Shown here: positions 1 through 64,000 of the stretch, piece after piece
Layout of the letters: the number at the start of each line of letters is the position of its first letter
How positions within the stretch are numbered: the first letter of the stretch is position 1
Origin: Balneolaceae bacterium
GTDB lineage: Bacteria > Bacteroidota > Rhodothermia > Balneolales > Balneolaceae
Direction of reading: 5' to 3'
Assembly: GCA_007693745.1 (NCBI GenBank)
Contig: REDA01000041.1
Span: forward strand, 1-64,000
Length of the DNA stretch: 64,000 nucleotides
Translations under genes and position numbers: made by a program
Notes under the pieces: model-generated
Database searches by the model: none
What the model saw: only the letters and a program-made list of their open reading frames with translations
What the model was told of the DNA's origin: nothing

Positions 1-484
1 CGTCTTCCACCAAACCGGCCGGCCGCTGCGGCCAGGGATAGACCGTATGCCAGAGCAGCGACCCTGAAAAGGATGCATGCGCTTTGAGACCCAGGTTAGC
101 ACTCGCTTTGGCAGCGTAAATCATCTGCTGCTCCGCCCACTTCTGCCTCTCTTTGGGCTTGCCGTGAACTTCCGCCGGTGCAAATCCATCAAACATTACA
201 TCGTACGCCGGATTCACGGCTACCAGCTGACCTTGCAGGTGGGTGGCCAGTTCGGTAATCTGAACACCGGTCTCTTCAATCCTGCCACGATACTCATCGG
301 CATAGGTTTTACTCTCCGCTACTTTTTTCAGGTCGATCAGTGACGGTTCCCAGGCGGGAATCTGAACTCCTTTATATCCCAGTGAAGCTGCCCACTTGCA
401 GATTGAAATAAGGTCATTGAATGGTGGCTGATCGCCGGCAAACTGTGCAAGAAAAATCGCAGGTCCTTTAATTGTTTTCATCAT
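1..484 (-). CDS. Sugar phosphate isomerase/epimerase (TIM barrel), 3' end cut by window edge
   Basis: The minus strand reads from an ATG at 484 for about 161 codons and runs off the left edge without a stop. The product begins MMKTIKGPAIFLAQFAG and continues with segments such as WAASLGYKGVQIP and VQITELATHLQGQL. These fit the first beta-alpha units of the xylose-isomerase-like (AP_endonuc_2) TIM barrel family. Its ATG overlaps the TGA of the upstream oxidoreductase (ATGA, 481-484), so the two are probably translationally coupled. This pairing is common in bacterial inositol or rare-sugar catabolism. The substrate cannot be read from the sequence. Only the N-terminal half is visible, so the metal-binding residues cannot be checked. 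Confidence 0.85.
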   Translation of the reverse strand, partial: MMKTIKGPAIFLAQFAGDQPPFNDLISICKWAASLGYKGVQIPAWEPSLIDLKKVAESKTYADEYRGRIEETGVQITELATHLQGQLVAVNPAYDVMFDGFAPAEVHGKPKERQKWAEQQMIYAAKASANLGLKAHASFSGSLLWHTVYPWPQRPAGLVED

Positions 485-1638
485 ATCGTAAACTCCGTCC
501 ATTTATCAGTTGATCTGTTTGATTCCAGCATTTTTTTAACAAATGCCATACCTCTTACACCATCATATACATCCGGGAAGTCGTACACCTTCAATGGTTT
601 CAGTTCTCCTTTATGTGCATCACAAACCGCCTTGTGAAAGCAATTGTAAATATTGGCAAATGCCTCAATATAGCCTTCCGGGTGACCCGCAGGCAGTCGG
701 GTGTTTTTCCGGGCGAGTTCAGAGAGGTAGCCCGTACCGGCACGCAGAATCTGAACAGGTTTATCCAGAGTTTTGTAGATCAGTGAGTTAGGCTGACTGT
801 GCGTCCACTCCACTCCACCCAACTCTCCGTACACCCTCAGCTTGAGGTCGTTCTCTTCTCCGGCGGCAATCTGCGTCGCCATAAGCACACCGCTGGCACC
901 GTTGTCAAACTTGAGAAGAGCCGCCGCGTCATCATCCAGCTTGCGTCCCTCCACCACTGTGTCCACATCGGCACAGATCAGTGATATTTTCAGTCCGCTC
1001 ACATACTCCGCCAGATTAGCCGCATGCGTACCAATATCGCCAATTGCACCACCGGCTCCCGAACGGTTGGGATCGGTTCTCCAGGAGGCCTGTTTATTCC
1101 CCTCCTTCTCCAGTGCGGTAGAAAGCCATCCCTGCGGGTACTCTACATAGATCTTTCGGATTTTGCCCAGCTTTCCGGTAACGATCATATGCTTCGCCTC
1201 CTTGATCATCGGATACCCTGTGTAGGTATGGGTCAGTGCCAGAATATTTCCTGTCTGTTCAACCACTCTTTTCAGCTCTTTCGCCTCCTCCAGGGAAAAG
1301 GCAAGCGGTTTGTCGATAATCACGTGAAATCCGTTTTCCAGTGCCATTTTCGCCGGTTCAAAATGGACATGGTTGGGAGTTACAATCGATACCACTTCCA
1401 TTCTCTGATCTTCCGGAAGTGTACTCTCCGTTTCAATCATTTCAGCAAATGTGTTGTACACTCTATCCGGGGAGAGTCCCAGGGCTTTACCTGTTTCTTT
1501 AGATTTTTCCGGCTTGCTACTGAATGCACCGCAAACCAGAGCAAAATTACCATCGAGAGCCGCTGATTTTCTGTGAACTTCACCAATAAACGCCTCCATG
1601 GTCCCACCCACCATTCCCATTCTCAATATTTTCTTCAT
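481..1638 (-). CDS. Gfo/Idh/MocA family oxidoreductase
   Basis: A 385-residue cytoplasmic NAD(P)-dependent sugar dehydrogenase-like protein. The N-terminal Rossmann fold begins at MKKILRMGMVGGTMEAFIG. The family motif normally written EKPLA appears as DKPLAF in the middle of the protein, followed by a GAIGDIGTHA segment that carries the usual catalytic Asp/His, and GHPEGY near the C-terminus. The reading frame stays open upstream to 1710, but the extra 24 residues are hydrophilic and unlike the family, so I place the start at the ATG at 1638. The next gene overlaps the stop by four bases. Myo-inositol, glucose or another polyol are all possible substrates. Confidence 0.88.
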   Translation of the reverse strand: MKKILRMGMVGGTMEAFIGEVHRKSAALDGNFALVCGAFSSKPEKSKETGKALGLSPDRVYNTFAEMIETESTLPEDQRMEVVSIVTPNHVHFEPAKMALENGFHVIIDKPLAFSLEEAKELKRVVEQTGNILALTHTYTGYPMIKEAKHMIVTGKLGKIRKIYVEYPQGWLSTALEKEGNKQASWRTDPNRSGAGGAIGDIGTHAANLAEYVSGLKISLICADVDTVVEGRKLDDDAAALLKFDNGASGVLMATQIAAGEENDLKLRVYGELGGVEWTHSQPNSLIYKTLDKPVQILRAGTGYLSELARKNTRLPAGHPEGYIEAFANIYNCFHKAVCDAHKGELKPLKVYDFPDVYDGVRGMAFVKKMLESNRSTDKWTEFTI

Positions 1639-2043
1639 GCGATTCGATTTTTTACTGTTATGGTTCAGATTCCAAGACAAAACAGAGTCCGTCAAAATTG
1701 TCGTGTTCAACCTCTAGATCCCTTGTTGAACCCTATCAGAATACCAACCAATGATCTGTTTGCATTCTAATACAAACTCTCTATTATCGTAAGATAGCAT
1801 ATCAAAAGGCTTTGCAAAACCATTTGTTTTTAAGCCCGGAGTAAATCAGAAATCCCAGCATGTTGCGCTGATCCGGGATCTTACCCTGACGGGGTTTACA
1901 TTGACTTATGAAAACTCCGCCATATCCGCGGATAGAAATATCAACAGCTGCCTTCTCTTTCTCACCGTTTAAAGCTCTTCTGCTTAGATGCGATTTTTTT
2001 GTATTTTTGGTGTTTGAATAATCATCAACGACCAGACTACTGC
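1639..2043. other. Divergent intergenic region between oxidoreductase and thrS
   Basis: This 405-base stretch holds no convincing gene. It should carry the promoters of the minus-strand sugar genes and of thrS. It contains a 12-base perfect palindrome, TATCCGCGGATA, at 1923-1934. It also contains a TATTTTTG box at 2002-2009, which fits a Bacteroidota -7 element for thrS. I see no T-box-like or riboswitch structure. Confidence 0.5.
2002..2009 (+). promoter_or_regulatory. Possible -7 promoter box for thrS
   Basis: TATTTTTG matches the Bacteroidota sigma-factor -7 pattern TAnnTTTG and lies 35 bases before the thrS ATG. No TTTG -33 element is found at the expected distance, so this is tentative. 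Confidence 0.3.
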
Positions 2044-3987
2044 ATGTCAGAAGAACAATTGACGCTTACCTTCCCCGACGGAACTCAAAAAACCTTTCCG
2101 GCTTCAGCCACAGGCTATGATGTGGCCTCTGCTATTTCGGCCGGTCTCGCAAGAAACGCTCTCAGTGTAACAGTGAACGGTGCGATTCAGGATCTGGACT
2201 TGCCTATACCCGGCAGCGGATCGATCACAATTAACACCTGGGAGAGTGAGGACGGGCAGCAAACCTTCTGGCACTCTTCGGCACACCTGCTTGCGGAAGC
2301 CGTTCAGGAACTCTACCCGGATGCCAAATTCGGTATTGGCCCCCCGATTGAAAACGGATTCTACTATGATATCGATTTTGGAAACCACTCCATCGGACAG
2401 GATGATCTCGCCGGAATTGAGGCTAAAATGATTGAACTGGCTCGGAAAAAGTCGGTTTTCACAAAGAAAACCGTCTCTTCCGAAGAAGCCCTCTCCCATT
2501 ATGAAAAAATCGGCAATGAGTACAAGGTGGATTTGATCCGGGATCTGAAAGACCAGCAGATCACATTTTATGAACAGGGGAATTTTACGGATCTCTGCCG
2601 GGGACCCCACATCCGGGATACATCTGTCATCAAGGCGGTAAAACTAACGAAAATCGCCGGCGCTTACTGGAGAGGCGATGTAAACAGCAAACAGCTGACC
2701 CGAATTTACGGAATTTCATTCCCGAAGCAGAAGCTCCTGGATGAATATCTGGTGCAGATGGAGGAAGCGCTGAAAAGGGATCATAAAAAGCTTGGAAAGG
2801 AACTTGGTATCTACATGATGGATGCAATGATCGGACCCGGTCTGCCGGTCTGGCTGCCCAACGGAACGGTACTTCGCCGCACACTCGAAGCCTTTCTGCG
2901 GGAGGAGCAGACCCGGAGAGGGTATCAGGAAGTGATTACACCCCATATTGCCAACCTTGAGCTCTACAAAACTTCCGGGCATTACCCCTATTACAAAGAT
3001 TCCCAGTACAACCCGATGGATGTGGACGGGGATGAATATATGCTCAAACCGATGAACTGTCCGCATCACCACCGGATCTACTCCAACGAGCTGCGCAGCT
3101 ACCGGGACCTGCCGGTCAGGCTCGCTGAATTCGGTACGGTCTATCGCTATGAACAGTCGGGAGAACTCAACGGGATGTCGCGTGTGCGCGGCTTTACCCA
3201 GGACGATGCTCACATCTACTGCACCCACGATCAGCTCAAGGATGAGATCAAAAATGTGGTCGAACTCACCCAGTTTGTATTCAACACTTTTGGCATGCCG
3301 GTGGATATCCGGCTCTCCTTCAGGGATGATAACAACGATAAATATGGCGGAGATCAGGCCTACTGGGACCGCGCGCAGCAGGAGATTCGGGAAGCAGCCG
3401 ATGAGATGGGTCTTACCTACACTATTGTTGAAGGAGAAGCGAGTTTCTACGGCCCCAAGATTGACTTCATCATCCGTGATGCGATCGGGCGAAAATGGCA
3501 GCTGGGAACCGTACAGGTGGACTATGTGATGCCGGAACGGTTTGAACTTACCTACGTCGGATCCGATAATCAGAAACACCGGCCGGTGATCATTCACCGG
3601 GCTCCGTTTGGTTCTATGGAACGGTTTGTGAGTATCCTGATAGAACATTTTGCAGGAAATTTCCCGCTCTGGCTCTCACCGGTACAGATGAAGGTACTGT
3701 CTGTTTCCGATGAGTTTAATGCCTACGCGGAAGCGTGTGCCAAAACATTGAAAGAGCATGGAATCCGGGTTGAGACAGATTCCAGATCTGAAAAAATCGG
3801 AGCCAAAATACGGGATGCCGAAACCGGCAAAATCCCGTACATGCTCATTGTGGGCTCCAGGGAAGAAAAAGAGGAAAGCGTCTCCGTGAGAAGACATAAA
3901 AAGGGTGATATCGGGACCTTCCCTCTTTCAGACTTTGTACAAAAGGTTGTAAATGAGGTCAAAAACAGGGCTCTGCCGCCGGACTAG
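2044..3987 (+). CDS. thrS: Threonyl-tRNA synthetase
   Basis: A class II aminoacyl-tRNA synthetase of 647 residues that charges tRNA-Thr. It has an N-terminal TGS domain (about 1-62, beginning MSEEQLTLTFPDG). Next comes the second additional editing domain, with the HSSAHLLAEAV motif near residue 80, then the catalytic core and the anticodon-binding domain from about 545. The zinc ligands are visible: Cys339 in MNCPHHH, His390 in DDAHIYC and His518 in IHRAPFGSMERF. The frame is open 15 codons upstream of the ATG at 2044, but MSEEQLTL matches the family start. It heads thrS-infC-rpmI-rplT, a classic order. Confidence 0.97.
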   Translation: MSEEQLTLTFPDGTQKTFPASATGYDVASAISAGLARNALSVTVNGAIQDLDLPIPGSGSITINTWESEDGQQTFWHSSAHLLAEAVQELYPDAKFGIGPPIENGFYYDIDFGNHSIGQDDLAGIEAKMIELARKKSVFTKKTVSSEEALSHYEKIGNEYKVDLIRDLKDQQITFYEQGNFTDLCRGPHIRDTSVIKAVKLTKIAGAYWRGDVNSKQLTRIYGISFPKQKLLDEYLVQMEEALKRDHKKLGKELGIYMMDAMIGPGLPVWLPNGTVLRRTLEAFLREEQTRRGYQEVITPHIANLELYKTSGHYPYYKDSQYNPMDVDGDEYMLKPMNCPHHHRIYSNELRSYRDLPVRLAEFGTVYRYEQSGELNGMSRVRGFTQDDAHIYCTHDQLKDEIKNVVELTQFVFNTFGMPVDIRLSFRDDNNDKYGGDQAYWDRAQQEIREAADEMGLTYTIVEGEASFYGPKIDFIIRDAIGRKWQLGTVQVDYVMPERFELTYVGSDNQKHRPVIIHRAPFGSMERFVSILIEHFAGNFPLWLSPVQMKVLSVSDEFNAYAEACAKTLKEHGIRVETDSRSEKIGAKIRDAETGKIPYMLIVGSREEKEESVSVRRHKKGDIGTFPLSDFVQKVVNEVKNRALPPD

Positions 3988-4121
3988 TGGAGAATTTTCA
4001 TTACAAAACAAGGCAGGTATGGATAAAATCATCATAAAAACGTATACTTTTATACATTTTTGACACCAGGCTGATTTTTTACAAAGTAAAAACTGCAAAA
4101 ATTAAACTCAAAACGAACTAC

Positions 4122-4135
4122 AGAGGTAACTTATC
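4122..4135 (+). promoter_or_regulatory. infC ribosome binding site and ATC start codon
   Basis: AGAGGT at 4122-4127 lies five bases before an ATC codon at 4133, and an in-frame TAA stops the frame at 4127-4129. A clear Shine-Dalgarno sequence is unusual in this window. Here it points to a non-AUG start for infC, as in other bacteria where IF3 controls its own synthesis by discriminating against such codons. Confidence 0.6.
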
Positions 4136-4675
4136 GCAATCAGACGTACCATTAGAAGGGGCAGAAATGACGACCGCCCGAAAGTAAATGACGAAATCCG
4201 ATCCTCGAGAGTGAGGCTGATCAAGCCGGACGATGAACATGAAATTGTCTCCATCGAAAGAGCTCTGGAAATCGCTGAATCATTTAACATGGATCTTGTA
4301 GAGGTCGCACCGCAGGCCAGTCCGCCGGTTTGTAAGGTGATTGACTTTGGAAAGTACATGTATGAAAAAAAGAAGAAAGAAAAAGAAGCCAAGAAAAAGC
4401 AGCACACTATCCAGGTAAAGGAACTGCGCTTCCGGCCCACAACAGATGATCACGACCTTGAGTTTAAAACCCGACACGCAAGAGAATTTCTAACCTCGGG
4501 CGACAAGGTGAAAGCTACCGTACAGTTCAGGGGACGTGACATGCTTTACACGGATCAGGGAAAAAAACTTCTTGATGAATTCGCAGCTTCACTGGACGAC
4601 ATCAGCAAAATTGAGTCCAAGCCAACCATGGAAGGCCGAAGGATGATTATGATTCTGTCACCTGCCAAAAGCTAA
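4133..4675 (+). CDS. infC: Translation initiation factor IF-3 (non-AUG start)
   Basis: IF3 binds the 30S subunit, monitors the start codon and the initiator tRNA, and prevents premature 50S joining. From ATC 4133 the product is 180 residues, the usual family length. It has a basic N-terminal tail (AIRRTIRRGRND), then the conserved NDEIR...VRLI stretch, the domain linker around CKVIDFGKYMYEKKKKEKEAKKK, and the C-terminal domain with KELRFRP and GDKVKATVQFRGRD. No ATG exists upstream in frame. The first conventional start, GTG at 4211, would delete NDEIR and half of the N-terminal domain's first strand. ATC at 4139 and ATT at 4151 are weaker alternatives. The start is inferred; the family call is secure. 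Confidence 0.93.
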   Translation: MAIRRTIRRGRNDDRPKVNDEIRSSRVRLIKPDDEHEIVSIERALEIAESFNMDLVEVAPQASPPVCKVIDFGKYMYEKKKKEKEAKKKQHTIQVKELRFRPTTDDHDLEFKTRHAREFLTSGDKVKATVQFRGRDMLYTDQGKKLLDEFAASLDDISKIESKPTMEGRRMIMILSPAKS

Positions 4676-4888
4676 TCACTGCCCACCTGAGAAATGGATT
4701 GCCCCGGTGAGTTTCAACGGTTCGTGTAAGGTACAGGCAAATGCCACAGAGCAGAGAAACTGGAAAATCGATTTCCCATTTCATCAGAGTCAATATCAAA
4801 AAATCAGATGATTTGCCGTCAGCACTTTTATTAGAGTGTTCAGCTTCTTATCTTTTAAATCTTTAGAAAAATTGAAAAGGAGTAAATT
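4676..4888 (+). promoter_or_regulatory. infC-rpmI spacer, candidate leader for ribosomal protein autoregulation
   Basis: A 213-base spacer in an otherwise compact operon. It contains a small hairpin (GGAAA 4762-4766 with TTTCC 4772-4776) and other short self-complementary stretches. The rpmI-rplT genes in many bacteria are controlled by L20 binding to their leader. The position fits, but no L20-site signature can be confirmed by eye. Confidence 0.3.
4877..4882 (+). promoter_or_regulatory. Shine-Dalgarno sequence of rpmI
   Basis: AAGGAG ends six bases before the rpmI ATG at 4889. It is one of the few strong ribosome binding sites in this window. Confidence 0.7.
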
Positions 4889-5086
4889 ATGCCTAAAATG
4901 AAGTCGATTAGTGGTGCCAAGAAGCGTTTTAAGGCTACCGGTTCAGGAAAAATTAAACGCAAAAAGGCATTCAAAAGTCACATTCTGACTAAAAAGTCGA
5001 GCAAGCGGAAGCGAAACCTGGGGAAAAGCGATCTCGTACATGAGACGAATGAGAAACAGGTCAAAAAAATGCTTCCCTACCTCTGA
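4889..5086 (+). CDS. rpmI: 50S ribosomal protein L35
   Basis: A 65-residue, very basic protein of the large ribosomal subunit. [31 protein letters not shown] contains the KT/SxxGAxKRFKxTGSGK signature of bL35, and the C-terminus reads KKMLPYL. Length and order before rplT are typical. An AAGGAG ribosome binding site precedes it. Confidence 0.97.
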
Positions 5087-5117
5087 TTCACAACATTAAA
5101 ACTTAAAACGTACAAAA

Positions 5118-5465
5118 ATGCCACGATCATCAAACCTGGTGGCTTCCCGCAGCCGTCGCCGTAAGATTTTAAAGCGCGCGAAAGGCTTCTGGGGCAGTCG
5201 TAAAAACGTTTATACAGTTGCCAAAAATGCGGTACAGAAAGCCATGCTTTATCAGTATCGCGACAGGAAAGTTCGCAAGCGAATGTTCCGCAGGCTCTGG
5301 ATTAGCCGGATTAACGCCGCTGCCCGACTTAACGGTACCACCTATTCCCTGCTGATAAACGGAATGAAAAATAACAATATTGAGATCAACCGAAAGATGC
5401 TCGCTGAAATTGCAGTGAGTGATCCCGAAACCTTCTCAGCGATTGTGAAACAGGCAGTTAAATAA
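5118..5465 (+). CDS. rplT: 50S ribosomal protein L20
   Basis: A 115-residue bL20 protein that binds 23S rRNA early in assembly and often represses its own operon. It shows the long basic N-terminal helix ([21 protein letters not shown]), the [18 protein letters not shown] motif and the globular C-terminal domain ([26 protein letters not shown]). It lies 31 bases after rpmI and is followed directly by a strong terminator. Confidence 0.97.
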
Positions 5466-5481
5466 TCAGTTTCATTTCCAG

Positions 5482-5519
5482 AAAGCCGGCTTTTCCTCGA
5501 GATCAGCCGGCTTTTTTTA
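5482..5519 (+). terminator. Rho-independent terminator after rplT
   Basis: AAAGCCGGC (5482-5490) pairs perfectly with GCCGGCTTT (5506-5514) across a 15-base loop and runs into a tract of seven T residues. It separates thrS-infC-rpmI-rplT from pheS. Confidence 0.9.
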
Positions 5520-5680
5520 TTTTGGCACCCTCTGTCAGTTACCGGCAGATACCTTTAAGGCAACTCAAATTTGAATGCACTTTTTTTTAAGGTTTCTTTA
5601 CCTTAAGAGTGCGCTGACCGGCTGATCCAGGATAAGCTGGTTTGACATGAAGTTGCTGATGAATCTATAGAAAAGTGATA

Positions 5681-6691
5681 ATGACAGAACAGATTGAGTC
5701 CATTAAGAAAGAGATCTCGGATTTTGTAATTGAAAGCGAGGAGACACTTGAATCCTTCAGGCTCGAATTTATCTCAAGAAACGGCAAAGTACAGAAAATG
5801 TTCGCCGGAATGGGTGCCGTCCCCAAAGAGCAAAAAGCTGCTGTTGGCAAGCAGATGAATGAGGTAAAAATACTTGCCAAGTCCAGGTTTGATGAAGCCA
5901 AATTAAAACTGGAGAGCGAGCAACAGACCTCTTTTGACGCAAAAGATGATATTACCATCCCTGCAGATCCTAACTACACAGGATCCTTTCACCCTCTGAC
6001 ACAGGCCCTTGATGAGATCAAATCGATCTTCTACAGGCTTGGATTCAATATATCAGACGGACCCGAACTGGAAGACGATTTCCACAATTTCACTGCGCTG
6101 AATTTTCCGGCAGACCACCCCGCCAGGGATATGCAGGATACCTTCTTTATCCGAAAATCAGATGATCGGGATGAGCAGGATCTTGTGCTGCGTACGCACA
6201 CCTCCCCTGTCCAGATCCGCCTGATGAAAGAGCAGTCACCGCCGGTACGCTCCATCATGCCAGGACGCGTGTACAGAAACGAAGCCGTTACAGCAAAATC
6301 GTACTTCCAGTTCAATCAGGTAGAAGGTCTCTATGTGGATGAAAACGTGACCATGGGAGAACTCATTGAAACACTCGTCACATTCTCCCGGCTGATGTAC
6401 GGAAGTGACGTCAGATACAGGGTACGACCCTCCTTCTTTCCCTTCACCGAACCCAGTATCGAAATGGATGTATGGTGGAACAATGAAAAAGGCGGCCAGT
6501 GGCTCGAAATACTTGGTGCCGGCATGGTTGATCCCAATGTGCTGGAAGCCGTCGGCCTCGATCCCGAACGGTATTCCGGATACGCCTTCGGCATGGGAGT
6601 TGACCGCATCGCCATGCTGCGCTACGGAATCGATGATATCCGGCTGCTGTACGATAATGACATCCGCTTTCTGAGTCAGTTTCCCTCCTGA
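5681..6691 (+). CDS. pheS: Phenylalanyl-tRNA synthetase alpha subunit
   Basis: The catalytic class II subunit of the alpha2-beta2 enzyme that charges tRNA-Phe, 336 residues. The N-terminal coiled coil is about residues 1-90. Class II motifs are visible in GRVYRNEAVTAKS (motif 2) and GYAFGMGVDRIAMLRYGI (motif 3), with WLEILGAGMVDPNVL between them. A GTG two codons upstream keeps the frame open, but ATG 5681 (MTEQIES) is the better start. It is the first gene after the rplT terminator, so a promoter should lie in 5520-5680. pheT follows after 46 bases. Confidence 0.96.
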   Translation: MTEQIESIKKEISDFVIESEETLESFRLEFISRNGKVQKMFAGMGAVPKEQKAAVGKQMNEVKILAKSRFDEAKLKLESEQQTSFDAKDDITIPADPNYTGSFHPLTQALDEIKSIFYRLGFNISDGPELEDDFHNFTALNFPADHPARDMQDTFFIRKSDDRDEQDLVLRTHTSPVQIRLMKEQSPPVRSIMPGRVYRNEAVTAKSYFQFNQVEGLYVDENVTMGELIETLVTFSRLMYGSDVRYRVRPSFFPFTEPSIEMDVWWNNEKGGQWLEILGAGMVDPNVLEAVGLDPERYSGYAFGMGVDRIAMLRYGIDDIRLLYDNDIRFLSQFPS

Positions 6692-6737
6692 TAAACACGA
6701 TCTGCTCCCCTATTGAAATGCTTTTCAAGACAACATC

Positions 6738-9146
6738 ATGAAAATTTCCTACAACTGGTTAAACCAATATCTCAACAATCCGCTGTCTCCGGAAGAGACC
6801 GCTGAAAAACTAACTCTCCTCGGACTCGAAGTGGATGAAGTCCTGCAAACGGGATCCGATTTCGAGGGATTTATCGTGGGTGAAGTACTCGAAGTCAACT
6901 CACATCCTAACGCAGACAAACTCTCCCTGTGCCAGGTGAACACAGGAAGTGAAACCGTTGCGATTGTGTGTGGTGCCCCCAATGTAGCGTCGGGACAAAA
7001 AGTGCCGGTGGCCCTGCCGGGTACGGTAATGAAACTGAAGGACGGCTCTGAACTTACAATCCGGAAAGCAAAAATCAGGGGTGTAGAATCAAACGGAATG
7101 ATCTGTTCTGAGAGCGAACTGGGACTCAGTGAAAATCATGACGGGATCATGGTACTTGCCACAGACAAGAGTGCGGGGACACCACTTGCTGATGTACTGC
7201 CACAGAAGAAGGATTACATCTTCGAAATCGGCCTTACGCCCAACCGGCCCGATGCTGCGTGCCACATTGGTACCGCCCGCGATTTAAGTGCCGTTATCGA
7301 AAACGCCGGACTCCGCTCCCCTCTCACGGAAGTGTCTGAACTGAAGAACTCTGACTCTGCGGAAATATCCATTGAGATTGCAGATCCTGATAAATGTCAC
7401 CGCTATACAGGAATCATCATCGATCAGGTTCATGTTGAAGAGTCACCCGCCTGGTTGAAAGAACGGCTTTCATCGATCGGCCTGAGGCCCATTAACAATA
7501 TTGTCGATGTTACCAACTTTGTGTTGCATGAGACCGGCCAGCCACTGCACGCCTTCGATTATCATCTGATCCGCGGTAAGAAAATCATCGTAAAAAGCTT
7601 CGAAGATGAAGTCAGCTTCACAACACTCGACAGCGTTGAGAGAAAAGTCCCCGCTGGCTCTCTCTTTATCTGTGACGATGAGGGGCCGGTTGCACTTGCA
7701 GGTGTTATGGGTGGCGAAAACAGTGAAGTCACCGGATCTACAACAAAGATATTAATCGAAAGTGCATGGTTTGAGCCCTCATCCATCCGGAAAACGTCCA
7801 AGGCCCTGGCTCTGCAGACCGACAGCTCCTACCGCTTTGAACGCGGTATCGACCCCAACCTGCAGTTTAAGGCCGCACTGCGCGCCGCACTGCTGATCCG
7901 TGATCTCGCAGGCGGTACAATACAGACAGAGTATCTCGACATCCATCCGGTAATCACTCAGCCCAGAGAGGTTAAACTCAGGCCGGAACGGGTAAACAGG
8001 ATTCTCGGAACAGATCTGCCAGAAGAAAAAGTTGAGAAGATTCTCACAAAGCTTGAAATCAGCGTTATCCGTAAAGAGGCAAACCAATTTGTCTGTTCCG
8101 TACCCACCTTCCGTCCGGATATCTCAAGGGAAATCGACCTGATTGAGGAAGTTGGTCGTGTTTTTGATTACAACAATATTCCGAAACCGGCTACCACCCC
8201 CTTTCTTTCTCCCTCACCTCTCAACCGAAATGAATTGCTGCTTCAAAAAGTCAAACAGTTTGTGAGAGGCCTGGGCTACAAGGAAATTATGAGCAATTCG
8301 CTCATTTCGGCCAAAGAGGCCGCCCTTCTCGACTCAGAGGAATTTCAAATCCGGACCTTAAACCCGGTATCCACTGAAAACACGACACTCAGAACCCGTT
8401 TAAGCGGTGGATTCATGAGAGCCGTTTCGTACAACCTCAACAGAAATGCAACAACCCTGCGCTTTTTTGAAACCGGCCGGATATTTAAAAAAAATGAGAA
8501 GGGAACCTGGATTGATGGTGTGCATGAACACCTGCACCTGCTTATCGGCCTGTGCGGTGAGAAAAAAGCAGAAGACTGGCGGGGGCCGGCAGAATATTTC
8601 ACACTATTCGATCTGAAATCTGATCTGGAAGCCTTTTTCGGCTTTGCCGGACTCTCAGGCTTTATTACATACGAGACAGATGAAAACAGCTCTCTCACCT
8701 GGTATCTGGACGAAACTCCGGTTGCTACCCTCACCGCAGCGAGCAAAGAACAGAGGGATGGATTTGACATCAGCAGAGAACTCTTCTTTGCAGAAGCCGA
8801 TCTCACTCTGCTGATCGAGAAAGGGTTTATCAATAATTCTCCTGAATACCGACCCATACCCAAATATCCGCCGTTTGAATTTGATGTTGCCTTTGTTGTC
8901 GATAAGTCTGTACGTGCCGGAGAATTGACCAGGCAAATTAAAGATTCCGCCGGGGAACTATTGAATTCAATCCGGGTATTTGATATCTATGAGGGTGAAA
9001 ATATCGGGAATGAGAAAAAAAGTATTGCATTTAGGCTTACTTTTTTAGATCCTGTTAAAACACTGAACATGAATGAGGTAGAGCCTCTTATTAAAAAAAT
9101 TGAAAGCACACTTGAAGAACGGTTCAGTGCTAAAATGCGGTCTTAA
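6738..9146 (+). CDS. pheT: Phenylalanyl-tRNA synthetase beta subunit
   Basis: The 802-residue structural and editing subunit. It starts with the conserved MKISYNWLNQYL, then an EMAP/tRNA-binding domain (about 40-150, with GEVLEVNSHPNADKLSLCQV). The B3/B4 editing domain, the B5 domain (KLRPERVNRILGTDLPEEKV) and a class-II-like domain containing DLIEEVGRVFDYNNIP follow. The C-terminal FDX-ACB domain (about 710-802, PIPKYPPFEFDVAFVVDKSV) is complete. The length is normal for the family, and nothing is missing. Confidence 0.97.
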   Translation: MKISYNWLNQYLNNPLSPEETAEKLTLLGLEVDEVLQTGSDFEGFIVGEVLEVNSHPNADKLSLCQVNTGSETVAIVCGAPNVASGQKVPVALPGTVMKLKDGSELTIRKAKIRGVESNGMICSESELGLSENHDGIMVLATDKSAGTPLADVLPQKKDYIFEIGLTPNRPDAACHIGTARDLSAVIENAGLRSPLTEVSELKNSDSAEISIEIADPDKCHRYTGIIIDQVHVEESPAWLKERLSSIGLRPINNIVDVTNFVLHETGQPLHAFDYHLIRGKKIIVKSFEDEVSFTTLDSVERKVPAGSLFICDDEGPVALAGVMGGENSEVTGSTTKILIESAWFEPSSIRKTSKALALQTDSSYRFERGIDPNLQFKAALRAALLIRDLAGGTIQTEYLDIHPVITQPREVKLRPERVNRILGTDLPEEKVEKILTKLEISVIRKEANQFVCSVPTFRPDISREIDLIEEVGRVFDYNNIPKPATTPFLSPSPLNRNELLLQKVKQFVRGLGYKEIMSNSLISAKEAALLDSEEFQIRTLNPVSTENTTLRTRLSGGFMRAVSYNLNRNATTLRFFETGRIFKKNEKGTWIDGVHEHLHLLIGLCGEKKAEDWRGPAEYFTLFDLKSDLEAFFGFAGLSGFITYETDENSSLTWYLDETPVATLTAASKEQRDGFDISRELFFAEADLTLLIEKGFINNSPEYRPIPKYPPFEFDVAFVVDKSVRAGELTRQIKDSAGELLNSIRVFDIYEGENIGNEKKSIAFRLTFLDPVKTLNMNEVEPLIKKIESTLEERFSAKMRS

Positions 9147-9157
9147 CGAAAGAAAGC

Positions 9158-9403
9158 ATGCCTGTCAGCAACATACAAAATGAAACCTTTCAAAAACTGC
9201 TTGCTCAGATCAGGCAGCAGGTAATCTATTTAAAAGGCAAAAACAGAGATCTTCAAAGAGAAAATGAGCAGTTACGGGCCAAACTGACTGAACTGAAAGA
9301 CAATCAGTCGGATATTTTTTCCTCAATCAGTGAAGCGGAACGTATCGCCATGAAGCATCAGGTTGATGAGCTGATCAGAAAAATCGACAAGCACATGAAT
9401 TGA
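9158..9403 (+). CDS. Small coiled-coil protein between pheT and zapA (hypothetical)
   Basis: An 81-residue protein with no signal peptide. A long predicted coiled coil covers about 20-50 (QVIYLKGKNRDLQRENEQLRA, KLTELK) and a second helix lies near the C-terminus. It starts 11 bases after pheT, and its TGA is five bases before the zapA ATG, so it is surely co-transcribed with zapA. Size, helical content and position recall short divisome coiled coils such as ZapB, but I cannot show homology. A ZapA partner is an inference from context. Confidence 0.75.
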   Translation: MPVSNIQNETFQKLLAQIRQQVIYLKGKNRDLQRENEQLRAKLTELKDNQSDIFSSISEAERIAMKHQVDELIRKIDKHMN

Positions 9404-9408
9404 ATACC

Positions 9409-9699
9409 ATGGAATCTATCAAAGTCACCATTCTGGGAAAACAGATCCCGCTGAAAGTGCAGTCGAGCGAGATAGAAAACACTAAGAGAATTGCGGGCTT
9501 TGTGGATGATAAATTCAAGGTATTCCGATCTCAGTTCTCCAACCAACCCGATTCCACTATTATGATTCTGGCATGCCTGAGTATCGCAGAGGAACTATTT
9601 GAGACCAAAGCCAAGTTAAGTAAAGAGCTGGAGATGGATTCAAAGATCCTGGATGATGTAAACAGTGAGCTCACAAAACTCATTAAACAGATCGCCTGA
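9409..9699 (+). CDS. zapA: Cell division protein ZapA
   Basis: A 96-residue FtsZ-ring-associated protein. The N-terminal strand MESIKVTILGKQIPLKVQ and the following helix with I-A-G-F-VDDKFKVF fit ZapA. The C-terminal half is a coiled coil (ELFETKAKLSKELEMDSKILDDVNSELTKL in pieces) that mediates tetramerisation in the family. A TTG at 9400 would add three residues; the ATG at 9409 is preferred. No 6S RNA-sized gap follows, unlike in many other bacteria. Confidence 0.85.
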   Translation: MESIKVTILGKQIPLKVQSSEIENTKRIAGFVDDKFKVFRSQFSNQPDSTIMILACLSIAEELFETKAKLSKELEMDSKILDDVNSELTKLIKQIA

Positions 9700-9763
9700 T
9701 CTCTTCACAGTTGCAGCCCTGTTCATATAGATCAACCCTGTAAATTTTCAAACCCAACACGTA

Positions 9764-10378
9764 TTGTATAAAGGAGAACGATTTAACAGTTACACACACC
9801 TCATAGGCGCAGCCGGTTCTGCTGTGGGACTCATTGTACTGCTCTATGTATCGGTCAGGAATGGTGACCTTTGGCAAATCTTCAGTTTTTCAGTTTACGG
9901 GGCCTCCCTTCTGATGCTTTATGTATGTTCTACCCTCTACCACAGTTTCAGGGGTAAATGGAAGAATTTCTTTAAAAAAATGGACCACATTGCAATCTAT
10001 CTTCTGATTGCAGGAACCTATACGCCTTTTACACTGGTAACTCTCCGCGGAGAAGTGGGCTGGTGGATGTTTGGCCTGGTATGGGGACTGGCTGTCGTTG
10101 GGATTTTAATGGATCTTTTCCACCGCAGCGAGAAGCGGATACCACAACTAATCATTTACCTGCTGATGGGATGGCTTGCAATTTTTATGTTTGAGCCCCT
10201 CACGACTTCACTCTCCCCCACAGGCTTTTACTGGCTTTTGACAGGGGGGCTCTTTTATACCGGCGGGGTTATCTTTTATGTTTTAAGTGATAAACACAGA
10301 TTTGCGCACGGGATCTGGCATCTGTTTGTTCTTGCAGGCAGCGTAAGCCATTTTGTGACCGTTCTGCTTTTCATATAG
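9764..10378 (+). CDS. Hemolysin III / PAQR family membrane protein
   Basis: An inner-membrane protein of 204 residues with about seven transmembrane helices. The start MYKGERFNSYTHLIGA is characteristic but uses TTG; no ATG is in frame upstream. The PAQR metal-site residues are present: Ser and His in STLYHSFRG, Asp in KKMDHIAIYLLIAGTYTPF, and the His pair in HGIWHLFVLAGSVSHF. Homologues are called hemolysin III or TrhA, and a role in membrane-fluidity control is suggested for bacterial members. It is 64 bases after zapA and may be co-transcribed. Confidence 0.9.
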   Translation: MYKGERFNSYTHLIGAAGSAVGLIVLLYVSVRNGDLWQIFSFSVYGASLLMLYVCSTLYHSFRGKWKNFFKKMDHIAIYLLIAGTYTPFTLVTLRGEVGWWMFGLVWGLAVVGILMDLFHRSEKRIPQLIIYLLMGWLAIFMFEPLTTSLSPTGFYWLLTGGLFYTGGVIFYVLSDKHRFAHGIWHLFVLAGSVSHFVTVLLFI

Positions 10379-10458
10379 ACCTGTTCACAAACCTTCAGAA
10401 TCCACCGCCTCAACACGTCTCAAAATCAGAGAAAACCCTTATTCCCTTACCTTTTATC

Positions 10459-11268
10459 ATGCCCGAACCTGTTACAGTTTTTTTTATCTCAGATATCGTT
10501 GGAGAACCCGGTTTGAGACTTACTGAAACCATCTGGCCGTCGCTGCGCGAGAAGTACAAACCAGACTTTACCATCGCCAATGCTGAAAACTCTCACGAAG
10601 GCAGAGGAATCAGCGAGGAGATTGTAAAAAGATTATATGATCTCGACATTGATGTAATCACCGGCGGAAATCACTCTTTTGACAAGTGGAAGATCCTCCC
10701 CTACATGAAAAGTGACCCCTCTCTTCTGCGACCGCACAACTATCCGAAAGGGAATTCAGGTTTCGGTTACGGGATCTATCCGATTAAAGAGAGAAAAGAG
10801 AAAATTGCGGTGTTAAATTTGCAGGGAAGGACGTTTATGCCACAGATTGACGATCCGTTCAGTCTGTCTGATTACACACTGGAGAGGATATCTGCAGAAA
10901 CGAACCTGATTGTTGTCGACTTCCACGCAGAGGCTACCGCAGAAAAAGCAGCCTATGCCTGGCACACCGACGGCAAGGTCTCTGCCGTTATCGGAACTCA
11001 TACACATGTACCTACAGCAGATGCCCGTATATTCCCGCGGGGTACCGGTTTTATTTCAGACGCCGGCATGACCGGACCATTCGAATCTGTGATTGGGATG
11101 GACAAAAAAACAGCAATCCGGAGGTTTACCCTTGGAACCCCGCAGCGTTACAAAATCGCGGAAAATGATAACAGATTATGCGGTGTTTTGCTGAAGATCG
11201 ATGCTGATACCGGAAAATGTAACGTAATAGAGTCTGTCGTGTACCCCAATTTTGTGAATAAGATCTGA
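10459..11268 (+). CDS. YmdB-type metallophosphoesterase (2',3'-cyclic nucleotide phosphodiesterase)
   Basis: A 269-residue cytoplasmic phosphoesterase of the TIGR00282/YmdB family. The binuclear-metal residues are visible in ISDIVGEPG (near the N-terminus), NAENSHEGRG, GGNHSFDKW, VDFHAEATAEK and GTHTHVPTADARI. YmdB in Bacillus hydrolyses 2',3'-cAMP and influences biofilm and motility decisions; whether this holds here is unknown. The ABC ATPase gene starts four bases after its stop, so the two are co-transcribed. In many genomes it neighbours rny, which is not in this window. Confidence 0.9.
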   Translation: MPEPVTVFFISDIVGEPGLRLTETIWPSLREKYKPDFTIANAENSHEGRGISEEIVKRLYDLDIDVITGGNHSFDKWKILPYMKSDPSLLRPHNYPKGNSGFGYGIYPIKERKEKIAVLNLQGRTFMPQIDDPFSLSDYTLERISAETNLIVVDFHAEATAEKAAYAWHTDGKVSAVIGTHTHVPTADARIFPRGTGFISDAGMTGPFESVIGMDKKTAIRRFTLGTPQRYKIAENDNRLCGVLLKIDADTGKCNVIESVVYPNFVNKI

Positions 11269-11272
11269 GCCT

Positions 11273-11965
11273 ATGAATTCTGATATTGTGCTTCGCTGCA
11301 GTGAAATCACGAAATCCTTTCCAACAACTTCCGGTTCAGGCGAACTCCGGATTTTGAAAGGGGTGAACCTTGATCTTCACTCAGGTGAAATTGCTGCCAT
11401 CGTAGGTTCAAGCGGAAGCGGCAAAAGTACTCTTCTGCATATTATCGGCGGGCTCGATCAGCCGACCTCAGGAACCCTGCACTGGAGCGGGAAATCAATT
11501 ACCTCCTACAATCCGGAGCAGCTTGCGGAACTTCGCAATCAGCACATTGGCTTCGTATTTCAGTTTCATCATCTCCTCCCTGAATTTACGGCACTGGAAA
11601 ACGTGATGATGCCATCACTGATTCGTGGTGACAGCTTTTCACAAGCGAGCGTGCGGGCCGAATTTCTGCTCGATGAATTCGGGCTTTCTGAACGTTTGCA
11701 GCACAGGCCTTCCCAGCTCTCAGGCGGAGAACAGCAAAGGGTATCCCTGGCCAGAGCACTTGCAAACCAGCCCATGGTTATCCTTGCAGATGAACCTACA
11801 GGAAACCTGGACGAGAATAACACCCATACTATCCTGAGACTACTCTTCAGGCTGCGTGATACTGAAAACATTTCAATCATTCTGATCACCCACGAAAAAG
11901 AGATCGCCAGGCAGTGTGACACTCTCTACACACTGTCGAACGGAATTCTGGAGAAAGGCCTGTAG
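11273..11965 (+). CDS. lolD: LolD-like ABC transporter ATP-binding protein
   Basis: A 230-residue ATPase of the LolD/MacB (MJ0796) group. It has Walker A GSSGSGKST (45-53), a Q-loop in FVFQFHHLLPEFTALENVMMP, signature LSGGEQQR (149-156) and Walker B VILADEPTGNLDE. The FQFHHLLPEF segment is typical of LolD, which drives lipoprotein release from the inner membrane towards LolA. No LolC/E permease gene is next to it, so the partner must be elsewhere and the lol assignment is by similarity only. Confidence 0.85.
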   Translation: MNSDIVLRCSEITKSFPTTSGSGELRILKGVNLDLHSGEIAAIVGSSGSGKSTLLHIIGGLDQPTSGTLHWSGKSITSYNPEQLAELRNQHIGFVFQFHHLLPEFTALENVMMPSLIRGDSFSQASVRAEFLLDEFGLSERLQHRPSQLSGGEQQRVSLARALANQPMVILADEPTGNLDENNTHTILRLLFRLRDTENISIILITHEKEIARQCDTLYTLSNGILEKGL

Positions 11966-12077
11966 TTCGCCAAAATCATCCTTTTTTCTTGGTTAAATCG
12001 TCAACTAACTTTACCTTTACAATTCTGTAGTAAGTTCACTTAAGTGTGGTTTTAAACAACATTAATTTACGGCTGCC

Positions 12078-12770
12078 ATGAGCAAAAAGTTATCCAGAGA
12101 AGATTTGGAACAGGATCTTCTAATTGAGTATTCTTCACGAATTGTCTATTTCTACAATCAGAATAAAGCAGTGGTACTGGGTGGCGGAACCGCAGTTGTT
12201 CTTACCATTGCACTGGTCATTGGATTTATTTTTTATTCAGCCCAGCAGGAAAGAGAAGCGCAGGTTCTTTTAGGAACCGCTGAACAGTACATGATGATTG
12301 GCGATTTTGACAGAGCGCTTTACGGTGATGAGGACAGTTTTTCGCTTGGTTTTGTTCAGATTGCACGTAACTACAGCCGTACAAGTTCCGGTAACCTTGC
12401 ACGCTATTATGCTTCCGTAGCTGAGTTTGAGCTGGGCAACTATGAAACCTCCCTGGAATTTATTCAGCAGTTCACACCGCCTCCGGGAATACTGGGCGTA
12501 GCACCGCTCATGATGCACGCAATCATTCTTACTGAGCTCGATCGTTTTGAAGAAGCTGCAACAGCTTTTGAGAGGGCCGCTGAATGGGACATCAATAACT
12601 CCACCACTCCAAAAGGCCTTTTCGAAGCAGCCCTGGCTCACAGGAAGACTGGAAATAGCCATCAGGCAATGAACCTTCTTAATCGAATTCTGACCGAGTT
12701 TCCCAACAGTCAGCAGGCAGTGAATGCCGAACGCCTAAGAGGACAGCTTGCGGCCGCAGGCAGGCCTTAA
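12078..12770 (+). CDS. Single-pass membrane protein with TPR repeats
   Basis: A 230-residue protein. Residues 1-30 are cytoplasmic and charged, followed by one transmembrane helix at about 31-53 (AVVLGGGTAVVLTIALVIGF). The rest is an extracytoplasmic helical domain with TPR-like units, for example LARYYASVAEFELGNYETSL, FEEAATAFERAAEWDI and HQAMNLLNRILTEFPNS. The layout resembles YfgM-type proteins associated with the Sec translocon or outer-membrane assembly, but this is only topological similarity. A 112-base gap separates it from lolD. Confidence 0.8.
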   Translation: MSKKLSREDLEQDLLIEYSSRIVYFYNQNKAVVLGGGTAVVLTIALVIGFIFYSAQQEREAQVLLGTAEQYMMIGDFDRALYGDEDSFSLGFVQIARNYSRTSSGNLARYYASVAEFELGNYETSLEFIQQFTPPPGILGVAPLMMHAIILTELDRFEEAATAFERAAEWDINNSTTPKGLFEAALAHRKTGNSHQAMNLLNRILTEFPNSQQAVNAERLRGQLAAAGRP

Positions 12771-12814
12771 GTGTTCCTCTGATCACTCTCACCGAATCAC
12801 AAATAAACTTCCGG

Positions 12815-14281
12815 TTGATCAAAGAGAAGGCTTCTGATAAATATGATGCTGTAATCGTCGGTTCCGGGCCCAATGGACTTGCCGCAGGAATCCGTCTTGT
12901 TCAGGAGGGACTTTCTGTACTGATCGTTGAAGCATCAGACACTACGGGAGGCGGGATGCGGACGAAACAACTGATGCAACCTGATGTTTGGCATGACGTC
13001 TGTTCTGCTATTCACCCAACAGCTGTTGCATCCCCGTTTTTTAAACGTTTGCCGCTGCAGAAACATGGCTTAAACTGGATTTATCCAAAACATCCGGTGG
13101 CTCATCCTCTGGATAATGAATCCGCTGTGATTGCCTATGACGAACTTTCTGAAACAGCTTTCCATCTGGGTGAAGATGAAAGATTTTACCAAAACCTGGT
13201 AACTCCCCTTAAGGAATCATGGCCAGGACTCTCAGGTGATCTTCTTGCACCGCTGCGGTTTCCAAAGAATCCTGTAAAGATGCTCTCCTTTGGTCTGAAG
13301 GGCATTCAACCCGCTACGCTGTTCAGCAGGAATTTCAAAACAGAACGGGCCAAGGCACTTTTTGCAGGGATGGCAGCTCACAGCATTCAGCCGCTGAGTC
13401 ACCCCGCTACAACAGCCATCGGCCTGGTCTTTTTTGCTACTCTCCACTCAGGAGGATGGCCTATGGCAAAGGGAGGTTCCCAATCTATCGCAGATTCGCT
13501 CAGTAACTACTTTAAAGCGCTGGGTGGGGATATTCAAACCTCTTTTGAAGTGAAATCTTTAGAAGAACTGCCTCCTTCAAAGGTGGTTTTGTTCGATCTC
13601 ACCCCCTTCCAGGTGGCACGTATCGCAGGGAGTAAATTACCACTCAATTATCTGAAAAAACTCAGAAAATACCGATACGGATCCGGAGCTTTCAAAATTG
13701 ATTACATTCTCAGTGAACCTGTGCCGTGGAAAGATTACGAAACAAGACGGGCAGGTACTGTTCACCTGGGTGGAACATTTGAGGAGATTGCCCGATCAGA
13801 GAAAGAGGTTTACGATGGAAAACATGCTGACGATCCATATGTGATCGTTGCTCAGCAGAGTTTATTCGATTCTGACCGCACTCCCGACAACAGGCATACT
13901 TTATGGGCTTACTGTCATGTTCCCAATGGCTCTGAAACCGATATGACCGAAGCCATGGAAAAGCAGATCGAGAGATTTGCGCCCGGTTTCCGGGATGTGA
14001 TCGAGCAAAAAACAACCATGAATACTGCCCATTTCCAGCAATATAATCCCAACTATATCGGCGGTGACATCAATGGCGGCAGTCAGCACCTCGGTCAGCT
14101 TTTTTCCAGGCCGGTCCACTTTATCAATCCCTATGCGATGCCTGCAAAGGGACTCTATTTCTGCTCATCATCCACTCCGCCGGGAGGAGGCGTACACGGT
14201 ATGTGTGGCTATCATGCGGCCAATCTGGTACTGAGAAAAGAATTCGGAATCAACGAGTCCAAATGGAAATTCAAAACATGA
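12815..14281 (+). CDS. CrtI-like NAD(P)/FAD-dependent oxidoreductase (COG1233)
   Basis: A 488-residue flavoprotein. The N-terminal dinucleotide motif VIVGSGPNGLAAG is followed by the acidic strand end IVEASDTTGGGMRT. The C-terminal FAD contact is STPPGGGVHGMCGYHAAN, the signature of phytoene-dehydrogenase-like proteins outside the true CrtI group. The only plausible start is TTG at 12815, because no ATG is in frame upstream. The reaction is unknown: members act on carotenoids, retinoids or quinone-like lipids. A second, more classical CrtI lies at 52895-54367. The iron permease gene follows immediately. Confidence 0.87.
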   Translation: MIKEKASDKYDAVIVGSGPNGLAAGIRLVQEGLSVLIVEASDTTGGGMRTKQLMQPDVWHDVCSAIHPTAVASPFFKRLPLQKHGLNWIYPKHPVAHPLDNESAVIAYDELSETAFHLGEDERFYQNLVTPLKESWPGLSGDLLAPLRFPKNPVKMLSFGLKGIQPATLFSRNFKTERAKALFAGMAAHSIQPLSHPATTAIGLVFFATLHSGGWPMAKGGSQSIADSLSNYFKALGGDIQTSFEVKSLEELPPSKVVLFDLTPFQVARIAGSKLPLNYLKKLRKYRYGSGAFKIDYILSEPVPWKDYETRRAGTVHLGGTFEEIARSEKEVYDGKHADDPYVIVAQQSLFDSDRTPDNRHTLWAYCHVPNGSETDMTEAMEKQIERFAPGFRDVIEQKTTMNTAHFQQYNPNYIGGDINGGSQHLGQLFSRPVHFINPYAMPAKGLYFCSSSTPPGGGVHGMCGYHAANLVLRKEFGINESKWKFKT

Positions 14282-14401
14282 GTGATCTCCGGACAAATTG
14301 CTGTTCTCCCATTCGATTTCACTGCTTTATCATTGATTCAGCAGCTGACAGTTCTTACCCATCCCGCAAGTTCCTGCAATTCATCATCAGCTCACACTGC
14401 A

Positions 14402-16114
14402 ATGATCAGTAACCTGATTGAAAGAACCCGAAGCAGCCTGCTCTGGTCAAAACCGGTAAAGTCAAAGCCCGGTTCCGGCTGGTGGAATCTGCTCACTTTC
14501 ACCATCGCACTTGTGGTGGGAATACCGATTCTGACAGTCATTGCAAATATTTTTATTCCATCAGGTGAAGTCTGGCATCACCTGGCTTCCACAGTACTGC
14601 CTGACTATGTGAAAAACTCTCTGTGGCTGATGATCGGAGTCGGAACGGGGGTATTTATTCTCGGCGTAGGCACAGCGTGGCTGGTCACGATGTGCCGTTT
14701 TCCCGGCAGCCGCTGGTTTAACTGGCTTCTCATTCTCCCCATGGCTGTGCCCGCCTATCTGATGGCTTACACCTACACCGATTTTCTTGCTTTTACAGGT
14801 CCCGTACAAACCCTTCTGAGGAATCTTACCGGCCTGGAATTTGGTGAATACTGGTTTCCCAATGTCCGTTCACTTGGCGGTGCGATACTGATGATGTCGT
14901 TTGTATTTTTTCCATATGTCTATCTGCTTACGCGTGCAGCTTTTCTGGAGCAATCTGCCTCTCTGCTGGAAGCGGGCCGAAGTCTGGGGGCTTCACCTGC
15001 AAAAAGCTTTTTCAGGATTGCACTTCCGTTGGCAAGACCCTCCATCGCTGCAGGTATGGCTCTGGCTCTGATGGAAACACTCAATGATTTCGGAACCGTT
15101 GATTACTTCGGAATTCAGACCTTTACCACAGGGATTTACAGAACCTGGTTCGGTCTTGGAGAAAGAGCAGCCGCTGCCCAGCTTTCTGCATTTCTGCTCA
15201 TTTTCATCCTGTTTTTGATTCTGCTGGAACGCTGGAGCAGAAGTAAAATGAAAATTAAACAGAACACTTCAGGAAGATACAAGAGAATGTTTATTTATGA
15301 ACTTCGCGGATGGAAAGCGTGGTTCAGTACTCTCTTCTGCCTGATTCCGGTATGTATAGGCTTTCTGATTCCAGCACTGATTCTGTTCGGGATGATGATC
15401 AATAACCTCGACGCCGCCCTGAATCCAAGGTTTTTACAATACAGCCTCAATACCATCACCCTGGCTCTTATTGCGGGTGTCGCCGCTGTTGTCATCGCAA
15501 CGCTGCTCGCATACGGTGTGAGGCTAAATCCGGGACTTTTCAGTAAACTCTCCACGAGACTGGGTACCATGGGCTACGCGATTCCCGGTTCCGTGATCGC
15601 TGTCGGGATTCTGATACCATTCGGATGGTTCGACAATACCGTGGATGCCTGGATGAGAACCCATCTCGGAATTTCTACAGGACTGCTCCTGAGTGGTACC
15701 ATATTCGCTCTTATTTTTGCCTATGTCGTTCGTTTTCTTGCCGTTGCCTATAACCCGATCGAAGCAAGTCTGGGAAAGATCACACCCCAGATGGATGAGG
15801 CTGCAGAAGGTATGGGATACGGTTTTGGCAAAGTTTTGATTAAAATTCATACCCCTATCATGTCGGGCAGCCTTTTTGCCGCATTTATGCTGATTATCGT
15901 GGATGTGATCAAGGAGTTGCCCGCCACATTGATTGTCAGGCCATTCAACTTCGACACTCTGGCTGTACAGGTTTACAGACTCGCTTCCGATGAACGCCTC
16001 GCGGAGTCATCCGGAGCTGCTCTCGCAATTATCCTTGTGGGATTGATCCCTGTGTTTATTCTAAGTAAATCGATTACCAGATCGAGAGAAGGAAATCAGA
16101 AACGACTAAGCTGA
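14402..16114 (+). CDS. Iron-type ABC transporter permease (FbpB/ThiP family)
   Basis: A 570-residue inner-membrane permease with two fused binding-protein-dependent transport domains and about twelve transmembrane helices. Each half has an EAA-like loop: LLEAGRSLGASPAKSFFRIALPLARPS, and MDEAAEGMGYGFGKVLIKIHTPI. Full-length fused permeases of this type transport ferric iron or thiamine; the iron-type binding protein facing it favours iron. I use ATG 14402. An in-frame GTG at 14282, directly after the upstream TGA, would add 40 residues of unlikely sequence. No ATPase gene of the system is in the window. Confidence 0.88.
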   Translation: MISNLIERTRSSLLWSKPVKSKPGSGWWNLLTFTIALVVGIPILTVIANIFIPSGEVWHHLASTVLPDYVKNSLWLMIGVGTGVFILGVGTAWLVTMCRFPGSRWFNWLLILPMAVPAYLMAYTYTDFLAFTGPVQTLLRNLTGLEFGEYWFPNVRSLGGAILMMSFVFFPYVYLLTRAAFLEQSASLLEAGRSLGASPAKSFFRIALPLARPSIAAGMALALMETLNDFGTVDYFGIQTFTTGIYRTWFGLGERAAAAQLSAFLLIFILFLILLERWSRSKMKIKQNTSGRYKRMFIYELRGWKAWFSTLFCLIPVCIGFLIPALILFGMMINNLDAALNPRFLQYSLNTITLALIAGVAAVVIATLLAYGVRLNPGLFSKLSTRLGTMGYAIPGSVIAVGILIPFGWFDNTVDAWMRTHLGISTGLLLSGTIFALIFAYVVRFLAVAYNPIEASLGKITPQMDEAAEGMGYGFGKVLIKIHTPIMSGSLFAAFMLIIVDVIKELPATLIVRPFNFDTLAVQVYRLASDERLAESSGAALAIILVGLIPVFILSKSITRSREGNQKRLS

Positions 16115-16121
16115 GGCCCGA

Positions 16122-17132
16122 TTATCGCCAGCCCGCTCTGTCCATAATCCGAATGGCATCAGGGTTATTTTCACCATACATGGCAACATTCACCAGATCA
16201 CTCTCATAGCTTCCGAAGAGCAGAAGCTCTTCGGGAAGCAGAAGGCCTTCAACTACGGGGAACTCATTGTTGCCAACCGCATAGAGAAGCTGTGCCTGAT
16301 CTGTCGTAAGGTATTCAAGGAACCGTACCGCATTGTCCCTGTTGGGAGAATGAGCGGTGATCCCGGCACCGCTGATGTTCACATGGGTTCCGCCAAAGTC
16401 AGCAGCCGGAAAATAGATTGCAACTGAGGAGGCCACAAGCTGATCCTGTTCCGCCTCTGATTGCATCAGTCGTGCCAGGTAGTAATGATTCACCAATGCA
16501 ACATCACACAAACCGGCTGCAACCGCGCGTATCTGATCTGTATCCCCTCCCTGAGGTGATCTTGCAAAATTCTGCACAAGCCTGCGTGCCCAGGCCTCTG
16601 TTCTCTCTGCTCCATACGACTCCATCATAGAGGCTACCATCGACTGGTTGTAAATATTATTGGAGGAACGCACACAAAGCCTTCCCTCCCACTGAGGCTC
16701 CCCAAGCTCATAATAACCCCTTAAATCGGCCGGATCGACCTTGTCGAGATGATAAACAATCCCTCTGACCCTTTCTGACAAACCGATCCAGTACCCTTCA
16801 GGATCTCTCATCTGATCTGAAATCACCTCCCGGATCCGTTCAGAGTCATATGAATCGAGTATCCCAGCCTCTTTTGCTCTCCATAACCGGCCAGCATCCA
16901 CCGTTATCAGGATATCTGCAGGACTATTGAGCCCCTCATTCCTGACTCTTTCAATCAGCTCATCACTTGACCCTTCAATCAGGTTCACTTTTATCCCGGT
17001 CTGCTCTGTAAAATTATCGTAGAGCGCAACATCTGTGTCGTAATGCCTTGATGAGTAGATATTGACCTCATCGATGTCGGCACAGGAGATGAAGAAGAAC
17101 AGAACCAGTGGAAAGAGTATCAGCTTATACAT
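16122..17132 (-). CDS. Ferric iron ABC transporter substrate-binding lipoprotein (FutA/FbpA-like)
   Basis: A 336-residue periplasmic-side lipoprotein. The signal peptide ends in FFFISC, with Cys17 as the lipidation site, followed by VNIYSSRHYDTD, the typical start of ferric-binding proteins. A Tyr pair in NHYYLARL matches the iron-coordinating tyrosines of FbpA/FutA. The segment GEPQWEGRLCVRSSNNIYNQS is also characteristic. The gene is convergent with the permease, seven bases apart, so the transporter parts are transcribed from opposite ends. A perfect Fur-like palindrome lies 30 bases upstream. Confidence 0.92.
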   Translation of the reverse strand: MYKLILFPLVLFFFISCADIDEVNIYSSRHYDTDVALYDNFTEQTGIKVNLIEGSSDELIERVRNEGLNSPADILITVDAGRLWRAKEAGILDSYDSERIREVISDQMRDPEGYWIGLSERVRGIVYHLDKVDPADLRGYYELGEPQWEGRLCVRSSNNIYNQSMVASMMESYGAERTEAWARRLVQNFARSPQGGDTDQIRAVAAGLCDVALVNHYYLARLMQSEAEQDQLVASSVAIYFPAADFGGTHVNISGAGITAHSPNRDNAVRFLEYLTTDQAQLLYAVGNNEFPVVEGLLLPEELLLFGSYESDLVNVAMYGENNPDAIRIMDRAGWR

Positions 17133-17161
17133 AAATCATTGAGGTTAAAAAATGGAGCTTT

Positions 17162-17182
17162 TATTTAGAATCATTCTAAATA
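17162..17182 (-). promoter_or_regulatory. Fur-like operator upstream of the iron-binding protein gene
   Basis: The core TTTAGAATCATTCTAAA (17164-17180) is a perfect 8-1-8 inverted repeat that extends to 10-1-10 over 17162-17182. Its AT-rich form with a central ATCAT resembles Fur boxes, and it lies about 30 bases before an iron-uptake gene. Fur control is inferred from sequence and context; a DtxR-family or manganese regulator would be the alternative. Confidence 0.65.
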
Positions 17183-17240
17183 TAAACATTTTGTTTCAAT
17201 TTGATACCCCGGTTTTTAAATAAACTATTTTATCCTCTGC

Positions 17241-17269
17241 TAAAAAAAGTATCTGAACGGGGGGCGTTC
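17241..17269 (-). terminator. Weak terminator-like hairpin after the LKR-like gene
   Basis: Read on the minus strand, GAACG pairs with CGTTC around a five-base C loop immediately after the stop codon. A run of seven T residues follows six bases later. The stem is only five pairs, so this is tentative. Confidence 0.35.
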
Positions 17270-18574
17270 TTAGCTTCCGGACAGATACTTGCGAAGGTAT
17301 TGGTAAGACGGTGTGAGCTCTCCATTGTGTACAATAACCGCCCTTTTTAGCGCTTCCGGCAATCCGAGCTGATCAAAGCCGGCTGAATAATCACAAGCTG
17401 CCAACTCCGTAATGAATGGTTTTAGTGAACTGCTGAAATGCTCTGAAGATTCAACGGGCAGCTCACTCGGGAGAATATCCACAGCCATCACTGTTATTCC
17501 ATCTCCCTCAAAACCCATTCTGAAACTGTCAGCAGCAGGGTCATACATAAAAACAGGATCCTGGATGTCGGTCGCTTTCTCAGTGCACTCTACAGAACCA
17601 TGCACATCACAGGTGATATCCCCGATTACCTGAAGCATAAAGTCCGGATGACCATAATTTTTTTTCAGCCATTTTTTAGTGATCAGCTTCGGATATTTTG
17701 GATCCCAGTAGATTCCGTTTACAAAAATATCAATCTGACTGAGCCAGGTTTCAAGAACTGAGTGATACTCTTCCGGGTGATCAATGTAGTGCTGCAGGTC
17801 AAATACCCTTAACCCGCTATGTCTCAGATAATCCCCCGGCCGGATATTTACCAGAACCAAAGGAGCCGTTCCGGATTGAACAGTGTTTCCCAGCTCAGGC
17901 AGTGTTGTCCTTGTTACCGGCATCAGATCCATAATTTCAAGAGCCCCCTGCGATACATTCCCATCTCCTGTCACGGCAATAACCAGTGGCTTGTTCCCCT
18001 CCTTTCGAAAACTCTCCACCCACCTCTGACCGGCCAGAGTTATGCTCTCTTTGGCTTCTGACAGAGAATTGCAGAAAAAAGCCTGTTTAAGCGAACTGAA
18101 TGCATTTGGGTGCCCCTTTACCTTCATCCGCTGGCCGTAAGCCCAAAGGGTATTGATCATTCCCGCCAAACCGGCATAACGTCCGAAAAAGATGAGTCGC
18201 CTTCCCTCACTGTCGGCTACCCTCTCATAATCGATGAGCGTACATTTTTTTTCCATCAGTGCCTTAAGCATAGGCATATTATATGCCTGCCCCTTGATTA
18301 CATGTGAAAAAAAGAGATACGCTTTACCGGCCTCAAATCCACTTTCCGGGATCTCCTTAACCCCCAGAATCAGATCACAATGCCTTAACTCCCTGCTGAT
18401 GAATGCTCCGGCGTGCTCATACGCCTGATCACTGAAAATTCTTTTTTCCGAGCCCTGCACAGTGAACTCAATTGCGTGAGATTCTATGAGATGCTCAATA
18501 TCTGAGGGAACAAGTGGTGCCCTTCTTTCCAGTTCATACTTATCTTCTTCCCGTATCCCAATTTTCCTGTACAT
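17270..18574 (-). CDS. Stand-alone lysine-ketoglutarate reductase/saccharopine dehydrogenase-like protein
   Basis: A 434-residue cytoplasmic protein. The N-terminus (IGIREEDKYELERRAPLVPSDIEHLI) matches the alanine dehydrogenase/transhydrogenase-type domain of the LKR half of animal and plant AASS. The segments FFSHVIKGQAYNMPML and LIDYERVADSEGRRLIFFGRYAGLAGMINTLWA are typical of that half. A nucleotide-binding region follows around VIAVTGDGNVSQGALEIM. The saccharopine dehydrogenase half is absent. In LKR the reaction joins lysine and 2-oxoglutarate to saccharopine; whether this bacterial protein does so is not shown. It lies 26 bases after the IMPase gene in the same direction. Confidence 0.82.
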   Translation of the reverse strand: MYRKIGIREEDKYELERRAPLVPSDIEHLIESHAIEFTVQGSEKRIFSDQAYEHAGAFISRELRHCDLILGVKEIPESGFEAGKAYLFFSHVIKGQAYNMPMLKALMEKKCTLIDYERVADSEGRRLIFFGRYAGLAGMINTLWAYGQRMKVKGHPNAFSSLKQAFFCNSLSEAKESITLAGQRWVESFRKEGNKPLVIAVTGDGNVSQGALEIMDLMPVTRTTLPELGNTVQSGTAPLVLVNIRPGDYLRHSGLRVFDLQHYIDHPEEYHSVLETWLSQIDIFVNGIYWDPKYPKLITKKWLKKNYGHPDFMLQVIGDITCDVHGSVECTEKATDIQDPVFMYDPAADSFRMGFEGDGITVMAVDILPSELPVESSEHFSSSLKPFITELAACDYSAGFDQLGLPEALKRAVIVHNGELTPSYQYLRKYLSGS

Positions 18575-18600
18575 GAGGCAGTTCTAATCAGTTAAAGAAT

Positions 18601-19428
18601 TTACGACTCTGCGTCTTCCCCGATTACGTTTTCACGCTGCTTATCAGGAATCACATCTCTGATCTGCTCCAGCAAATAACTGTGTATTGTACTGTTTCCG
18701 GCAATAATCCTCTGGCCAAACGGCCAGCCGTCGCCACCATTCCAGTCTGTTACAATTCCACCGGCCTCCCTGATGATCAGAGCTGCTGCTGCAACATCCC
18801 AGATGTGCAGTGCGTATTCAAAAAAGCCGTCGAATCTTCCGCAGGCTACACAGCAGAGATCAAAAGAGGCAGCGCCGGGTCTTCGCATACCCTGAAGATC
18901 CCCCATCAGAATTTTAAATAACTTCAGATAGGGATCTACAAGAGAGAGATCATTGTACGGAAAACCGGTGGCTACAAACCCATCCCTGATTTTCTCTGTA
19001 TCTGCCACCCTGATTGGCACTCCATTAAGCCAGGCTCCTTCTCCCTGAACCGCCGTAAAGAGTTCATTTCGGTTTACCTCGATGACAACACCTACTCTTG
19101 GTCTTTTGTTTTCCCACAGAGCAACAGAAACACAGTAAACCGGAAAATCATGGGCAAAATTAGTGGTCCCGTCAATCGGATCCACAATCCAGGTCCGTTC
19201 ATCGCTCATCCTGTCGTAATTGGCTGATTCTTCAGCCAAAATCTGATCATCCGGAAATGTCTCCCTGATTTTACTTAAAATAGCTTTTTCCGCAGCGATA
19301 TCTGCATCAGTAACCAGATCATGATGGCCTTTTTCCCTGATATTCAGTCTCTTCTTCCGGAAGGACTCTATGACCTCCTTTCCTTTTTGCGCAGCGCCGA
19401 TGGCTACTTTCAGATCGATATTTTCCAT
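18601..19428 (-). CDS. Inositol monophosphatase family protein (SuhB-like)
   Basis: A 275-residue Mg-dependent phosphatase. The metal-binding motifs are complete: LAEESANY, WIVDPIDGTTNFAHDFP and, near the C-terminus, WDVAAAALIIREAGG. VALWENKRPRVGVV and GEGAWLNG support the classical SuhB/IMPase clade. Its ATG directly follows the TAG of dnaG, so it is co-transcribed with it. Substrate could be inositol-1-phosphate or a related phosphomonoester. A second family member at 30241-31017 is closer to HisN. Confidence 0.9.
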   Translation of the reverse strand: MENIDLKVAIGAAQKGKEVIESFRKKRLNIREKGHHDLVTDADIAAEKAILSKIRETFPDDQILAEESANYDRMSDERTWIVDPIDGTTNFAHDFPVYCVSVALWENKRPRVGVVIEVNRNELFTAVQGEGAWLNGVPIRVADTEKIRDGFVATGFPYNDLSLVDPYLKLFKILMGDLQGMRRPGAASFDLCCVACGRFDGFFEYALHIWDVAAAALIIREAGGIVTDWNGGDGWPFGQRIIAGNSTIHSYLLEQIRDVIPDKQRENVIGEDAES

Positions 19429-21432
19429 CTATTTATTCTTTTCTTTCATTTTGTATTCAAATATTTTCTTCCCGGACACATCGGCTTCTCTGTTCCATGC
19501 AGGGTTGCTGAAAAGATCATCTGATGCCGTTTTCTGGATTCTGCTGATCTCCTTTTGCAATTTTGTAAGAAGTTCCATTAGCTTGATTCTTGAATCTCCT
19601 TCACTGTTTTTCAGCTTTATACTGATCTCCCTTCTCCTTCGCTCGCAGTAGTTCAGACGAAGCGGTTTCATACAGGATTTTGCCGTCAGAACCGGATTTT
19701 TATCCTTTCTGAACTCTCCTCCCGTTCTTTTTGCCAGTTGTTCACTCACTGAATAGGGCTCCAGCAGTATATCACCCAAAAGCTCGGGGAAAGGAGATTC
19801 CTTTCTCATGTAGATCTGAACCGAGACCTCTTCCCCATTGATATGCCTCTGCATTATGTCTGAATAGAGTATCCGAATCGATTCATCCTCAAAGTGATCT
19901 TCACCGACATGATGGCCTATAAATTCCCTCATGGGTTCACCGTACTGCAGCAGCAACCGGATCAGTTCCATTTCGTAATGAGGCCTTTTTACGGGAATGG
20001 AGGACTTCTTTTCGGATTCCGGTCTCAGTTGTTCCCTGGCATTCAACTTAATGTTGTCAGGCAGTCCCACTGATTCACTCTCCCTTGCAGTCTCTCTGCG
20101 GTACCGGTTTCTTCTTTTTTCTTCATTGATAATTAATTGCAGCTGCTGGAAAAGCTCTCTGTCAGATCCTCCCCTGTAAACCTGTGTTTTCTGATGGAGA
20201 TGCTGTACATAAAATTGCCGGTCCAGCTCATTCGGAATCAGAGCAATGTACCCCAGAATCTTCTTTATTACGGACGAACGTTCCGCAGGCCCCTCCATCC
20301 GCCCCGATTTAACGGCCGCATTCAGAAGATAGACTACAAAATCCACGGATTGTTTTTTCTTGATTTCTACAAATGAATCTCTCCCGTATTTTTTAATAAA
20401 GGAATCAGGGTCTTCACCCTCCGGAAGCTCTAAAAGCTCGACACTCATCCCTTCGGCCAGGGCGACCTCCAGACCTCTGACCATCGCATTTTGTCCTGCG
20501 CTGTCCGAATCGTAAATCATAACCAGACGGCTGCCATATCGCTGTAAAATCTGAATCTGGCCGCCTGTCAGGGAGGTGCCGCTCGAGGCAACCACATTTT
20601 TCACACCCTGTTGATTCATCGAGATCACATCGGTATATCCCTCAACAAGAATCACCTCTTCTTCTCTTCTGATTTCATTTCTCGCAAAATTTACACCATA
20701 AACCACCTCACTTTTGTTGTAAACAAGGGTCTGTGAAGAATTGATATACTTTGCGCTTTTACTATTTTCTTCAAGAATACGACCGGCAAAAGCAATTACC
20801 TTGCCAGAGGGATTGAAAATCGGAAACATCAGGCGGTTCCGGAAGGAGTCGAAATAGTTCTGATCTCTCTGACTCCGCTTAACAAGATCAGCTGCTGCCA
20901 GGTACTCCTCATCTATCCCTTCCCGAAGAGCTTCCTTTAACAGAAGGTTTCCGGATGGTGAATAACCAAGCCCAAAGGCTTTCCAGATCTTCTGATCATA
21001 ACCTCTGCTGCCAAGATACTCACGGGCTGATGTAGCTTCATCGGATTCCATTAATTGCCTGTGGTAGAATAAACCGGCAAATTTCAATGCATGCAGCACT
21101 CCCTCCCTGAAACCCGATTTCTCATCTTCTGCTTCCGCAGTTTCCTCGGGAAGCTCAATGCCATATCGTTCAGCAAGCACTCTCAGAGATTCCGGAAAAC
21201 TTATACTCTCCATGCTCATCACAAAGCTGAAAACATCACCACTCTCCCCACAACCGAAGCATTTATATATCCCCAGCCTCGGGGTTACATGAAACGAGGG
21301 TGTTTTTTCGTTGTGAAAGGGACAAAGACCTGTAAAGCCGCTGCCTGATTTTTTTAGCTTTACATAATCTCCGACAATCTCAACAATGTCTGCCGTAGCC
21401 CGGATCTCTTCTTTTTTTTCGTCAGAAATCAT
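19429..21432 (-). CDS. dnaG: DNA primase
   Basis: A 667-residue primase that makes RNA primers at the replication fork. The N-terminal zinc-binding domain shows GLCPFHNEKTPSFHV and YKCFGCGESGDVFSF (about 35-70). The RNA polymerase core contains the TOPRIM motifs VILVEGYTDVISM and VMIYDSDSAGQNAM. The C-terminal helicase-binding region (from about 470) is diverged and charged, as is usual. The frame is open 46 codons further upstream, but ATG 21432 (MISDEKKEEIRAT) is the family start. It is divergent from sucD. Confidence 0.96.
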   Translation of the reverse strand: MISDEKKEEIRATADIVEIVGDYVKLKKSGSGFTGLCPFHNEKTPSFHVTPRLGIYKCFGCGESGDVFSFVMSMESISFPESLRVLAERYGIELPEETAEAEDEKSGFREGVLHALKFAGLFYHRQLMESDEATSAREYLGSRGYDQKIWKAFGLGYSPSGNLLLKEALREGIDEEYLAAADLVKRSQRDQNYFDSFRNRLMFPIFNPSGKVIAFAGRILEENSKSAKYINSSQTLVYNKSEVVYGVNFARNEIRREEEVILVEGYTDVISMNQQGVKNVVASSGTSLTGGQIQILQRYGSRLVMIYDSDSAGQNAMVRGLEVALAEGMSVELLELPEGEDPDSFIKKYGRDSFVEIKKKQSVDFVVYLLNAAVKSGRMEGPAERSSVIKKILGYIALIPNELDRQFYVQHLHQKTQVYRGGSDRELFQQLQLIINEEKRRNRYRRETARESESVGLPDNIKLNAREQLRPESEKKSSIPVKRPHYEMELIRLLLQYGEPMREFIGHHVGEDHFEDESIRILYSDIMQRHINGEEVSVQIYMRKESPFPELLGDILLEPYSVSEQLAKRTGGEFRKDKNPVLTAKSCMKPLRLNYCERRRREISIKLKNSEGDSRIKLMELLTKLQKEISRIQKTASDDLFSNPAWNREADVSGKKIFEYKMKEKNK

Positions 21433-21521
21433 ACCAAAATGATACTGAAAACTGAGCTGACCAACAACGAATTTTAAAAACGATATCATTCCGATTGAGC
21501 TCTTTCTGCATAAAACCAGAC

Positions 21522-21561
21522 TTTGGCAAAGTTTCCCAATGATGGTATCTTTTAAAGATAC
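21522..21561 (+). promoter_or_regulatory. Candidate sucD promoter with overlapping palindrome
   Basis: TTTG at 21522-21525 is followed 20 bases later by TATCTTTT at 21546-21553, close to the Bacteroidota -33/-7 pattern TTTG and TAnnTTTG. The -7 box lies inside a perfect 8-1-8 inverted repeat, GTATCTTT-T-AAAGATAC (21545-21561), 27 bases before the sucD ATG. The palindrome could be an operator or a chance feature of the promoter. Confidence 0.45.
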
Positions 21562-21588
21562 TTTAAACATAAAAAACTACCTGCTGTC

Positions 21589-22455
21589 ATGAGTGTATTA
21601 GTTGGAAATGAGACACGTCTCATCGTTCAGGGATTTACCGGAAGTGAAGGAACCTTTCACGCCGGTCAGATGATAGAATACGGAACCAATGTGGTTGGTG
21701 GGGTTACTCCCGGGAAGGGAGGGCAAAAACACCTCAACAAACCTGTATTCAACACTGTTAAGGATGCTGTTGAACTGGAAGCTGCCAATACGTCTGTCAT
21801 ATTTGTTCCGCCGGCCTTTGCTGCAGACGCGATTATTGAATCTGCAATTTCGGGAATTGAAGTGATTATCTGTATTACGGAAGGGATTCCCGTTCAGGAT
21901 ATGGTCAAAGCGAAACAGGTTTGCCGAAACCATGGTGCAACTCTTGTAGGTCCCAATTGCCCTGGAGTGATCACACCTGGAGAAGCCAAAGTTGGAATTA
22001 TGCCCGGAATGATCTTTTCAAAAGGCAGTATCGGTTTGATTTCAAGATCTGGCACACTTACCTATGAAGCTGTGGATCAGCTCACGAAAATCGGTTTAGG
22101 CCAGAGTACTGCGATCGGGATAGGCGGAGATCCGGTAATCGGGACCACACATACCGATGCAGTAAAGCTTTTCAATGAGGATCCGGAAACTGAAGCGATC
22201 GTACTGATTGGTGAAATCGGAGGTTCTGCAGAAGAAGAGGCCGCAGAGTATATCAAAAAATTTGTAAGCAAACCGGTTGTCGCCTTTATTGCCGGAAGCA
22301 CGGCTCCTCCCGGACGCCGTATGGGTCATGCAGGCGCCATTATTTCCGGAGGCAAAGGTACCGCTGCGGATAAAAAGAACGCTCTTGAAGCTGCCGGCGT
22401 GGTTGTCGCCGAGAGTCCGGCTGAAATTGGCATCACTCTCAAGAATCTTCTTTGA
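21589..22455 (+). CDS. sucD: Succinyl-CoA synthetase (ligase) alpha subunit
   Basis: The 288-residue CoA-binding subunit of the TCA-cycle enzyme that makes ATP or GTP from succinyl-CoA. The N-terminus [25 protein letters not shown] is typical. [15 protein letters not shown] and the phosphohistidine loop [13 protein letters not shown], with His247, are intact. The family length is 288-290. It is monocistronic here, since a strong terminator follows 26 bases after the stop and sucC is not in the window; alpha and beta genes are separate in many Bacteroidota. Confidence 0.97.
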
Positions 22456-22480
22456 GAATGAAGGCTTGGTGTTAACAAGA

Positions 22481-22512
22481 AAGGCAGTGAATCACCTTCA
22501 CTGCCTTTTTTT
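22481..22512 (+). terminator. Rho-independent terminator after sucD
   Basis: AAGGCAGTGAA (22481-22491) pairs perfectly over eleven bases with TTCACTGCCTT (22497-22507) around a five-base loop and continues into a T tract. Confidence 0.93.
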
Positions 22513-22583
22513 ATCACTATACCGATGTGATGATATACCTGATATCATCTCAGAATCGGAGTAAAAGCAATATGAAATCCACA

Positions 22584-22595
22584 GAGCAATTGCTC
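22584..22595. repeat. 12-base palindrome between sucD and glgC
   Basis: GAGCAATTGCTC is a perfect palindrome in the convergent gap, after the sucD terminator and 65 bases past the glgC stop. It could be a protein site or chance. It is not a terminator by itself, as it has no loop or adjacent T tract. Confidence 0.3.
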
Positions 22596-22659
22596 AACGG
22601 ATAGGTCAAAAAAATCCGAAACCGAAGATAGAGGATCAAAGTACAGATATTCTCATCCT

Positions 22660-23931
22660 TTAGATCGTATATCCATCCGGTATCACAGCTCCCTTCTGTA
22701 TGATCACAATACCGTCCACGACGGAGTGCCTCTCATACTCACCATCCGTAAGATGTGTGCCTCCGGTGATTTTTACATCGTTTCCTATTCTTGCATTCTT
22801 GTCAACGATAGCCCGGCTGATAAAGCAGCGTTGCCCGATACCCATCAGCGGCTTTTCCGGTGACTGATCATTGAAATCATCATTCGTGGTAAAATGGTCA
22901 TTCCCCATAATGATGGATGATTCAATCGTGGTGCCTCTTCCAATCCTCGATCGGATCCCGATCACTGAACGTTCAATCCGGCTCGCTTCGATGATACAGC
23001 CTTCTGCGATAAGAACTTTTTCGAGGTTGGTTCCGGTCAGCTTGGAAGCCGGAAGATATCTCGCTCTTGAGTAGATCAGCTGGTCATTGTCATACAGATT
23101 GAATTCCGGTACTGTGTCCGTAAGCGCCAGATTGGCATCGAAAAACGCACCAATGGTACCGATATCCTCCCAGTAGCCGCTGAAAGAGAAACTGGATACA
23201 GATATACCCTGATCGATCGCCTTTGGAATAATCTCTTTGCCAAAATCGGTGGCATCCGGATTTTCATCAAACAGCCTCAGCATCACCTCCTTACTAAACA
23301 CATAGATCCCCATGGATGCCAGATAGACTTTACCATGCTTCTTGTCTTCCTCAGAAGTTTCAGATTCCCACTCTGCCAACTCATCCGGTGACGGTTTTTC
23401 AACAAAACTGACAATTTTGTTATCCCTGTCCGTTTTCATGATACCAAAGCCTGTAGCCTCATCAGCCGGTACAGGGATTGTAGCCACAGTGAGGTCTGCT
23501 TTCTCATTGAGATGAAGTTCCAGCAGTTTTCTGTAGTCCATCTGGTAGAGCTGATCTCCCGAAAGAATCAGTACGTACTCATAGTCGTAATTGGACATGT
23601 GATGAAGAGACTGTCTCACAGCATCCGCTGTACCCTGAAACCAGTTGTTGCTTTTAGGTGTCTGTTCAGCCGCCAGTATATCCACAAAACCGTGGGAGAA
23701 AATGTCGAAATTATACGTGTTCTTGATGTGCCTGTTAAGCGATGCAGAGTTAAATTGAGTGAGTACAAAGATCTTTCGGATAAATGAATTCAGGCAGTTG
23801 GATATAGGAATATCCACCAGTCTGTACTTCCCTGCTACAGGTACAGCAGGCTTGCTTCTGGTTCGTGTCAACGGATCCAGCCGTGTACCCCTGCCCCCTC
23901 CGAGAATGATTGCAATCGTTTTGTCAGTCAT
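22660..23931 (-). CDS. glgC: Glucose-1-phosphate adenylyltransferase
   Basis: A 423-residue ADP-glucose pyrophosphorylase that supplies ADP-glucose for glycogen. The N-terminal nucleotidyltransferase domain has IILGGGRGTRLDPLTRTRSKPAVPVAGKYRL (read in parts, residues 7-37) with the PISNCLNS motif. The substrate-site segment YILSGDQLYQMDY appears as VLILSGDQLYQMDY, and KPS-like FVEKPSPDEL is present. The C-terminal left-handed beta-helix carries IRSRIGRGTTIESSIIMGND. Allosteric control by sugar phosphates is usual in the family. It lies 13 bases after glgA. Confidence 0.95.
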   Translation of the reverse strand: MTDKTIAIILGGGRGTRLDPLTRTRSKPAVPVAGKYRLVDIPISNCLNSFIRKIFVLTQFNSASLNRHIKNTYNFDIFSHGFVDILAAEQTPKSNNWFQGTADAVRQSLHHMSNYDYEYVLILSGDQLYQMDYRKLLELHLNEKADLTVATIPVPADEATGFGIMKTDRDNKIVSFVEKPSPDELAEWESETSEEDKKHGKVYLASMGIYVFSKEVMLRLFDENPDATDFGKEIIPKAIDQGISVSSFSFSGYWEDIGTIGAFFDANLALTDTVPEFNLYDNDQLIYSRARYLPASKLTGTNLEKVLIAEGCIIEASRIERSVIGIRSRIGRGTTIESSIIMGNDHFTTNDDFNDQSPEKPLMGIGQRCFISRAIVDKNARIGNDVKITGGTHLTDGEYERHSVVDGIVIIQKGAVIPDGYTI

Positions 23932-23944
23932 GATGAGTATTTAT

Positions 23945-25378
23945 TTATTTTAAGGATGCATATAGTTGTTGATAATTTCGGGCTGCTTTCTCCCATGAAA
24001 AATTCAAACCCATGATCTTCTTACGGATCTGATTAAATTTTCTTGTGTTTTGATACAGTTCCACCCCTCTTTTTACTGCTGTTATCAGCTCTTCAAGCGA
24101 AAACTCATCGAATACGATGCCATAACCTCCTTTTTCACCTATATCGGGAACTGTATCTGCCAATCCACCTGTTTTTCTTACAACCGGAACTGTACCATAG
24201 CGCATGGAATATAATTGATTGAGTCCGCACGGTTCAACCCTGGAAGGCATCAGCAGGAAATCACTGCCTGCATAGATCAGGTGAGCCAGTTTCTCATTGT
24301 ACTCCAGCCTGGAATCGAAATATCCGGTAAAGTTATTCACAAGGCCTTCAAAAACAGTATGCAGGTAGGGATCTCCTGTTCCCAGCACAATAAACGAAGC
24401 ATCCACACCCTGATTAAATGATTCCCGAATCAGATCCGGGATAAGGTCTGCACCTTTCTCCCTGACAAGCCTTCCAATAAATGAAAAAACCGGGCGATCA
24501 GAGCCCATCTGAAACTGTTCCTTCAGAAGTGATTTATTTCTTTTTTTTCCCTCAGAAAGCGAATCTGATGAATAATTCTCATCAAGATACGGGTCCGTCG
24601 CCGGATCCCATATCTCAGTATCGATCCCGTTGAGTATTCCGATACATTTCGCTTTTTCCTGCCTTAAAAGTATTTCGAGTCCGTGACAAAAATCCAGAAG
24701 CTCGTCAAGATATCCTTCTGAAACTGTAGTGACACTCCACGCCGTTTTGATCCCCGCAGCAAGAGCGTTAAGAGATCCTTCCCAGTCCAGCAGCCCGATC
24801 TTATCCTGATTAAATGGTGGTAACAGGGAAGCATCTCCCATGTTATAGCGCCCCTGATACTCTCCATTGTGTATGGTAAGTACCGTGGGGGTCTCCTTTA
24901 AAACGGAATATCTTTCGCACTGAGATGTCATAAAAGGAATCAGGGCTGTGTGATGATCATGGCAATGAAGTACATCGGCCATATGATCACCCCCAATCAG
25001 CCATTCCAGAGCGGCAATCTGAAAGGAAAAGAACCGCTCCATCTCGTCCCAGTATGCGTATCCCGACCAGGGATCCAGATAAACACCCGGTCTGTCAAAC
25101 CTCCCGGGAATGTCCACAAGAAAAAGATCAAACCCCAGCTTCGGCTCGATCAGCTGACTGATTCTGAACCCAAATGCAGAGGACCCAAGTGGAGCCTGTC
25201 CTTCGTAAATCAACCGGGTTTGCGCACTTTGCATCCATTTATTGTAGTAATGTGGTAAAATTACAGACGCATAGTCCCCCTGTTTATTCAGATATTTGGG
25301 CAGTGAGCCCACAACATCACCTAATCCTCCTGCTTTAGCAAGGGGGTAACACTCCGCAGAAATGTGAACAATGTTCAT
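23945..25378 (-). CDS. glgA: Glycogen synthase (ADP-glucose type)
   Basis: A GT5 glycosyltransferase of 477 residues that extends alpha-1,4-glucan chains from ADP-glucose. The ADP-glucose-binding motif KAGGLGDVVGSLPK occurs at about residues 16-29. The C-terminal Rossmann half has FSFIGRLVREKGADL, the acceptor/catalytic segment MPSRVEPCGLNQLYSMRYGTVPVVRKTGGLADTV (in parts) and GYGIVFDEFSLEEL. It is the first gene of glgA-glgC, and a promoter should lie just above 25378. Confidence 0.95.
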   Translation of the reverse strand: MNIVHISAECYPLAKAGGLGDVVGSLPKYLNKQGDYASVILPHYYNKWMQSAQTRLIYEGQAPLGSSAFGFRISQLIEPKLGFDLFLVDIPGRFDRPGVYLDPWSGYAYWDEMERFFSFQIAALEWLIGGDHMADVLHCHDHHTALIPFMTSQCERYSVLKETPTVLTIHNGEYQGRYNMGDASLLPPFNQDKIGLLDWEGSLNALAAGIKTAWSVTTVSEGYLDELLDFCHGLEILLRQEKAKCIGILNGIDTEIWDPATDPYLDENYSSDSLSEGKKRNKSLLKEQFQMGSDRPVFSFIGRLVREKGADLIPDLIRESFNQGVDASFIVLGTGDPYLHTVFEGLVNNFTGYFDSRLEYNEKLAHLIYAGSDFLLMPSRVEPCGLNQLYSMRYGTVPVVRKTGGLADTVPDIGEKGGYGIVFDEFSLEELITAVKRGVELYQNTRKFNQIRKKIMGLNFSWEKAARNYQQLYASLK

Positions 25379-25705
25379 ATTATTTGAAACTTAACAGACA
25401 ATTAAGACGTAAATGGTCCGGGATGTAATAAAGTCCCCCAACAAACCCGAACTGCTCTGCCATTTGATACCTTACACTTTCCAAATGTCACTATTTCTCA
25501 GTTTACTATCATTTCCGAGCAGATTCAAACTATTTCAATAAAAAAACAGATAATTTTGCAGAAAAATATTCATTATCATCACTACACTGAACAGTTTTAC
25601 TTAAGCTTAACCATTTAATAATTCTGCTGATTCAGCGGGCTTAAGTTATAATGCGGACTCTTACATTCAGTCCGGCACATGGATTCTACACTAATACCTG
25701 CATTT
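25379..25705. other. AT-rich divergent region between glgA and the ABC exporter
   Basis: This region of about 330 bases holds no supported gene. It is AT-rich with several T and A runs and must contain the promoters of the minus-strand glg genes and the plus-strand ABC genes. No clear -33/-7 pair or palindrome longer than six bases was found by eye. Confidence 0.4.
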
Positions 25706-26629
25706 ATGAAAACCATTGAAATTTCAGATCTGAGCCGATCTTTTGGCAAAACCAAGGCCGTACAAAACGTTTCATTTGATGTTGAAAAAGGCAGGATTTT
25801 CGGGCTCTTGGGTCCTAACGGAGCCGGCAAGACGACAACCATAAGGATGATCAACTACATCATGCCTCCTGATGAGGGGTCCATTCTTATCAACGGGTAT
25901 CCTGTAAGCCCCATGACCCAGAAAATGATCGGCTACATGCCGGAAGAAAGAGGGCTTTACAAGAAAATGAAGGTGGGTGAACAGCTGATGTATCTGGCAC
26001 AGCTAAAGGGGATGAAAGCGAATGATGCCAGAGAAAAAATTAAATACTGGCTTAAGAGATTCAATGCTGAGGACTGGCATTCCAAAGTTGTAGGAGAGCT
26101 TTCCAAGGGTATGAGTCAAAAAATCCAGTTTATTGCGACCATTGTGCACGACCCGGATATCTATATTTTCGACGAACCCTTCAGCGGTCTGGATCCGATC
26201 AACAGTGAACTGCTCAAGCAGATCATCATTGAATTGCGAAAAGATGGTAAAACCATTCTGTTCTCTACCCATCGTATGGAACAGGTGGAACAGATGTGTG
26301 ATGACATCTGCCTTTTCAACAATGGGAAAGTGGTATTGACAGGCAATTTGAGAAAATTGAAAAAGGAGTTTGGCAAAAATACACTGCTTCTGGAGTTTGA
26401 GGGCAACGACTCCTTCCTGGATCAGCTGGAGAATGTCCGGATTAACAACAGATCCACCAATTTTGCTGAAATCCGGATACTTGACGGCCTCCAGCCTCAG
26501 GAGATCCTGAAACTTGCGATGGACTATTCAGAAATACATAAATTTGAACTGGTTGAACCTTCTCTCAATGAGATTTTCATATCCACTGTTGGAGAAGACA
26601 ACATCAAAAACAGCGGGGTTTTACTGTGA
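25706..26629 (+). CDS. NatA-like ABC transporter ATP-binding protein
   Basis: A 307-residue ATPase of the ABC-2 exporter type. It has Walker A LLGPNGAGKTTTIRMI, signature LSKGMSQKIQF, Walker B IYIFDEPFSGLDP, the H-loop FSTHRMEQVEQM and a C-terminal DUF4162-type domain of about 80 residues. An ATG at 25679 would add nine residues; I prefer ATG 25706 (MKTIEISDL) because it matches family starts. The TGA overlaps the ATG of the permease, so the subunits are coupled. The substrate is unknown; sodium or drug extrusion is the usual guess for NatAB-like pairs. Confidence 0.92.
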   Translation: MKTIEISDLSRSFGKTKAVQNVSFDVEKGRIFGLLGPNGAGKTTTIRMINYIMPPDEGSILINGYPVSPMTQKMIGYMPEERGLYKKMKVGEQLMYLAQLKGMKANDAREKIKYWLKRFNAEDWHSKVVGELSKGMSQKIQFIATIVHDPDIYIFDEPFSGLDPINSELLKQIIIELRKDGKTILFSTHRMEQVEQMCDDICLFNNGKVVLTGNLRKLKKEFGKNTLLLEFEGNDSFLDQLENVRINNRSTNFAEIRILDGLQPQEILKLAMDYSEIHKFELVEPSLNEIFISTVGEDNIKNSGVLL

Positions 26630-27924
26630 TGAACTGGAGACAGATCTATTTGGTACTAAAGAGAGAATACCTTACACGTGTAAAGAGCAAGGGCTTCATC
26701 TGGGCCACCGTCCTGGTTCCGGTCGGATTTGCAGCCTTTATCGGTATAGGGGTTTTTATCTCAATCTGGGAAAGTGACGTCGCATTGCAGATCGGTGTGC
26801 AGGATGAAACGGGACAGGTGATCCGGTTGCTGGAACAGGTCAATGAGCAGCGCTATATCGATTATTCGGACATTGATTCCGACTCACTCCGGGTGTTGGT
26901 GCAGCAGGATGCCATAACCGGTTTTATTCTGATAACTGAGGAGAATATCTCCGGAGGGAAAAACCCGGAACTGATTCACAGCGGATCGGGAGGCATGGAA
27001 TTCATTCTTTCTGTAGAATCTGATTTCAGACAGGTTCTGAGGGAGGAAAAACTGCGCAGAGCGGATGTATCGGAAGAGATCCAGAGAATCTATGATGCCA
27101 GAATCAGCCTGGATACCCGGCGTCTCACCCGGGAAGGCGAGGAACAGGATGATGATACATTTTTTCTCTCCATTGTTGGCTTTATTCTTGGAATTATCAT
27201 CTTTATCTCAATCTTCAGTTACGGCGGATACATTACACGCGGGGTTATAGAAGAAAAGACCAATCGCATCGTGGAAGTAATCGCCTCTTCTGTGAAGCCG
27301 ATTGAACTTCTAACCGGGAAAATGGCCGGGGTCGGCCTTCTCGCAATTACACAGTTTGGTGTATGGATACTTGCCTTCTTCGGGTTGTCTGCCATCGCCG
27401 GTCCCGCTGCACTCCATTTCATGGGCAGCAGCAGTTCACCCATGGGTGCAGAAATGGCGGCTTCAGAAGCTGAAATACCTGCTTTTCTGAACCTTCCCAC
27501 GCTTGAAGTTTCTCTGATCGTCTATTTTATCATCTTCTTCATTCTTGGGTATCTGCTTTACAGCTCACTTTTCGCAGCCGTCGGATCCGCAGCAGATTCT
27601 GAAACAGATACCCAGCAACTCATGCTTCCGATCACTGCGCCGATAATGATCGCCTACTTCATCATGTTTCACGCCTGGAGAAATCCCGACAGTACTCTTT
27701 CTGTGATAGGGTCACTGGTACCTTTTTTCTCGCCGATCCTGATGGTTACCCGTATAGCAATTACGGAAGTGCCCTTCTGGCAGATTGGATTATCAATTAT
27801 TCTCATGATTCTGACATTTGCAGCCACAATGTGGATCAGTTCGAAAATTTATAAAGTAGGCATCTTAAGTTATGGCAGTACAGCAACTTTTAAAGATCTG
27901 CTCCGCTGGATAAAACAGTCCTGA
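26629..27924 (+). CDS. NatB-like ABC-2 transporter permease
   Basis: A 431-residue inner-membrane protein. One transmembrane helix lies near residues 20-45, followed by an extracytoplasmic domain of about 130 residues (VQDETGQVIRLLEQVNEQR). Five or more helices occupy the C-terminal half, with ABC-2 features TRGVIEEKTNRIVEVIASSVKP and LLTGKMAGVGLLAITQF. Start ATG 26629 overlaps the ATPase stop (TGATG). The 3' end overlaps the convergent HEAT-repeat gene by 35 bases. Confidence 0.92.
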   Translation: MNWRQIYLVLKREYLTRVKSKGFIWATVLVPVGFAAFIGIGVFISIWESDVALQIGVQDETGQVIRLLEQVNEQRYIDYSDIDSDSLRVLVQQDAITGFILITEENISGGKNPELIHSGSGGMEFILSVESDFRQVLREEKLRRADVSEEIQRIYDARISLDTRRLTREGEEQDDDTFFLSIVGFILGIIIFISIFSYGGYITRGVIEEKTNRIVEVIASSVKPIELLTGKMAGVGLLAITQFGVWILAFFGLSAIAGPAALHFMGSSSSPMGAEMAASEAEIPAFLNLPTLEVSLIVYFIIFFILGYLLYSSLFAAVGSAADSETDTQQLMLPITAPIMIAYFIMFHAWRNPDSTLSVIGSLVPFFSPILMVTRIAITEVPFWQIGLSIILMILTFAATMWISSKIYKVGILSYGSTATFKDLLRWIKQS

Positions 27925-30241
27925 CCCGGGCATCATACTCCCGCTCCAGCAGTTGTGAACGAAGTTCCTCTCTCTGTGCCTCCGGAACCAGTGAGAGGGC
28001 TTCAGCTGCCCTGAGGCGGATTATTGGATTTCTGTTCTGCATCAGTCCGGGAATTCTTCTGTTCCAGTTACTGCCATCTTGATCTGCCTGCATTAAAACA
28101 CCGATCAGATCTGATCTCAACCGGTCCGGAAATTCATCAGCCAGAAAATATGTGGCAATATCTCCAACGAGCTGAATCTCCCCTTTTTCGGCAAGGTAGG
28201 TAAGGATTAGCGGTATGTGTTCAAGCAGCTGCTCTCTTGAAACAAGATTTCTGGCTATTTCAGAAAACCGCGCGGCATCTGTGACTCTGCTTAGAGAGTG
28301 GATAGCAGCGATTCGAATCTCCCTGTTATTCGACTGAATAGCAATCGTCCGGAGGCGGTCTGCAACACGGTCATTGTCCCGGAAATTGGCAAGCGCCTCT
28401 ACGGCAGCAAGCTGTATCTCCGGATCCTGAGTGGCCGCAGAATAGCGTATAAACCTTTCATCCGTGCCGGAAGCTCCCATGGTAAGACTCGATATCGAAC
28501 GAAGAAGCTCTGCCACTACGAGAGGGTCTGTTTCAAATTGGAGTAAATCTCCAAGTGCCAGCTGGAGATCCGGATTTTCAGGTGAATCAGCCATCGCCCT
28601 TGCTGCTTCTGCTTTTTCATCTGAAGATTCAGCATTTCGCAACTGGTAAACCCAAAACAGATCGGGTTTAACCACCTCTATAGAAATGTCATCTCTGCCT
28701 CTCACCTTAAACGTGATGTTCTCCACAGCTGGCGAAACTGAGAGAATTACTGTTGAACTCTCCCCGCTGAATTCCGTTTCAAACTCTTCTTTCCCGAAGA
28801 AGGAGTGTTCGGTTACCGTTACCCGCACATTCTCCGGAACAGCATCCCCCTGCGCCCGGAATTGCACTCTTGCCGTTTCAGCACCCTCCTCCCATTCAAG
28901 CTCAGCGCGATACAAAAAGCCGCCTGTATCAACGGACTTCTGAGTAAACGCTGAGCCCGTGGCCAGTTCAGACAGCTCCAAACGATGAAAGTGGGGCTGT
29001 CCTGTGAGCAAATAGACCAGCTCCGTTAAGTGTGTCCAGTCCATCACCCGGCTTCCCAACCCAAAAATCTCAGGCAGTACACTCATTACATTCTGAAGCA
29101 TTTCCGAAGAATCGTCTCTGTCCAGCGTGAGCATCCAGCGCTGGAATTGCGGGTAGGAGAATGCTGAGTAGGGAGACTGATCTGCCGGACTAAAAGAGGA
29201 AACCGGATCAGAATGAAAATGTTCAGTATCGCCGGCGGGATCCAGTCCCGCCATCAGTGCCATAAGCGCCCTGAGATAGAAGACCGCATCGGGATCCGAC
29301 CCGTTCTGTTCTGTTATGTAAACACCCGCCCACTGAGCGAGCAGATTCTCCCGAAGCTGTTGTAACAGCGCACCTTTCTCTCTGTACAGGAAAACCGTTC
29401 CCGACATATATTGTTTCACCTCCAAAAAATGCTGATCAAGCAGAACAATACTAAGGTTATCAAAAGGAATCACACCGGAAAAATTCCGTAACCGCCCTGT
29501 CAGGGCAACGGCTTCATCAAGCAGTTCCTGGATCGCGTAGTAATCTGTTTCCGAGAAAAATGTTACTGAATACGCATCCTCTGTGATTTCCGATCTCTGC
29601 ACCGGAAACTGGCCTGTAATCCACCCAAAGGTTGTCACAGGCAGTGCAATCTCAGATCTGATCACTGTCTTTTCCTGCTGAACTGAAATAATTTCAGAAG
29701 ACAGCCGCCGCCCCCCCGCAATCATATCGTATCCGGCTGGATGAATGAATGCTATCTCGTAAGTGAATCCGTTTCCGGGATGATCCACAACTGGCAGCCA
29801 GTGCCTGACAGAACGGGGGAGCTGAGAAGTTCTGATCACACCGGAGTCGTGCAGATGGAGCCCAAACAGTGGTTCTGCCCTGTAGCGAATATAGAGTGAG
29901 AGAAGATCCCCTCTCAGAAATGGTTCATCCGGCAGGATAAGAAGCTGAGCACCCTCTACCCGAAAAGACACTGTATTATCATTCAGCCTCACTTCTTCCA
30001 CATCAATATGAACGGCATCCAGAATAATGGTATCCACCGTCACCCTTTGAGCCACCATGCTGTACAGGAGTTCCCCGGTAATTACACCCTCATCGCTTAT
30101 GGATATCTCTGCCACAAGATGATCTGTTTTAACATCCATTCGGGGAAATGCAGGATAATCCCATGCCTGAGCAGCCAGGTCCGTGAAGGCAAAAAAACAG
30201 AGTATCAAAGCCGCAGTTACCAATCTCATGAAATCTCTCAT
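27890..30241 (-). CDS. Degenerate M1-aminopeptidase-like secreted protein with HEAT repeats
   Basis: A 783-residue exported protein with a signal peptide (to about residue 25, ending TDLAAQA). Residues about 30-330 follow the layout of M1 metallopeptidases. There is a beta-rich N-terminal domain with PVVDHPGNGFTYEIAFIHP, then MSGTVFLYREK, which stands where the substrate-site GxMEN segment lies. RENLLAQWAG (about residues 297-306) stands where HExxHQWxG is expected. Both zinc histidines and the catalytic Glu pattern are lost. Residues from about 560 are HEAT-type helical repeats, as in PEIQLAAVEALANFRD, REIRIAAIHSLSRVTD and PIIRLRAAEALSLVPE. A binding or scaffold role is inferred. The ATG at 30241 overlaps the TGA of the hisN-like gene. 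Confidence 0.8.
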   Translation of the reverse strand: MRDFMRLVTAALILCFFAFTDLAAQAWDYPAFPRMDVKTDHLVAEISISDEGVITGELLYSMVAQRVTVDTIILDAVHIDVEEVRLNDNTVSFRVEGAQLLILPDEPFLRGDLLSLYIRYRAEPLFGLHLHDSGVIRTSQLPRSVRHWLPVVDHPGNGFTYEIAFIHPAGYDMIAGGRRLSSEIISVQQEKTVIRSEIALPVTTFGWITGQFPVQRSEITEDAYSVTFFSETDYYAIQELLDEAVALTGRLRNFSGVIPFDNLSIVLLDQHFLEVKQYMSGTVFLYREKGALLQQLRENLLAQWAGVYITEQNGSDPDAVFYLRALMALMAGLDPAGDTEHFHSDPVSSFSPADQSPYSAFSYPQFQRWMLTLDRDDSSEMLQNVMSVLPEIFGLGSRVMDWTHLTELVYLLTGQPHFHRLELSELATGSAFTQKSVDTGGFLYRAELEWEEGAETARVQFRAQGDAVPENVRVTVTEHSFFGKEEFETEFSGESSTVILSVSPAVENITFKVRGRDDISIEVVKPDLFWVYQLRNAESSDEKAEAARAMADSPENPDLQLALGDLLQFETDPLVVAELLRSISSLTMGASGTDERFIRYSAATQDPEIQLAAVEALANFRDNDRVADRLRTIAIQSNNREIRIAAIHSLSRVTDAARFSEIARNLVSREQLLEHIPLILTYLAEKGEIQLVGDIATYFLADEFPDRLRSDLIGVLMQADQDGSNWNRRIPGLMQNRNPIIRLRAAEALSLVPEAQREELRSQLLEREYDARVRTVLSSGADL

Positions 30242-31017
30242 CAATCTTCTGAGTTAAATAGTTGGATAATTTGCCTGTGAATTCCGGGAGCAGAGGAGAT
30301 GCCGTTACCGGTTTCTATAAGCGGCTTTCCCCTGAGATCTGTGTAGACCCCTCCCGCTTCTGTGATTATGGGTAACAGAGCTGCGGCATCCCAGAGATGC
30401 AATACTGCATCAATCATCACATCTGCCCTGCCGGTTGCTACCAGCATGTGGCCGTATGCATCGCCCCATGTACGGTGCAGCCGGGTGGAATCAATCATCT
30501 TTTGAAGAGGTTTTTCATAACCGTATTCGGAAAAACTGGTAACATCTGTGGTTAAAAACGTTGCCTCAGCAAGATTCGTACACTCCCTGACCGTAACCGG
30601 TTTTCCGTTCAGGCGACATCCCGAACCCAGTGAAGCCTCTGTCATTTCTCCGGTTGCAGGAGCGTAAATCACGCCTGCTGAGGGTACACCCTTTACCATC
30701 ACCCCGATCAGTGTAGTGTAGAAGGGTACACCATGGATAAACGATTTTGTTCCGTCTATAGGATCCAGAATCCAAACGATATCCGCGTCCTCTTTCTCTC
30801 TCCCAAATTCCTCCCCAATGATGCCATGATCCGGATAACGATCACGGATCTTCTCTCTGATCAGCTTTTCTGATTCCCTGTCGGCATTCGTGACCGGCGA
30901 CGCATCCTCTTTGTACTTCAGTTCAAAGGATTTCTGAAAATAGTCTAATGTAACATCTCCTCCGGCTTTTGCAAATTCAACTGCAGCCTTTCTCAATTCG
31001 TCGAGTAATACACTCAT
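30241..31017 (-). CDS. hisN: Histidinol-phosphatase-like inositol monophosphatase family protein
   Basis: A 258-residue phosphatase with the family metal motifs: IIGEEFG, WILDPIDGTKSFIHGVP and LWDAAALLPIITEAGG. The segments RTWGDAYGHMLVATGRADVMID and DGTKSFIHGVP are characteristic of the HisN type, which removes phosphate from L-histidinol phosphate in histidine synthesis. It is not near other his genes, so the symbol rests on motif similarity. TGATG overlap couples it to the HEAT-repeat gene, an odd partner. Promoter expected in 31018-31303. Confidence 0.82.
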   Translation of the reverse strand: MSVLLDELRKAAVEFAKAGGDVTLDYFQKSFELKYKEDASPVTNADRESEKLIREKIRDRYPDHGIIGEEFGREKEDADIVWILDPIDGTKSFIHGVPFYTTLIGVMVKGVPSAGVIYAPATGEMTEASLGSGCRLNGKPVTVRECTNLAEATFLTTDVTSFSEYGYEKPLQKMIDSTRLHRTWGDAYGHMLVATGRADVMIDAVLHLWDAAALLPIITEAGGVYTDLRGKPLIETGNGISSAPGIHRQIIQLFNSED

Positions 31018-31303
31018 CTGATTTTGCTCTGTATTTCATTGATGTTTCAGTTACAATCGTGATAACGGATTGACTGTTCTGTTTGAAAACGTAGATGTGA
31101 ATAATACATACATCAAATTCTCATCACTGAACAGATACTTTTCAAGATACGACTTACACTGCCTATTCTCATTTACTTCCGGCAACAAAATGAGCAGGAA
31201 ACAAAATTGATATGAACACTCCCTTACATTAAGTCTCATGTTGTGTATCTTTCGAAAGTAAAGCCACTAAAAAAGATAATCTGAAAGTTTTCCGGAAAAA
31301 AGA
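31018..31303. other. Divergent intergenic region between hisN and argB
   Basis: An AT-rich 286-base region without a supported gene. It should hold the promoters of both the minus-strand phosphatase and the plus-strand arg operon. TATCTTTC at 31246-31253, about 50 bases before argB, is a weak TAnnTTTG match. A TGAATAATACATACA stretch near 31096 only loosely resembles an ArgR half-site pair. Confidence 0.35.
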
Positions 31304-32170
31304 ATGCGTACTTCCTGCAAAAAACAGATAAACAGGAATCTGCTGAAAAACAAAACTTTGCTCATCAAAGTGGGAGGTAATGCACTCACCACTCCTGAAG
31401 TTACGGATCACATTGCCGAACAGATTGCAGTTTTAACAGATCTCGGGGCAGCTGTTGTCATCGTTCATGGCGGCGGAATTGAAATTAATACCCTTCTGAA
31501 TCTGCATGAGATCGATTCCGAATTTGTGGACGGGCACCGAAAAACCGACGCCGCATCACTTGCTGTGATTGAGATGGCACTCAGCGGAAAGGTCAACAAG
31601 CAACTTGTGGAGTGTTTCCAGAAACAAGAGGTAAATGCGGTAGGACTCTCAGGAAAAGACGGCCGTATGGTAACCGCAAAAAGGAGATTTCATAAAACCA
31701 CGGTGAATGGCGCTTTGAATGAGAGTGATCTGGGGTTTGTGGGAGATGTATCCGTGATTGATCCCACCCTGATCAGACTGCTGCTCAGTAACCATTACAC
31801 ACCGGTCATTTCACCCATATCTGCCGGCAGTAACGGCGGTGCGCTCAATGTGAATGCAGATATGTTTGCGGGTCATCTTGCAGCATCCCTTCAGGCTGAT
31901 CACTTTATCGCGTTGACCAATATCGACGGATTGCTCCGTGACCCGGAAAAACCCGAAACTCTTATCCGGGAGTTGACCCGGGATGAGGCTGAACAACTGA
32001 CCGGTCAGACTTTAAGGGGGGGGATGATTCCAAAGATTGAAGCCTGTCTCACAGCACTTCAGCACCCAGGCTGTACGGCTCATATCGTGAACGGAACAAA
32101 AGATCAGCAATTATTACGTATCTTTACATCAGGAGAAAGCACTGGAACAACAATAGCACAAAGCAGATAA
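31304..32170 (+). CDS. argB: Acetylglutamate kinase
   Basis: An amino-acid kinase of 288 residues catalysing the second step of arginine synthesis, phosphorylation of N-acetylglutamate. It has LLIKVGGNAL, VIVHGGGIEINTLL, VNADMFAGHLAASL and a C-terminal GGMIPKIEACLTAL, all typical. The N-terminal 17 residues before LLIKVGG are basic and could be a short extension or an over-long start. It leads argB-argD-argC-argJ; argD starts five bases after its stop. Confidence 0.95.
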   Translation: MRTSCKKQINRNLLKNKTLLIKVGGNALTTPEVTDHIAEQIAVLTDLGAAVVIVHGGGIEINTLLNLHEIDSEFVDGHRKTDAASLAVIEMALSGKVNKQLVECFQKQEVNAVGLSGKDGRMVTAKRRFHKTTVNGALNESDLGFVGDVSVIDPTLIRLLLSNHYTPVISPISAGSNGGALNVNADMFAGHLAASLQADHFIALTNIDGLLRDPEKPETLIRELTRDEAEQLTGQTLRGGMIPKIEACLTALQHPGCTAHIVNGTKDQQLLRIFTSGESTGTTIAQSR

Positions 32171-32175
32171 AATCC

Positions 32176-33414
32176 ATGGGAAACATCTCAGGAAAGCTTT
32201 TCAAAACCGTGAAAAGCGTGTTCGGCAAGAAGCCGGCGAAACAAAAGGCAGACAGATACCACTTTGACCTCTATGGCCGCTACCCGATCACATTGGTAAA
32301 GGGCAAGGGTGCCAGAGTATGGGATGACGAACGGAATGAATATATTGATGCCCTGGCCGGAATCGCTGTAAACAGTCTCGGACACGCACATCCGGAGATT
32401 GTGAAAACGATTCAGAAACAGGCCTCCAGGCTGATGCATGTTTCAAATTTCTACTACAACGAACCTCAGAGCGACCTGGCAGAGGCGCTGGTGAAAGAGA
32501 GCGGACTGGATCGCGTATTTTTTTGCAACAGCGGTGCTGAAGCTATGGAGGGTGCTCTGAAACTTACCAGAAGATCAGCCTTCAAAAAGGGAAAATCGGG
32601 TGTGATTCTCTGCATGGAGAACTCATTCCACGGCCGGACGCTCGGAACCATTGCGATGGGCAAGGATAAGTATCAGGACGGCTATCACCCCATGCCAGTC
32701 GGATTCCGTCGTGTTGAATTCAACAATACCGAAGCACTGAAGGCGGCGGCTGACTCGGATGTAATTGGCATTGTGATGGAAACGATCCAGGGAGAAGGCG
32801 GAATTGTGGAAGCGGATCCCGTTTTTCTGAAAACAGCAAGAGACCTCTGCAACACTCTTGATATACCGCTCATTCTGGATGAAGTACAGTGCGGTATTGC
32901 GCGAACCGGTAAAATGTTTGCCTACCAGCATTATGGCATTAAGCCGGATATCCTGGCTATGGCAAAAGCGCTGGGATCCGGATTTCCTATTGGAGCCGTT
33001 GCTGCAACCGAATCCTATGCATCTGCATTCGACCATGGGAGTCACGGTACTACCTATGGGGGAAATCCGCTCGCCTGTGCTGTAGCTCTTAAAACAGTGA
33101 AAGTGATCAAAGAGGAGAATATCTGTGAAATGGCTCGCGTGAGAGGTAACTATATGATGACGCGCATCCGCGACCTGTCCGTCAACTGGGATGCCATCCG
33201 GGATGTCAGAGGAAAAGGGCTTATGATCGGAGTGGAACTCTCATTCCCCGGAGCAGAAGTGGTCAACCATATGCTCAAACTGGGAGTGTTGTCGAACTGT
33301 GCATCCGGAAATGTGATCCGTATCGTGCCCCCTCTCATAATCAGCAAGGAAGAGATAGACAAAGTAATCGACGCTCTCGTTCAATCTGTAAAACTCTGCG
33401 AACCGAATGGATAA
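32176..33414 (+). CDS. argD: Acetylornithine aminotransferase
   Basis: A class III PLP aminotransferase of 412 residues that makes N-acetylornithine. [29 protein letters not shown]-like sequence (here [17 protein letters not shown]) opens the fold. [18 protein letters not shown] and [13 protein letters not shown] bind the cofactor phosphate and ring. [20 protein letters not shown] contains the PLP Asp, and the Schiff-base Lys is in [15 protein letters not shown]. A lysine-rich extension of about 25 residues precedes the fold. The stop overlaps the argC ATG by eight bases. Confidence 0.95.
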   Translation: [412 protein letters not shown]

Positions 33415-34444
33415 ATTTAAAATTGGAATAGTCGGGGCAACAGGTTACACAGGAACGGAACTGGTCAGGTTGCTCGTAAATCACCCTGAAGTGACCATAC
33501 AATTTGCAACAAGTGAAACACATGCCGGGAAAAAATTATCCGATGTTCATCCTCATTTTCTCGACACTACCGATCTTGTCTTATGCTCTCTGAATGATTT
33601 TTCGGAGTTTGAACCGGATCTCGTTTTTCTGGCACTGCCTCATGGCGAGTCAATGAAATTTGTTGAAAAACATGGTACAGATTCGTTCATTATTATCGAT
33701 TTATCGGGTGATTTCCGCCTCAGCTCCGCTGAACAGTATGAAACCTGGTACCAAACCCCACATACAGCCTCAGCATTCCTTGAGGAATCGGTTTACGGCC
33801 TTCCTGAACTTTACAGGCACCGCATACGAAATGCCAGGCTGATTGCGAATCCCGGCTGTTATCCCACAAGTGCAATCCTTGCACTTGCCCCCCTGCTTAA
33901 ACAGGGATATATCGATCCGGGTTCAATCATCATCGATTCTAAATCGGGTGTAACCGGTGCAGGAGCAAAAGCGAGACCCGGAACTCATTTCCCGGTCCTT
34001 TTTGGTAATTTTTCGGCCTACTCGCTGGTAAATCACCGGCACACACCGGAAATTGAGACCATCCTCGAAAAACATACCGGGATTGCAACAGAAGTACTGT
34101 TTACACCACACCTTCTTCCAATCGACAGAGGGATTCTCACCACAACCTACTCCAAACCGGTCAAGGAAATCTCCAATGAAGTGATCGAAGATCTTTTTCA
34201 TGCCGCCTATGAGAAAGAAAATTTTGTGAGAGTTCTCGACAAACCGCCCTCAGTAAAAAATGTGCGAGGCTCCAATTACTGTGATATTTTTACGGTATAT
34301 GACAGACGGACTCATCAGATCATCACTGTATCAGTCATCGATAATCTGATGAAAGGAGCCGCCGGACAGGCAGTGCAGAACATGAATATTGTTTTTGGGC
34401 TTATCGAATCCACCGGATTGAAACAGATTCCGCTGAATCCCTGA
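33407..34444 (+). CDS. argC: N-acetyl-gamma-glutamyl-phosphate reductase
   Basis: An NADPH-dependent reductase of 345 residues for the third arginine step. The Rossmann motif is GIVGATGYTGTELVRLL. The catalytic cysteine is Cys151 in IANPGCYPTSAIL, and SGVTGAGAKARPGTHFP and HRHTPEIE are conserved. It overlaps argD by eight bases and precedes argJ by 56 bases, so the whole group is one operon. Confidence 0.96.
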   Translation: MDKFKIGIVGATGYTGTELVRLLVNHPEVTIQFATSETHAGKKLSDVHPHFLDTTDLVLCSLNDFSEFEPDLVFLALPHGESMKFVEKHGTDSFIIIDLSGDFRLSSAEQYETWYQTPHTASAFLEESVYGLPELYRHRIRNARLIANPGCYPTSAILALAPLLKQGYIDPGSIIIDSKSGVTGAGAKARPGTHFPVLFGNFSAYSLVNHRHTPEIETILEKHTGIATEVLFTPHLLPIDRGILTTTYSKPVKEISNEVIEDLFHAAYEKENFVRVLDKPPSVKNVRGSNYCDIFTVYDRRTHQIITVSVIDNLMKGAAGQAVQNMNIVFGLIESTGLKQIPLNP

Positions 34445-34500
34445 ATCGATTTGAATGATTAATTAAATTCAGTTCAGATAACTAAACTCGAAACGGTATC

Positions 34501-35712
34501 ATGCTAAAAAATATCACCCACGTACGGGGCTTTACCTGCTGGGGTTCTCATATCGGGATAAAATCCAAGCGAAGGGATCTTGCGCTGATTGTATCAGATG
34601 TCCCTGCATCCGCAGCTGCAGTTTTTACAAAAAATGTTGTGTGTGCTGAACCTGTAAAACTAAGCAGGAAACATATAGAAGATGGAATTGCCCAGGCGTT
34701 TGTCATCAACTCGGGAAATGCCAATGCCTGTACCGGTGAAGCCGGGCGCATAGCTGCGGTGGCAATGGCAGAAGTTACAGCAGAAGAGCTTGGGATCACT
34801 GTCGGAAATGTGATTGTCTCCTCAACGGGAATCATTGGAGAGCCTTTCCCGACTGAAAAAGTTCTGACCGGTATCCGTAATAGTGTTAAAAAACTATCAA
34901 ACAGGGAAATTGCCGGCTCCCTCACTGCCAATGCGATACTCACCACCGACACGTTCGCAAAAGAGGGATTTACCTCTTTCAGTATTGATGGAATCGAAAT
35001 CAATATGGGCGGTATTGCAAAAGGATCCGGGATGATCCATCCCGACATGGCAACGATGCTCGGATTCATTGTTTGCGATCTGGATATCACTCCCCCCCTG
35101 TTGATGGATGCTCTTCAGCAGGCTGTATCAGGTTCGTTCAATATGATCACAGTGGATGGGGATACTTCAACAAACGATATGGTAGCCGTGATGTGTAACG
35201 GGAAAGCCGGTAACAGAAAGATTGAGAAAAAGGATGCGAATTTCGATCTGTTTGTATCACATCTCGAGAAATTGTCTGTCCATCTGGCCAAACTCATTGT
35301 TTCTGACGGCGAAGGATCTACCAAACTTGTTGAATACAGAGTCAATGGCAGTTCATCCATATCCGAAGCCCGGCAGATCGTTCGCACCGTCTCAAACTCA
35401 AACCTTGTTAAAACAGCCATTTTCGGATCAGATCCCAACTGGGGCCGAATTATTGCTGCTGCCGGCCGGTCAGGTGTTTACTTCGATCCTGAAAAAGTGA
35501 ACCTCTCGATCGGCACAGATCTGAACAAGATGGTACCGGTTTTGGAAGAAGGGCAACCTCTGCCGGGCAGCAGGGAGAAGCTCAGAAAAATCATGACCTC
35601 CTCGACCATTATTGTTTCCCTGGATCTGGGTATGGGAAGTGAAAATGCAGTGGGCTGGGGCTCCGATTTCTCTTACGAGTATGTGCGAATTAATGCCGAA
35701 TACACAACCTGA
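34501..35712 (+). CDS. argJ: Ornithine acetyltransferase (ArgJ)
   Basis: A 403-residue enzyme that moves the acetyl group from N-acetylornithine back to glutamate and, in bifunctional forms, also makes acetylglutamate from acetyl-CoA. The self-cleavage site is intact: KGSGMIHPDMATMLGFI, with the nucleophile Thr185 after Ala184. VFTKNVVCAEPV, VINSGNANACTGEAG and a C-terminal YVRINAEYTT are typical. Presence of argJ means the acetyl group is recycled and argE is not required for this route. Confidence 0.96.
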   Translation: MLKNITHVRGFTCWGSHIGIKSKRRDLALIVSDVPASAAAVFTKNVVCAEPVKLSRKHIEDGIAQAFVINSGNANACTGEAGRIAAVAMAEVTAEELGITVGNVIVSSTGIIGEPFPTEKVLTGIRNSVKKLSNREIAGSLTANAILTTDTFAKEGFTSFSIDGIEINMGGIAKGSGMIHPDMATMLGFIVCDLDITPPLLMDALQQAVSGSFNMITVDGDTSTNDMVAVMCNGKAGNRKIEKKDANFDLFVSHLEKLSVHLAKLIVSDGEGSTKLVEYRVNGSSSISEARQIVRTVSNSNLVKTAIFGSDPNWGRIIAAAGRSGVYFDPEKVNLSIGTDLNKMVPVLEEGQPLPGSREKLRKIMTSSTIIVSLDLGMGSENAVGWGSDFSYEYVRINAEYTT

Positions 35713-35923
35713 CAGAACTGTACATTACAAACCGGATGATGGATTAACCTGACAGGATTACGGCATGAAAGCAAACCCTGTATTCAGCCGAACTTTTTAA
35801 CATTCTGTTTCTCTGCATATTCATATTTCCGGCCAGACGAAATAATCAACGCCCCGATTCCAGAAGAGTTTTTCTGGAATTTTAATCAATAACTTTTTTA
35901 TATAAATACTTTTAACTCTTCTG

Positions 35924-38203
35924 ATGCAAAAATTTACCCTGAAAAAAGCAGATCCATCAAACGAGAGACCAAGAGACTTCCTGGATGAACTGAATAAACA
36001 GCAAAGAGAGGCAGCAGCCCATGTAACAGGTCCCCTTCTTATTATCGCGGGAGCAGGAAGCGGCAAAACAAGAGTTCTGACTTACCGGGTTGCCAACCTT
36101 CTCAGGAGGCAGCATGCACTTCCACAAAACATTCTGGCCCTCACTTTTACGAACAAGGCCGCACGGGAAATGCAGGAGCGTATTCGACACCTGATCGGCG
36201 AGAGGTCAACCGGACTCTGGATGGGTACTTTTCACTCCATTTTCTCAAAAATTCTTCGTTTTGAAGCAGAGAAAATCGGATACAATGCCAATTTTTCCAT
36301 CTACGACACCAGTGATTCCGAAAATGCAATTAAACTGATTCTCAAGGAGCTGAATTTCGACCCAAAGGAGATCAAACCCCGAACCATACAACGCAAAATC
36401 AGTGATGCGAAGAATGAATTAATTCTACCGGATACCTATAAAACCCGTTTCGTCTTCAACACCCTGGATGATATCACGTCTCAGGTGTATGAGCGCTATC
36501 AGATTGCCCTGAAACAGGCAAATGCAATGGATTTTGATGATCTTCTGATCAAACCGACAGAGCTTTTCACAGAACACCCGGATGTTCTGGAAAAGTACCA
36601 GGACCGCTTCCGTTATATCCTGATCGACGAATATCAGGATACCAATCATGCTCAGTATAAAGTGACCCGGCTGCTGGCTGAAAAATATCAGAATATCTGC
36701 GTTGTGGGGGACGATGCACAGAGCATCTACTCTTTCAGGGGGGCTGACATCTCCAATATCCTGAATTTCAAACAGGACTATCCCGAAGCTTCCCAGATTC
36801 CCCTCGAACAGAATTACAGGTCAACCAAATTTATCCTCCAATGTGCCGATTCCATTATCAAAAAGAATCAGAACCAGCTCCATAAAACACTCTGGACTGA
36901 AAATGAAGAGGGTGAGACCGTTACCCTGCTCGAAAATTTTGACGAAAGGGATGAGGCGAATCGTATCTCTTCATTGATTCAGGACCTCACACTCAGGCTT
37001 GGCCTGAATTATAATGATTTTGCAATTCTTTACCGCACCAACTATCAGAGCAGGATATTCGAAGAATCTCTTCGCCGGAAAAATATCTCCTATCAGCTCG
37101 TGGGCGGTCTCTCTTTTTACCAGAGAAAAGAGATCAAGGATGTTGTGGCCTATCTTACCCTGCTGGTCAATCCCAATGATGAACAGGCACTGCTGAGGGT
37201 GATCAATGAACCCAGCCGGGGAATCGGTAACAAAAGCCTCAATGAACTCATCAAAAAAGCCAGAGCAGAAAAGCGCACCATCTGGTCCATACTTGGTGAT
37301 GTTGAATCCGCAGACCTTTACAAACCGGCAAAAGAGAGAGTAGCCGGCTTCAGGCAGATGATTTATCATCTGAAGGATCTCCTTGAATCCGGAACATCCA
37401 TTCTGGAGGTATCCAAGAAAGTTCTCGAAAAAAGTGGCTATTTAAAGATGCTCGTCGAAGAAAACAGTGCGGAGTCACTAACCCGGAGAGATAACGTTCT
37501 CGAACTTCAAAACGCCATCGCCTATTACCAGCAGAATAATAAAAAACCCTCCCTATCAGCATTTTTACAGGAAATAAGCCTGATAACTGATACCGATAAA
37601 TATGACGAAACGAAACCTGCAGTTACACTGATGACTGTACACGCGTCGAAGGGCCTTGAATTTCCGGTCGTTTTTATTGTGGGACTCGAGGAGAATCTTT
37701 TTCCAATGGGCGCCAGGGATGGAGAGGAAGCCAATATTGAAGAGGAACGAAGACTTTTCTATGTGGCAATCACACGTGCTCAAAAGAGACTCTATTTCAG
37801 TTTCAGCCGAATGAGATTCAAATATGGTGAGGAACAGCGGCAGGCCCGTTCCCGCTTTTTGAATGAGGTGGACCCCGGGGTTGTACGTACAGAAACCGGT
37901 GCTACGATTACACAAAAAAACAGCAACGAATCGAAGGAAAACAATCAAGTTGCTGATGAATACGATTACAGGAAACCCCTGTTTTCAAAAAAACCGAAAC
38001 AGAACACATTTGAGGTCGAGTACGATAACGACCCCTTCTACCCCGGTGCCGTGGTACATCATAACAGTTTTGGTGCCGGAAAAATTCTTCAGCGAAACGG
38101 CACCGGAAGAGATACAAGAATAGTTGTTTTTTTTAAGCAGCGCGGCCAAAAAACACTCATGCTCCGTGCAGCAAATCTGACTCTGGTTTCCGAAATGGAA
38201 TGA
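35924..38203 (+). CDS. UvrD/PcrA-type ATP-dependent DNA helicase
   Basis: A superfamily 1A 3'-5' helicase of 759 residues. Motif I is IIAGAGSGKTRVLTYR and the Q motif LNKQQREAAAH. Motif II is LIDEYQDTNHAQY, motif III GDDAQSIYSFRGAD, motif IV LEQNYRSTKFI, motif V MTVHASKGLEFPVVFIVG and motif VI EERRLFYVAITRAQ. A Tudor-like C-terminus (VVHHNSFGAGKILQRNGTG) fits PcrA/UvrD proteins that contact RNA polymerase. Roles in excision repair and replication-conflict resolution are known for the family. It stands alone, with gaps of about 210 bases on both sides. Confidence 0.94.
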   Translation: MQKFTLKKADPSNERPRDFLDELNKQQREAAAHVTGPLLIIAGAGSGKTRVLTYRVANLLRRQHALPQNILALTFTNKAAREMQERIRHLIGERSTGLWMGTFHSIFSKILRFEAEKIGYNANFSIYDTSDSENAIKLILKELNFDPKEIKPRTIQRKISDAKNELILPDTYKTRFVFNTLDDITSQVYERYQIALKQANAMDFDDLLIKPTELFTEHPDVLEKYQDRFRYILIDEYQDTNHAQYKVTRLLAEKYQNICVVGDDAQSIYSFRGADISNILNFKQDYPEASQIPLEQNYRSTKFILQCADSIIKKNQNQLHKTLWTENEEGETVTLLENFDERDEANRISSLIQDLTLRLGLNYNDFAILYRTNYQSRIFEESLRRKNISYQLVGGLSFYQRKEIKDVVAYLTLLVNPNDEQALLRVINEPSRGIGNKSLNELIKKARAEKRTIWSILGDVESADLYKPAKERVAGFRQMIYHLKDLLESGTSILEVSKKVLEKSGYLKMLVEENSAESLTRRDNVLELQNAIAYYQQNNKKPSLSAFLQEISLITDTDKYDETKPAVTLMTVHASKGLEFPVVFIVGLEENLFPMGARDGEEANIEEERRLFYVAITRAQKRLYFSFSRMRFKYGEEQRQARSRFLNEVDPGVVRTETGATITQKNSNESKENNQVADEYDYRKPLFSKKPKQNTFEVEYDNDPFYPGAVVHHNSFGAGKILQRNGTGRDTRIVVFFKQRGQKTLMLRAANLTLVSEME

Positions 38204-38426
38204 GCCTGCTTTCGCAGTGACATTGGACAAATCTTCCCCTATATTGAATCTTCAAAGCTTTTTGAAGTTAAAATTTCCGGTCAGATTTCCGTGATCTGAC
38301 AAATAGATACCGGCTTCACTCATTTTGACAGAACTCCGGGGACAATTGTGACGTTATGTTAGCAGACCTGCTGTTGGCTTCTTTTTTGCCACAAAGCGTC
38401 TGAACAATTTAAATCCAATATTATTT

Positions 38427-40967
38427 ATGTTTGATCAGAGATTCCGAATTACTACTGACTTTGAAGATCAAAATGACGGCTTTGATGACTTTGAACAGGC
38501 GATCCCGTTACTGAGTGAAGAGGAAGAAAAACGCCTGACAGAATCAGAAGTTCCCTCTCAGCTTCCCATCCTTCCACTTAAAAATACAGTCCTTTTTCCG
38601 GGAGTTGTGGTGCCCATCACTGTTGGCAGAGACCGCTCTCTTGCCCTGGTCAAGGAAGCGTATGAAACGGATAAAATTATCGGCGTTGTTGCTCAGAAGG
38701 ATGAAATGATTGAAGATCCTTCAGTAGAAGATCTCTACACTTTTGGTACTGTGGCACAGATTCTCAAACTCATTAAAATGCCCGATGGCAGCAAGAGTAT
38801 TGTGATACAGGGAAAGAGTATTTTTGAGGTTTCTGAGTTCACCCAGGAAGAACCATTTTTTAAAGCGGCTGTTCAGCCGGTCAGGCAGGCTATGGATCTT
38901 ACAGGGATTGAACTGGATGCATCTATGCGATCAATTAAAGAGACTGCAACGAAAATTGTCAACCTCTCCCCTAACATCCCTTCAGAAGCATCGATTGCGA
39001 TTAACAACATCTCAAGCCCCTCTTTTCTGTTGAATTTTATCTCATCTAACCTTCAGGTGGTACTCGCGGAAAAACAGGCTCTGCTCGAAATCAACCGCTT
39101 CTCGGAACGTCTCAATAAGGTGATGGAGCATCTGAATAAGGAACTTCAGGTACTGAATCTCAGTGAAGAGATACGAAGTAAGGTTAAAACCGATATTGAC
39201 GACCAGCAGCGGGATTTCTATCTGCGGCAGCAGATGAAGGCGATTCAGGAAGCCCTGGGGGAAGATTCTGAGCAGCAGGATATTCTGAAACTCAGAGAAC
39301 GTCTCAGAAAAAAAGTGAATATTCCTGAAATTGTTGTCAAGGAGACCGATAAGGAGCTGAGCCGGCTGGAAATGACTCCCAGTTCATCTCCGAATTACGG
39401 TATCATCTACAGCTATGTGGAGTGGATTCTGGATCTGCCCTGGGGCGACTACTCCAGTGACAGGCTGGATCTGACACGCGCGCGTAAAGTTCTGGATGAA
39501 GACCATTACGGCCTTGAGAAAGTTAAAAAACGTATTATTGAATATCTTGCCGTCCTGAAGCTCAAGGAGGACATGAAAGCACCTATCCTCTGTTTCTATG
39601 GCCCTCCAGGAGTCGGGAAGACATCTCTGGGGAAATCCATCGCAAGGGCGCTGAACAGAAAATTTGAACGCTTCAGTCTGGGAGGAATTCGGGATGAAGC
39701 CGAAATCAGGGGACACCGGAGAACCTATATCGGAGCCCTGCCCGGGCGCATTCTTAGGGCAATGAAGAAAGCCGGAAAAGGAAATCCGATCATCATGCTG
39801 GATGAGATCGATAAAGTCGGCTCTGATTTCAGGGGTGACCCAACATCTGCTCTACTTGAAGTTCTGGATCCCGAGCAAAATGATTCCTTTACAGATAATT
39901 ACCTGGAACTGGAGTACGACCTCTCCAGTGTTCTGTTTATTGCAACTGCAAACTCACTGGATACCATTCCCCCGCCCCTTCGCGATCGGATGGAGATCAT
40001 AAATATCAGTGGTTACACCCTTGAGGAAAAGGTTGAGATTGCAAGAAAGTATCTCATTCCAAAACAGATTGCAGAGAATGGGCTGACAAAGAAACAGATT
40101 AAATTCTCCAACAAAGCGATCGAACGGATTATTGATGAATATACCCGCGAATCCGGTGTCAGAAATCTCGACAGGGAGATCGCTTCCGTATGCCGGAACG
40201 TTGCCGCGAAAGTCGCAGGTGATGAGATCAGCGGATTGAGTGTTGGAGTGAATGATATTGCTGAGATTCTCGGAAAGCGAAAATACTACTCCGATGTCGC
40301 TGAACGTACCACCGTACCCGGTGTCGCAACCGGCCTGGCATGGACACCTTATGGCGGGGATATCCTATTCATCGAGGCAAGTGTCTCCAGAGGGAGTGGT
40401 AAACTGCACATAACCGGACAACTCGGAGAGGTGATGAAAGAGTCTGCCATGCTGGCGATAAGCTATCTCAGAGCCCGTAACAGTGAGCTTGGTATCCCGG
40501 ATGACGCTTTTAAATATTTTGATTTGCATATCCACGTTCCGCAGGGAGCGGTGCCCAAGGATGGCCCCTCTGCAGGAGTCGCTCTTCTTTCCGCTGTGGC
40601 CTCTATTTTCACACAGAGGAAAGTAAAGGGTACGCTTGCAGTAACCGGAGAGATCACTCTTCGCGGACTTGTACTCCCTGTGGGTGGGATTAAAGAGAAA
40701 GTGCTGGCTGCGAAAAGAGCCGGTATCGAACAGGTCTTCCTGCCCAAAAAGAATGAAAAGGATGTAGAGGAAATTGAACAGGATGTTATCGGGAACCTGA
40801 AGATCGATTATCTGGACCGAATGGAACCGATTCTGGATCTTCTCCTTGAAAAAGAGCCTGTACATGCTCCGGGCGCTTTCTTCCATGTACCCGACTCCTA
40901 TAAGGGGCATGTGAGAAGCTCCGGTTCAAGGGAGAATGTGAACGATGACACCCCTGTCTTTCATTGA
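38427..40967 (+). CDS. lon: ATP-dependent protease Lon
   Basis: An 846-residue cytoplasmic AAA+ serine protease that degrades misfolded and regulatory proteins. It has an N-terminal LON substrate domain starting at LPILPLKNTVLFPGVVVPI. Walker A GPPGVGKTSLGKS is at about 391, Walker B PIIMLDEIDKVGSDFRGDP. The proteolytic dyad is Ser715 in PKDGPSAGV and Lys756 in PVGGIKEKVLAAK. The 40-residue acidic N-terminal extension is typical of Bacteroidota Lon. A 223-base upstream region suggests an own promoter, but no heat-shock box is clear by eye. Confidence 0.97.
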   Translation: MFDQRFRITTDFEDQNDGFDDFEQAIPLLSEEEEKRLTESEVPSQLPILPLKNTVLFPGVVVPITVGRDRSLALVKEAYETDKIIGVVAQKDEMIEDPSVEDLYTFGTVAQILKLIKMPDGSKSIVIQGKSIFEVSEFTQEEPFFKAAVQPVRQAMDLTGIELDASMRSIKETATKIVNLSPNIPSEASIAINNISSPSFLLNFISSNLQVVLAEKQALLEINRFSERLNKVMEHLNKELQVLNLSEEIRSKVKTDIDDQQRDFYLRQQMKAIQEALGEDSEQQDILKLRERLRKKVNIPEIVVKETDKELSRLEMTPSSSPNYGIIYSYVEWILDLPWGDYSSDRLDLTRARKVLDEDHYGLEKVKKRIIEYLAVLKLKEDMKAPILCFYGPPGVGKTSLGKSIARALNRKFERFSLGGIRDEAEIRGHRRTYIGALPGRILRAMKKAGKGNPIIMLDEIDKVGSDFRGDPTSALLEVLDPEQNDSFTDNYLELEYDLSSVLFIATANSLDTIPPPLRDRMEIINISGYTLEEKVEIARKYLIPKQIAENGLTKKQIKFSNKAIERIIDEYTRESGVRNLDREIASVCRNVAAKVAGDEISGLSVGVNDIAEILGKRKYYSDVAERTTVPGVATGLAWTPYGGDILFIEASVSRGSGKLHITGQLGEVMKESAMLAISYLRARNSELGIPDDAFKYFDLHIHVPQGAVPKDGPSAGVALLSAVASIFTQRKVKGTLAVTGEITLRGLVLPVGGIKEKVLAAKRAGIEQVFLPKKNEKDVEEIEQDVIGNLKIDYLDRMEPILDLLLEKEPVHAPGAFFHVPDSYKGHVRSSGSRENVNDDTPVFH

Positions 40968-41070
40968 ATCCGGCGGTCATGAAAAGCCCTTTTTTCATCC
41001 GTGAATTAACCGGTTTTGTTTCCAGGCGGCCTTCTGTTTTCCCGGCAATCTTAACCGGCTTCACAGCGTG

Positions 41071-41982
41071 ATGAACAGCGGAATCGTCATTCAATCCACA
41101 GGTAAGTGGTATATCGTCTCTGATGGAGATCGCGAAATAGACTGCCGCTTACCCGGAATATTCAGGCTCAACTCAAAAGAGGTAACCAACCCCGTTGCAG
41201 CCGGCGATCATGTGGATTATACGTTGGAGGAGGATGGAAAGGGAACCATTCGAAAGATTCATGAGAGAAGAAATCATATCCCCAGACAGGCAACACACGG
41301 CAGACGAGGGGAACAGATTCTGATTTCCAATATCGATAAAGCATGGGTAGTGCAATCTGTCAAGAGTCCGAAATTAAATATGGGCTTCATCGATCGTTTT
41401 TTAGTCACATGTGAAGCCTATGAAGTTCCTGCAGGTATCATCATCAACAAGATGGATTTGGCTAATGAAAAAGCCAGGGAAGTGATGCAGGATATTTCAG
41501 GCCTTTATCAGGGACTGGGTTATGACGTGGTTTTAACCTCTGTAAATCAAATTGAGAGTGCAAATAAGCTCAGAAAGCTCTTTTCTGGCAGTATCTCCGT
41601 AATGATCGGCCCCTCCGGTGTTGGAAAGTCGAGCCTGATCAATGCAATTGATCCATCGCTGAATCTGAGAGTCGGAGAAATCTCATCCCATTCCGATAAG
41701 GGAAAACACACGACAACCTTTGCACGTTTAATTGCACTGGAGCAGGGAGGATTCATCGCAGATACCCCGGGAATCCGGGAATTTGGGCTGGTAAAGATTC
41801 AAAAGAGTGAGCTTTCTCTCTATTTCCCTGAAATGGAAGAAACCAGGCAGCTTTGTAAATACTACAACTGCACACATTATCATGAACCGGGCTGTGCAGT
41901 TCATGAAGCATTTAAAAAAGGCTCTGTCGATGCCGATCGCTACCACTCCTATCTCAATATTCTGGACTCTCTTCCAGAGTAA
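41071..41982 (+). CDS. rsgA: Ribosome small subunit-dependent GTPase RsgA
   Basis: A 303-residue circularly permuted GTPase that assists 30S maturation. The OB fold covers about 1-70 and includes KWYIVSDGDREIDCRLPG. The G motifs appear in permuted order: G4 INKMDL, G1 GPSGVGKSSLIN, then G3 DTPGIREFGL. The C-terminal zinc knuckle is CKYYNCTHYHEPGCAVHEA. A GTG one codon earlier (41068) is possible, but ATG 41071 is preferred. It is convergent with the ECF sigma gene. Confidence 0.95.
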   Translation: MNSGIVIQSTGKWYIVSDGDREIDCRLPGIFRLNSKEVTNPVAAGDHVDYTLEEDGKGTIRKIHERRNHIPRQATHGRRGEQILISNIDKAWVVQSVKSPKLNMGFIDRFLVTCEAYEVPAGIIINKMDLANEKAREVMQDISGLYQGLGYDVVLTSVNQIESANKLRKLFSGSISVMIGPSGVGKSSLINAIDPSLNLRVGEISSHSDKGKHTTTFARLIALEQGGFIADTPGIREFGLVKIQKSELSLYFPEMEETRQLCKYYNCTHYHEPGCAVHEAFKKGSVDADRYHSYLNILDSLPE

Positions 41983-42048
41983 ATGCCGGGAATTCAGGTA
42001 GTTTCTGCAAAATGTCTTACAACAATCAGACATGCAGTGAATAGAGCC

Positions 42049-42678
42049 TCAGAACTTGTCTTTTTTGTCGATAAGCGCCTTGTACAACAGCTCTCTGGCT
42101 CTGAAGATATGTGCTTTAACGGTTCCAAGAGGCAGATCCAGCTCTTCCGAAATTTCCTGATAACTCATCTCATCAATATGCCTCATGACAATCACCTCCC
42201 TGTACTTTTCCGGAAGACTCTGAATGGCATCTGTAATGATCCTTTTTCTCTCCCTTTTTATGATATTTCGGTCTGTCTCGCTGCTTCCTGCCAGCTGTAA
42301 ATGCATCACCCCATCCTTCACGGTAACCGGCTCATCGATGGAGGTCGTCTGCAGTTTCTTCTTTCTTAAATAGTCTATCGTATGGTTTGTGGCTATTCGG
42401 TACAGCCAGGTGGAAAATGCATAATCCGTATTGTAGGAATCAAGATTACTGAAAGCCTTTACAAAAGACTCCTGAACAATATCTTCAATCTGTTCATGAA
42501 TCTTCACCATCTTCATCACATGATAATAGAGGGGCTTTTCATACTTTCTCGAGAGAAGCCTGAACGCCCGCTGATCTCCCTCCCGGGCCCTTTTCACATA
42601 GCCGTCATCCTCCAGACTGCTGTCAGAAGCCTCTCTTTTTTTTGGGTTTTCAGGTTCATATGATTCAGATCTGCTCAT
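42049..42678 (-). CDS. RNA polymerase ECF-type sigma factor
   Basis: A 209-residue sigma-70 family factor with only regions 2 and 4. Region 2 includes ALKSFSNLDSYNT-like sequence (KAFSNLDSYNTDYAFSTWLYRIATNHTIDYLRKKK, read in parts). Region 4 has LPEKYREVIVMRHIDEMSYQEISEELDLPLGTVKAHIFRARELL. A hydrophilic N-terminal tail of about 30 residues precedes region 2. No anti-sigma gene follows on this strand. It is divergent from a small outer-membrane barrel gene 121 bases away, which may be a target. Confidence 0.93.
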   Translation of the reverse strand: MSRSESYEPENPKKREASDSSLEDDGYVKRAREGDQRAFRLLSRKYEKPLYYHVMKMVKIHEQIEDIVQESFVKAFSNLDSYNTDYAFSTWLYRIATNHTIDYLRKKKLQTTSIDEPVTVKDGVMHLQLAGSSETDRNIIKRERKRIITDAIQSLPEKYREVIVMRHIDEMSYQEISEELDLPLGTVKAHIFRARELLYKALIDKKDKF

Positions 42679-42799
42679 GAAAAAAGCTTCCTATTTTGAT
42701 ATTAAATATATAATATACTCCGAACAGGTGCTATGTGAATTCACCGAAAATTAATAACCGTGACTGAAACAAATAACCTACTATTAATCAGCTAATAAT

Positions 42800-43321
42800 A
42801 TGAAAAAACTGACCCTTATACTTATAACTATTGCACTCCTAATCTGTTTCAAACCAGCTGATATCTCAGCTCAAACCGGGGATGTTGCCGTCGGCGCAGG
42901 TATTGTATATGGTGCGGATGTTGAAGAAATTGGCATTCAGCTTGGCGGTACCTACTCTTTTAACCCCAACATTCGTTTTGGTGCGGATCTAATTTACTGG
43001 CTGATTGGAGATGAAGACTTTTTCGGGGCAAGCTTCTCTACGAATGCATTCGAAATCAATGGAAATTTTCACTACATCTTCCATGATACAAGAGATCTGA
43101 CTCTCTATGGACTGGCCAGTGCGGGGATACACATTGTTAGTGTTTCAGTGGATATTCCAGGCTTTGGATCAGAATCAGAATCCGATTCTGAAGTTGCCAT
43201 CGGTGTGGGAGCCGGCCTTGAATACAATCTCGGCGGAGTCAAACTCTACGCCGAGCCCAGGGTTTTCCTCAGTGGCCTGGATCAGTTTCAACTCGCAGCC
43301 GGAGTAAGAATTCCATTCTGA
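42800..43321 (+). CDS. Small outer-membrane beta-barrel protein
   Basis: A 173-residue protein with a clear signal peptide (about 1-24, ending ADISAQ). Alternating hydrophobic strands follow, such as IGIQLGGTYSFNPNIRFGADLIYW, GVGAGLEYNLGGVKLYAEPRVFL and a last strand QFQLAAGVRIPF with terminal Phe. This fits an eight-stranded OmpA/OmpX-like barrel of the outer-membrane beta-barrel family. The function is unknown. A strong terminator follows, so it is monocistronic. The upstream gap shared with the ECF sigma gene is very AT-rich. Confidence 0.85.
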   Translation: MKKLTLILITIALLICFKPADISAQTGDVAVGAGIVYGADVEEIGIQLGGTYSFNPNIRFGADLIYWLIGDEDFFGASFSTNAFEINGNFHYIFHDTRDLTLYGLASAGIHIVSVSVDIPGFGSESESDSEVAIGVGAGLEYNLGGVKLYAEPRVFLSGLDQFQLAAGVRIPF

Positions 43322-43346
43322 TCCGTAATTCTTTATCAAGGTTTAC

Positions 43347-43377
43347 AAAGGCACTGAGTTTTCAGTGCCTTTTTTTT
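43347..43377 (+). terminator. Rho-independent terminator after the outer-membrane barrel gene
   Basis: AAAGGCACTGA (43347-43357) pairs perfectly with TCAGTGCCTTT (43362-43372) around a four-base loop and ends in a run of T residues. Its tail overlaps the stop codon of the convergent ppx gene. Confidence 0.93.
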
Positions 43378-44281
43378 ACAGCAGGCCGTGCCGGATTCCA
43401 CCCGTAGATACTTTCAAACTCTCTTTTCCTGCTTTCTTCATGATTCCCTGCAGAATCACTGCCCCTGCAAGGATCACATCCGCTCTTCCTCTTAAAAAAA
43501 ATGGATTGATCTTTTCAATTTCAGATGAAGCAATATGAGAGATCTGTTCAATAAAACGGTCCAGATCCTCAAGTTTCAGCTGATATCCATTGAGTATACC
43601 GGGCTGATAATCCTCCAATTCCAGAATGACAGCTGCTATCGTCGTTATGGTGCCTGCAACACCCACTATCTCGCTCTCTGATTCAGAAAAAAATGAAACC
43701 GGTACAGCCTCTCTGACGGCACTTTTCGCCGCCAGAAGCTCAGTCAATCCGGGTGGATCCGCACTTAAAAACCTTTCCGAGAAACGAACACTGCCGATAT
43801 CAAGCGAGATCCCGCCACTGTACTGCATACCCTTCCCCCCGGCCAGTTCGGTACTGCCCCCTCCAATATCTATCACCATAAAGGGTTTTTGCTCAGTCTC
43901 CCGTAAAACCCTCAATGCACCCCTGTAGGTGATACGCGCTTCCTCTTCGCCACTTAGCACCCGCACTCTCCAGCCGGTCTCTGCTTCAATTTCAGCTAAA
44001 AATTCATTTCTGTTGGCCGCATCCCTCACGGCGCTTGTCGCAGTTACTATGGTTCGAGACGGGAGTTCTGATTCAGTTTCCCTGAGAATGTCGTAATAGC
44101 GCTTCAGCGAGTCTATTACTCGCAACCTGCTGTCCGGATGAAGCTGACCTGAACCATCCACTCCGCGGCCCAGGCGTGGCAGTTCCTGTTCTTCTTTGAT
44201 GACCCGCAGCTTGCCATCGGTCACTTCAGCTATAAGAAGCAATACGGAGTTTGTCCCAATATCTACAGATGCACAAAGCAT
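43376..44281 (-). CDS. Ppx/GppA-type phosphatase
   Basis: A 301-residue member of the exopolyphosphatase/guanosine pentaphosphate phosphatase family with the actin-like fold. The phosphate loops are SVDIGTNSVLLLIAEV at the N-terminus and MVIDIGGGSTELAGG in the middle; SAVRDAANRNEFL is also typical. It lacks the C-terminal HD-like domain of long Ppx proteins, so this is the short form of about 300 residues. Substrate may be polyphosphate or pppGpp. It is the last gene of tatA-gatA-M28-prmA-ppx, three bases after prmA. Confidence 0.92.
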   Translation of the reverse strand: MLCASVDIGTNSVLLLIAEVTDGKLRVIKEEQELPRLGRGVDGSGQLHPDSRLRVIDSLKRYYDILRETESELPSRTIVTATSAVRDAANRNEFLAEIEAETGWRVRVLSGEEEARITYRGALRVLRETEQKPFMVIDIGGGSTELAGGKGMQYSGGISLDIGSVRFSERFLSADPPGLTELLAAKSAVREAVPVSFFSESESEIVGVAGTITTIAAVILELEDYQPGILNGYQLKLEDLDRFIEQISHIASSEIEKINPFFLRGRADVILAGAVILQGIMKKAGKESLKVSTGGIRHGLL

Positions 44282-44284
44282 GAG

Positions 44285-45121
44285 TTACTTCCGCCTGATC
44301 TGCAGCAACATCCACTCCTCTTCCGTGGATTTGTCGCTCACCAGCAACCCAAGTTCGGCAATACGCTCAAGGACCACAGGTTCATCCGTCTGCAGAAGAC
44401 CGCTCAATAGTATCACTCCCTCATCATTCGTGTGAAAAACCAGATCCGGAAGCAGTTCAAGAAGAGCATTACGATTGATATTGGCAAGTGTAACCTCAAA
44501 TTTCTCATCCTTTGAAAGGGTCTCCATCCCGCCAAAGCGTACCTCCGCGGACTCCTCAACCCCGTTTAACAGGAAATTTTCAGCAGCATTTCTCTCACTC
44601 CAGGGATCGATGTCAAAACCAACAGCACTCTCCGCTCCAAGTTTAAGCGCCGCAATAGCCAGTATTCCGGTTCCGGTTCCTGCATCCAGAACCGTTTTTC
44701 CACTAAATCCAATCTTATCCAGCTGTCGCAACATTAATCTTGTTGTGGCATGATAACCCGTTCCGAACGCCATTTTCGGGTCAATCTCCAGAACAATTTC
44801 ACCCTCTTCTGCAGCAGCTCCCGACCAGGTCGGTTTTACCAGAAACCTGCCGATCTTCTGGGGTTGAATGGACTGTTCCCAGAGTTCATTCCAGTTTCTT
44901 TCCTCGATGGCTTCCGTCTCCTGAAAACCGGCCTCCGGGAATTGCATCACCAGCTTTTCAATCAACTCACGGCTGAAATCGTTGTATCTGCCCGCTTCAA
45001 TGTAGGCTTCAAGTGTTTCATCAAACTGTTCAAAGCCCTCAAAATCGAGTTCCATCAGTTCAGAGATGAAAAACTCATGATACTGCTCAGGCAGATCAAA
45101 AATCAGCTTAATGTGCTTCAT
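44285..45121 (-). CDS. prmA: Ribosomal protein L11 methyltransferase
   Basis: A 278-residue SAM-dependent enzyme that methylates ribosomal protein L11. An N-terminal L11-binding domain (about 1-90) precedes the Rossmann methyltransferase. The SAM motifs are FGTGYHATTRLML, VLDAGTGTGILAIAALKLGA and VGFDIDPWSERNAAENF, and the substrate-side motif is LANINRNALLELL. The start overlaps the stop of the M28 gene by four bases (ATGA), so the two are coupled. Confidence 0.94.
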   Translation of the reverse strand: MKHIKLIFDLPEQYHEFFISELMELDFEGFEQFDETLEAYIEAGRYNDFSRELIEKLVMQFPEAGFQETEAIEERNWNELWEQSIQPQKIGRFLVKPTWSGAAAEEGEIVLEIDPKMAFGTGYHATTRLMLRQLDKIGFSGKTVLDAGTGTGILAIAALKLGAESAVGFDIDPWSERNAAENFLLNGVEESAEVRFGGMETLSKDEKFEVTLANINRNALLELLPDLVFHTNDEGVILLSGLLQTDEPVVLERIAELGLLVSDKSTEEEWMLLQIRRK

Positions 45122-46098
45122 GAAGGTATCCGGTTATAGATCAGTTCAAGCAGAACTTCCCCGACAGCCTGCAGAACGTCACGGTCAATGATATCCATGT
45201 TGTCCTCATGGGTGTGCCAGTAGAAGGGAAAGTGAACCGTGCCGAGCGCATCTACCCTGTGGTGAATGATATTAATCATCGGAATGCCGGTCAGTCGCTC
45301 AACAATAATATGATCATCCTGAATAAATCCTCCTCTCTCGTCAGAAAAAAGCTCTCCGAACCCAAATTCAGCGGCAACAGACCAGATTTCATTTACAAGA
45401 TCAGGTGCAAAACGCATCGAATACCCCTCCCTGGGAAAGACCGCTCCGGTTCCGCCAACCATATCCAGCAGAATACCGAACCTTGGTTTGTAACCGGGTA
45501 CCGGCGGATTTTCGCCCCAGTGCCGCGATCCTAAAAAGTAGTTGTCCAGATCCGATGGCTTTCCGTAGTCTTCCCCGTCAAAAAGTATGATATCCACACC
45601 GACGGGTGGTTCATGCTCTGCAAAAATGGATGCGAGTTCCATCAGCACACCTACTCCGCTACCCCCGTCATCTGCCCCGGGAATCGGTGAGTCCGGGTCA
45701 TCCGGATCCAGCTCGGCCATCGGGCGGGTATCCCAGTGTGCGGCTAATAGGATTCTGTCACTTTTTTGGGGTGCAAATGAAGCAATCAGATTGAAAAGGT
45801 TCAGGGTATCTCCGTAAGCCACTGTCTGAAAAGACTGAACATAAACAGCGCTGTTACCGGCCGTTTCCCTGAAATGGTTGTTCAGATAGAGTATGGTATT
45901 GCGGTGAGCCGCTGTATTCGGTACCCTGGGGCCAAAATCAACCTGTTCTTTAATGAAATGGTAGGCATTCTCTGAAGAAAAAACGGGTACTTCCCTTCCC
46001 TGATCACTGAATTTCATGGCGGGTGAATCCTCAGTGCTGCAAGAAAGTAAAAATGAGATAAACAGCAGGGAAGCAATAAGATAGAACTTTTTTCTCAA
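45118..46098 (-). CDS. M28-family lipoprotein, glutaminyl-peptide cyclotransferase-like
   Basis: A 326-residue lipoprotein with signal peptide and lipobox FLLSC (Cys20). It shows the M28 metal-site pattern: LLAAHWDTRPMAE, GADDGGSGVGVLMELA, ILFDGEDYG and, near the C-terminus, YWHTHEDNMDII. DGEDYG and GSRHWG together with a single-zinc pattern favour the glutaminyl-cyclase branch over aminopeptidases. Such enzymes form N-terminal pyroglutamate on exported proteins. It is in an operon with tatA and gatA, and acts in the periplasm or at the outer membrane. Confidence 0.88.
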   Translation of the reverse strand: MRKKFYLIASLLFISFLLSCSTEDSPAMKFSDQGREVPVFSSENAYHFIKEQVDFGPRVPNTAAHRNTILYLNNHFRETAGNSAVYVQSFQTVAYGDTLNLFNLIASFAPQKSDRILLAAHWDTRPMAELDPDDPDSPIPGADDGGSGVGVLMELASIFAEHEPPVGVDIILFDGEDYGKPSDLDNYFLGSRHWGENPPVPGYKPRFGILLDMVGGTGAVFPREGYSMRFAPDLVNEIWSVAAEFGFGELFSDERGGFIQDDHIIVERLTGIPMINIIHHRVDALGTVHFPFYWHTHEDNMDIIDRDVLQAVGEVLLELIYNRIPS

Positions 46099-46109
46099 AA
46101 GACCGGAAC

Positions 46110-47630
46110 TTAGGTTTGCAATTCTTCCACACGAAGAGCAGCATTCAGTATGTCAGACTCCCTGAAGACATTCCCCATAAACTGAATGCCCACAGGCAGA
46201 CCGTTTGAATGAACCCCTGCCGGTACACTTACCGCACAGATACCGGCTAAATTGGCTGAAATCGTGTACACATCATTGAGATACATTTGAACGGGATCAT
46301 CCAGGTTCTGCCCCAGTTTAAAAGCCGTGGTGGGCGCTGTCGGGGAGACGATGACATCGACATCTTTAAAAGCCTCTGTAAAATCCTGTTTGATAAGCCT
46401 TCTCACTTTCTGAGCTTTCGCATAGTAAGCGTCATAGTATCCGGAACTGAGCACGTAGGTTCCAAGCAGGATACGCCTCTTTACTTCTGTGCCAAATCCT
46501 TCCGTTCTCGATTTCTTGTAGAGCCTTATGAGCGGCGAATCCATGGAACTCATGGCTGCATCAACTTTCGCCGGTGAAGAAGACGCGAACTCCTTACGAA
46601 TTCTCTCCTTCTCCTCCGCGAGTTCCATTTCTACTTCTTTCGAATCGGCTCTGTGGCCGTACCGGATTCCGTCATACCGTGCGAGATTGCTTGATGCTTC
46701 GGCAGTCGCAAGTATGTAATAGGTGGCGATCCCGTATCTCATGTGCGGCAGGGAGACCGGCACCAGCCGACAATTTCGGGTGGTAAGCTTCTGAAGTGTT
46801 TCGTCGATAACTGTCCTCACCTCGGGATCCAGACCCTCTCCGAAATACTCCCGGGGTACCCCAATACGCAAGGTTCTCTGCTGATCGTTCATCTCCGCCA
46901 GATAGTCAGGAACAGGAGTATCGGACGAAGAGTTGTCCATAGGATCCTTTCCTGCGATTACACTCAGGCAGAGAGCCGCATCCGTTACATTGGCAGTAAA
47001 GGGACCAATGGAGTCGAATGAGGAGGCAAAGGCCACAAGACCGTATCTGGAAACCCTGCTGTAGGTTGGCCTGAGACCCACGACTCCGCAGTAGGATGCA
47101 GGCTGCCTGATCGAACCACCGGTGTCTGATCCCAGTGATCCGCTGCACATTCCGGCAGCCACCACCGCAGCACTGCCTCCGCTGGAGCCGCCGGTAACAA
47201 AATCCGGATTGTGAGGATTCCTCGTGGAACCAAAAATGGAGTTCTCCGTTGATGAACCCATCGCAAACTCATCCATATTGGTTCTCCCGATCAGCAGGGC
47301 ATCCTCATCTCTGAGCCTGGATATAACGGTTGCATCATATACACTCTCAAAATTTCTAAGAAAATGACTGGCACACGTTACTTTTTTCCCTTTCTCGCAA
47401 ATCACATCCTTGATACCGAGTACCAAACCTGCAAGTCTCCCCGATTTTCCGGCTCTGATCTTTTCCTGAATGCGCACGGCATTCTTCCTTACATCCTCTT
47501 CATCCACGCTGACAAAGCCATTAATGAGAGGGTTCTTCTCCCTGATAGACTGCAGATAAGAATCTGCGATTTCCGGAAGCGAAGTCTGACCCGTTTTAAG
47601 ATGCTCCTGAACAGAGAGCAGATGTGTCAT
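46110..47630 (-). CDS. gatA: Glutamyl-tRNA(Gln) amidotransferase subunit A
   Basis: A 506-residue amidase-signature enzyme, the glutaminase subunit of GatCAB that converts Glu-tRNA-Gln to Gln-tRNA-Gln. The Ser-cisSer-Lys triad is visible: Lys in LGIKDVICEKG, cis-Ser in GGSSGGSAAVVAAGM and the nucleophilic Ser in LGSDTGGSIRQPASYCG. RTNMDEFAMGSSTENS is conserved. gatB and gatC are not in the window. It starts eight bases after tatA and ends 11 bases before the M28 gene. Confidence 0.96.
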   Translation of the reverse strand: MTHLLSVQEHLKTGQTSLPEIADSYLQSIREKNPLINGFVSVDEEDVRKNAVRIQEKIRAGKSGRLAGLVLGIKDVICEKGKKVTCASHFLRNFESVYDATVISRLRDEDALLIGRTNMDEFAMGSSTENSIFGSTRNPHNPDFVTGGSSGGSAAVVAAGMCSGSLGSDTGGSIRQPASYCGVVGLRPTYSRVSRYGLVAFASSFDSIGPFTANVTDAALCLSVIAGKDPMDNSSSDTPVPDYLAEMNDQQRTLRIGVPREYFGEGLDPEVRTVIDETLQKLTTRNCRLVPVSLPHMRYGIATYYILATAEASSNLARYDGIRYGHRADSKEVEMELAEEKERIRKEFASSSPAKVDAAMSSMDSPLIRLYKKSRTEGFGTEVKRRILLGTYVLSSGYYDAYYAKAQKVRRLIKQDFTEAFKDVDVIVSPTAPTTAFKLGQNLDDPVQMYLNDVYTISANLAGICAVSVPAGVHSNGLPVGIQFMGNVFRESDILNAALRVEELQT

Positions 47631-47638
47631 ACAGGAAC

Positions 47639-47857
47639 CTATTTTGTTTCGGCTGAATTCTTTTCAGTAGGTCGGGTCGCCTCATCCAGATCGTCCTTTC
47701 CCTTCTCAATCTCCTTCTTAATATCATCAGATGCTTTGCGGAACTCGCTGATTCCCTTGCCCAAACCTCTTGCCAGTTCAGGTATTCTCTTTGCTCCGAA
47801 GAAAAGCAGTATAACAAGCACAATGATGATCCATTCAAAACCGCCCGGCATTCCCAT
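47639..47857 (-). CDS. tatA: Sec-independent translocase protein TatA/TatE family
   Basis: A 72-residue membrane protein forming the Tat export pore. One N-terminal transmembrane helix (FEWIIIVLVILLFFG) is followed by the hinge FGAKRIPELARGLGKG, the amphipathic helix, and a charged tail (KKEIEKGKDDLDEA). The start MGMPGGFEWI fits Bacteroidota TatA. It is the first gene of a five-gene operon, with its promoter in 47858-48043. No tatC is in the window. Confidence 0.95.
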   Translation of the reverse strand: MGMPGGFEWIIIVLVILLFFGAKRIPELARGLGKGISEFRKASDDIKKEIEKGKDDLDEATRPTEKNSAETK

Positions 47858-48043
47858 AGTTGAACCTCTTTAATAATGATTAATTACATTCTGGCCTAAG
47901 ATAAAAAATATTTCACAGACCTATTAGCAGAGTTAAAAAAAAATCTTGTAATTTTGGTAGCTTTTTGTTTCCATAACTCATGAAAGAGTTGATCACATAC
48001 AAAGAAAGAGAAATATACATAAATAAAATATAAATAAGACTAT

Positions 48044-48298
48044 ATGATTTGGACTGTAGAACTAGCAGCTGCACTCGATGAGGCTCCGTTTCCCGCATCC
48101 CGTGAAGAATTGATTGAATGGGCCGAACGCAACGGCCTTCCTCAACAGGCGATTAACAACCTCTATGAACTCGAGGAGATCGAAGACGGTGAGGAGACTA
48201 CGTATGAAGGAATCGAGGATATCTGGCCAGATTACATCAGGAAAGAAGATTTTTTCCATGGAGAAGAAGATGAAGGTTTTGATTACGACGATGTCTGA
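48044..48298 (+). CDS. DUF2795-family small protein
   Basis: An 84-residue acidic protein. The first half matches the DUF2795 pattern: VELAAALDEAPFPASREELIEWAERNGLPQQAINNLYELEE (in parts). The second half is an acidic tail ending DDV. The function of the family is not known, and no catalytic residues can be named. A perfect ten-base-pair hairpin starts within its stop codon. It is divergent from the tat operon. Confidence 0.85.
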   Translation: MIWTVELAAALDEAPFPASREELIEWAERNGLPQQAINNLYELEEIEDGEETTYEGIEDIWPDYIRKEDFFHGEEDEGFDYDDV

Positions 48299-48322
48299 TG
48301 ATACTCTTCACTGAGTATCATC
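48297..48322 (+). terminator. Hairpin overlapping the DUF2795 stop codon
   Basis: GATGATACTC (48297-48306) pairs perfectly with GAGTATCATC (48313-48322) around a six-base loop. It begins within the TGA stop. No T tract follows, so it may be a 3'-end stabiliser or a factor-dependent terminator rather than an intrinsic one. Confidence 0.5.
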
Positions 48323-48536
48323 TCTTCAGTGGCACCGGCCGGTTTACCATCTGGTTATACACTTTCTCATACCCCGAATATGACTCCGGCTGCATCCCTG
48401 TTGCCTGACTCATGTCTCACATCTGCCATTTTCCGAAGGATTAAAGCGGGTTCTGTCCTCAGTTGAATCATGCGGGCAGATTTCAGAGATTTAAAGTATC
48501 TTTAGGTACTGGCCGGCTTCTTAATACAAAGTTAAC

Positions 48537-50909
48537 GTGAGACTTCTCTTTCTATCTTTTTTTTCATCCCTTTTGTTTCTTTCTCTTACGATGGCATCTT
48601 ATGGCCAATCTGCCGAGGATGCGGAGAGTGATGAGTATGAAGTAGTGAGAAAAGTCCGGTTTTCAGGAAACAGTGAAATTTCAAATCGTGTTCTGACCAC
48701 TCTTGTCAGGTCGCGAACGAACCGTACTTTTCTCGGTATTCCACGTTTCACACCCTGGTATTTCATCTGGAGGGCCGTTGGGGTCGGAGAGTCACCCAGT
48801 ATTCTGGACCGGGACATTATCGCGAGTGACATAGACAGAATTATCCTCTACTATGAAAATCTGGGCTTTTTTGAGGTAAGTGTCGATACTTCAGTGATTG
48901 AATACCGTAATAACCGATTTGAGATCTCATTCATTATTGAAGAAGGGCCCCGTTCAACCATAGAGACAGTTTCATATACCGGCCTTCCTGTTTTTGATGA
49001 AGATTTCCCTAAAGAACCATTCTTCAGGCAGAGTCTGTTCAGAGGCAGTATGGTGAATGACTCTACATTCTCAGCCGGCAGGCCCTACAGGCTGCAGGAA
49101 CTCAGGGAAGAGCAGACCCGGATCATCAACTACCTGAAGGATTACGGGTATGCAGCCGTTCAGAGAGATTCGGTCAGGGCCTTATTAAAACAATCCGAAA
49201 ATCCGAATGAATACGATGTCCTCTTTCAGATACGTCACGGAGAGCTCTACCATTTCGGTGATGTTTATGTCTCACTGTTCGGTCCGGGAGAGCTGTCCGA
49301 GACTTTTGACGACTCACTTCGCGTTAAATACAGTGAACACCACGAGAACAGCTATTCCCTGTTTATTGAAAAGCAGGCGGAAGCTCAAACCGATTTCGCC
49401 CTTCTTCAGGAGCAGCTCCATTTTCAACCCGGATCCCTGTTCAGTCAGTCAGCCTACCTTCGCAGTGTGAACTCATTTCAGACCCTGGGGAACATGGTCT
49501 TTAACCGGTTTGGCCTGAGTGAAACGGGATCCATACCGGATTTTTCACAAAGTGAAATACCGGTCTACTTTTCGCTGCAAACCCTACCGAAGCATTCCCT
49601 GCGGGCGGAAGTATTTGGGATGAGAAGGTACGGGTTTGGTACCGGAATAGGCGCTAATTACAATAATAATAATGTATTCAGGAATGCTGAAAACTTTACA
49701 CTCGGAATCAATACCAATCTTGAATATGTTCCCTCCCGGAATTTGAGTGAGATTTCTCCACGTGACGATCTGGGAAGGAGAACCTCTTCCGGAGCTGCCA
49801 TTTTTCAGAGTTATGAAATTCGTGCTGAATATTCCTTGCCCCGGATCATGGCCCCCTTCAGATTTTTAACAGAAAGTGACAGGGTTGAAGGGGGAAGAAC
49901 CCGTTACTCTCTTTCTTACAATCAATCCAATCAGCTCTATTTCGATATTAACACAGATATTCGGTTCAATCTTCGATATGAGCTGCGCCATACAGACCGT
50001 CTATTCAGCTTTATTGACCTGCTCGAACTGGATGTAATCGATACAAACCCCTCTTCCCAGTTCAGAGAGAATCTTATCAATGAGTTTGGTGAGGGTTCAT
50101 TCGAATTTTTGCGTATTGAACAGGATTTCAAGCCTCAGTTCTCATCTTCAGTCCGCTATACATTCAGGAGCTCAAATACAAATATAATAAAACGCGACAA
50201 CGGCCATTTCAGTGAGGTTTCACTCGCATTCGCAGGCAATTTACCCTATTTGCTCGATCGTTTTGTTGTCACCCCCGGCACTCTCGAAGGTACCCTTCCC
50301 CCCCCTTTCGGAGTATCTTCAAACTCCCTCGCCTACAGTCGTTTTCTCAAACTTTCCGCGGATTACCGGCGCTATGTTCCGGTTTCAGCCAATACTGTTT
50401 TCGCCTTCAGGGTGTTCGGCGGCATTGCGCAGCCTGTAGGGAGCAGTGAAATAATTCCGCTAAACCGGCGTTTCTTTGCCGGTGGCAGCAATGATATCCG
50501 TGGCTGGAATCCCTTCCGGCTTGGACCCGGATCCATCAGTCCGGAGGAAGTTTCTATACCCGGCGGAGAGATTAAACTGGCTGTTTTCAAAGAGTTCAGA
50601 CAAATTTTTTTGCGAAATGTGTTTAATGCCAACTGGCAGATCGCCTGGCATACCGACGCGGGAAATGTCTGGTATGGACCCAGGAATGTTTTCCGTGATG
50701 AGGATAATATCGACTTGCTAAGAGACGGGAAATTTTTCTTAGATTCTTTCTACGAACAGATTGCAGTGGGATCAGGAATCGGGCTTCGATTCGACTGGGA
50801 TTTCCTGGTAGTCCGATTCGATCTGACCTATCGGATTCACGATCTGGAAATGGGCTGGTTCAGGAACCGTCTCTCCTATTTCAGTTTTGGAATCGGTCAC
50901 TCTTTTTAA
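48537..50909 (+). CDS. BamA/TamA (Omp85) family outer-membrane protein
   Basis: A 790-residue outer-membrane protein with a signal peptide ending near ASYGQS. POTRA-like repeats follow: VRKVRFSGNSEISNRVLTTLV and then IETVSYTGLPVFDEDF. The C-terminal 16-strand barrel includes FFAGGSNDIRGWNPFRLGPGS, the conserved loop-6 RGW/RGF motif, and ends FGIGHSF with terminal Phe. The start is GTG 48537, since no ATG precedes the signal peptide. It is probably a TamA-like assembly or secretion factor rather than BamA itself, as it has only two or three POTRA units. The CNB gene follows after 21 bases. Confidence 0.88.
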   Translation: MRLLFLSFFSSLLFLSLTMASYGQSAEDAESDEYEVVRKVRFSGNSEISNRVLTTLVRSRTNRTFLGIPRFTPWYFIWRAVGVGESPSILDRDIIASDIDRIILYYENLGFFEVSVDTSVIEYRNNRFEISFIIEEGPRSTIETVSYTGLPVFDEDFPKEPFFRQSLFRGSMVNDSTFSAGRPYRLQELREEQTRIINYLKDYGYAAVQRDSVRALLKQSENPNEYDVLFQIRHGELYHFGDVYVSLFGPGELSETFDDSLRVKYSEHHENSYSLFIEKQAEAQTDFALLQEQLHFQPGSLFSQSAYLRSVNSFQTLGNMVFNRFGLSETGSIPDFSQSEIPVYFSLQTLPKHSLRAEVFGMRRYGFGTGIGANYNNNNVFRNAENFTLGINTNLEYVPSRNLSEISPRDDLGRRTSSGAAIFQSYEIRAEYSLPRIMAPFRFLTESDRVEGGRTRYSLSYNQSNQLYFDINTDIRFNLRYELRHTDRLFSFIDLLELDVIDTNPSSQFRENLINEFGEGSFEFLRIEQDFKPQFSSSVRYTFRSSNTNIIKRDNGHFSEVSLAFAGNLPYLLDRFVVTPGTLEGTLPPPFGVSSNSLAYSRFLKLSADYRRYVPVSANTVFAFRVFGGIAQPVGSSEIIPLNRRFFAGGSNDIRGWNPFRLGPGSISPEEVSIPGGEIKLAVFKEFRQIFLRNVFNANWQIAWHTDAGNVWYGPRNVFRDEDNIDLLRDGKFFLDSFYEQIAVGSGIGLRFDWDFLVVRFDLTYRIHDLEMGWFRNRLSYFSFGIGHSF

Positions 50910-50930
50910 TGATCAAACAACCACCAAATC

Positions 50931-51476
50931 ATGTTTAAAAAAAGCGATTTCCAAAAAATCAAAAGACAGGGCAGTATCGTATTCCAGTCGAGGCTTCTCT
51001 CTGAATTGTCGCCTTTGGAAAGATATGAACTCCTGCAGCTCTGCCACAGAAGGAAATATAAAGAGGGAGAGTTCATCTACTACCAGAACGATCCGGGTAC
51101 CGGAATGTATTTTATTGAAGAAGGAACCGTACAGTTATCTGTACCCGGTCAATCTGACGAACAGGAACATCTCTTTTTAAAATCACTCTCCGCACCTTCC
51201 GAGTTTGGAACCATGTCGATCGGATACGACATCCGGCGACTGACAACCGCCCAGTGTATCTCCGACTGCATCCTGCTCGGCTTCTTTAAACCCGATTTTG
51301 AGACACTTAAAAAAAGGCATCCGGAAACAGCGGTTAAGTTTCTGGAGGCAGTATCCACACGGGCGATGAAACAGCTGGAACAGTCGATGCGAAGGTTATC
51401 TGAACTGACTGACTTTCAGGATGCCTATTCCCTTTTGTATGACTCAGCTCCTGATAATTCTGATGCGATAAACTGA
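50931..51476 (+). CDS. Stand-alone cyclic-nucleotide-binding (CNB) domain protein
   Basis: A 181-residue cytoplasmic protein. The Crp-type beta barrel covers about residues 20-140: LSPLERYELLQLCHRRKYKEGEFIYYQNDPGTGMYFIEEGTVQL (in parts), then the phosphate-cassette region SEFGTMSIGYDIRRLTTAQCIS. Compared with the canonical FGE...R(T/S)A cassette the Arg is kept, but the Glu is replaced by Thr. A C-terminal helix of about 40 residues follows, with no helix-turn-helix. It may therefore be a sensor or partner subunit without DNA binding. It is sandwiched tightly between the barrel and rlmD-like genes (3-base gap). Confidence 0.85.
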   Translation: MFKKSDFQKIKRQGSIVFQSRLLSELSPLERYELLQLCHRRKYKEGEFIYYQNDPGTGMYFIEEGTVQLSVPGQSDEQEHLFLKSLSAPSEFGTMSIGYDIRRLTTAQCISDCILLGFFKPDFETLKKRHPETAVKFLEAVSTRAMKQLEQSMRRLSELTDFQDAYSLLYDSAPDNSDAIN

Positions 51477-51479
51477 GGC

Positions 51480-52898
51480 ATGGGAGTAAAAAAAGGAGAG
51501 ATTATTGAAGCCACCATTGACTCCACAGCGTTTAAGGGTAAAGGTGTGGCGCGATACGAAGGTATCGCTCTGTTTGTTGGCGCCACGGCTCCAGGAGACC
51601 GGATAAGGGCTCGTATTGTAAAGAAGAAAAAGTCTCTTCTGGAGGGCAAACTAATTGAGATTCTCGAGCCTTCACCTTTAAGGATTGAGCCGCTCTGCTC
51701 ACATGCAGATGCCTGCGGCGGCTGCACATGGCAGCATCTCGATTACAAGACCCAGATCATCCACAAAGAGCAGCATGTACGCGACCACCTGCTTCGAATT
51801 GCCGGACTGAAGGATGACATTACTCTGCCAATTATCGGGTGCGACATGCCCTTCTACTACCGAAACAAGATGGAGTACAGCTTCAGCTCCCGGCGCTGGC
51901 TGAGTCAGCAGGAGATTGAATCGGATTCATTTGTGGATGACTCAGGTTTTGCAGCCGGACTGCACGCTCCCGGTCGCTTTGATAAGATTTTGAATCTTAC
52001 AGAGTGCCACCTTCAGCATCCTGTTTCCTTCAGGATCCTTGATCACGTACGCTCTTACTGCGTTCGCAACAATATTGCTCCATTCGACTCTGTGCAAAAA
52101 ACAGGATTTATGAGACACCTCGTAATCCGCAACGCACACCATACGGATGATCTGATGATAAACCTGGTTACATTTAGTGAAAACCGGGAGTACATTGAGG
52201 GACTCAGAGACTCACTTCTGGCTCATTTTCCGGAAATTACCACCATCGTTCAGAACATCAACGACCTTCCGAATCCAACCGCAACAGGCCGATATGAACG
52301 CATCCTGCACGGGCCGGGTATTATCACGGATAAAATCGGAAACCACTCTTTCAGAATTGATGCCAACGCTTTTTTTCAGACCAACACACTCCAGGCTGAA
52401 AAACTTTATGATGTTGCCCGGGATTTTGCCAACTTAAAACCGGATGATCATCTTTTTGATCTCTACTGTGGCGTCGGGACCCTTACTCTGTTTATGGCTG
52501 ATCGTGTGCGTAAAGTAACCGGGATTGAACTGGTGGACGTTGCTGTGAAAAATGCTCTTCAGAATGCACACGATAACAATGTTTCAAACAGTGAATTTGT
52601 TTTAGGTGACATGAAGGATACGTTTAATGACGAATTTATCTCCCGGTATGGAAGGCCGGATTGTATTGTGACAGATCCTCCCCGATCCGGTATGCATCCG
52701 GATGTAATCGAAAACCTGATCAGGCTGAGAGTTCCACGCCTTGTCTATGTGAGCTGCAATCCTTCCACTATGGCGCGTGATCTCAAGGAACTGAATGGTG
52801 CCTATAGCGTAGATAAAGTGCAGCCGGTAGATATGTTTCCACAAACCTACCACATTGAAGCGGTAGCACAGCTCACTGCAAGGGAGGGTTCTGTATGA
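51480..52898 (+). CDS. 23S rRNA (uracil-C5)-methyltransferase, RlmD/RumA-like
   Basis: A 472-residue SAM-dependent RNA methylase. An N-terminal TRAM domain (EIIEATIDSTAFKGKGVARYEG) is followed by iron-sulphur cysteines Cys73, Cys79 and Cys82 in CSHADACGGCTW. The methyltransferase fold has DLYCGVGTLTLFMA and DPPRSGMHPDVIENL, with the catalytic Cys426 in YVSCNPSTMARDL. It fits the RlmD/RlmCD group that methylates 23S U1939 or U747; which one cannot be told. The stop overlaps the start of the desaturase gene by four bases. Confidence 0.93.
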   Translation: MGVKKGEIIEATIDSTAFKGKGVARYEGIALFVGATAPGDRIRARIVKKKKSLLEGKLIEILEPSPLRIEPLCSHADACGGCTWQHLDYKTQIIHKEQHVRDHLLRIAGLKDDITLPIIGCDMPFYYRNKMEYSFSSRRWLSQQEIESDSFVDDSGFAAGLHAPGRFDKILNLTECHLQHPVSFRILDHVRSYCVRNNIAPFDSVQKTGFMRHLVIRNAHHTDDLMINLVTFSENREYIEGLRDSLLAHFPEITTIVQNINDLPNPTATGRYERILHGPGIITDKIGNHSFRIDANAFFQTNTLQAEKLYDVARDFANLKPDDHLFDLYCGVGTLTLFMADRVRKVTGIELVDVAVKNALQNAHDNNVSNSEFVLGDMKDTFNDEFISRYGRPDCIVTDPPRSGMHPDVIENLIRLRVPRLVYVSCNPSTMARDLKELNGAYSVDKVQPVDMFPQTYHIEAVAQLTAREGSV

Positions 52899-54367
52899 AA
52901 CGGGCTGTAGTCATTGGTGCCGGTATCGGTGGCCTCTCAGCAGCGGCACTGCTTGCCTCCAGAGGATTTGAAACTACCCTCTATGAAAAAAATAATGCCC
53001 CAGGCGGCAAGATGCAGGAATACGTGTGGAATGGGTACCGTTTTGATACCGGCCCATCCCTTCTCACCATGCCTTTCCAGCTTGAGAAACTTTTTTCCGA
53101 CTGCAACGAATCCATTGATGAATATCTCAAGATTAAAAAGCCGGATCCGCTCTGCAGATATTTTTATGAGGATGAGATCATATTTGACAACTATCAGGAC
53201 AGACGAAAAAGTGTGCAGGAGATCCGGAAATTTGCTCCGGAAGATGCAGCTGCCTATGATAAATTCCTGAACAGGGCTGAGAAGCTCTACAAACGAACAG
53301 CCAATGCTTTCATCTTTAATCCACTCTATTCCCTGAAGGATCTTTCCAGGCTGAATTTGTTTAACCTGCTCTTTATTGATGCGTTCTCTTCCGTTTCCAA
53401 AAAGGTGGATCGCTATTTCAAATCGTCCTATCTGCGCCGTTTTTTCAAACGCTTTACCACCTATAATGGTTCAAGCCCCTACCTGGCTCCTGCAACATTA
53501 AATGTGATTCCCCATGTGGAGCTTAATCAGGGTGGATACTACGTTGAGGGAGGCCTGTATCAGATTGCAGGGGCTCTGGAGAAACTCTGTCGTAAAAAGG
53601 GGGTAACGATTTGTTATCAAACACCGGTAAAATCTGTTATCACCGACAGGAAAAAGGTGACCGGAATCGTTCTGGAGAAGGGGGAAACCGTTCAATGCGA
53701 TCTTCTGTTTTCCAACTCCGACGCTACAGATACGTTACTGAATCTGCTTCCGAAGGAGGCAGTTCCGGAGAAAGTAAGAGTCAGGCAGAAAAATACCGAG
53801 CCTTCCTGCTCCGGATTTGTGATGATGCTCTGCAGCGACAGAACCTGGCCAATGCTCAAGCACCATAATATTTTCTTTTCACCTGACTATGAACTGGAGT
53901 TTCGTCAGATTTTTGAAGAGAAAAAGTTACCGGATCAGCCAACCATCTACCTGGCTAACACCTCCTTTTCAGATCAAGACCACGCTCCGGCCGGTTCTTC
54001 GAACCTCTTTGTCCTTGTGAATGCTCCCTATCTTGACTCTAATCAAAACTGGACCTCGATCAAACAGTACTACTCCTCCTCACTAATCAGACAGCTGGAA
54101 AAAAGGGGGCTGAAAGGATTGTCAGATTCCATTGAGCATATTGAGATCATAACACCGCTCGACTTTTTGTCAAAATACCATTCCAACAGAGGCAGTATAT
54201 ACGGAACCTCTTCCAATGATCGTTTCTCTGCATTCGTACGCCCCCGGAACAAGCTAAGATCTCTGAAAAATCTCTATCTTGTCGGTGGGAGCACACATCC
54301 CGGTGGCGGGATCCCCCTTGTAATTCAGTCGGCTTTTAATGCAATGTCCCTGCTGGACCGCACATAA
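52895..54367 (+). CDS. CrtI-type phytoene/carotenoid desaturase
   Basis: A 490-residue FAD-dependent desaturase of the CrtI family. The N-terminal motif is VVIGAGIGGLSAAALLASRG, with YEKNNAPGGKMQEY and FDTGPSLLTMP typical of CrtI/CrtD. The C-terminal signature is VGGSTHPGGGIPLVIQSAFNA. It should act at the membrane on phytoene or a later carotene. No crtB or crtY is nearby, so the exact step is open. The ATGA overlap couples it to the rRNA methylase. It is convergent with the FG-GAP lipoprotein gene, four bases apart. Confidence 0.92.
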   Translation: MKRAVVIGAGIGGLSAAALLASRGFETTLYEKNNAPGGKMQEYVWNGYRFDTGPSLLTMPFQLEKLFSDCNESIDEYLKIKKPDPLCRYFYEDEIIFDNYQDRRKSVQEIRKFAPEDAAAYDKFLNRAEKLYKRTANAFIFNPLYSLKDLSRLNLFNLLFIDAFSSVSKKVDRYFKSSYLRRFFKRFTTYNGSSPYLAPATLNVIPHVELNQGGYYVEGGLYQIAGALEKLCRKKGVTICYQTPVKSVITDRKKVTGIVLEKGETVQCDLLFSNSDATDTLLNLLPKEAVPEKVRVRQKNTEPSCSGFVMMLCSDRTWPMLKHHNIFFSPDYELEFRQIFEEKKLPDQPTIYLANTSFSDQDHAPAGSSNLFVLVNAPYLDSNQNWTSIKQYYSSSLIRQLEKRGLKGLSDSIEHIEIITPLDFLSKYHSNRGSIYGTSSNDRFSAFVRPRNKLRSLKNLYLVGGSTHPGGGIPLVIQSAFNAMSLLDRT

Positions 54368-54371
54368 ATTT

Positions 54372-57300
54372 CTAAAGATCTTCACGATTCACAAGGAAAA
54401 TCTGCAAGGGGCCGTCATTATTTCCTACTGCTATATAACTGTTTTCATTTCCTTTTAAAAGAATCATCGCTTTTGCATCCAGCGGGGCGGTAAATCCGCT
54501 CTCTCTGAGAGATTCCGGCCTGAATTCACCCTCACAATCTCCTTTCATAAACAGCCCTTTTCCGCCATCCAGCCGGGGTATATCAGGATCCGTTTTGAAG
54601 ATATTTCCGGCCACAAGAAGATCGATACAGCCATCGCGATCGAGATCCTCAGCCAGGATCGCATTCAGCGCTGATATCTGAGCAATCTCCGGCAGTTCTG
54701 CATGACTGAACGCCCCCTCTCCACTGTTCATAAACAGAGCAGAAGCAAAGGTATCGGCATAAAACCGTGCGGAACTGTTCAACACATCTCTGGTGAACAA
54801 CCCGTCCACGGGGGAATTTGCTGCCCGATTGGGTTCAGAAATTCTGGAATAGTAGTTGCGAATGGATTGTGAAAGCCGGAACGGTCCGAAAAAAGGCATC
54901 TCCCTGCCAGATTTTTCTACAAAGAATATCAGATCGGTTGTACCGGTCCCGTCCAGATCTCCTGCGATCAGGCCGAAAGGTTCTTCTGCTGCAGTTCGAA
55001 AAGTGTGGTTGAGACCCAGGTTTCCCGCAGCTATATCCGGGTATCCATTCCCGTTGAAGTCGCCGGAAGCAAGCGAATACCACCATCCGCGAGTAGATTC
55101 AAATCCGGTTTCCGATGTTATTTCCTCAAGCTGTCCTCCACTGTTTTCGAATAACCGCAAAGGTTCCCACAATCCGGCAGTAATCAGATCAATATGACCA
55201 TTGCCGGTAAAATCCATAAGAATTGCGGCCGTGTGAATGGCTCCGTGCGGAAAACCAGGAATCCACTCCGGCAGGATATCGCGAAATCTTCCACTTTGTT
55301 CCTTCAGCAGAAAACTCTCAGTGGCAAATGGATAGTTGCCCGGATAGACCCCCCCACAGATAAAGAGCTCGTCCCTGCCGTCTCCGGTAACATCTCCCTT
55401 CTCGACACAGCGCGTATCACTCTGCATTACAGGAAGAGCCTGCCGGTCTCGTAAAAACCTGCCACCTCCTGTATTGATATAGAGGCGGTCCTGGAGCAGG
55501 CCGAAGGAGTTGTGCTGGTGATACCCCCCGCTTCCCACATAGAGGTCACGAAGGCCATTCCCGTTAAAATCGAAAAAGAGAGCCGCCGTATCTTCATACA
55601 TGGCATCGCTGTCCCAGGGATCACTGAATGCAGACAGAGTGAAAACTCCCTCCGGTTCATGAATAAACAGCCTCCCCGGTTCACCGGAGATACCCCCCAC
55701 GAAAAGATCTTCCAATCCGTTTCCGGTAATATCACCCGCGGCCAGCACAGGGCCCTGTGCTGATTTCACCGAAGGCAGTGTGGGTTGTATCAGGAAATCT
55801 GTCACTCTCTTCTCCCTGTGCAGATAGCCGATCGCAGAATCTATCTCTGTGAAAAGGTATGAAGCAGAATGCGCCGTGTTTCTGCGCTGCGGATCGGCAG
55901 CATCCGCCTGCCGAATTATCAGAATCCGGTTGATATCGGGCGTGTCAATCCGCGTCACTCTTTCGTCCGGCCAGATCACCTGAAGAGAGTCAACTGCCGT
56001 CAAACTTCCTAGTCCAAAATGAATTTTACTGTCCACGGTCGACTGAAACCCCCGGTAAATTGTGTGGTAGTGATATTGAATGGATCCGTTATGATAGAGC
56101 GTGACTTCAGCCCCCAGTGCAAGCCGGTTTGGGGCTTCTCCTTCCAGTTTGATCTGCAGGTAGTTTCCCGGCTCGTCTTTCCCTGTTTCGTTTCTGTAGA
56201 TGGATGCGGGGCTATCGATGTTATTGATCACCAGATCCAGTTTGCCATTGTTATTCAGATCTGCATAAACCATTCCATAGGAATATCCCGGTTCCCTGAA
56301 TCCCCATTCATCAGATACATCCTCAAAAGCGAGCTTCCCTCTGTTTCGGAATATGTAGTTTGGCAGATGAATATCTCTTAACCCGCGAAATAGCGCCTCC
56401 TTTCTCTCATTTTCTGCCTGTGCTGTAGACCTTACTTCAGAGTCGATCGTCATCAGGTACTGATGGTTAATCACATCCCTTGGGTAACCATTGGTGATTA
56501 CCAGATCCCTGTAACCGCTGTTATTGAGGTCCGCAAAGAGAACCGACCAGGTCCAGTCGGTGTAGGAGACTCCCGCCATACGTGAAACTTCACTGAACTG
56601 TACCCTTCCCTTTGCATCCACACCATGATTCATCTGCAGTGTGTTGTTTGGATAGTAGTAGTGAAGGCCAAACGCACGCTGATTCTGAAAACGGTCCCAG
56701 GTATTTCCTCCGCTCATTTTTCTCCGTTCAGTCAGGCTCTCAGGCATCATATCGGTCTGGGCGAGATCGGGCCAGCCATTATTGATGAAATCTGCAGCAT
56801 CCACCCCCATCCCGGAAAAACTTGTGTGCATCATCACATCCTGCACTCTGTTTGTAAAGGTGCCATCCCCATTGTTCATGTAGAGAACATCATTGGGGAT
56901 ATTGTCGTTGGAAATATAGAGATCCGGCCAGCCATTTCTGTTGATGTCGAGCACCACAACACCCAGTCCAAAACCGGTCTGCCGAAGGATTCCGGCTTCA
57001 AGGGAAACGTCAGTGAACGTGCCATCCCCGTTATTTCGGTAGAGCTTGTCATATCCAGTGGGGTCATCGGGCACAAAAAAGGGCGATCCTCCCTTCCTGG
57101 AAAAAGAAACCGGTGAGTTGTTCATCAAAAACAGATCGGGATACCCGTTCCGGTTGTAGTCAAAAAAAACGGCATGGGTGCCATATCCGCTGTCATCCAG
57201 TCCATACCCGGAGGCAGCTTCCCTGAATGTCATGTCGCCATTGTTGATGAAGAGAAGATTGGTGCGTTCTTCCGGGGGAGTTCCGGGTTCACCGGATGCA

Positions 57301-57689
57301 ACCAGGTAGATATCCAGATATCCATTCGAATTGATATCGATCAGTGAAACTCCGGTGATCCAGCGGTCAGTTACCACTCCTGATGCTTCCGTTACATCTT
57401 CAAATTGAAAATCACCCCTGTTCAGGTAGAGGCGGCTGCTCACCAGATTCCCGGCGAAGAACAGATCAGTGTAACCGTCGTTATTAAAGTCTCCGGCTGC
57501 CACTCCGGCACCATTATAGATATAGGGCGATTCTGTAAACCGCTGATAGCTGACCTCCCCAATCAGGTTTACGAAATCAATCCCTGTCTCCTTTGGTGAG
57601 AGTTTTACAAAGAGAGGATCCGGCAGAGTTTGCCTGGAACAAGCCGGCAGTAAAAGCAGTACAGTGCAGAATAGAAGAAGTGGACGCAT
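54372..57689 (-). CDS. FG-GAP/VCBS-repeat lipoprotein with ASPIC/UnbV domain
   Basis: A 1105-residue exported lipoprotein (lipobox LLPAC, Cys17). Many FG-GAP/VCBS calcium-binding repeats are spread over most of its length, for example GDFNNDGYTDLFFAG, DINSNGYLDIYL, DYNRNGYPDLFL, DLNNNGKLDLVI and DLDRDGCIDLLVAG. An ASPIC/UnbV domain lies in the middle (about 520-600, NYLQIKLEGEAPNRLALGAEVTLY). It is one of the large CRTAC1-like proteins often placed beside SusCD genes in Bacteroidota. Cell-surface binding of glycans is inferred. It is separated from susD by a terminator and about 270 bases, so it has its own promoter. Confidence 0.9.
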   Translation of the reverse strand: MRPLLLFCTVLLLLPACSRQTLPDPLFVKLSPKETGIDFVNLIGEVSYQRFTESPYIYNGAGVAAGDFNNDGYTDLFFAGNLVSSRLYLNRGDFQFEDVTEASGVVTDRWITGVSLIDINSNGYLDIYLVASGEPGTPPEERTNLLFINNGDMTFREAASGYGLDDSGYGTHAVFFDYNRNGYPDLFLMNNSPVSFSRKGGSPFFVPDDPTGYDKLYRNNGDGTFTDVSLEAGILRQTGFGLGVVVLDINRNGWPDLYISNDNIPNDVLYMNNGDGTFTNRVQDVMMHTSFSGMGVDAADFINNGWPDLAQTDMMPESLTERRKMSGGNTWDRFQNQRAFGLHYYYPNNTLQMNHGVDAKGRVQFSEVSRMAGVSYTDWTWSVLFADLNNSGYRDLVITNGYPRDVINHQYLMTIDSEVRSTAQAENERKEALFRGLRDIHLPNYIFRNRGKLAFEDVSDEWGFREPGYSYGMVYADLNNNGKLDLVINNIDSPASIYRNETGKDEPGNYLQIKLEGEAPNRLALGAEVTLYHNGSIQYHYHTIYRGFQSTVDSKIHFGLGSLTAVDSLQVIWPDERVTRIDTPDINRILIIRQADAADPQRRNTAHSASYLFTEIDSAIGYLHREKRVTDFLIQPTLPSVKSAQGPVLAAGDITGNGLEDLFVGGISGEPGRLFIHEPEGVFTLSAFSDPWDSDAMYEDTAALFFDFNGNGLRDLYVGSGGYHQHNSFGLLQDRLYINTGGGRFLRDRQALPVMQSDTRCVEKGDVTGDGRDELFICGGVYPGNYPFATESFLLKEQSGRFRDILPEWIPGFPHGAIHTAAILMDFTGNGHIDLITAGLWEPLRLFENSGGQLEEITSETGFESTRGWWYSLASGDFNGNGYPDIAAGNLGLNHTFRTAAEEPFGLIAGDLDGTGTTDLIFFVEKSGREMPFFGPFRLSQSIRNYYSRISEPNRAANSPVDGLFTRDVLNSSARFYADTFASALFMNSGEGAFSHAELPEIAQISALNAILAEDLDRDGCIDLLVAGNIFKTDPDIPRLDGGKGLFMKGDCEGEFRPESLRESGFTAPLDAKAMILLKGNENSYIAVGNNDGPLQIFLVNREDL

Positions 57690-57893
57690 CCTGATAGAAA
57701 AAAGTAAATTTTAAGCTGCAGTATTTTGAACAGTCTGATGGAATGTTATGCGAAAATACATCCGGTCTCCGTATAAAACAAGTGAGTTGTGGCTCTGCGG
57801 AATCGTATTGATCTGAATCCTTCCTGATGCTGGTATTAAAACTGAGATCCTTCTTCTCAGGGGCGGATCAGTGACTTTTTAAGTTGTAGTATT

Positions 57894-57930
57894 CCAAAAA
57901 AAAAGAGGCACACCTTTCGGCATGCCTCTT
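57894..57930 (-). terminator. Rho-independent terminator after susD
   Basis: On the minus strand AGAGGCATGCC pairs with GGTGTGCCTCT (plus positions 57919-57929 and 57904-57914) with two wobble pairs. The loop is GAAA, a GNRA tetraloop, and a run of at least eight T residues follows. Confidence 0.92.
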
Positions 57931-57963
57931 TGGTCTTTGGAAAGATTAGATCCAGTCAGGTTT

Positions 57964-59874
57964 TTAATAACCTGGATTTTGAGTCAAACGGGCTTCGCCG
58001 CCAACAACACTCAGGTCAATCTGACGCTGCGGGATCGGGAAGACTTCATTTTTGTTGCCGGAAAATCTTCCTTCATTCAGATAAGAGGACGGGAACATCG
58101 GTCCTTCAAAATCCATAAAGGTATTGATTGCATTTTCAGCAATTCCCCAGCGAACCAGATCGAAGAATCGGTGACCTTCGAGCGCGAGTTCAAGCTTGCG
58201 TTCAAACCGTACGATCTGACGTGCCTGCTGCTGACTGCCGAGATCCTGATAGAGAGCGATCTCATAGTTTGGTTCAGCATACTCGTTCCAGTTGGCGATA
58301 CTTGTCGTTCCGCCACCCAGATAGGTGAAGGTTGTACCTCTGTCTTCCCGGACTACCCACTGGCCTGCATTCAGCTCTACAGCAAGCATTTCAGCTTCAC
58401 TGCTCACAACAGCTGCAGCATATCCTGCATTGAAGTCGTTGTTTACCCAGTGAGCCGGATTTGCAGCGCGTTCCCGAACCCTGTTGATATAGTCTCTTGC
58501 TGTTGCAAGGCTACCCACTTCGATTTCAGCTTCAGCTGCCATCAGCAGTACATCAGCGAAACGGATGATCTGGATATTGAAGGAACTTCCGGGTGCCCAT
58601 GATGTTGGGTTATTCACATCACTGTCATCCTTTTGCCACCAGATATGCTTCTTGGAAGCATAGGGGCCGGAATAGGCCTGATCGCGGATCCATCGGTTGC
58701 CCGGATGGGGTCCCCAGTCGTGGAAAGCAACACCACGTCGGCCAGCAGTGTAATCCAGTCGCGGATCGAGTGTGCCGGCATGCGGAGTAAATTGCTGATT
58801 GGACTGAATGCCCATGTCATTCACCACATTGGAATTCAGGAAGCCATCAATCATGGGCAGTCCATTATTCGTCTGGAAAGCGTTCACAAGATACTGAGTA
58901 GGCTGATAGAATCCACAGCAACGGAACGGGCTGTTGTAGGGATAGTTCAGCATCATACCGGTATTTGCGTTCTGAATCGTACCTGTACCATCATCCGGTG
59001 AGGCCTGGATGGCAAATATGGATTCAGCATGGTTCTTGTAGATCGGATTATGGACCTGATCCAGGGGAACCAGATCATATGGAAGCCCATTGGATGTACG
59101 GCCATTGTTGATAATGCTTGTGTACAGCGTTCTTGCCTCAGCAAATTTGTTCTGATACATATAGGTTTTTGCGAGATATGAAGCTGCCGCCCAGCTGTTC
59201 GGACGACCTACCTGTCCCTGAGTTTCGGGCAGATTGTTGTATGCATAGTTGAAATCTGCTTCGATCATCGGCCAGATATTCTGGTCGTTGGGTTGAGGGG
59301 TAAGTGCATCTGTCTCCTCGTCAATCCAGGGAACTCTGCCAAAAAACCTTGTCAGCTCAAAGTAGAAGTGTCCGCGGATGAACCGGGCTTCTCCTTCAAA
59401 TCGGGCGCGGTCTGCTTCACTGAAGCCATCACCAATGGGTACATCTCTGAGTACCTTAAGCACAGAGTTGGCTCTTGTGATTCCTTCAAACACTGCTCTC
59501 CACTTCGCATTCAGAAATGGATTGGCAGCGTCATGCCTGAAACTTCCCAGCGAGTTTACCACGATCTGGTCGCCGGCGTCACTTCCCTTATGAGCTTCCG
59601 TGCCCATCACGCTTCCATAGATCCAGTTGGAAGGACAGACTTCCCAGGAGGCTCCTCCATGTACTCCGTCTCCCCAGCCATCTGCACCGGTCTGGCTCAG
59701 GGCGCCGTAGGCTCCGATCAGGAGTGTTTCCACTCCTGTACGGTCGGCCAACACATCTTCACTTAACGATCCCTGTGACGGACGAGTAAGAAAGTCGTCC
59801 CCGCAGGCTTTCGTAAAGAGTCCTGCCGTAAACAGCAGTACAAGTATTACGATAATGTTTTTTGAGTTTTTCAT
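57964..59874 (-). CDS. SusD/RagB family outer-membrane nutrient-binding lipoprotein
   Basis: A 636-residue surface lipoprotein that caps the SusC barrel and captures the ligand. The signal peptide ends in LFTKAC (Cys24), followed by GDDFLTRPSQGSLSEDVLAD, the usual SusD start. The helical TPR-like core includes EARFIRGHFYFELTRFFGRVPWI, and the SusD C-terminal half has RFADVLLMAAEAEIEVG, RIRFERKLELALEGHRFFDLVRWG-like sequence and a final QNPGY. ATG 59874 is used; four further codons upstream are possible. It starts 21 bases after susC. The ligand is unknown. Confidence 0.96.
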   Translation of the reverse strand: MKNSKNIIVILVLLFTAGLFTKACGDDFLTRPSQGSLSEDVLADRTGVETLLIGAYGALSQTGADGWGDGVHGGASWEVCPSNWIYGSVMGTEAHKGSDAGDQIVVNSLGSFRHDAANPFLNAKWRAVFEGITRANSVLKVLRDVPIGDGFSEADRARFEGEARFIRGHFYFELTRFFGRVPWIDEETDALTPQPNDQNIWPMIEADFNYAYNNLPETQGQVGRPNSWAAASYLAKTYMYQNKFAEARTLYTSIINNGRTSNGLPYDLVPLDQVHNPIYKNHAESIFAIQASPDDGTGTIQNANTGMMLNYPYNSPFRCCGFYQPTQYLVNAFQTNNGLPMIDGFLNSNVVNDMGIQSNQQFTPHAGTLDPRLDYTAGRRGVAFHDWGPHPGNRWIRDQAYSGPYASKKHIWWQKDDSDVNNPTSWAPGSSFNIQIIRFADVLLMAAEAEIEVGSLATARDYINRVRERAANPAHWVNNDFNAGYAAAVVSSEAEMLAVELNAGQWVVREDRGTTFTYLGGGTTSIANWNEYAEPNYEIALYQDLGSQQQARQIVRFERKLELALEGHRFFDLVRWGIAENAINTFMDFEGPMFPSSYLNEGRFSGNKNEVFPIPQRQIDLSVVGGEARLTQNPGY

Positions 59875-59895
59875 AATGATGTACAATAATTTGGT

Positions 59896-62800
59896 TTAGA
59901 ATCCAAGATTGAAACCAAGCAGGAACTGTCTTGAAGTCGGGTAGGCACCTTCGTCCACGCCGAAACTTGTAGTACTTGCATTGGCAGACTGCGTATTGCC
60001 GATTTCAGGATCTGGTCCGGAATACCCGGTAATCGTGAACAGATTCTGTGCCTGAGCATAGACTCTGAGCTGACTTAAGCCAATTCTTGAGATCAGTTCA
60101 GGTGAGAACGTATATCCAACCTGCAGCGTTCTCATTCTCAGGAATGAACCATCCTCTACGTAGTAAGAGTTTGGAACACCATTGGTTGAGAAGCTTCCTG
60201 AATTCTCCTGGATTGGAGCTGTAGCGTTCTGATTATCCGGTCTCCATGAGTCATAGAGCGCAGTTTTGCTCTTGGCTTCCTGGAATGAGGGATAAAAATC
60301 GGTCCACCACTTCACCTGGTTCCAGATGTCGTTGCCGTAAGATCCGTAAAAGAACATACTAATGTCAAATGCTCTGTAGTTCATGGAGAGATCCAGACCG
60401 TAGGTGAAATCCGGGTGCGGATCACCGAGTCGTGTACGGTCGTCCGCTGTTACACGGCCATCACCATCAACATCTGCATAGCGGAAACGTCCCACGGCAG
60501 CATCCTGCTGATAGGTTCCACCTGCGGCTGCATTGGCAGCATCAATCTCCTGCTGGCTGTTCCAGAAGCCTTCAATCTTGTATCCAAAGAATGTGGATAT
60601 CGGCCATCCAACCTGATTACGAATAATCGGGGTACCAAAACGGCGGGATGTTCCGTCGAAGTTCTCCACACCTTCAGCAATTTTTACGATCTCATTGCTG
60701 TAGGTAGTAAAGTTGACTGTCGCCGACATATTGAAGCTGGAGCTGATGTTTCTTCGTCCGGTAACCGACATGTCGAATCCTTTATTCTGGACGTTTGCCA
60801 CGTTGATAAACGGTTGTGCTGCGAGGCCTGCCTGTCCCGGAAGTTCCGGATTGAACAGAAGGTCGCGAACATCATTCTGATAGTAGTCAATGTCCACTTC
60901 AAGATCACCGTCAAAGAACATCGCATTAAATCCGAAGTTCATGGTGTGGGCTTCTTCCCAGCGCGCTGTCGGGTTACCGATACGTGTCTGCCTGAATCCC
61001 TGAGCAAGGCCGGGGCCTCCGCCAATCGGGTAGAAAGAGTTGAGCTGGTTTCCGCCAAAGAGCGAGAATGCGTTATCCGGAGATACGTTCAGCTGATTCC
61101 CCATCACACCGTATCCAGCACGAAACTGGAGGTTGGTGAGCCAGTCGAAATCGCTCATGAAACGTTCCTGGGAAAGACGCCATCCAATACTACCGGCAGG
61201 GAAAACACCATATTTGTTGTCGAGGAATCTGGAAGATCCGTCACGACGCACAGTCGCGTTCACCAGATAGCGGTTATCGTAGTTGTACTCCACACGGCCG
61301 AAGAGTGAGAACAGAGAATTCTCATACTTGTAACTGTAGTTGGTTGGAGTACCGGAACCGGTGCTCAGGTTTACGTAGTTGGGATTGAATGAGAAATAGT
61401 CGGTACGTGTACCACCTCTTTCCCGTCCGCTGTCTTCATACGCTTCTGTACCCAGTACCACGGTTACATTGTGAACATTGGCAAACAGTTCATTGTAAGC
61501 CACGGTGTTGGTCCATGTCCAGTTTGTTCCGTTCCATGCGCCTTCACCATAAAGGTTCAGAACTGCATTTTCAGCACGCTCATACTCGGGAAACTGGAAC
61601 CAGCTCCAGTTACTGGAAGCGAGGCTACCACCGAAATTAGACCGGAATGTCAGATTTCTGAACAGGTCCACTTCAGCAAAGATGTTACCAAAGATACGGG
61701 TATTCTCACCGGTATTATTGGCTGTTCTTTCCCTTTGTGCCACAGGGTTTGCAGAGTTACCCAGCGGCGCACCGAAGTTACCGGCAAAGTTACCGGCGAT
61801 ATCGTACACGGGAATAATCGGCTGTGCCCTGTAGGCCATACCGATCGCTGAACCTTCCTGAAGGGATCCTGACTGAGGATTTTCCCAGAAAGCGATGGAG
61901 GCATTTTGCCCCACGCGGATGTTGTCGCGAACATTAAACTGGGTATTTACCCTCAATGTATAACGCTCATTCCATGTTCTGAGCAGCGTTCCCTCTTCAT
62001 TGATGTAGTTCAGTGAGAGAAGGTAGGTAGCATCGTCTGTACCACCGCTGATGGAGAGGTTGTTGTTAAGTGACCATGCAGGATTAAAAACTTCCTGGAA
62101 CCAGTTCGTTCCCTGCTGGTTGGCAGGTGTGATTCTGAAAAAGCTGTTCAGATCATCTATACTGGTATAAAATGGATTGACATAGTAATCATCATGATTC
62201 ACCTGTCCGGTCATCGCTCCGGCCGGAGATATATAGTCCGGTAATCTCGGAGTAGCACCACTTCCATAAAGAGAAGAACTTGGTGTAAGCCCGGAATTTC
62301 TGGAAGCCATCCACTGAAGTTCTGCCATCTCCATAGGTGAGAGGATGTTGTAGGGATTTCCGTGGTGACGTGGTGTTTCATAACCGACATAGGAGTCAAA
62401 ATTCACGGAGAGACCCGGACGACCTTTCTTGGTGGTGATAATAATCACACCGTTTGAAGCTCTGGATCCGTAAATAGAAGCAGCAGAAGCATCTTTCAGC
62501 ACCTGCAGCGATTCCACATCCCGGGGATTGAGATCCCTGATACTACCGGTTGGAACACCGTCCACAACGTAAAGCGGGCTGACATTACCAAAGTTTCCAA
62601 CACCACGGATCCGGATAGAGGGCTCATCACCCGGCTGACCCGATTGTGTGATGGTAACACCGGAAACCTGACCCTGCAGCTGCTTGCTTATCGTGGATGC
62701 GGCAACCCGCTGCATCTGAGGTACGTTTGCAACACTGACAGAACCGGTCACATCCACCCTTCTCTGGGCTGAATATCCGGTAACAATGAGTTCCGCAAGT

Positions 62801-63153
62801 TGAGATACAGACTCTTCCATCACAACATCAATGACATTTCGGCCGTTGATGGCTTCTTCTACACGGACGTATCCGATATAAGAGAAGAGGAGAGTTGCAT
62901 TCGAAGGAGCTGTTAATGTATAACGTCCCTCTATATTCGTCGTTGTACCGGTTGTGGTACCCTGTACAATAATACTGACACCGGGTATGGCCTGACCACC
63001 CTGGTCAGTGACCGTACCGGAAACCTCAATCTGCTGCGCAATGGCTGCAGAATGAAGGAGTAGTACTAGAACCAAACTGAGCATTCCTTTTGCCAGGGTG
63101 GCAATAAAAGGAACGGCTGCAGATGGACTTCTGCGTAGCTTTTTCTCTTTCAT
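59896..63153 (-). CDS. SusC/RagA family TonB-dependent outer-membrane transporter
   Basis: A 1085-residue TonB-linked outer-membrane protein. It has a signal peptide (ending about residue 40, HSAAIAQ), then the carboxypeptidase-D-like regulatory domain IEVSGTVTDQGGQAIPGVSI (about 42-120). The plug shows SVANVPQMQRVAASTISKQLQG and the SusC signature SIYGSRASNGVIIITTKKG. A 22-strand barrel follows, with closing strand FLLGFNLGF. It works with the SusD protein and TonB/ExbBD to import an oligosaccharide or other polymer fragment. The terminal Phe supports outer-membrane insertion. Confidence 0.97.
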   Translation of the reverse strand: MKEKKLRRSPSAAVPFIATLAKGMLSLVLVLLLHSAAIAQQIEVSGTVTDQGGQAIPGVSIIVQGTTTGTTTNIEGRYTLTAPSNATLLFSYIGYVRVEEAINGRNVIDVVMEESVSQLAELIVTGYSAQRRVDVTGSVSVANVPQMQRVAASTISKQLQGQVSGVTITQSGQPGDEPSIRIRGVGNFGNVSPLYVVDGVPTGSIRDLNPRDVESLQVLKDASAASIYGSRASNGVIIITTKKGRPGLSVNFDSYVGYETPRHHGNPYNILSPMEMAELQWMASRNSGLTPSSSLYGSGATPRLPDYISPAGAMTGQVNHDDYYVNPFYTSIDDLNSFFRITPANQQGTNWFQEVFNPAWSLNNNLSISGGTDDATYLLSLNYINEEGTLLRTWNERYTLRVNTQFNVRDNIRVGQNASIAFWENPQSGSLQEGSAIGMAYRAQPIIPVYDIAGNFAGNFGAPLGNSANPVAQRERTANNTGENTRIFGNIFAEVDLFRNLTFRSNFGGSLASSNWSWFQFPEYERAENAVLNLYGEGAWNGTNWTWTNTVAYNELFANVHNVTVVLGTEAYEDSGRERGGTRTDYFSFNPNYVNLSTGSGTPTNYSYKYENSLFSLFGRVEYNYDNRYLVNATVRRDGSSRFLDNKYGVFPAGSIGWRLSQERFMSDFDWLTNLQFRAGYGVMGNQLNVSPDNAFSLFGGNQLNSFYPIGGGPGLAQGFRQTRIGNPTARWEEAHTMNFGFNAMFFDGDLEVDIDYYQNDVRDLLFNPELPGQAGLAAQPFINVANVQNKGFDMSVTGRRNISSSFNMSATVNFTTYSNEIVKIAEGVENFDGTSRRFGTPIIRNQVGWPISTFFGYKIEGFWNSQQEIDAANAAAGGTYQQDAAVGRFRYADVDGDGRVTADDRTRLGDPHPDFTYGLDLSMNYRAFDISMFFYGSYGNDIWNQVKWWTDFYPSFQEAKSKTALYDSWRPDNQNATAPIQENSGSFSTNGVPNSYYVEDGSFLRMRTLQVGYTFSPELISRIGLSQLRVYAQAQNLFTITGYSGPDPEIGNTQSANASTTSFGVDEGAYPTSRQFLLGFNLGF

Positions 63154-63199
63154 AATAACAAGATGTGGTTATGATTTAGGTTAAAAGGAACAAATCGGA

Positions 63200-63207
63200 C
63201 AAAAGTA
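63200..63207 (-). promoter_or_regulatory. Candidate -7 promoter box of susC
   Basis: On the minus strand the bases read TACTTTTG, a full match to the Bacteroidota -7 element TAnnTTTG, about 47 bases before the susC ATG. The -33 element is not clear. Confidence 0.42.
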
Positions 63208-63346
63208 AACAAGATCCGTAAACGCGAAAATTGCGGCTGATGCAAGTCTATTGGATTCTGCCAGTCACCGTAATCTCTCTGTTTATTCTATCCCGAATGC
63301 AAATGTTAACTTTTTGTAAAATTTTATTCCCTTACTTAAAATTACA

Positions 63347-63356
63347 GAAGCGCTTC
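63347..63356. promoter_or_regulatory. LacI-family-type operator palindrome upstream of susC
   Basis: GAAGCGCTTC is a perfect ten-base palindrome with a central CG, the hallmark of LacI/GalR-family operators. It lies about 195 bases before the susC start and about 140 before the putative -7 box, so it would suit activation or looping more than simple blocking. No LacI-family gene is in the window. Confidence 0.45.
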
Positions 63357-63937
63357 CAATTTTGAAAAAAATTTACAACAAATTTTCACAACCGGAATTC
63401 TCACTTACCGAAGGACTAAAACGGGCCTTCACTCCATTACACTGATCATATTATCAACAATATTATCAGTATCTTATATTTAATGTAAGGAAAAGGCTCC
63501 CACACAGCAAAAGTCCACTTCCCCCCTGCAAAGGAGGTTACAGTATCGATTTACAAACCATATTCATAAACTAATTATCATTTTTTGTGCGTAACAGACT
63601 CTTTTGTCTTGTTTATATCCCTTCAAAAAATTTATGATATTGACTCTGAAAAGGGTATCAAACCTTAGGAAAGATATTCAACCTGGCAATTCTACTGCCA
63701 TTCTCACCCCTCTTCCAAACCGGTGGGAAACCAGAGGCGAAGCAGATGGGAATCAAAGACATTATGATAGCCACAGGGTATTCGCAGGGGGCTTTGAAAT
63801 ACCAGGGATTCTGTACAAGATCAAGGCGAAAACAAATTTTAAACCGCTGCGTATTTACGATATATGAAGCTTTTAAAATTATGACCTTAAAGGTATTGGG
63901 CAAATGATCAGCTTTAAAAAGCTCCCTCATATTATAA

Positions 63938-63953
63938 CAGGGTTTGAACCCTG
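63938..63953. repeat. Inverted repeat near the right edge
   Basis: CAGGGTT-TG-AACCCTG is a perfect 7-2-7 inverted repeat. It superficially resembles a tRNA T-arm, but no acceptor stem, anticodon arm or CCA end is found around it. Confidence 0.4.
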
Positions 63954-64000
63954 CCAATTCGGTAGTGGAGGATCCGTGTTCGTTTTTCAAAGTCATCGGT

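Follow-up and report, generated by a model that had tools for sequence, protein, structure and literature searches.

A conserved M1-derived pseudopeptidase with HEAT repeats in Balneolales, and its possible role as a periplasmic scaffold

Pseudopeptidases are best known from eukaryotes. The sections available to us of a 2024 review of pseudometallopeptidases give the yeast protein Tma108 as the M1 example and contain no bacterial M1 case (PMC11266112). Like the protein described here, Tma108 is an M1 member proposed to act without catalysis, but according to the same sections it is ribosome-associated and reportedly retains all of its active-site residues except one (PMC11266112). TAF2, a subunit of TFIID, also consists of an M1 fold followed by HEAT repeats and has also lost the zinc motif; human TAF2 reads SLAQQFFG at the aligned position, without HExxH. 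However, TAF2 belongs to a nuclear transcription factor of eukaryotes, whereas the bacterial family would be exported.

Among catalytic proteins, LTA4H, ERAP1 and the M1 enzyme of Deinococcus share the N-terminal, catalytic and helical domain fold but are zinc-bound enzymes. The M1-HEAT aminopeptidases of Bacteroidota and Rhodothermota (for example L192, L200, L203 and L243) share the domain order, the QW-G helix and, at about 800-900 aa, a similar length, with a profile match that runs along it. Unlike our protein, they retain HExxH, the Glu that serves as third ligand and, mostly, the GxMEN motif, and we assume from these motifs that they are active. A literature search whose coverage excluded most subscription papers returned no matching report on a bacterial pseudo-M1 family.

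Gene, domains and predicted fold

In the window, the 64,000-nucleotide stretch of Balneolaceae DNA analyzed here, the complete gene occupies 27893..30241 on the minus strand and encodes 783 aa (P0001) in an intact reading frame, with its stop codon at 27890-27892. An earlier note on this DNA had correctly placed an uninterrupted frame of 783 codons at 27890-30241; it gave no strand, which is minus. At the 3' end, the gene and a convergent ABC-2 permease gene (26626-27924, plus strand) overlap by 35 bp (27890-27924).

The sequence of residues 1-25 (MRDFMRLVTAALILCFFAFTDLAAQ; 30167..30241, minus strand) resembles a signal peptide. Listed orthologues with an intact N-terminus open on a comparable hydrophobic stretch, which in many of them ends in AQ. 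We looked at the end of this stretch for the lipobox that a LolB-like acceptor would carry and found none; the window protein reads AAQAWDYP, without Cys. Lipoprotein anchoring was dropped for want of a canonical lipobox. In Balneola-type N-termini (L105-L109, L111, L113, L115, L117, L119, L120, L122 and L123), the usual AQ is replaced by a Cys whose surroundings resemble Q-[D/N/T/S/E]-C, which is not a canonical lipobox either.

Four domains follow, all encoded on the minus strand. The M1 N-terminal beta domain (approximately residues 26-215; 29597..30166) is recognized from Peptidase_M1_N, the predicted fold and invariant columns, and includes LPRSVRHWLPVVDHP, in which P142, W148, P150 and P155 are invariant. 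Predicted fold and alignment place the pseudo-catalytic domain at approximately residues 216-425 (28967..29596). Model strands and whole-chain M1 alignments delimit a beta-sandwich of the M1 domain III type (approximately residues 440-524; 28670..28924). Residues 525-783 (27893..28669) form the C-terminal HEAT-repeat domain, with a HEAT_2 match of 8e-11 and helical repeats in the model. The order proposed earlier (signal peptide, beta domain, pseudo-catalytic domain, HEAT repeats) is thus recovered as a signal-peptide-like stretch, N-domain, pseudo-catalytic domain, beta domain and HEAT repeats.

In Pfam, the window protein on its own matches HEAT_2 (E=8e-11) and, marginally, Peptidase_M1_N (E=0.01), and a search of this single sequence against known M1 proteins is also marginal (E=0.21). 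Among aligned orthologues, both Pfam families are matched in 45/45 (best M1_N value 2e-13). An AlphaFold2 model built with 46 orthologues as input (mean pLDDT 88.7, pTM 0.79) bears out the M1 fold that had been proposed from the letters: it has the four-domain fold of M1 peptidases, structure comparison matches it to ERAP1 along the chain (Z approximately 36), and the two-domain Deinococcus M1 enzyme aligns with Z 33.4 and 3.2 Å over 377 residues. By ancestry and modeled fold, then, the protein belongs to M1, its N-domain and thermolysin-like domain being predicted to sit in the M1 arrangement.

The shared architecture raises the question of kinship with TAF2. TAF2 ranks second in the Foldseek listing for the model and is the best match when the orthologue profile (n=45) is searched against PDB sequences (1.8e-18, compared to 4e-16 for LTA4H); Pfam TPR_TAF2_C matches weakly in 12/45 orthologues. 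When a single sister-group sequence is searched, however, Deinococcus M1 and ERAP2 both score above TAF2. The M1 segment alone also fits LTA4H better than TAF2, so independent loss is likelier than specific kinship. Beyond the common architecture, these comparisons lend no support to a special relationship with TAF2.

The erased active site and the age of the loss

The zinc site is erased. ENLLAQWAG (residues 298-306; 29324..29350, minus strand) occupies the HExxHQWxG columns in the alignment, with E298 N299 L300 L301 A302 in place of HExxH, followed by Q303 W304 A305 G306, so that Q, W and G are still as in the enzymes. At the zinc and catalytic positions, where enzymes have H, E, H and E, the window protein has E298, N299, A302 and F321. 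The earlier note had aligned RENLLAQWAG with HExxHQWxG. It was right that HExxH is missing and QW kept, but its register is one residue off, because it set ten letters against nine and our alignment is anchored on QW. Nor is a Glu-like spacing preserved, since the Glu falls at the position of the first His and the catalytic Glu is replaced by Asn.

The same loss runs through the family. HExxH occurs nowhere in any of 94 non-identical orthologue rows, a few of which may be one gene with differing upstream reach, and the expectation that close homologues would share the missing histidines was borne out. The first ligand position is R in 70/94 rows, the catalytic Glu position is G in 63/94 and the second ligand position is A, G or S in 81/94; the third ligand Glu is kept in 21/94. 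The GxMEN exopeptidase motif is erased as well: its columns read EVKQY (residues 274-278; 29408..29422, minus strand), and across the family its first G is mostly E or D and its E mostly S, P, N, Q or T. An earlier reading of this loop as MSGTVFLYREK had noticed the absence of GxMEN, but the true columns lie just before that string. The catalytic Tyr column holds W, L or F in most rows and F366 in the window protein, in a gapped part of the alignment that is weaker than the other sites. In enzymes, the stretch between the HExxH and FFDxW positions carries the catalytic Tyr. Its median length is 107 residues in Balneolales compared to 137 in active M1-HEAT relatives, a difference of about 30. 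Nearly invariant in the family are QW-G, the P..HW.P..DxP motif of the N-domain, and Y410/G414.

Could the cleft house a different chemistry, either at another metal site or as a metal-free hydrolase? The third-ligand Glu retained in some rows and a "WE" pair that is common in the family just before the old GxMEN would fit such a changed enzyme. Yet no conserved set of His, Asp, Glu or Cys substitutes for the ligands in the aligned site, and the catalytic domain is under less constraint than the HEAT repeats. We consider this alternative very improbable. The protein is almost certainly a true pseudoenzyme derived from an M1 peptidase.

Full-length relatives in sister families of the class also lack HExxH, without shortening of the domain, and several of the same genomes encode separate M1-HEAT paralogues that bear HExxH. 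In a first tree, a single branch divides dead from active rows. In a larger tree, the clade of active paralogues is supported (100/99) and excludes the ancient dead group, and it takes in L235 (G394:C15) and L244 (G316:C9), both without HExxH. These two are recent, independent losses outside the ancient dead family, and the single loss for all dead M1-HEAT proteins suggested by the early tree was accordingly abandoned. For the family itself, the simplest account is one ancient loss before Balneolales and the sister families split, followed by domain shortening in Balneolales; both trees are midpoint-rooted, and the direction of change is read from the fact that M1 peptidases in general have the zinc site.

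Retention and the shift of constraint

A search for related loci with the single protein returned nothing, while the alignment as query did find them; its named hits are Balneolaceae, among them Rhodohalobacter, Fodinibius, Balneola and Gracilimonas. The profile matches in 116/129 Balneolales genomes, nearly all matches being full-length and specific; the count includes a few weak ones (e.g. G046 and G037), possibly to M1 proteins of another kind. All 37 genomes from the other four families of the order have a match. In its own family, the Balneolaceae, single-sequence searches of whole genomes detected the gene in 77/92. The same type of search found no copy in the small-genome genera g19 and g20.

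Those absences might suggest a gene on its way out. The window copy would fit this picture: it matches Pfam M1_N poorly, sits on a long terminal branch within its clade and has lost some nearly invariant residues, W273 among them. Against decay, the frame is intact, the gene is kept across nearly the whole order and the site was lost long ago. Moreover, whole-gene dN/dS is 0.09-0.18 in close pairs of other orthologues (the window copy has no relative near enough) and is low in the pseudo-catalytic part too, from which we conclude that the gene is maintained. These values speak against pseudogene status, which we rejected, make ongoing decay hardly credible and, with the near-universal retention, uphold the earlier judgment that this is not decay. 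The window genome has three other M1-peptidase loci, so the loss of this protein's activity would have been affordable.

What has changed is where the constraint lies. In the Balneolales family, mean pairwise identity is 0.46 in the first HEAT block (residues 525-602) and 0.26 in the catalytic domain; in active M1-HEAT paralogues, the corresponding values are 0.22 and 0.39, the two sets being unequal in size and depth. The active proteins are thus most conserved in the catalytic domain and least in the HEAT repeats, the opposite of the pseudo-M1 family. The most invariant string of the family, NPDLQLALxD, lies early in the HEAT domain; in the window it is NPDLQLALGD, the core of the first HEAT block (residues 556-565; 28547..28576, minus strand). 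Judged from sequence comparison, nothing within the protein speaks more strongly for a changed job than this reversal, although folding may account for part of the conservation at the HEAT start.

The earlier note had suggested either peptide binding or a scaffold role. For the former, peptides or protein N-termini would still bind in the old cleft, making the protein a periplasmic chaperone or peptide trap comparable to Tma108. The M1 cleft architecture is retained, along with the nearly invariant residues named above, and the accessible part of the review describes Tma108 as binding nascent chains, apparently via its substrate pocket (PMC11266112). However, GxMEN, which recognizes the free amine, is erased, and the catalytic domain, from which some 30 residues are gone, is one of the more weakly conserved regions. 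Cleft binding is therefore an unlikely reading, albeit one to be taken seriously. With GxMEN gone and the strongest constraint in the HEAT domain, a scaffold is more likely than pocket-based peptide binding.

Gene neighborhood and proposed role

Directly upstream, in the same operon, lies hisN (30244..31017, minus strand), encoding a histidinol-phosphatase of the inositol-monophosphatase superfamily (TIGR02067, 283 bits against a cut-off of 275). Its TGA shares bases with the ATG of the pseudo-M1 gene at 30241 (TGATG). hisN is present at 47/50 named Balneolales loci, lies within 25 bp of the pseudo-M1 gene in 33 of the 44 loci measured, and adjoins it in 20/20 loci from other families of the order; in Fodinibius-type genomes an extra gene sits between the two. 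The adjacency is conserved, but hisN encodes a cytoplasmic biosynthetic enzyme, and we took the arrangement as co-transcription and rejected hisN as a functional partner. Downstream, Balneolales loci usually have a convergent ABC-2 transporter pair.

Some loci carry further genes near hisN. Those of the Balneola/Gracilimonas type have two conserved families there (L105:3153-4391, L105:4446-5075 and relatives) without a Pfam or NCBIfam match, and the gene beside them is YceI-like. In some Rhodohalobacter-type loci, a gene upstream of hisN was considered as lolA and rejected; Pfam gave no LolA match there, only an InlB-like repeat or nothing.

No protease was seen as a conserved neighbor at pseudo-M1 loci, and the loci of active paralogues are unlinked. 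This bears on a further possibility, that the protein is the non-enzymatic subunit of an assembly whose active partner is an M1 peptidase or some other protease. Candidates for that partner exist, since the same genomes or those of relatives also encode active M1-HEAT paralogues and further M1 peptidases, and MPP alpha, from another family, is a precedent in the portion of the review available to us (PMC11266112). Given the missing linkage, we regard such an assembly as improbable.

The sister group has a different and more suggestive neighborhood. Its gene order is aminotransferase V, lolA, a PF03706 membrane protein and pseudo-M1, with a SpoU methylase gene convergent; LolA is the carrier for lipoproteins bound for the outer membrane. 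The order lolA-PF03706-pseudo-M1 is found in 9/9 genomes with enough upstream DNA, from five sister families (L217, L218, L219, L220, L212, L253, L254, L258 and L259), compared to 0/21 loci of active paralogues, some of which are short-flanked or mutually overlapping. Two of the nine proteins, from L258 and L259 (955 and 979 aa), are very divergent and have lost even QW, with the lolA-PF03706 operon unchanged. The window genome also has a weak LolA match and a PF03706-like gene, but at another location, behind an ftsK-like gene; these identifications come from sequence similarity and position. A literature search for a link between YbhN and LolA, again with most subscription papers outside coverage, found no matching report.

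Taken together, the best overall explanation, to which we assign a probability of roughly 0.6, is that the protein is exported and, without catalysis, acts as a binding scaffold or adaptor, perhaps for a transport process of the envelope that involves LolA. The protein would be exported by Sec to the periplasm, where the N-terminal and dead M1 domains may form a platform, while a partner would bind mainly at the beginning of the HEAT repeats, which is strongly conserved. That it acts as a periplasmic scaffold or adaptor is probable. More tentatively, the partner process may be a delivery of lipoproteins or lipids to the outer membrane that is linked to LolA, a reading prompted by the gene's position at the end of the aminotransferase-lolA-PF03706 operon in the sister group; a LolA-linked role of any kind is possible but not favored. 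For the window genome the operon link is indirect, as the Balneolales gene sits with hisN and lolA-PF03706 lies elsewhere. Even so, the operon of the sister taxa is a more specific lead than peptide binding or a scaffold in general.

Rhodothermota and Balneolota are not known to have LolB. It is conceivable, if doubtful, that in both the LolA pathway, for lipoproteins or lipids, recruited a dead aminopeptidase as a dedicated periplasmic part, possibly one that receives or docks LolA cargo. Through the lolA operon, the protein becomes a candidate, open to testing, for an additional component of the machinery that carries lipoproteins to the outer membrane in this branch. More broadly, this is a bacterial pseudo-M1 protein, probably exported, that has been retained in one order and in its sister families and coexists with paralogues that bear HExxH. 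Because sister-group intermediates have lost the site and kept the domain length, the transition between enzyme and scaffold can be traced. The protein parallels TAF2, being apparently a second case of an M1-HEAT protein that became a scaffold.
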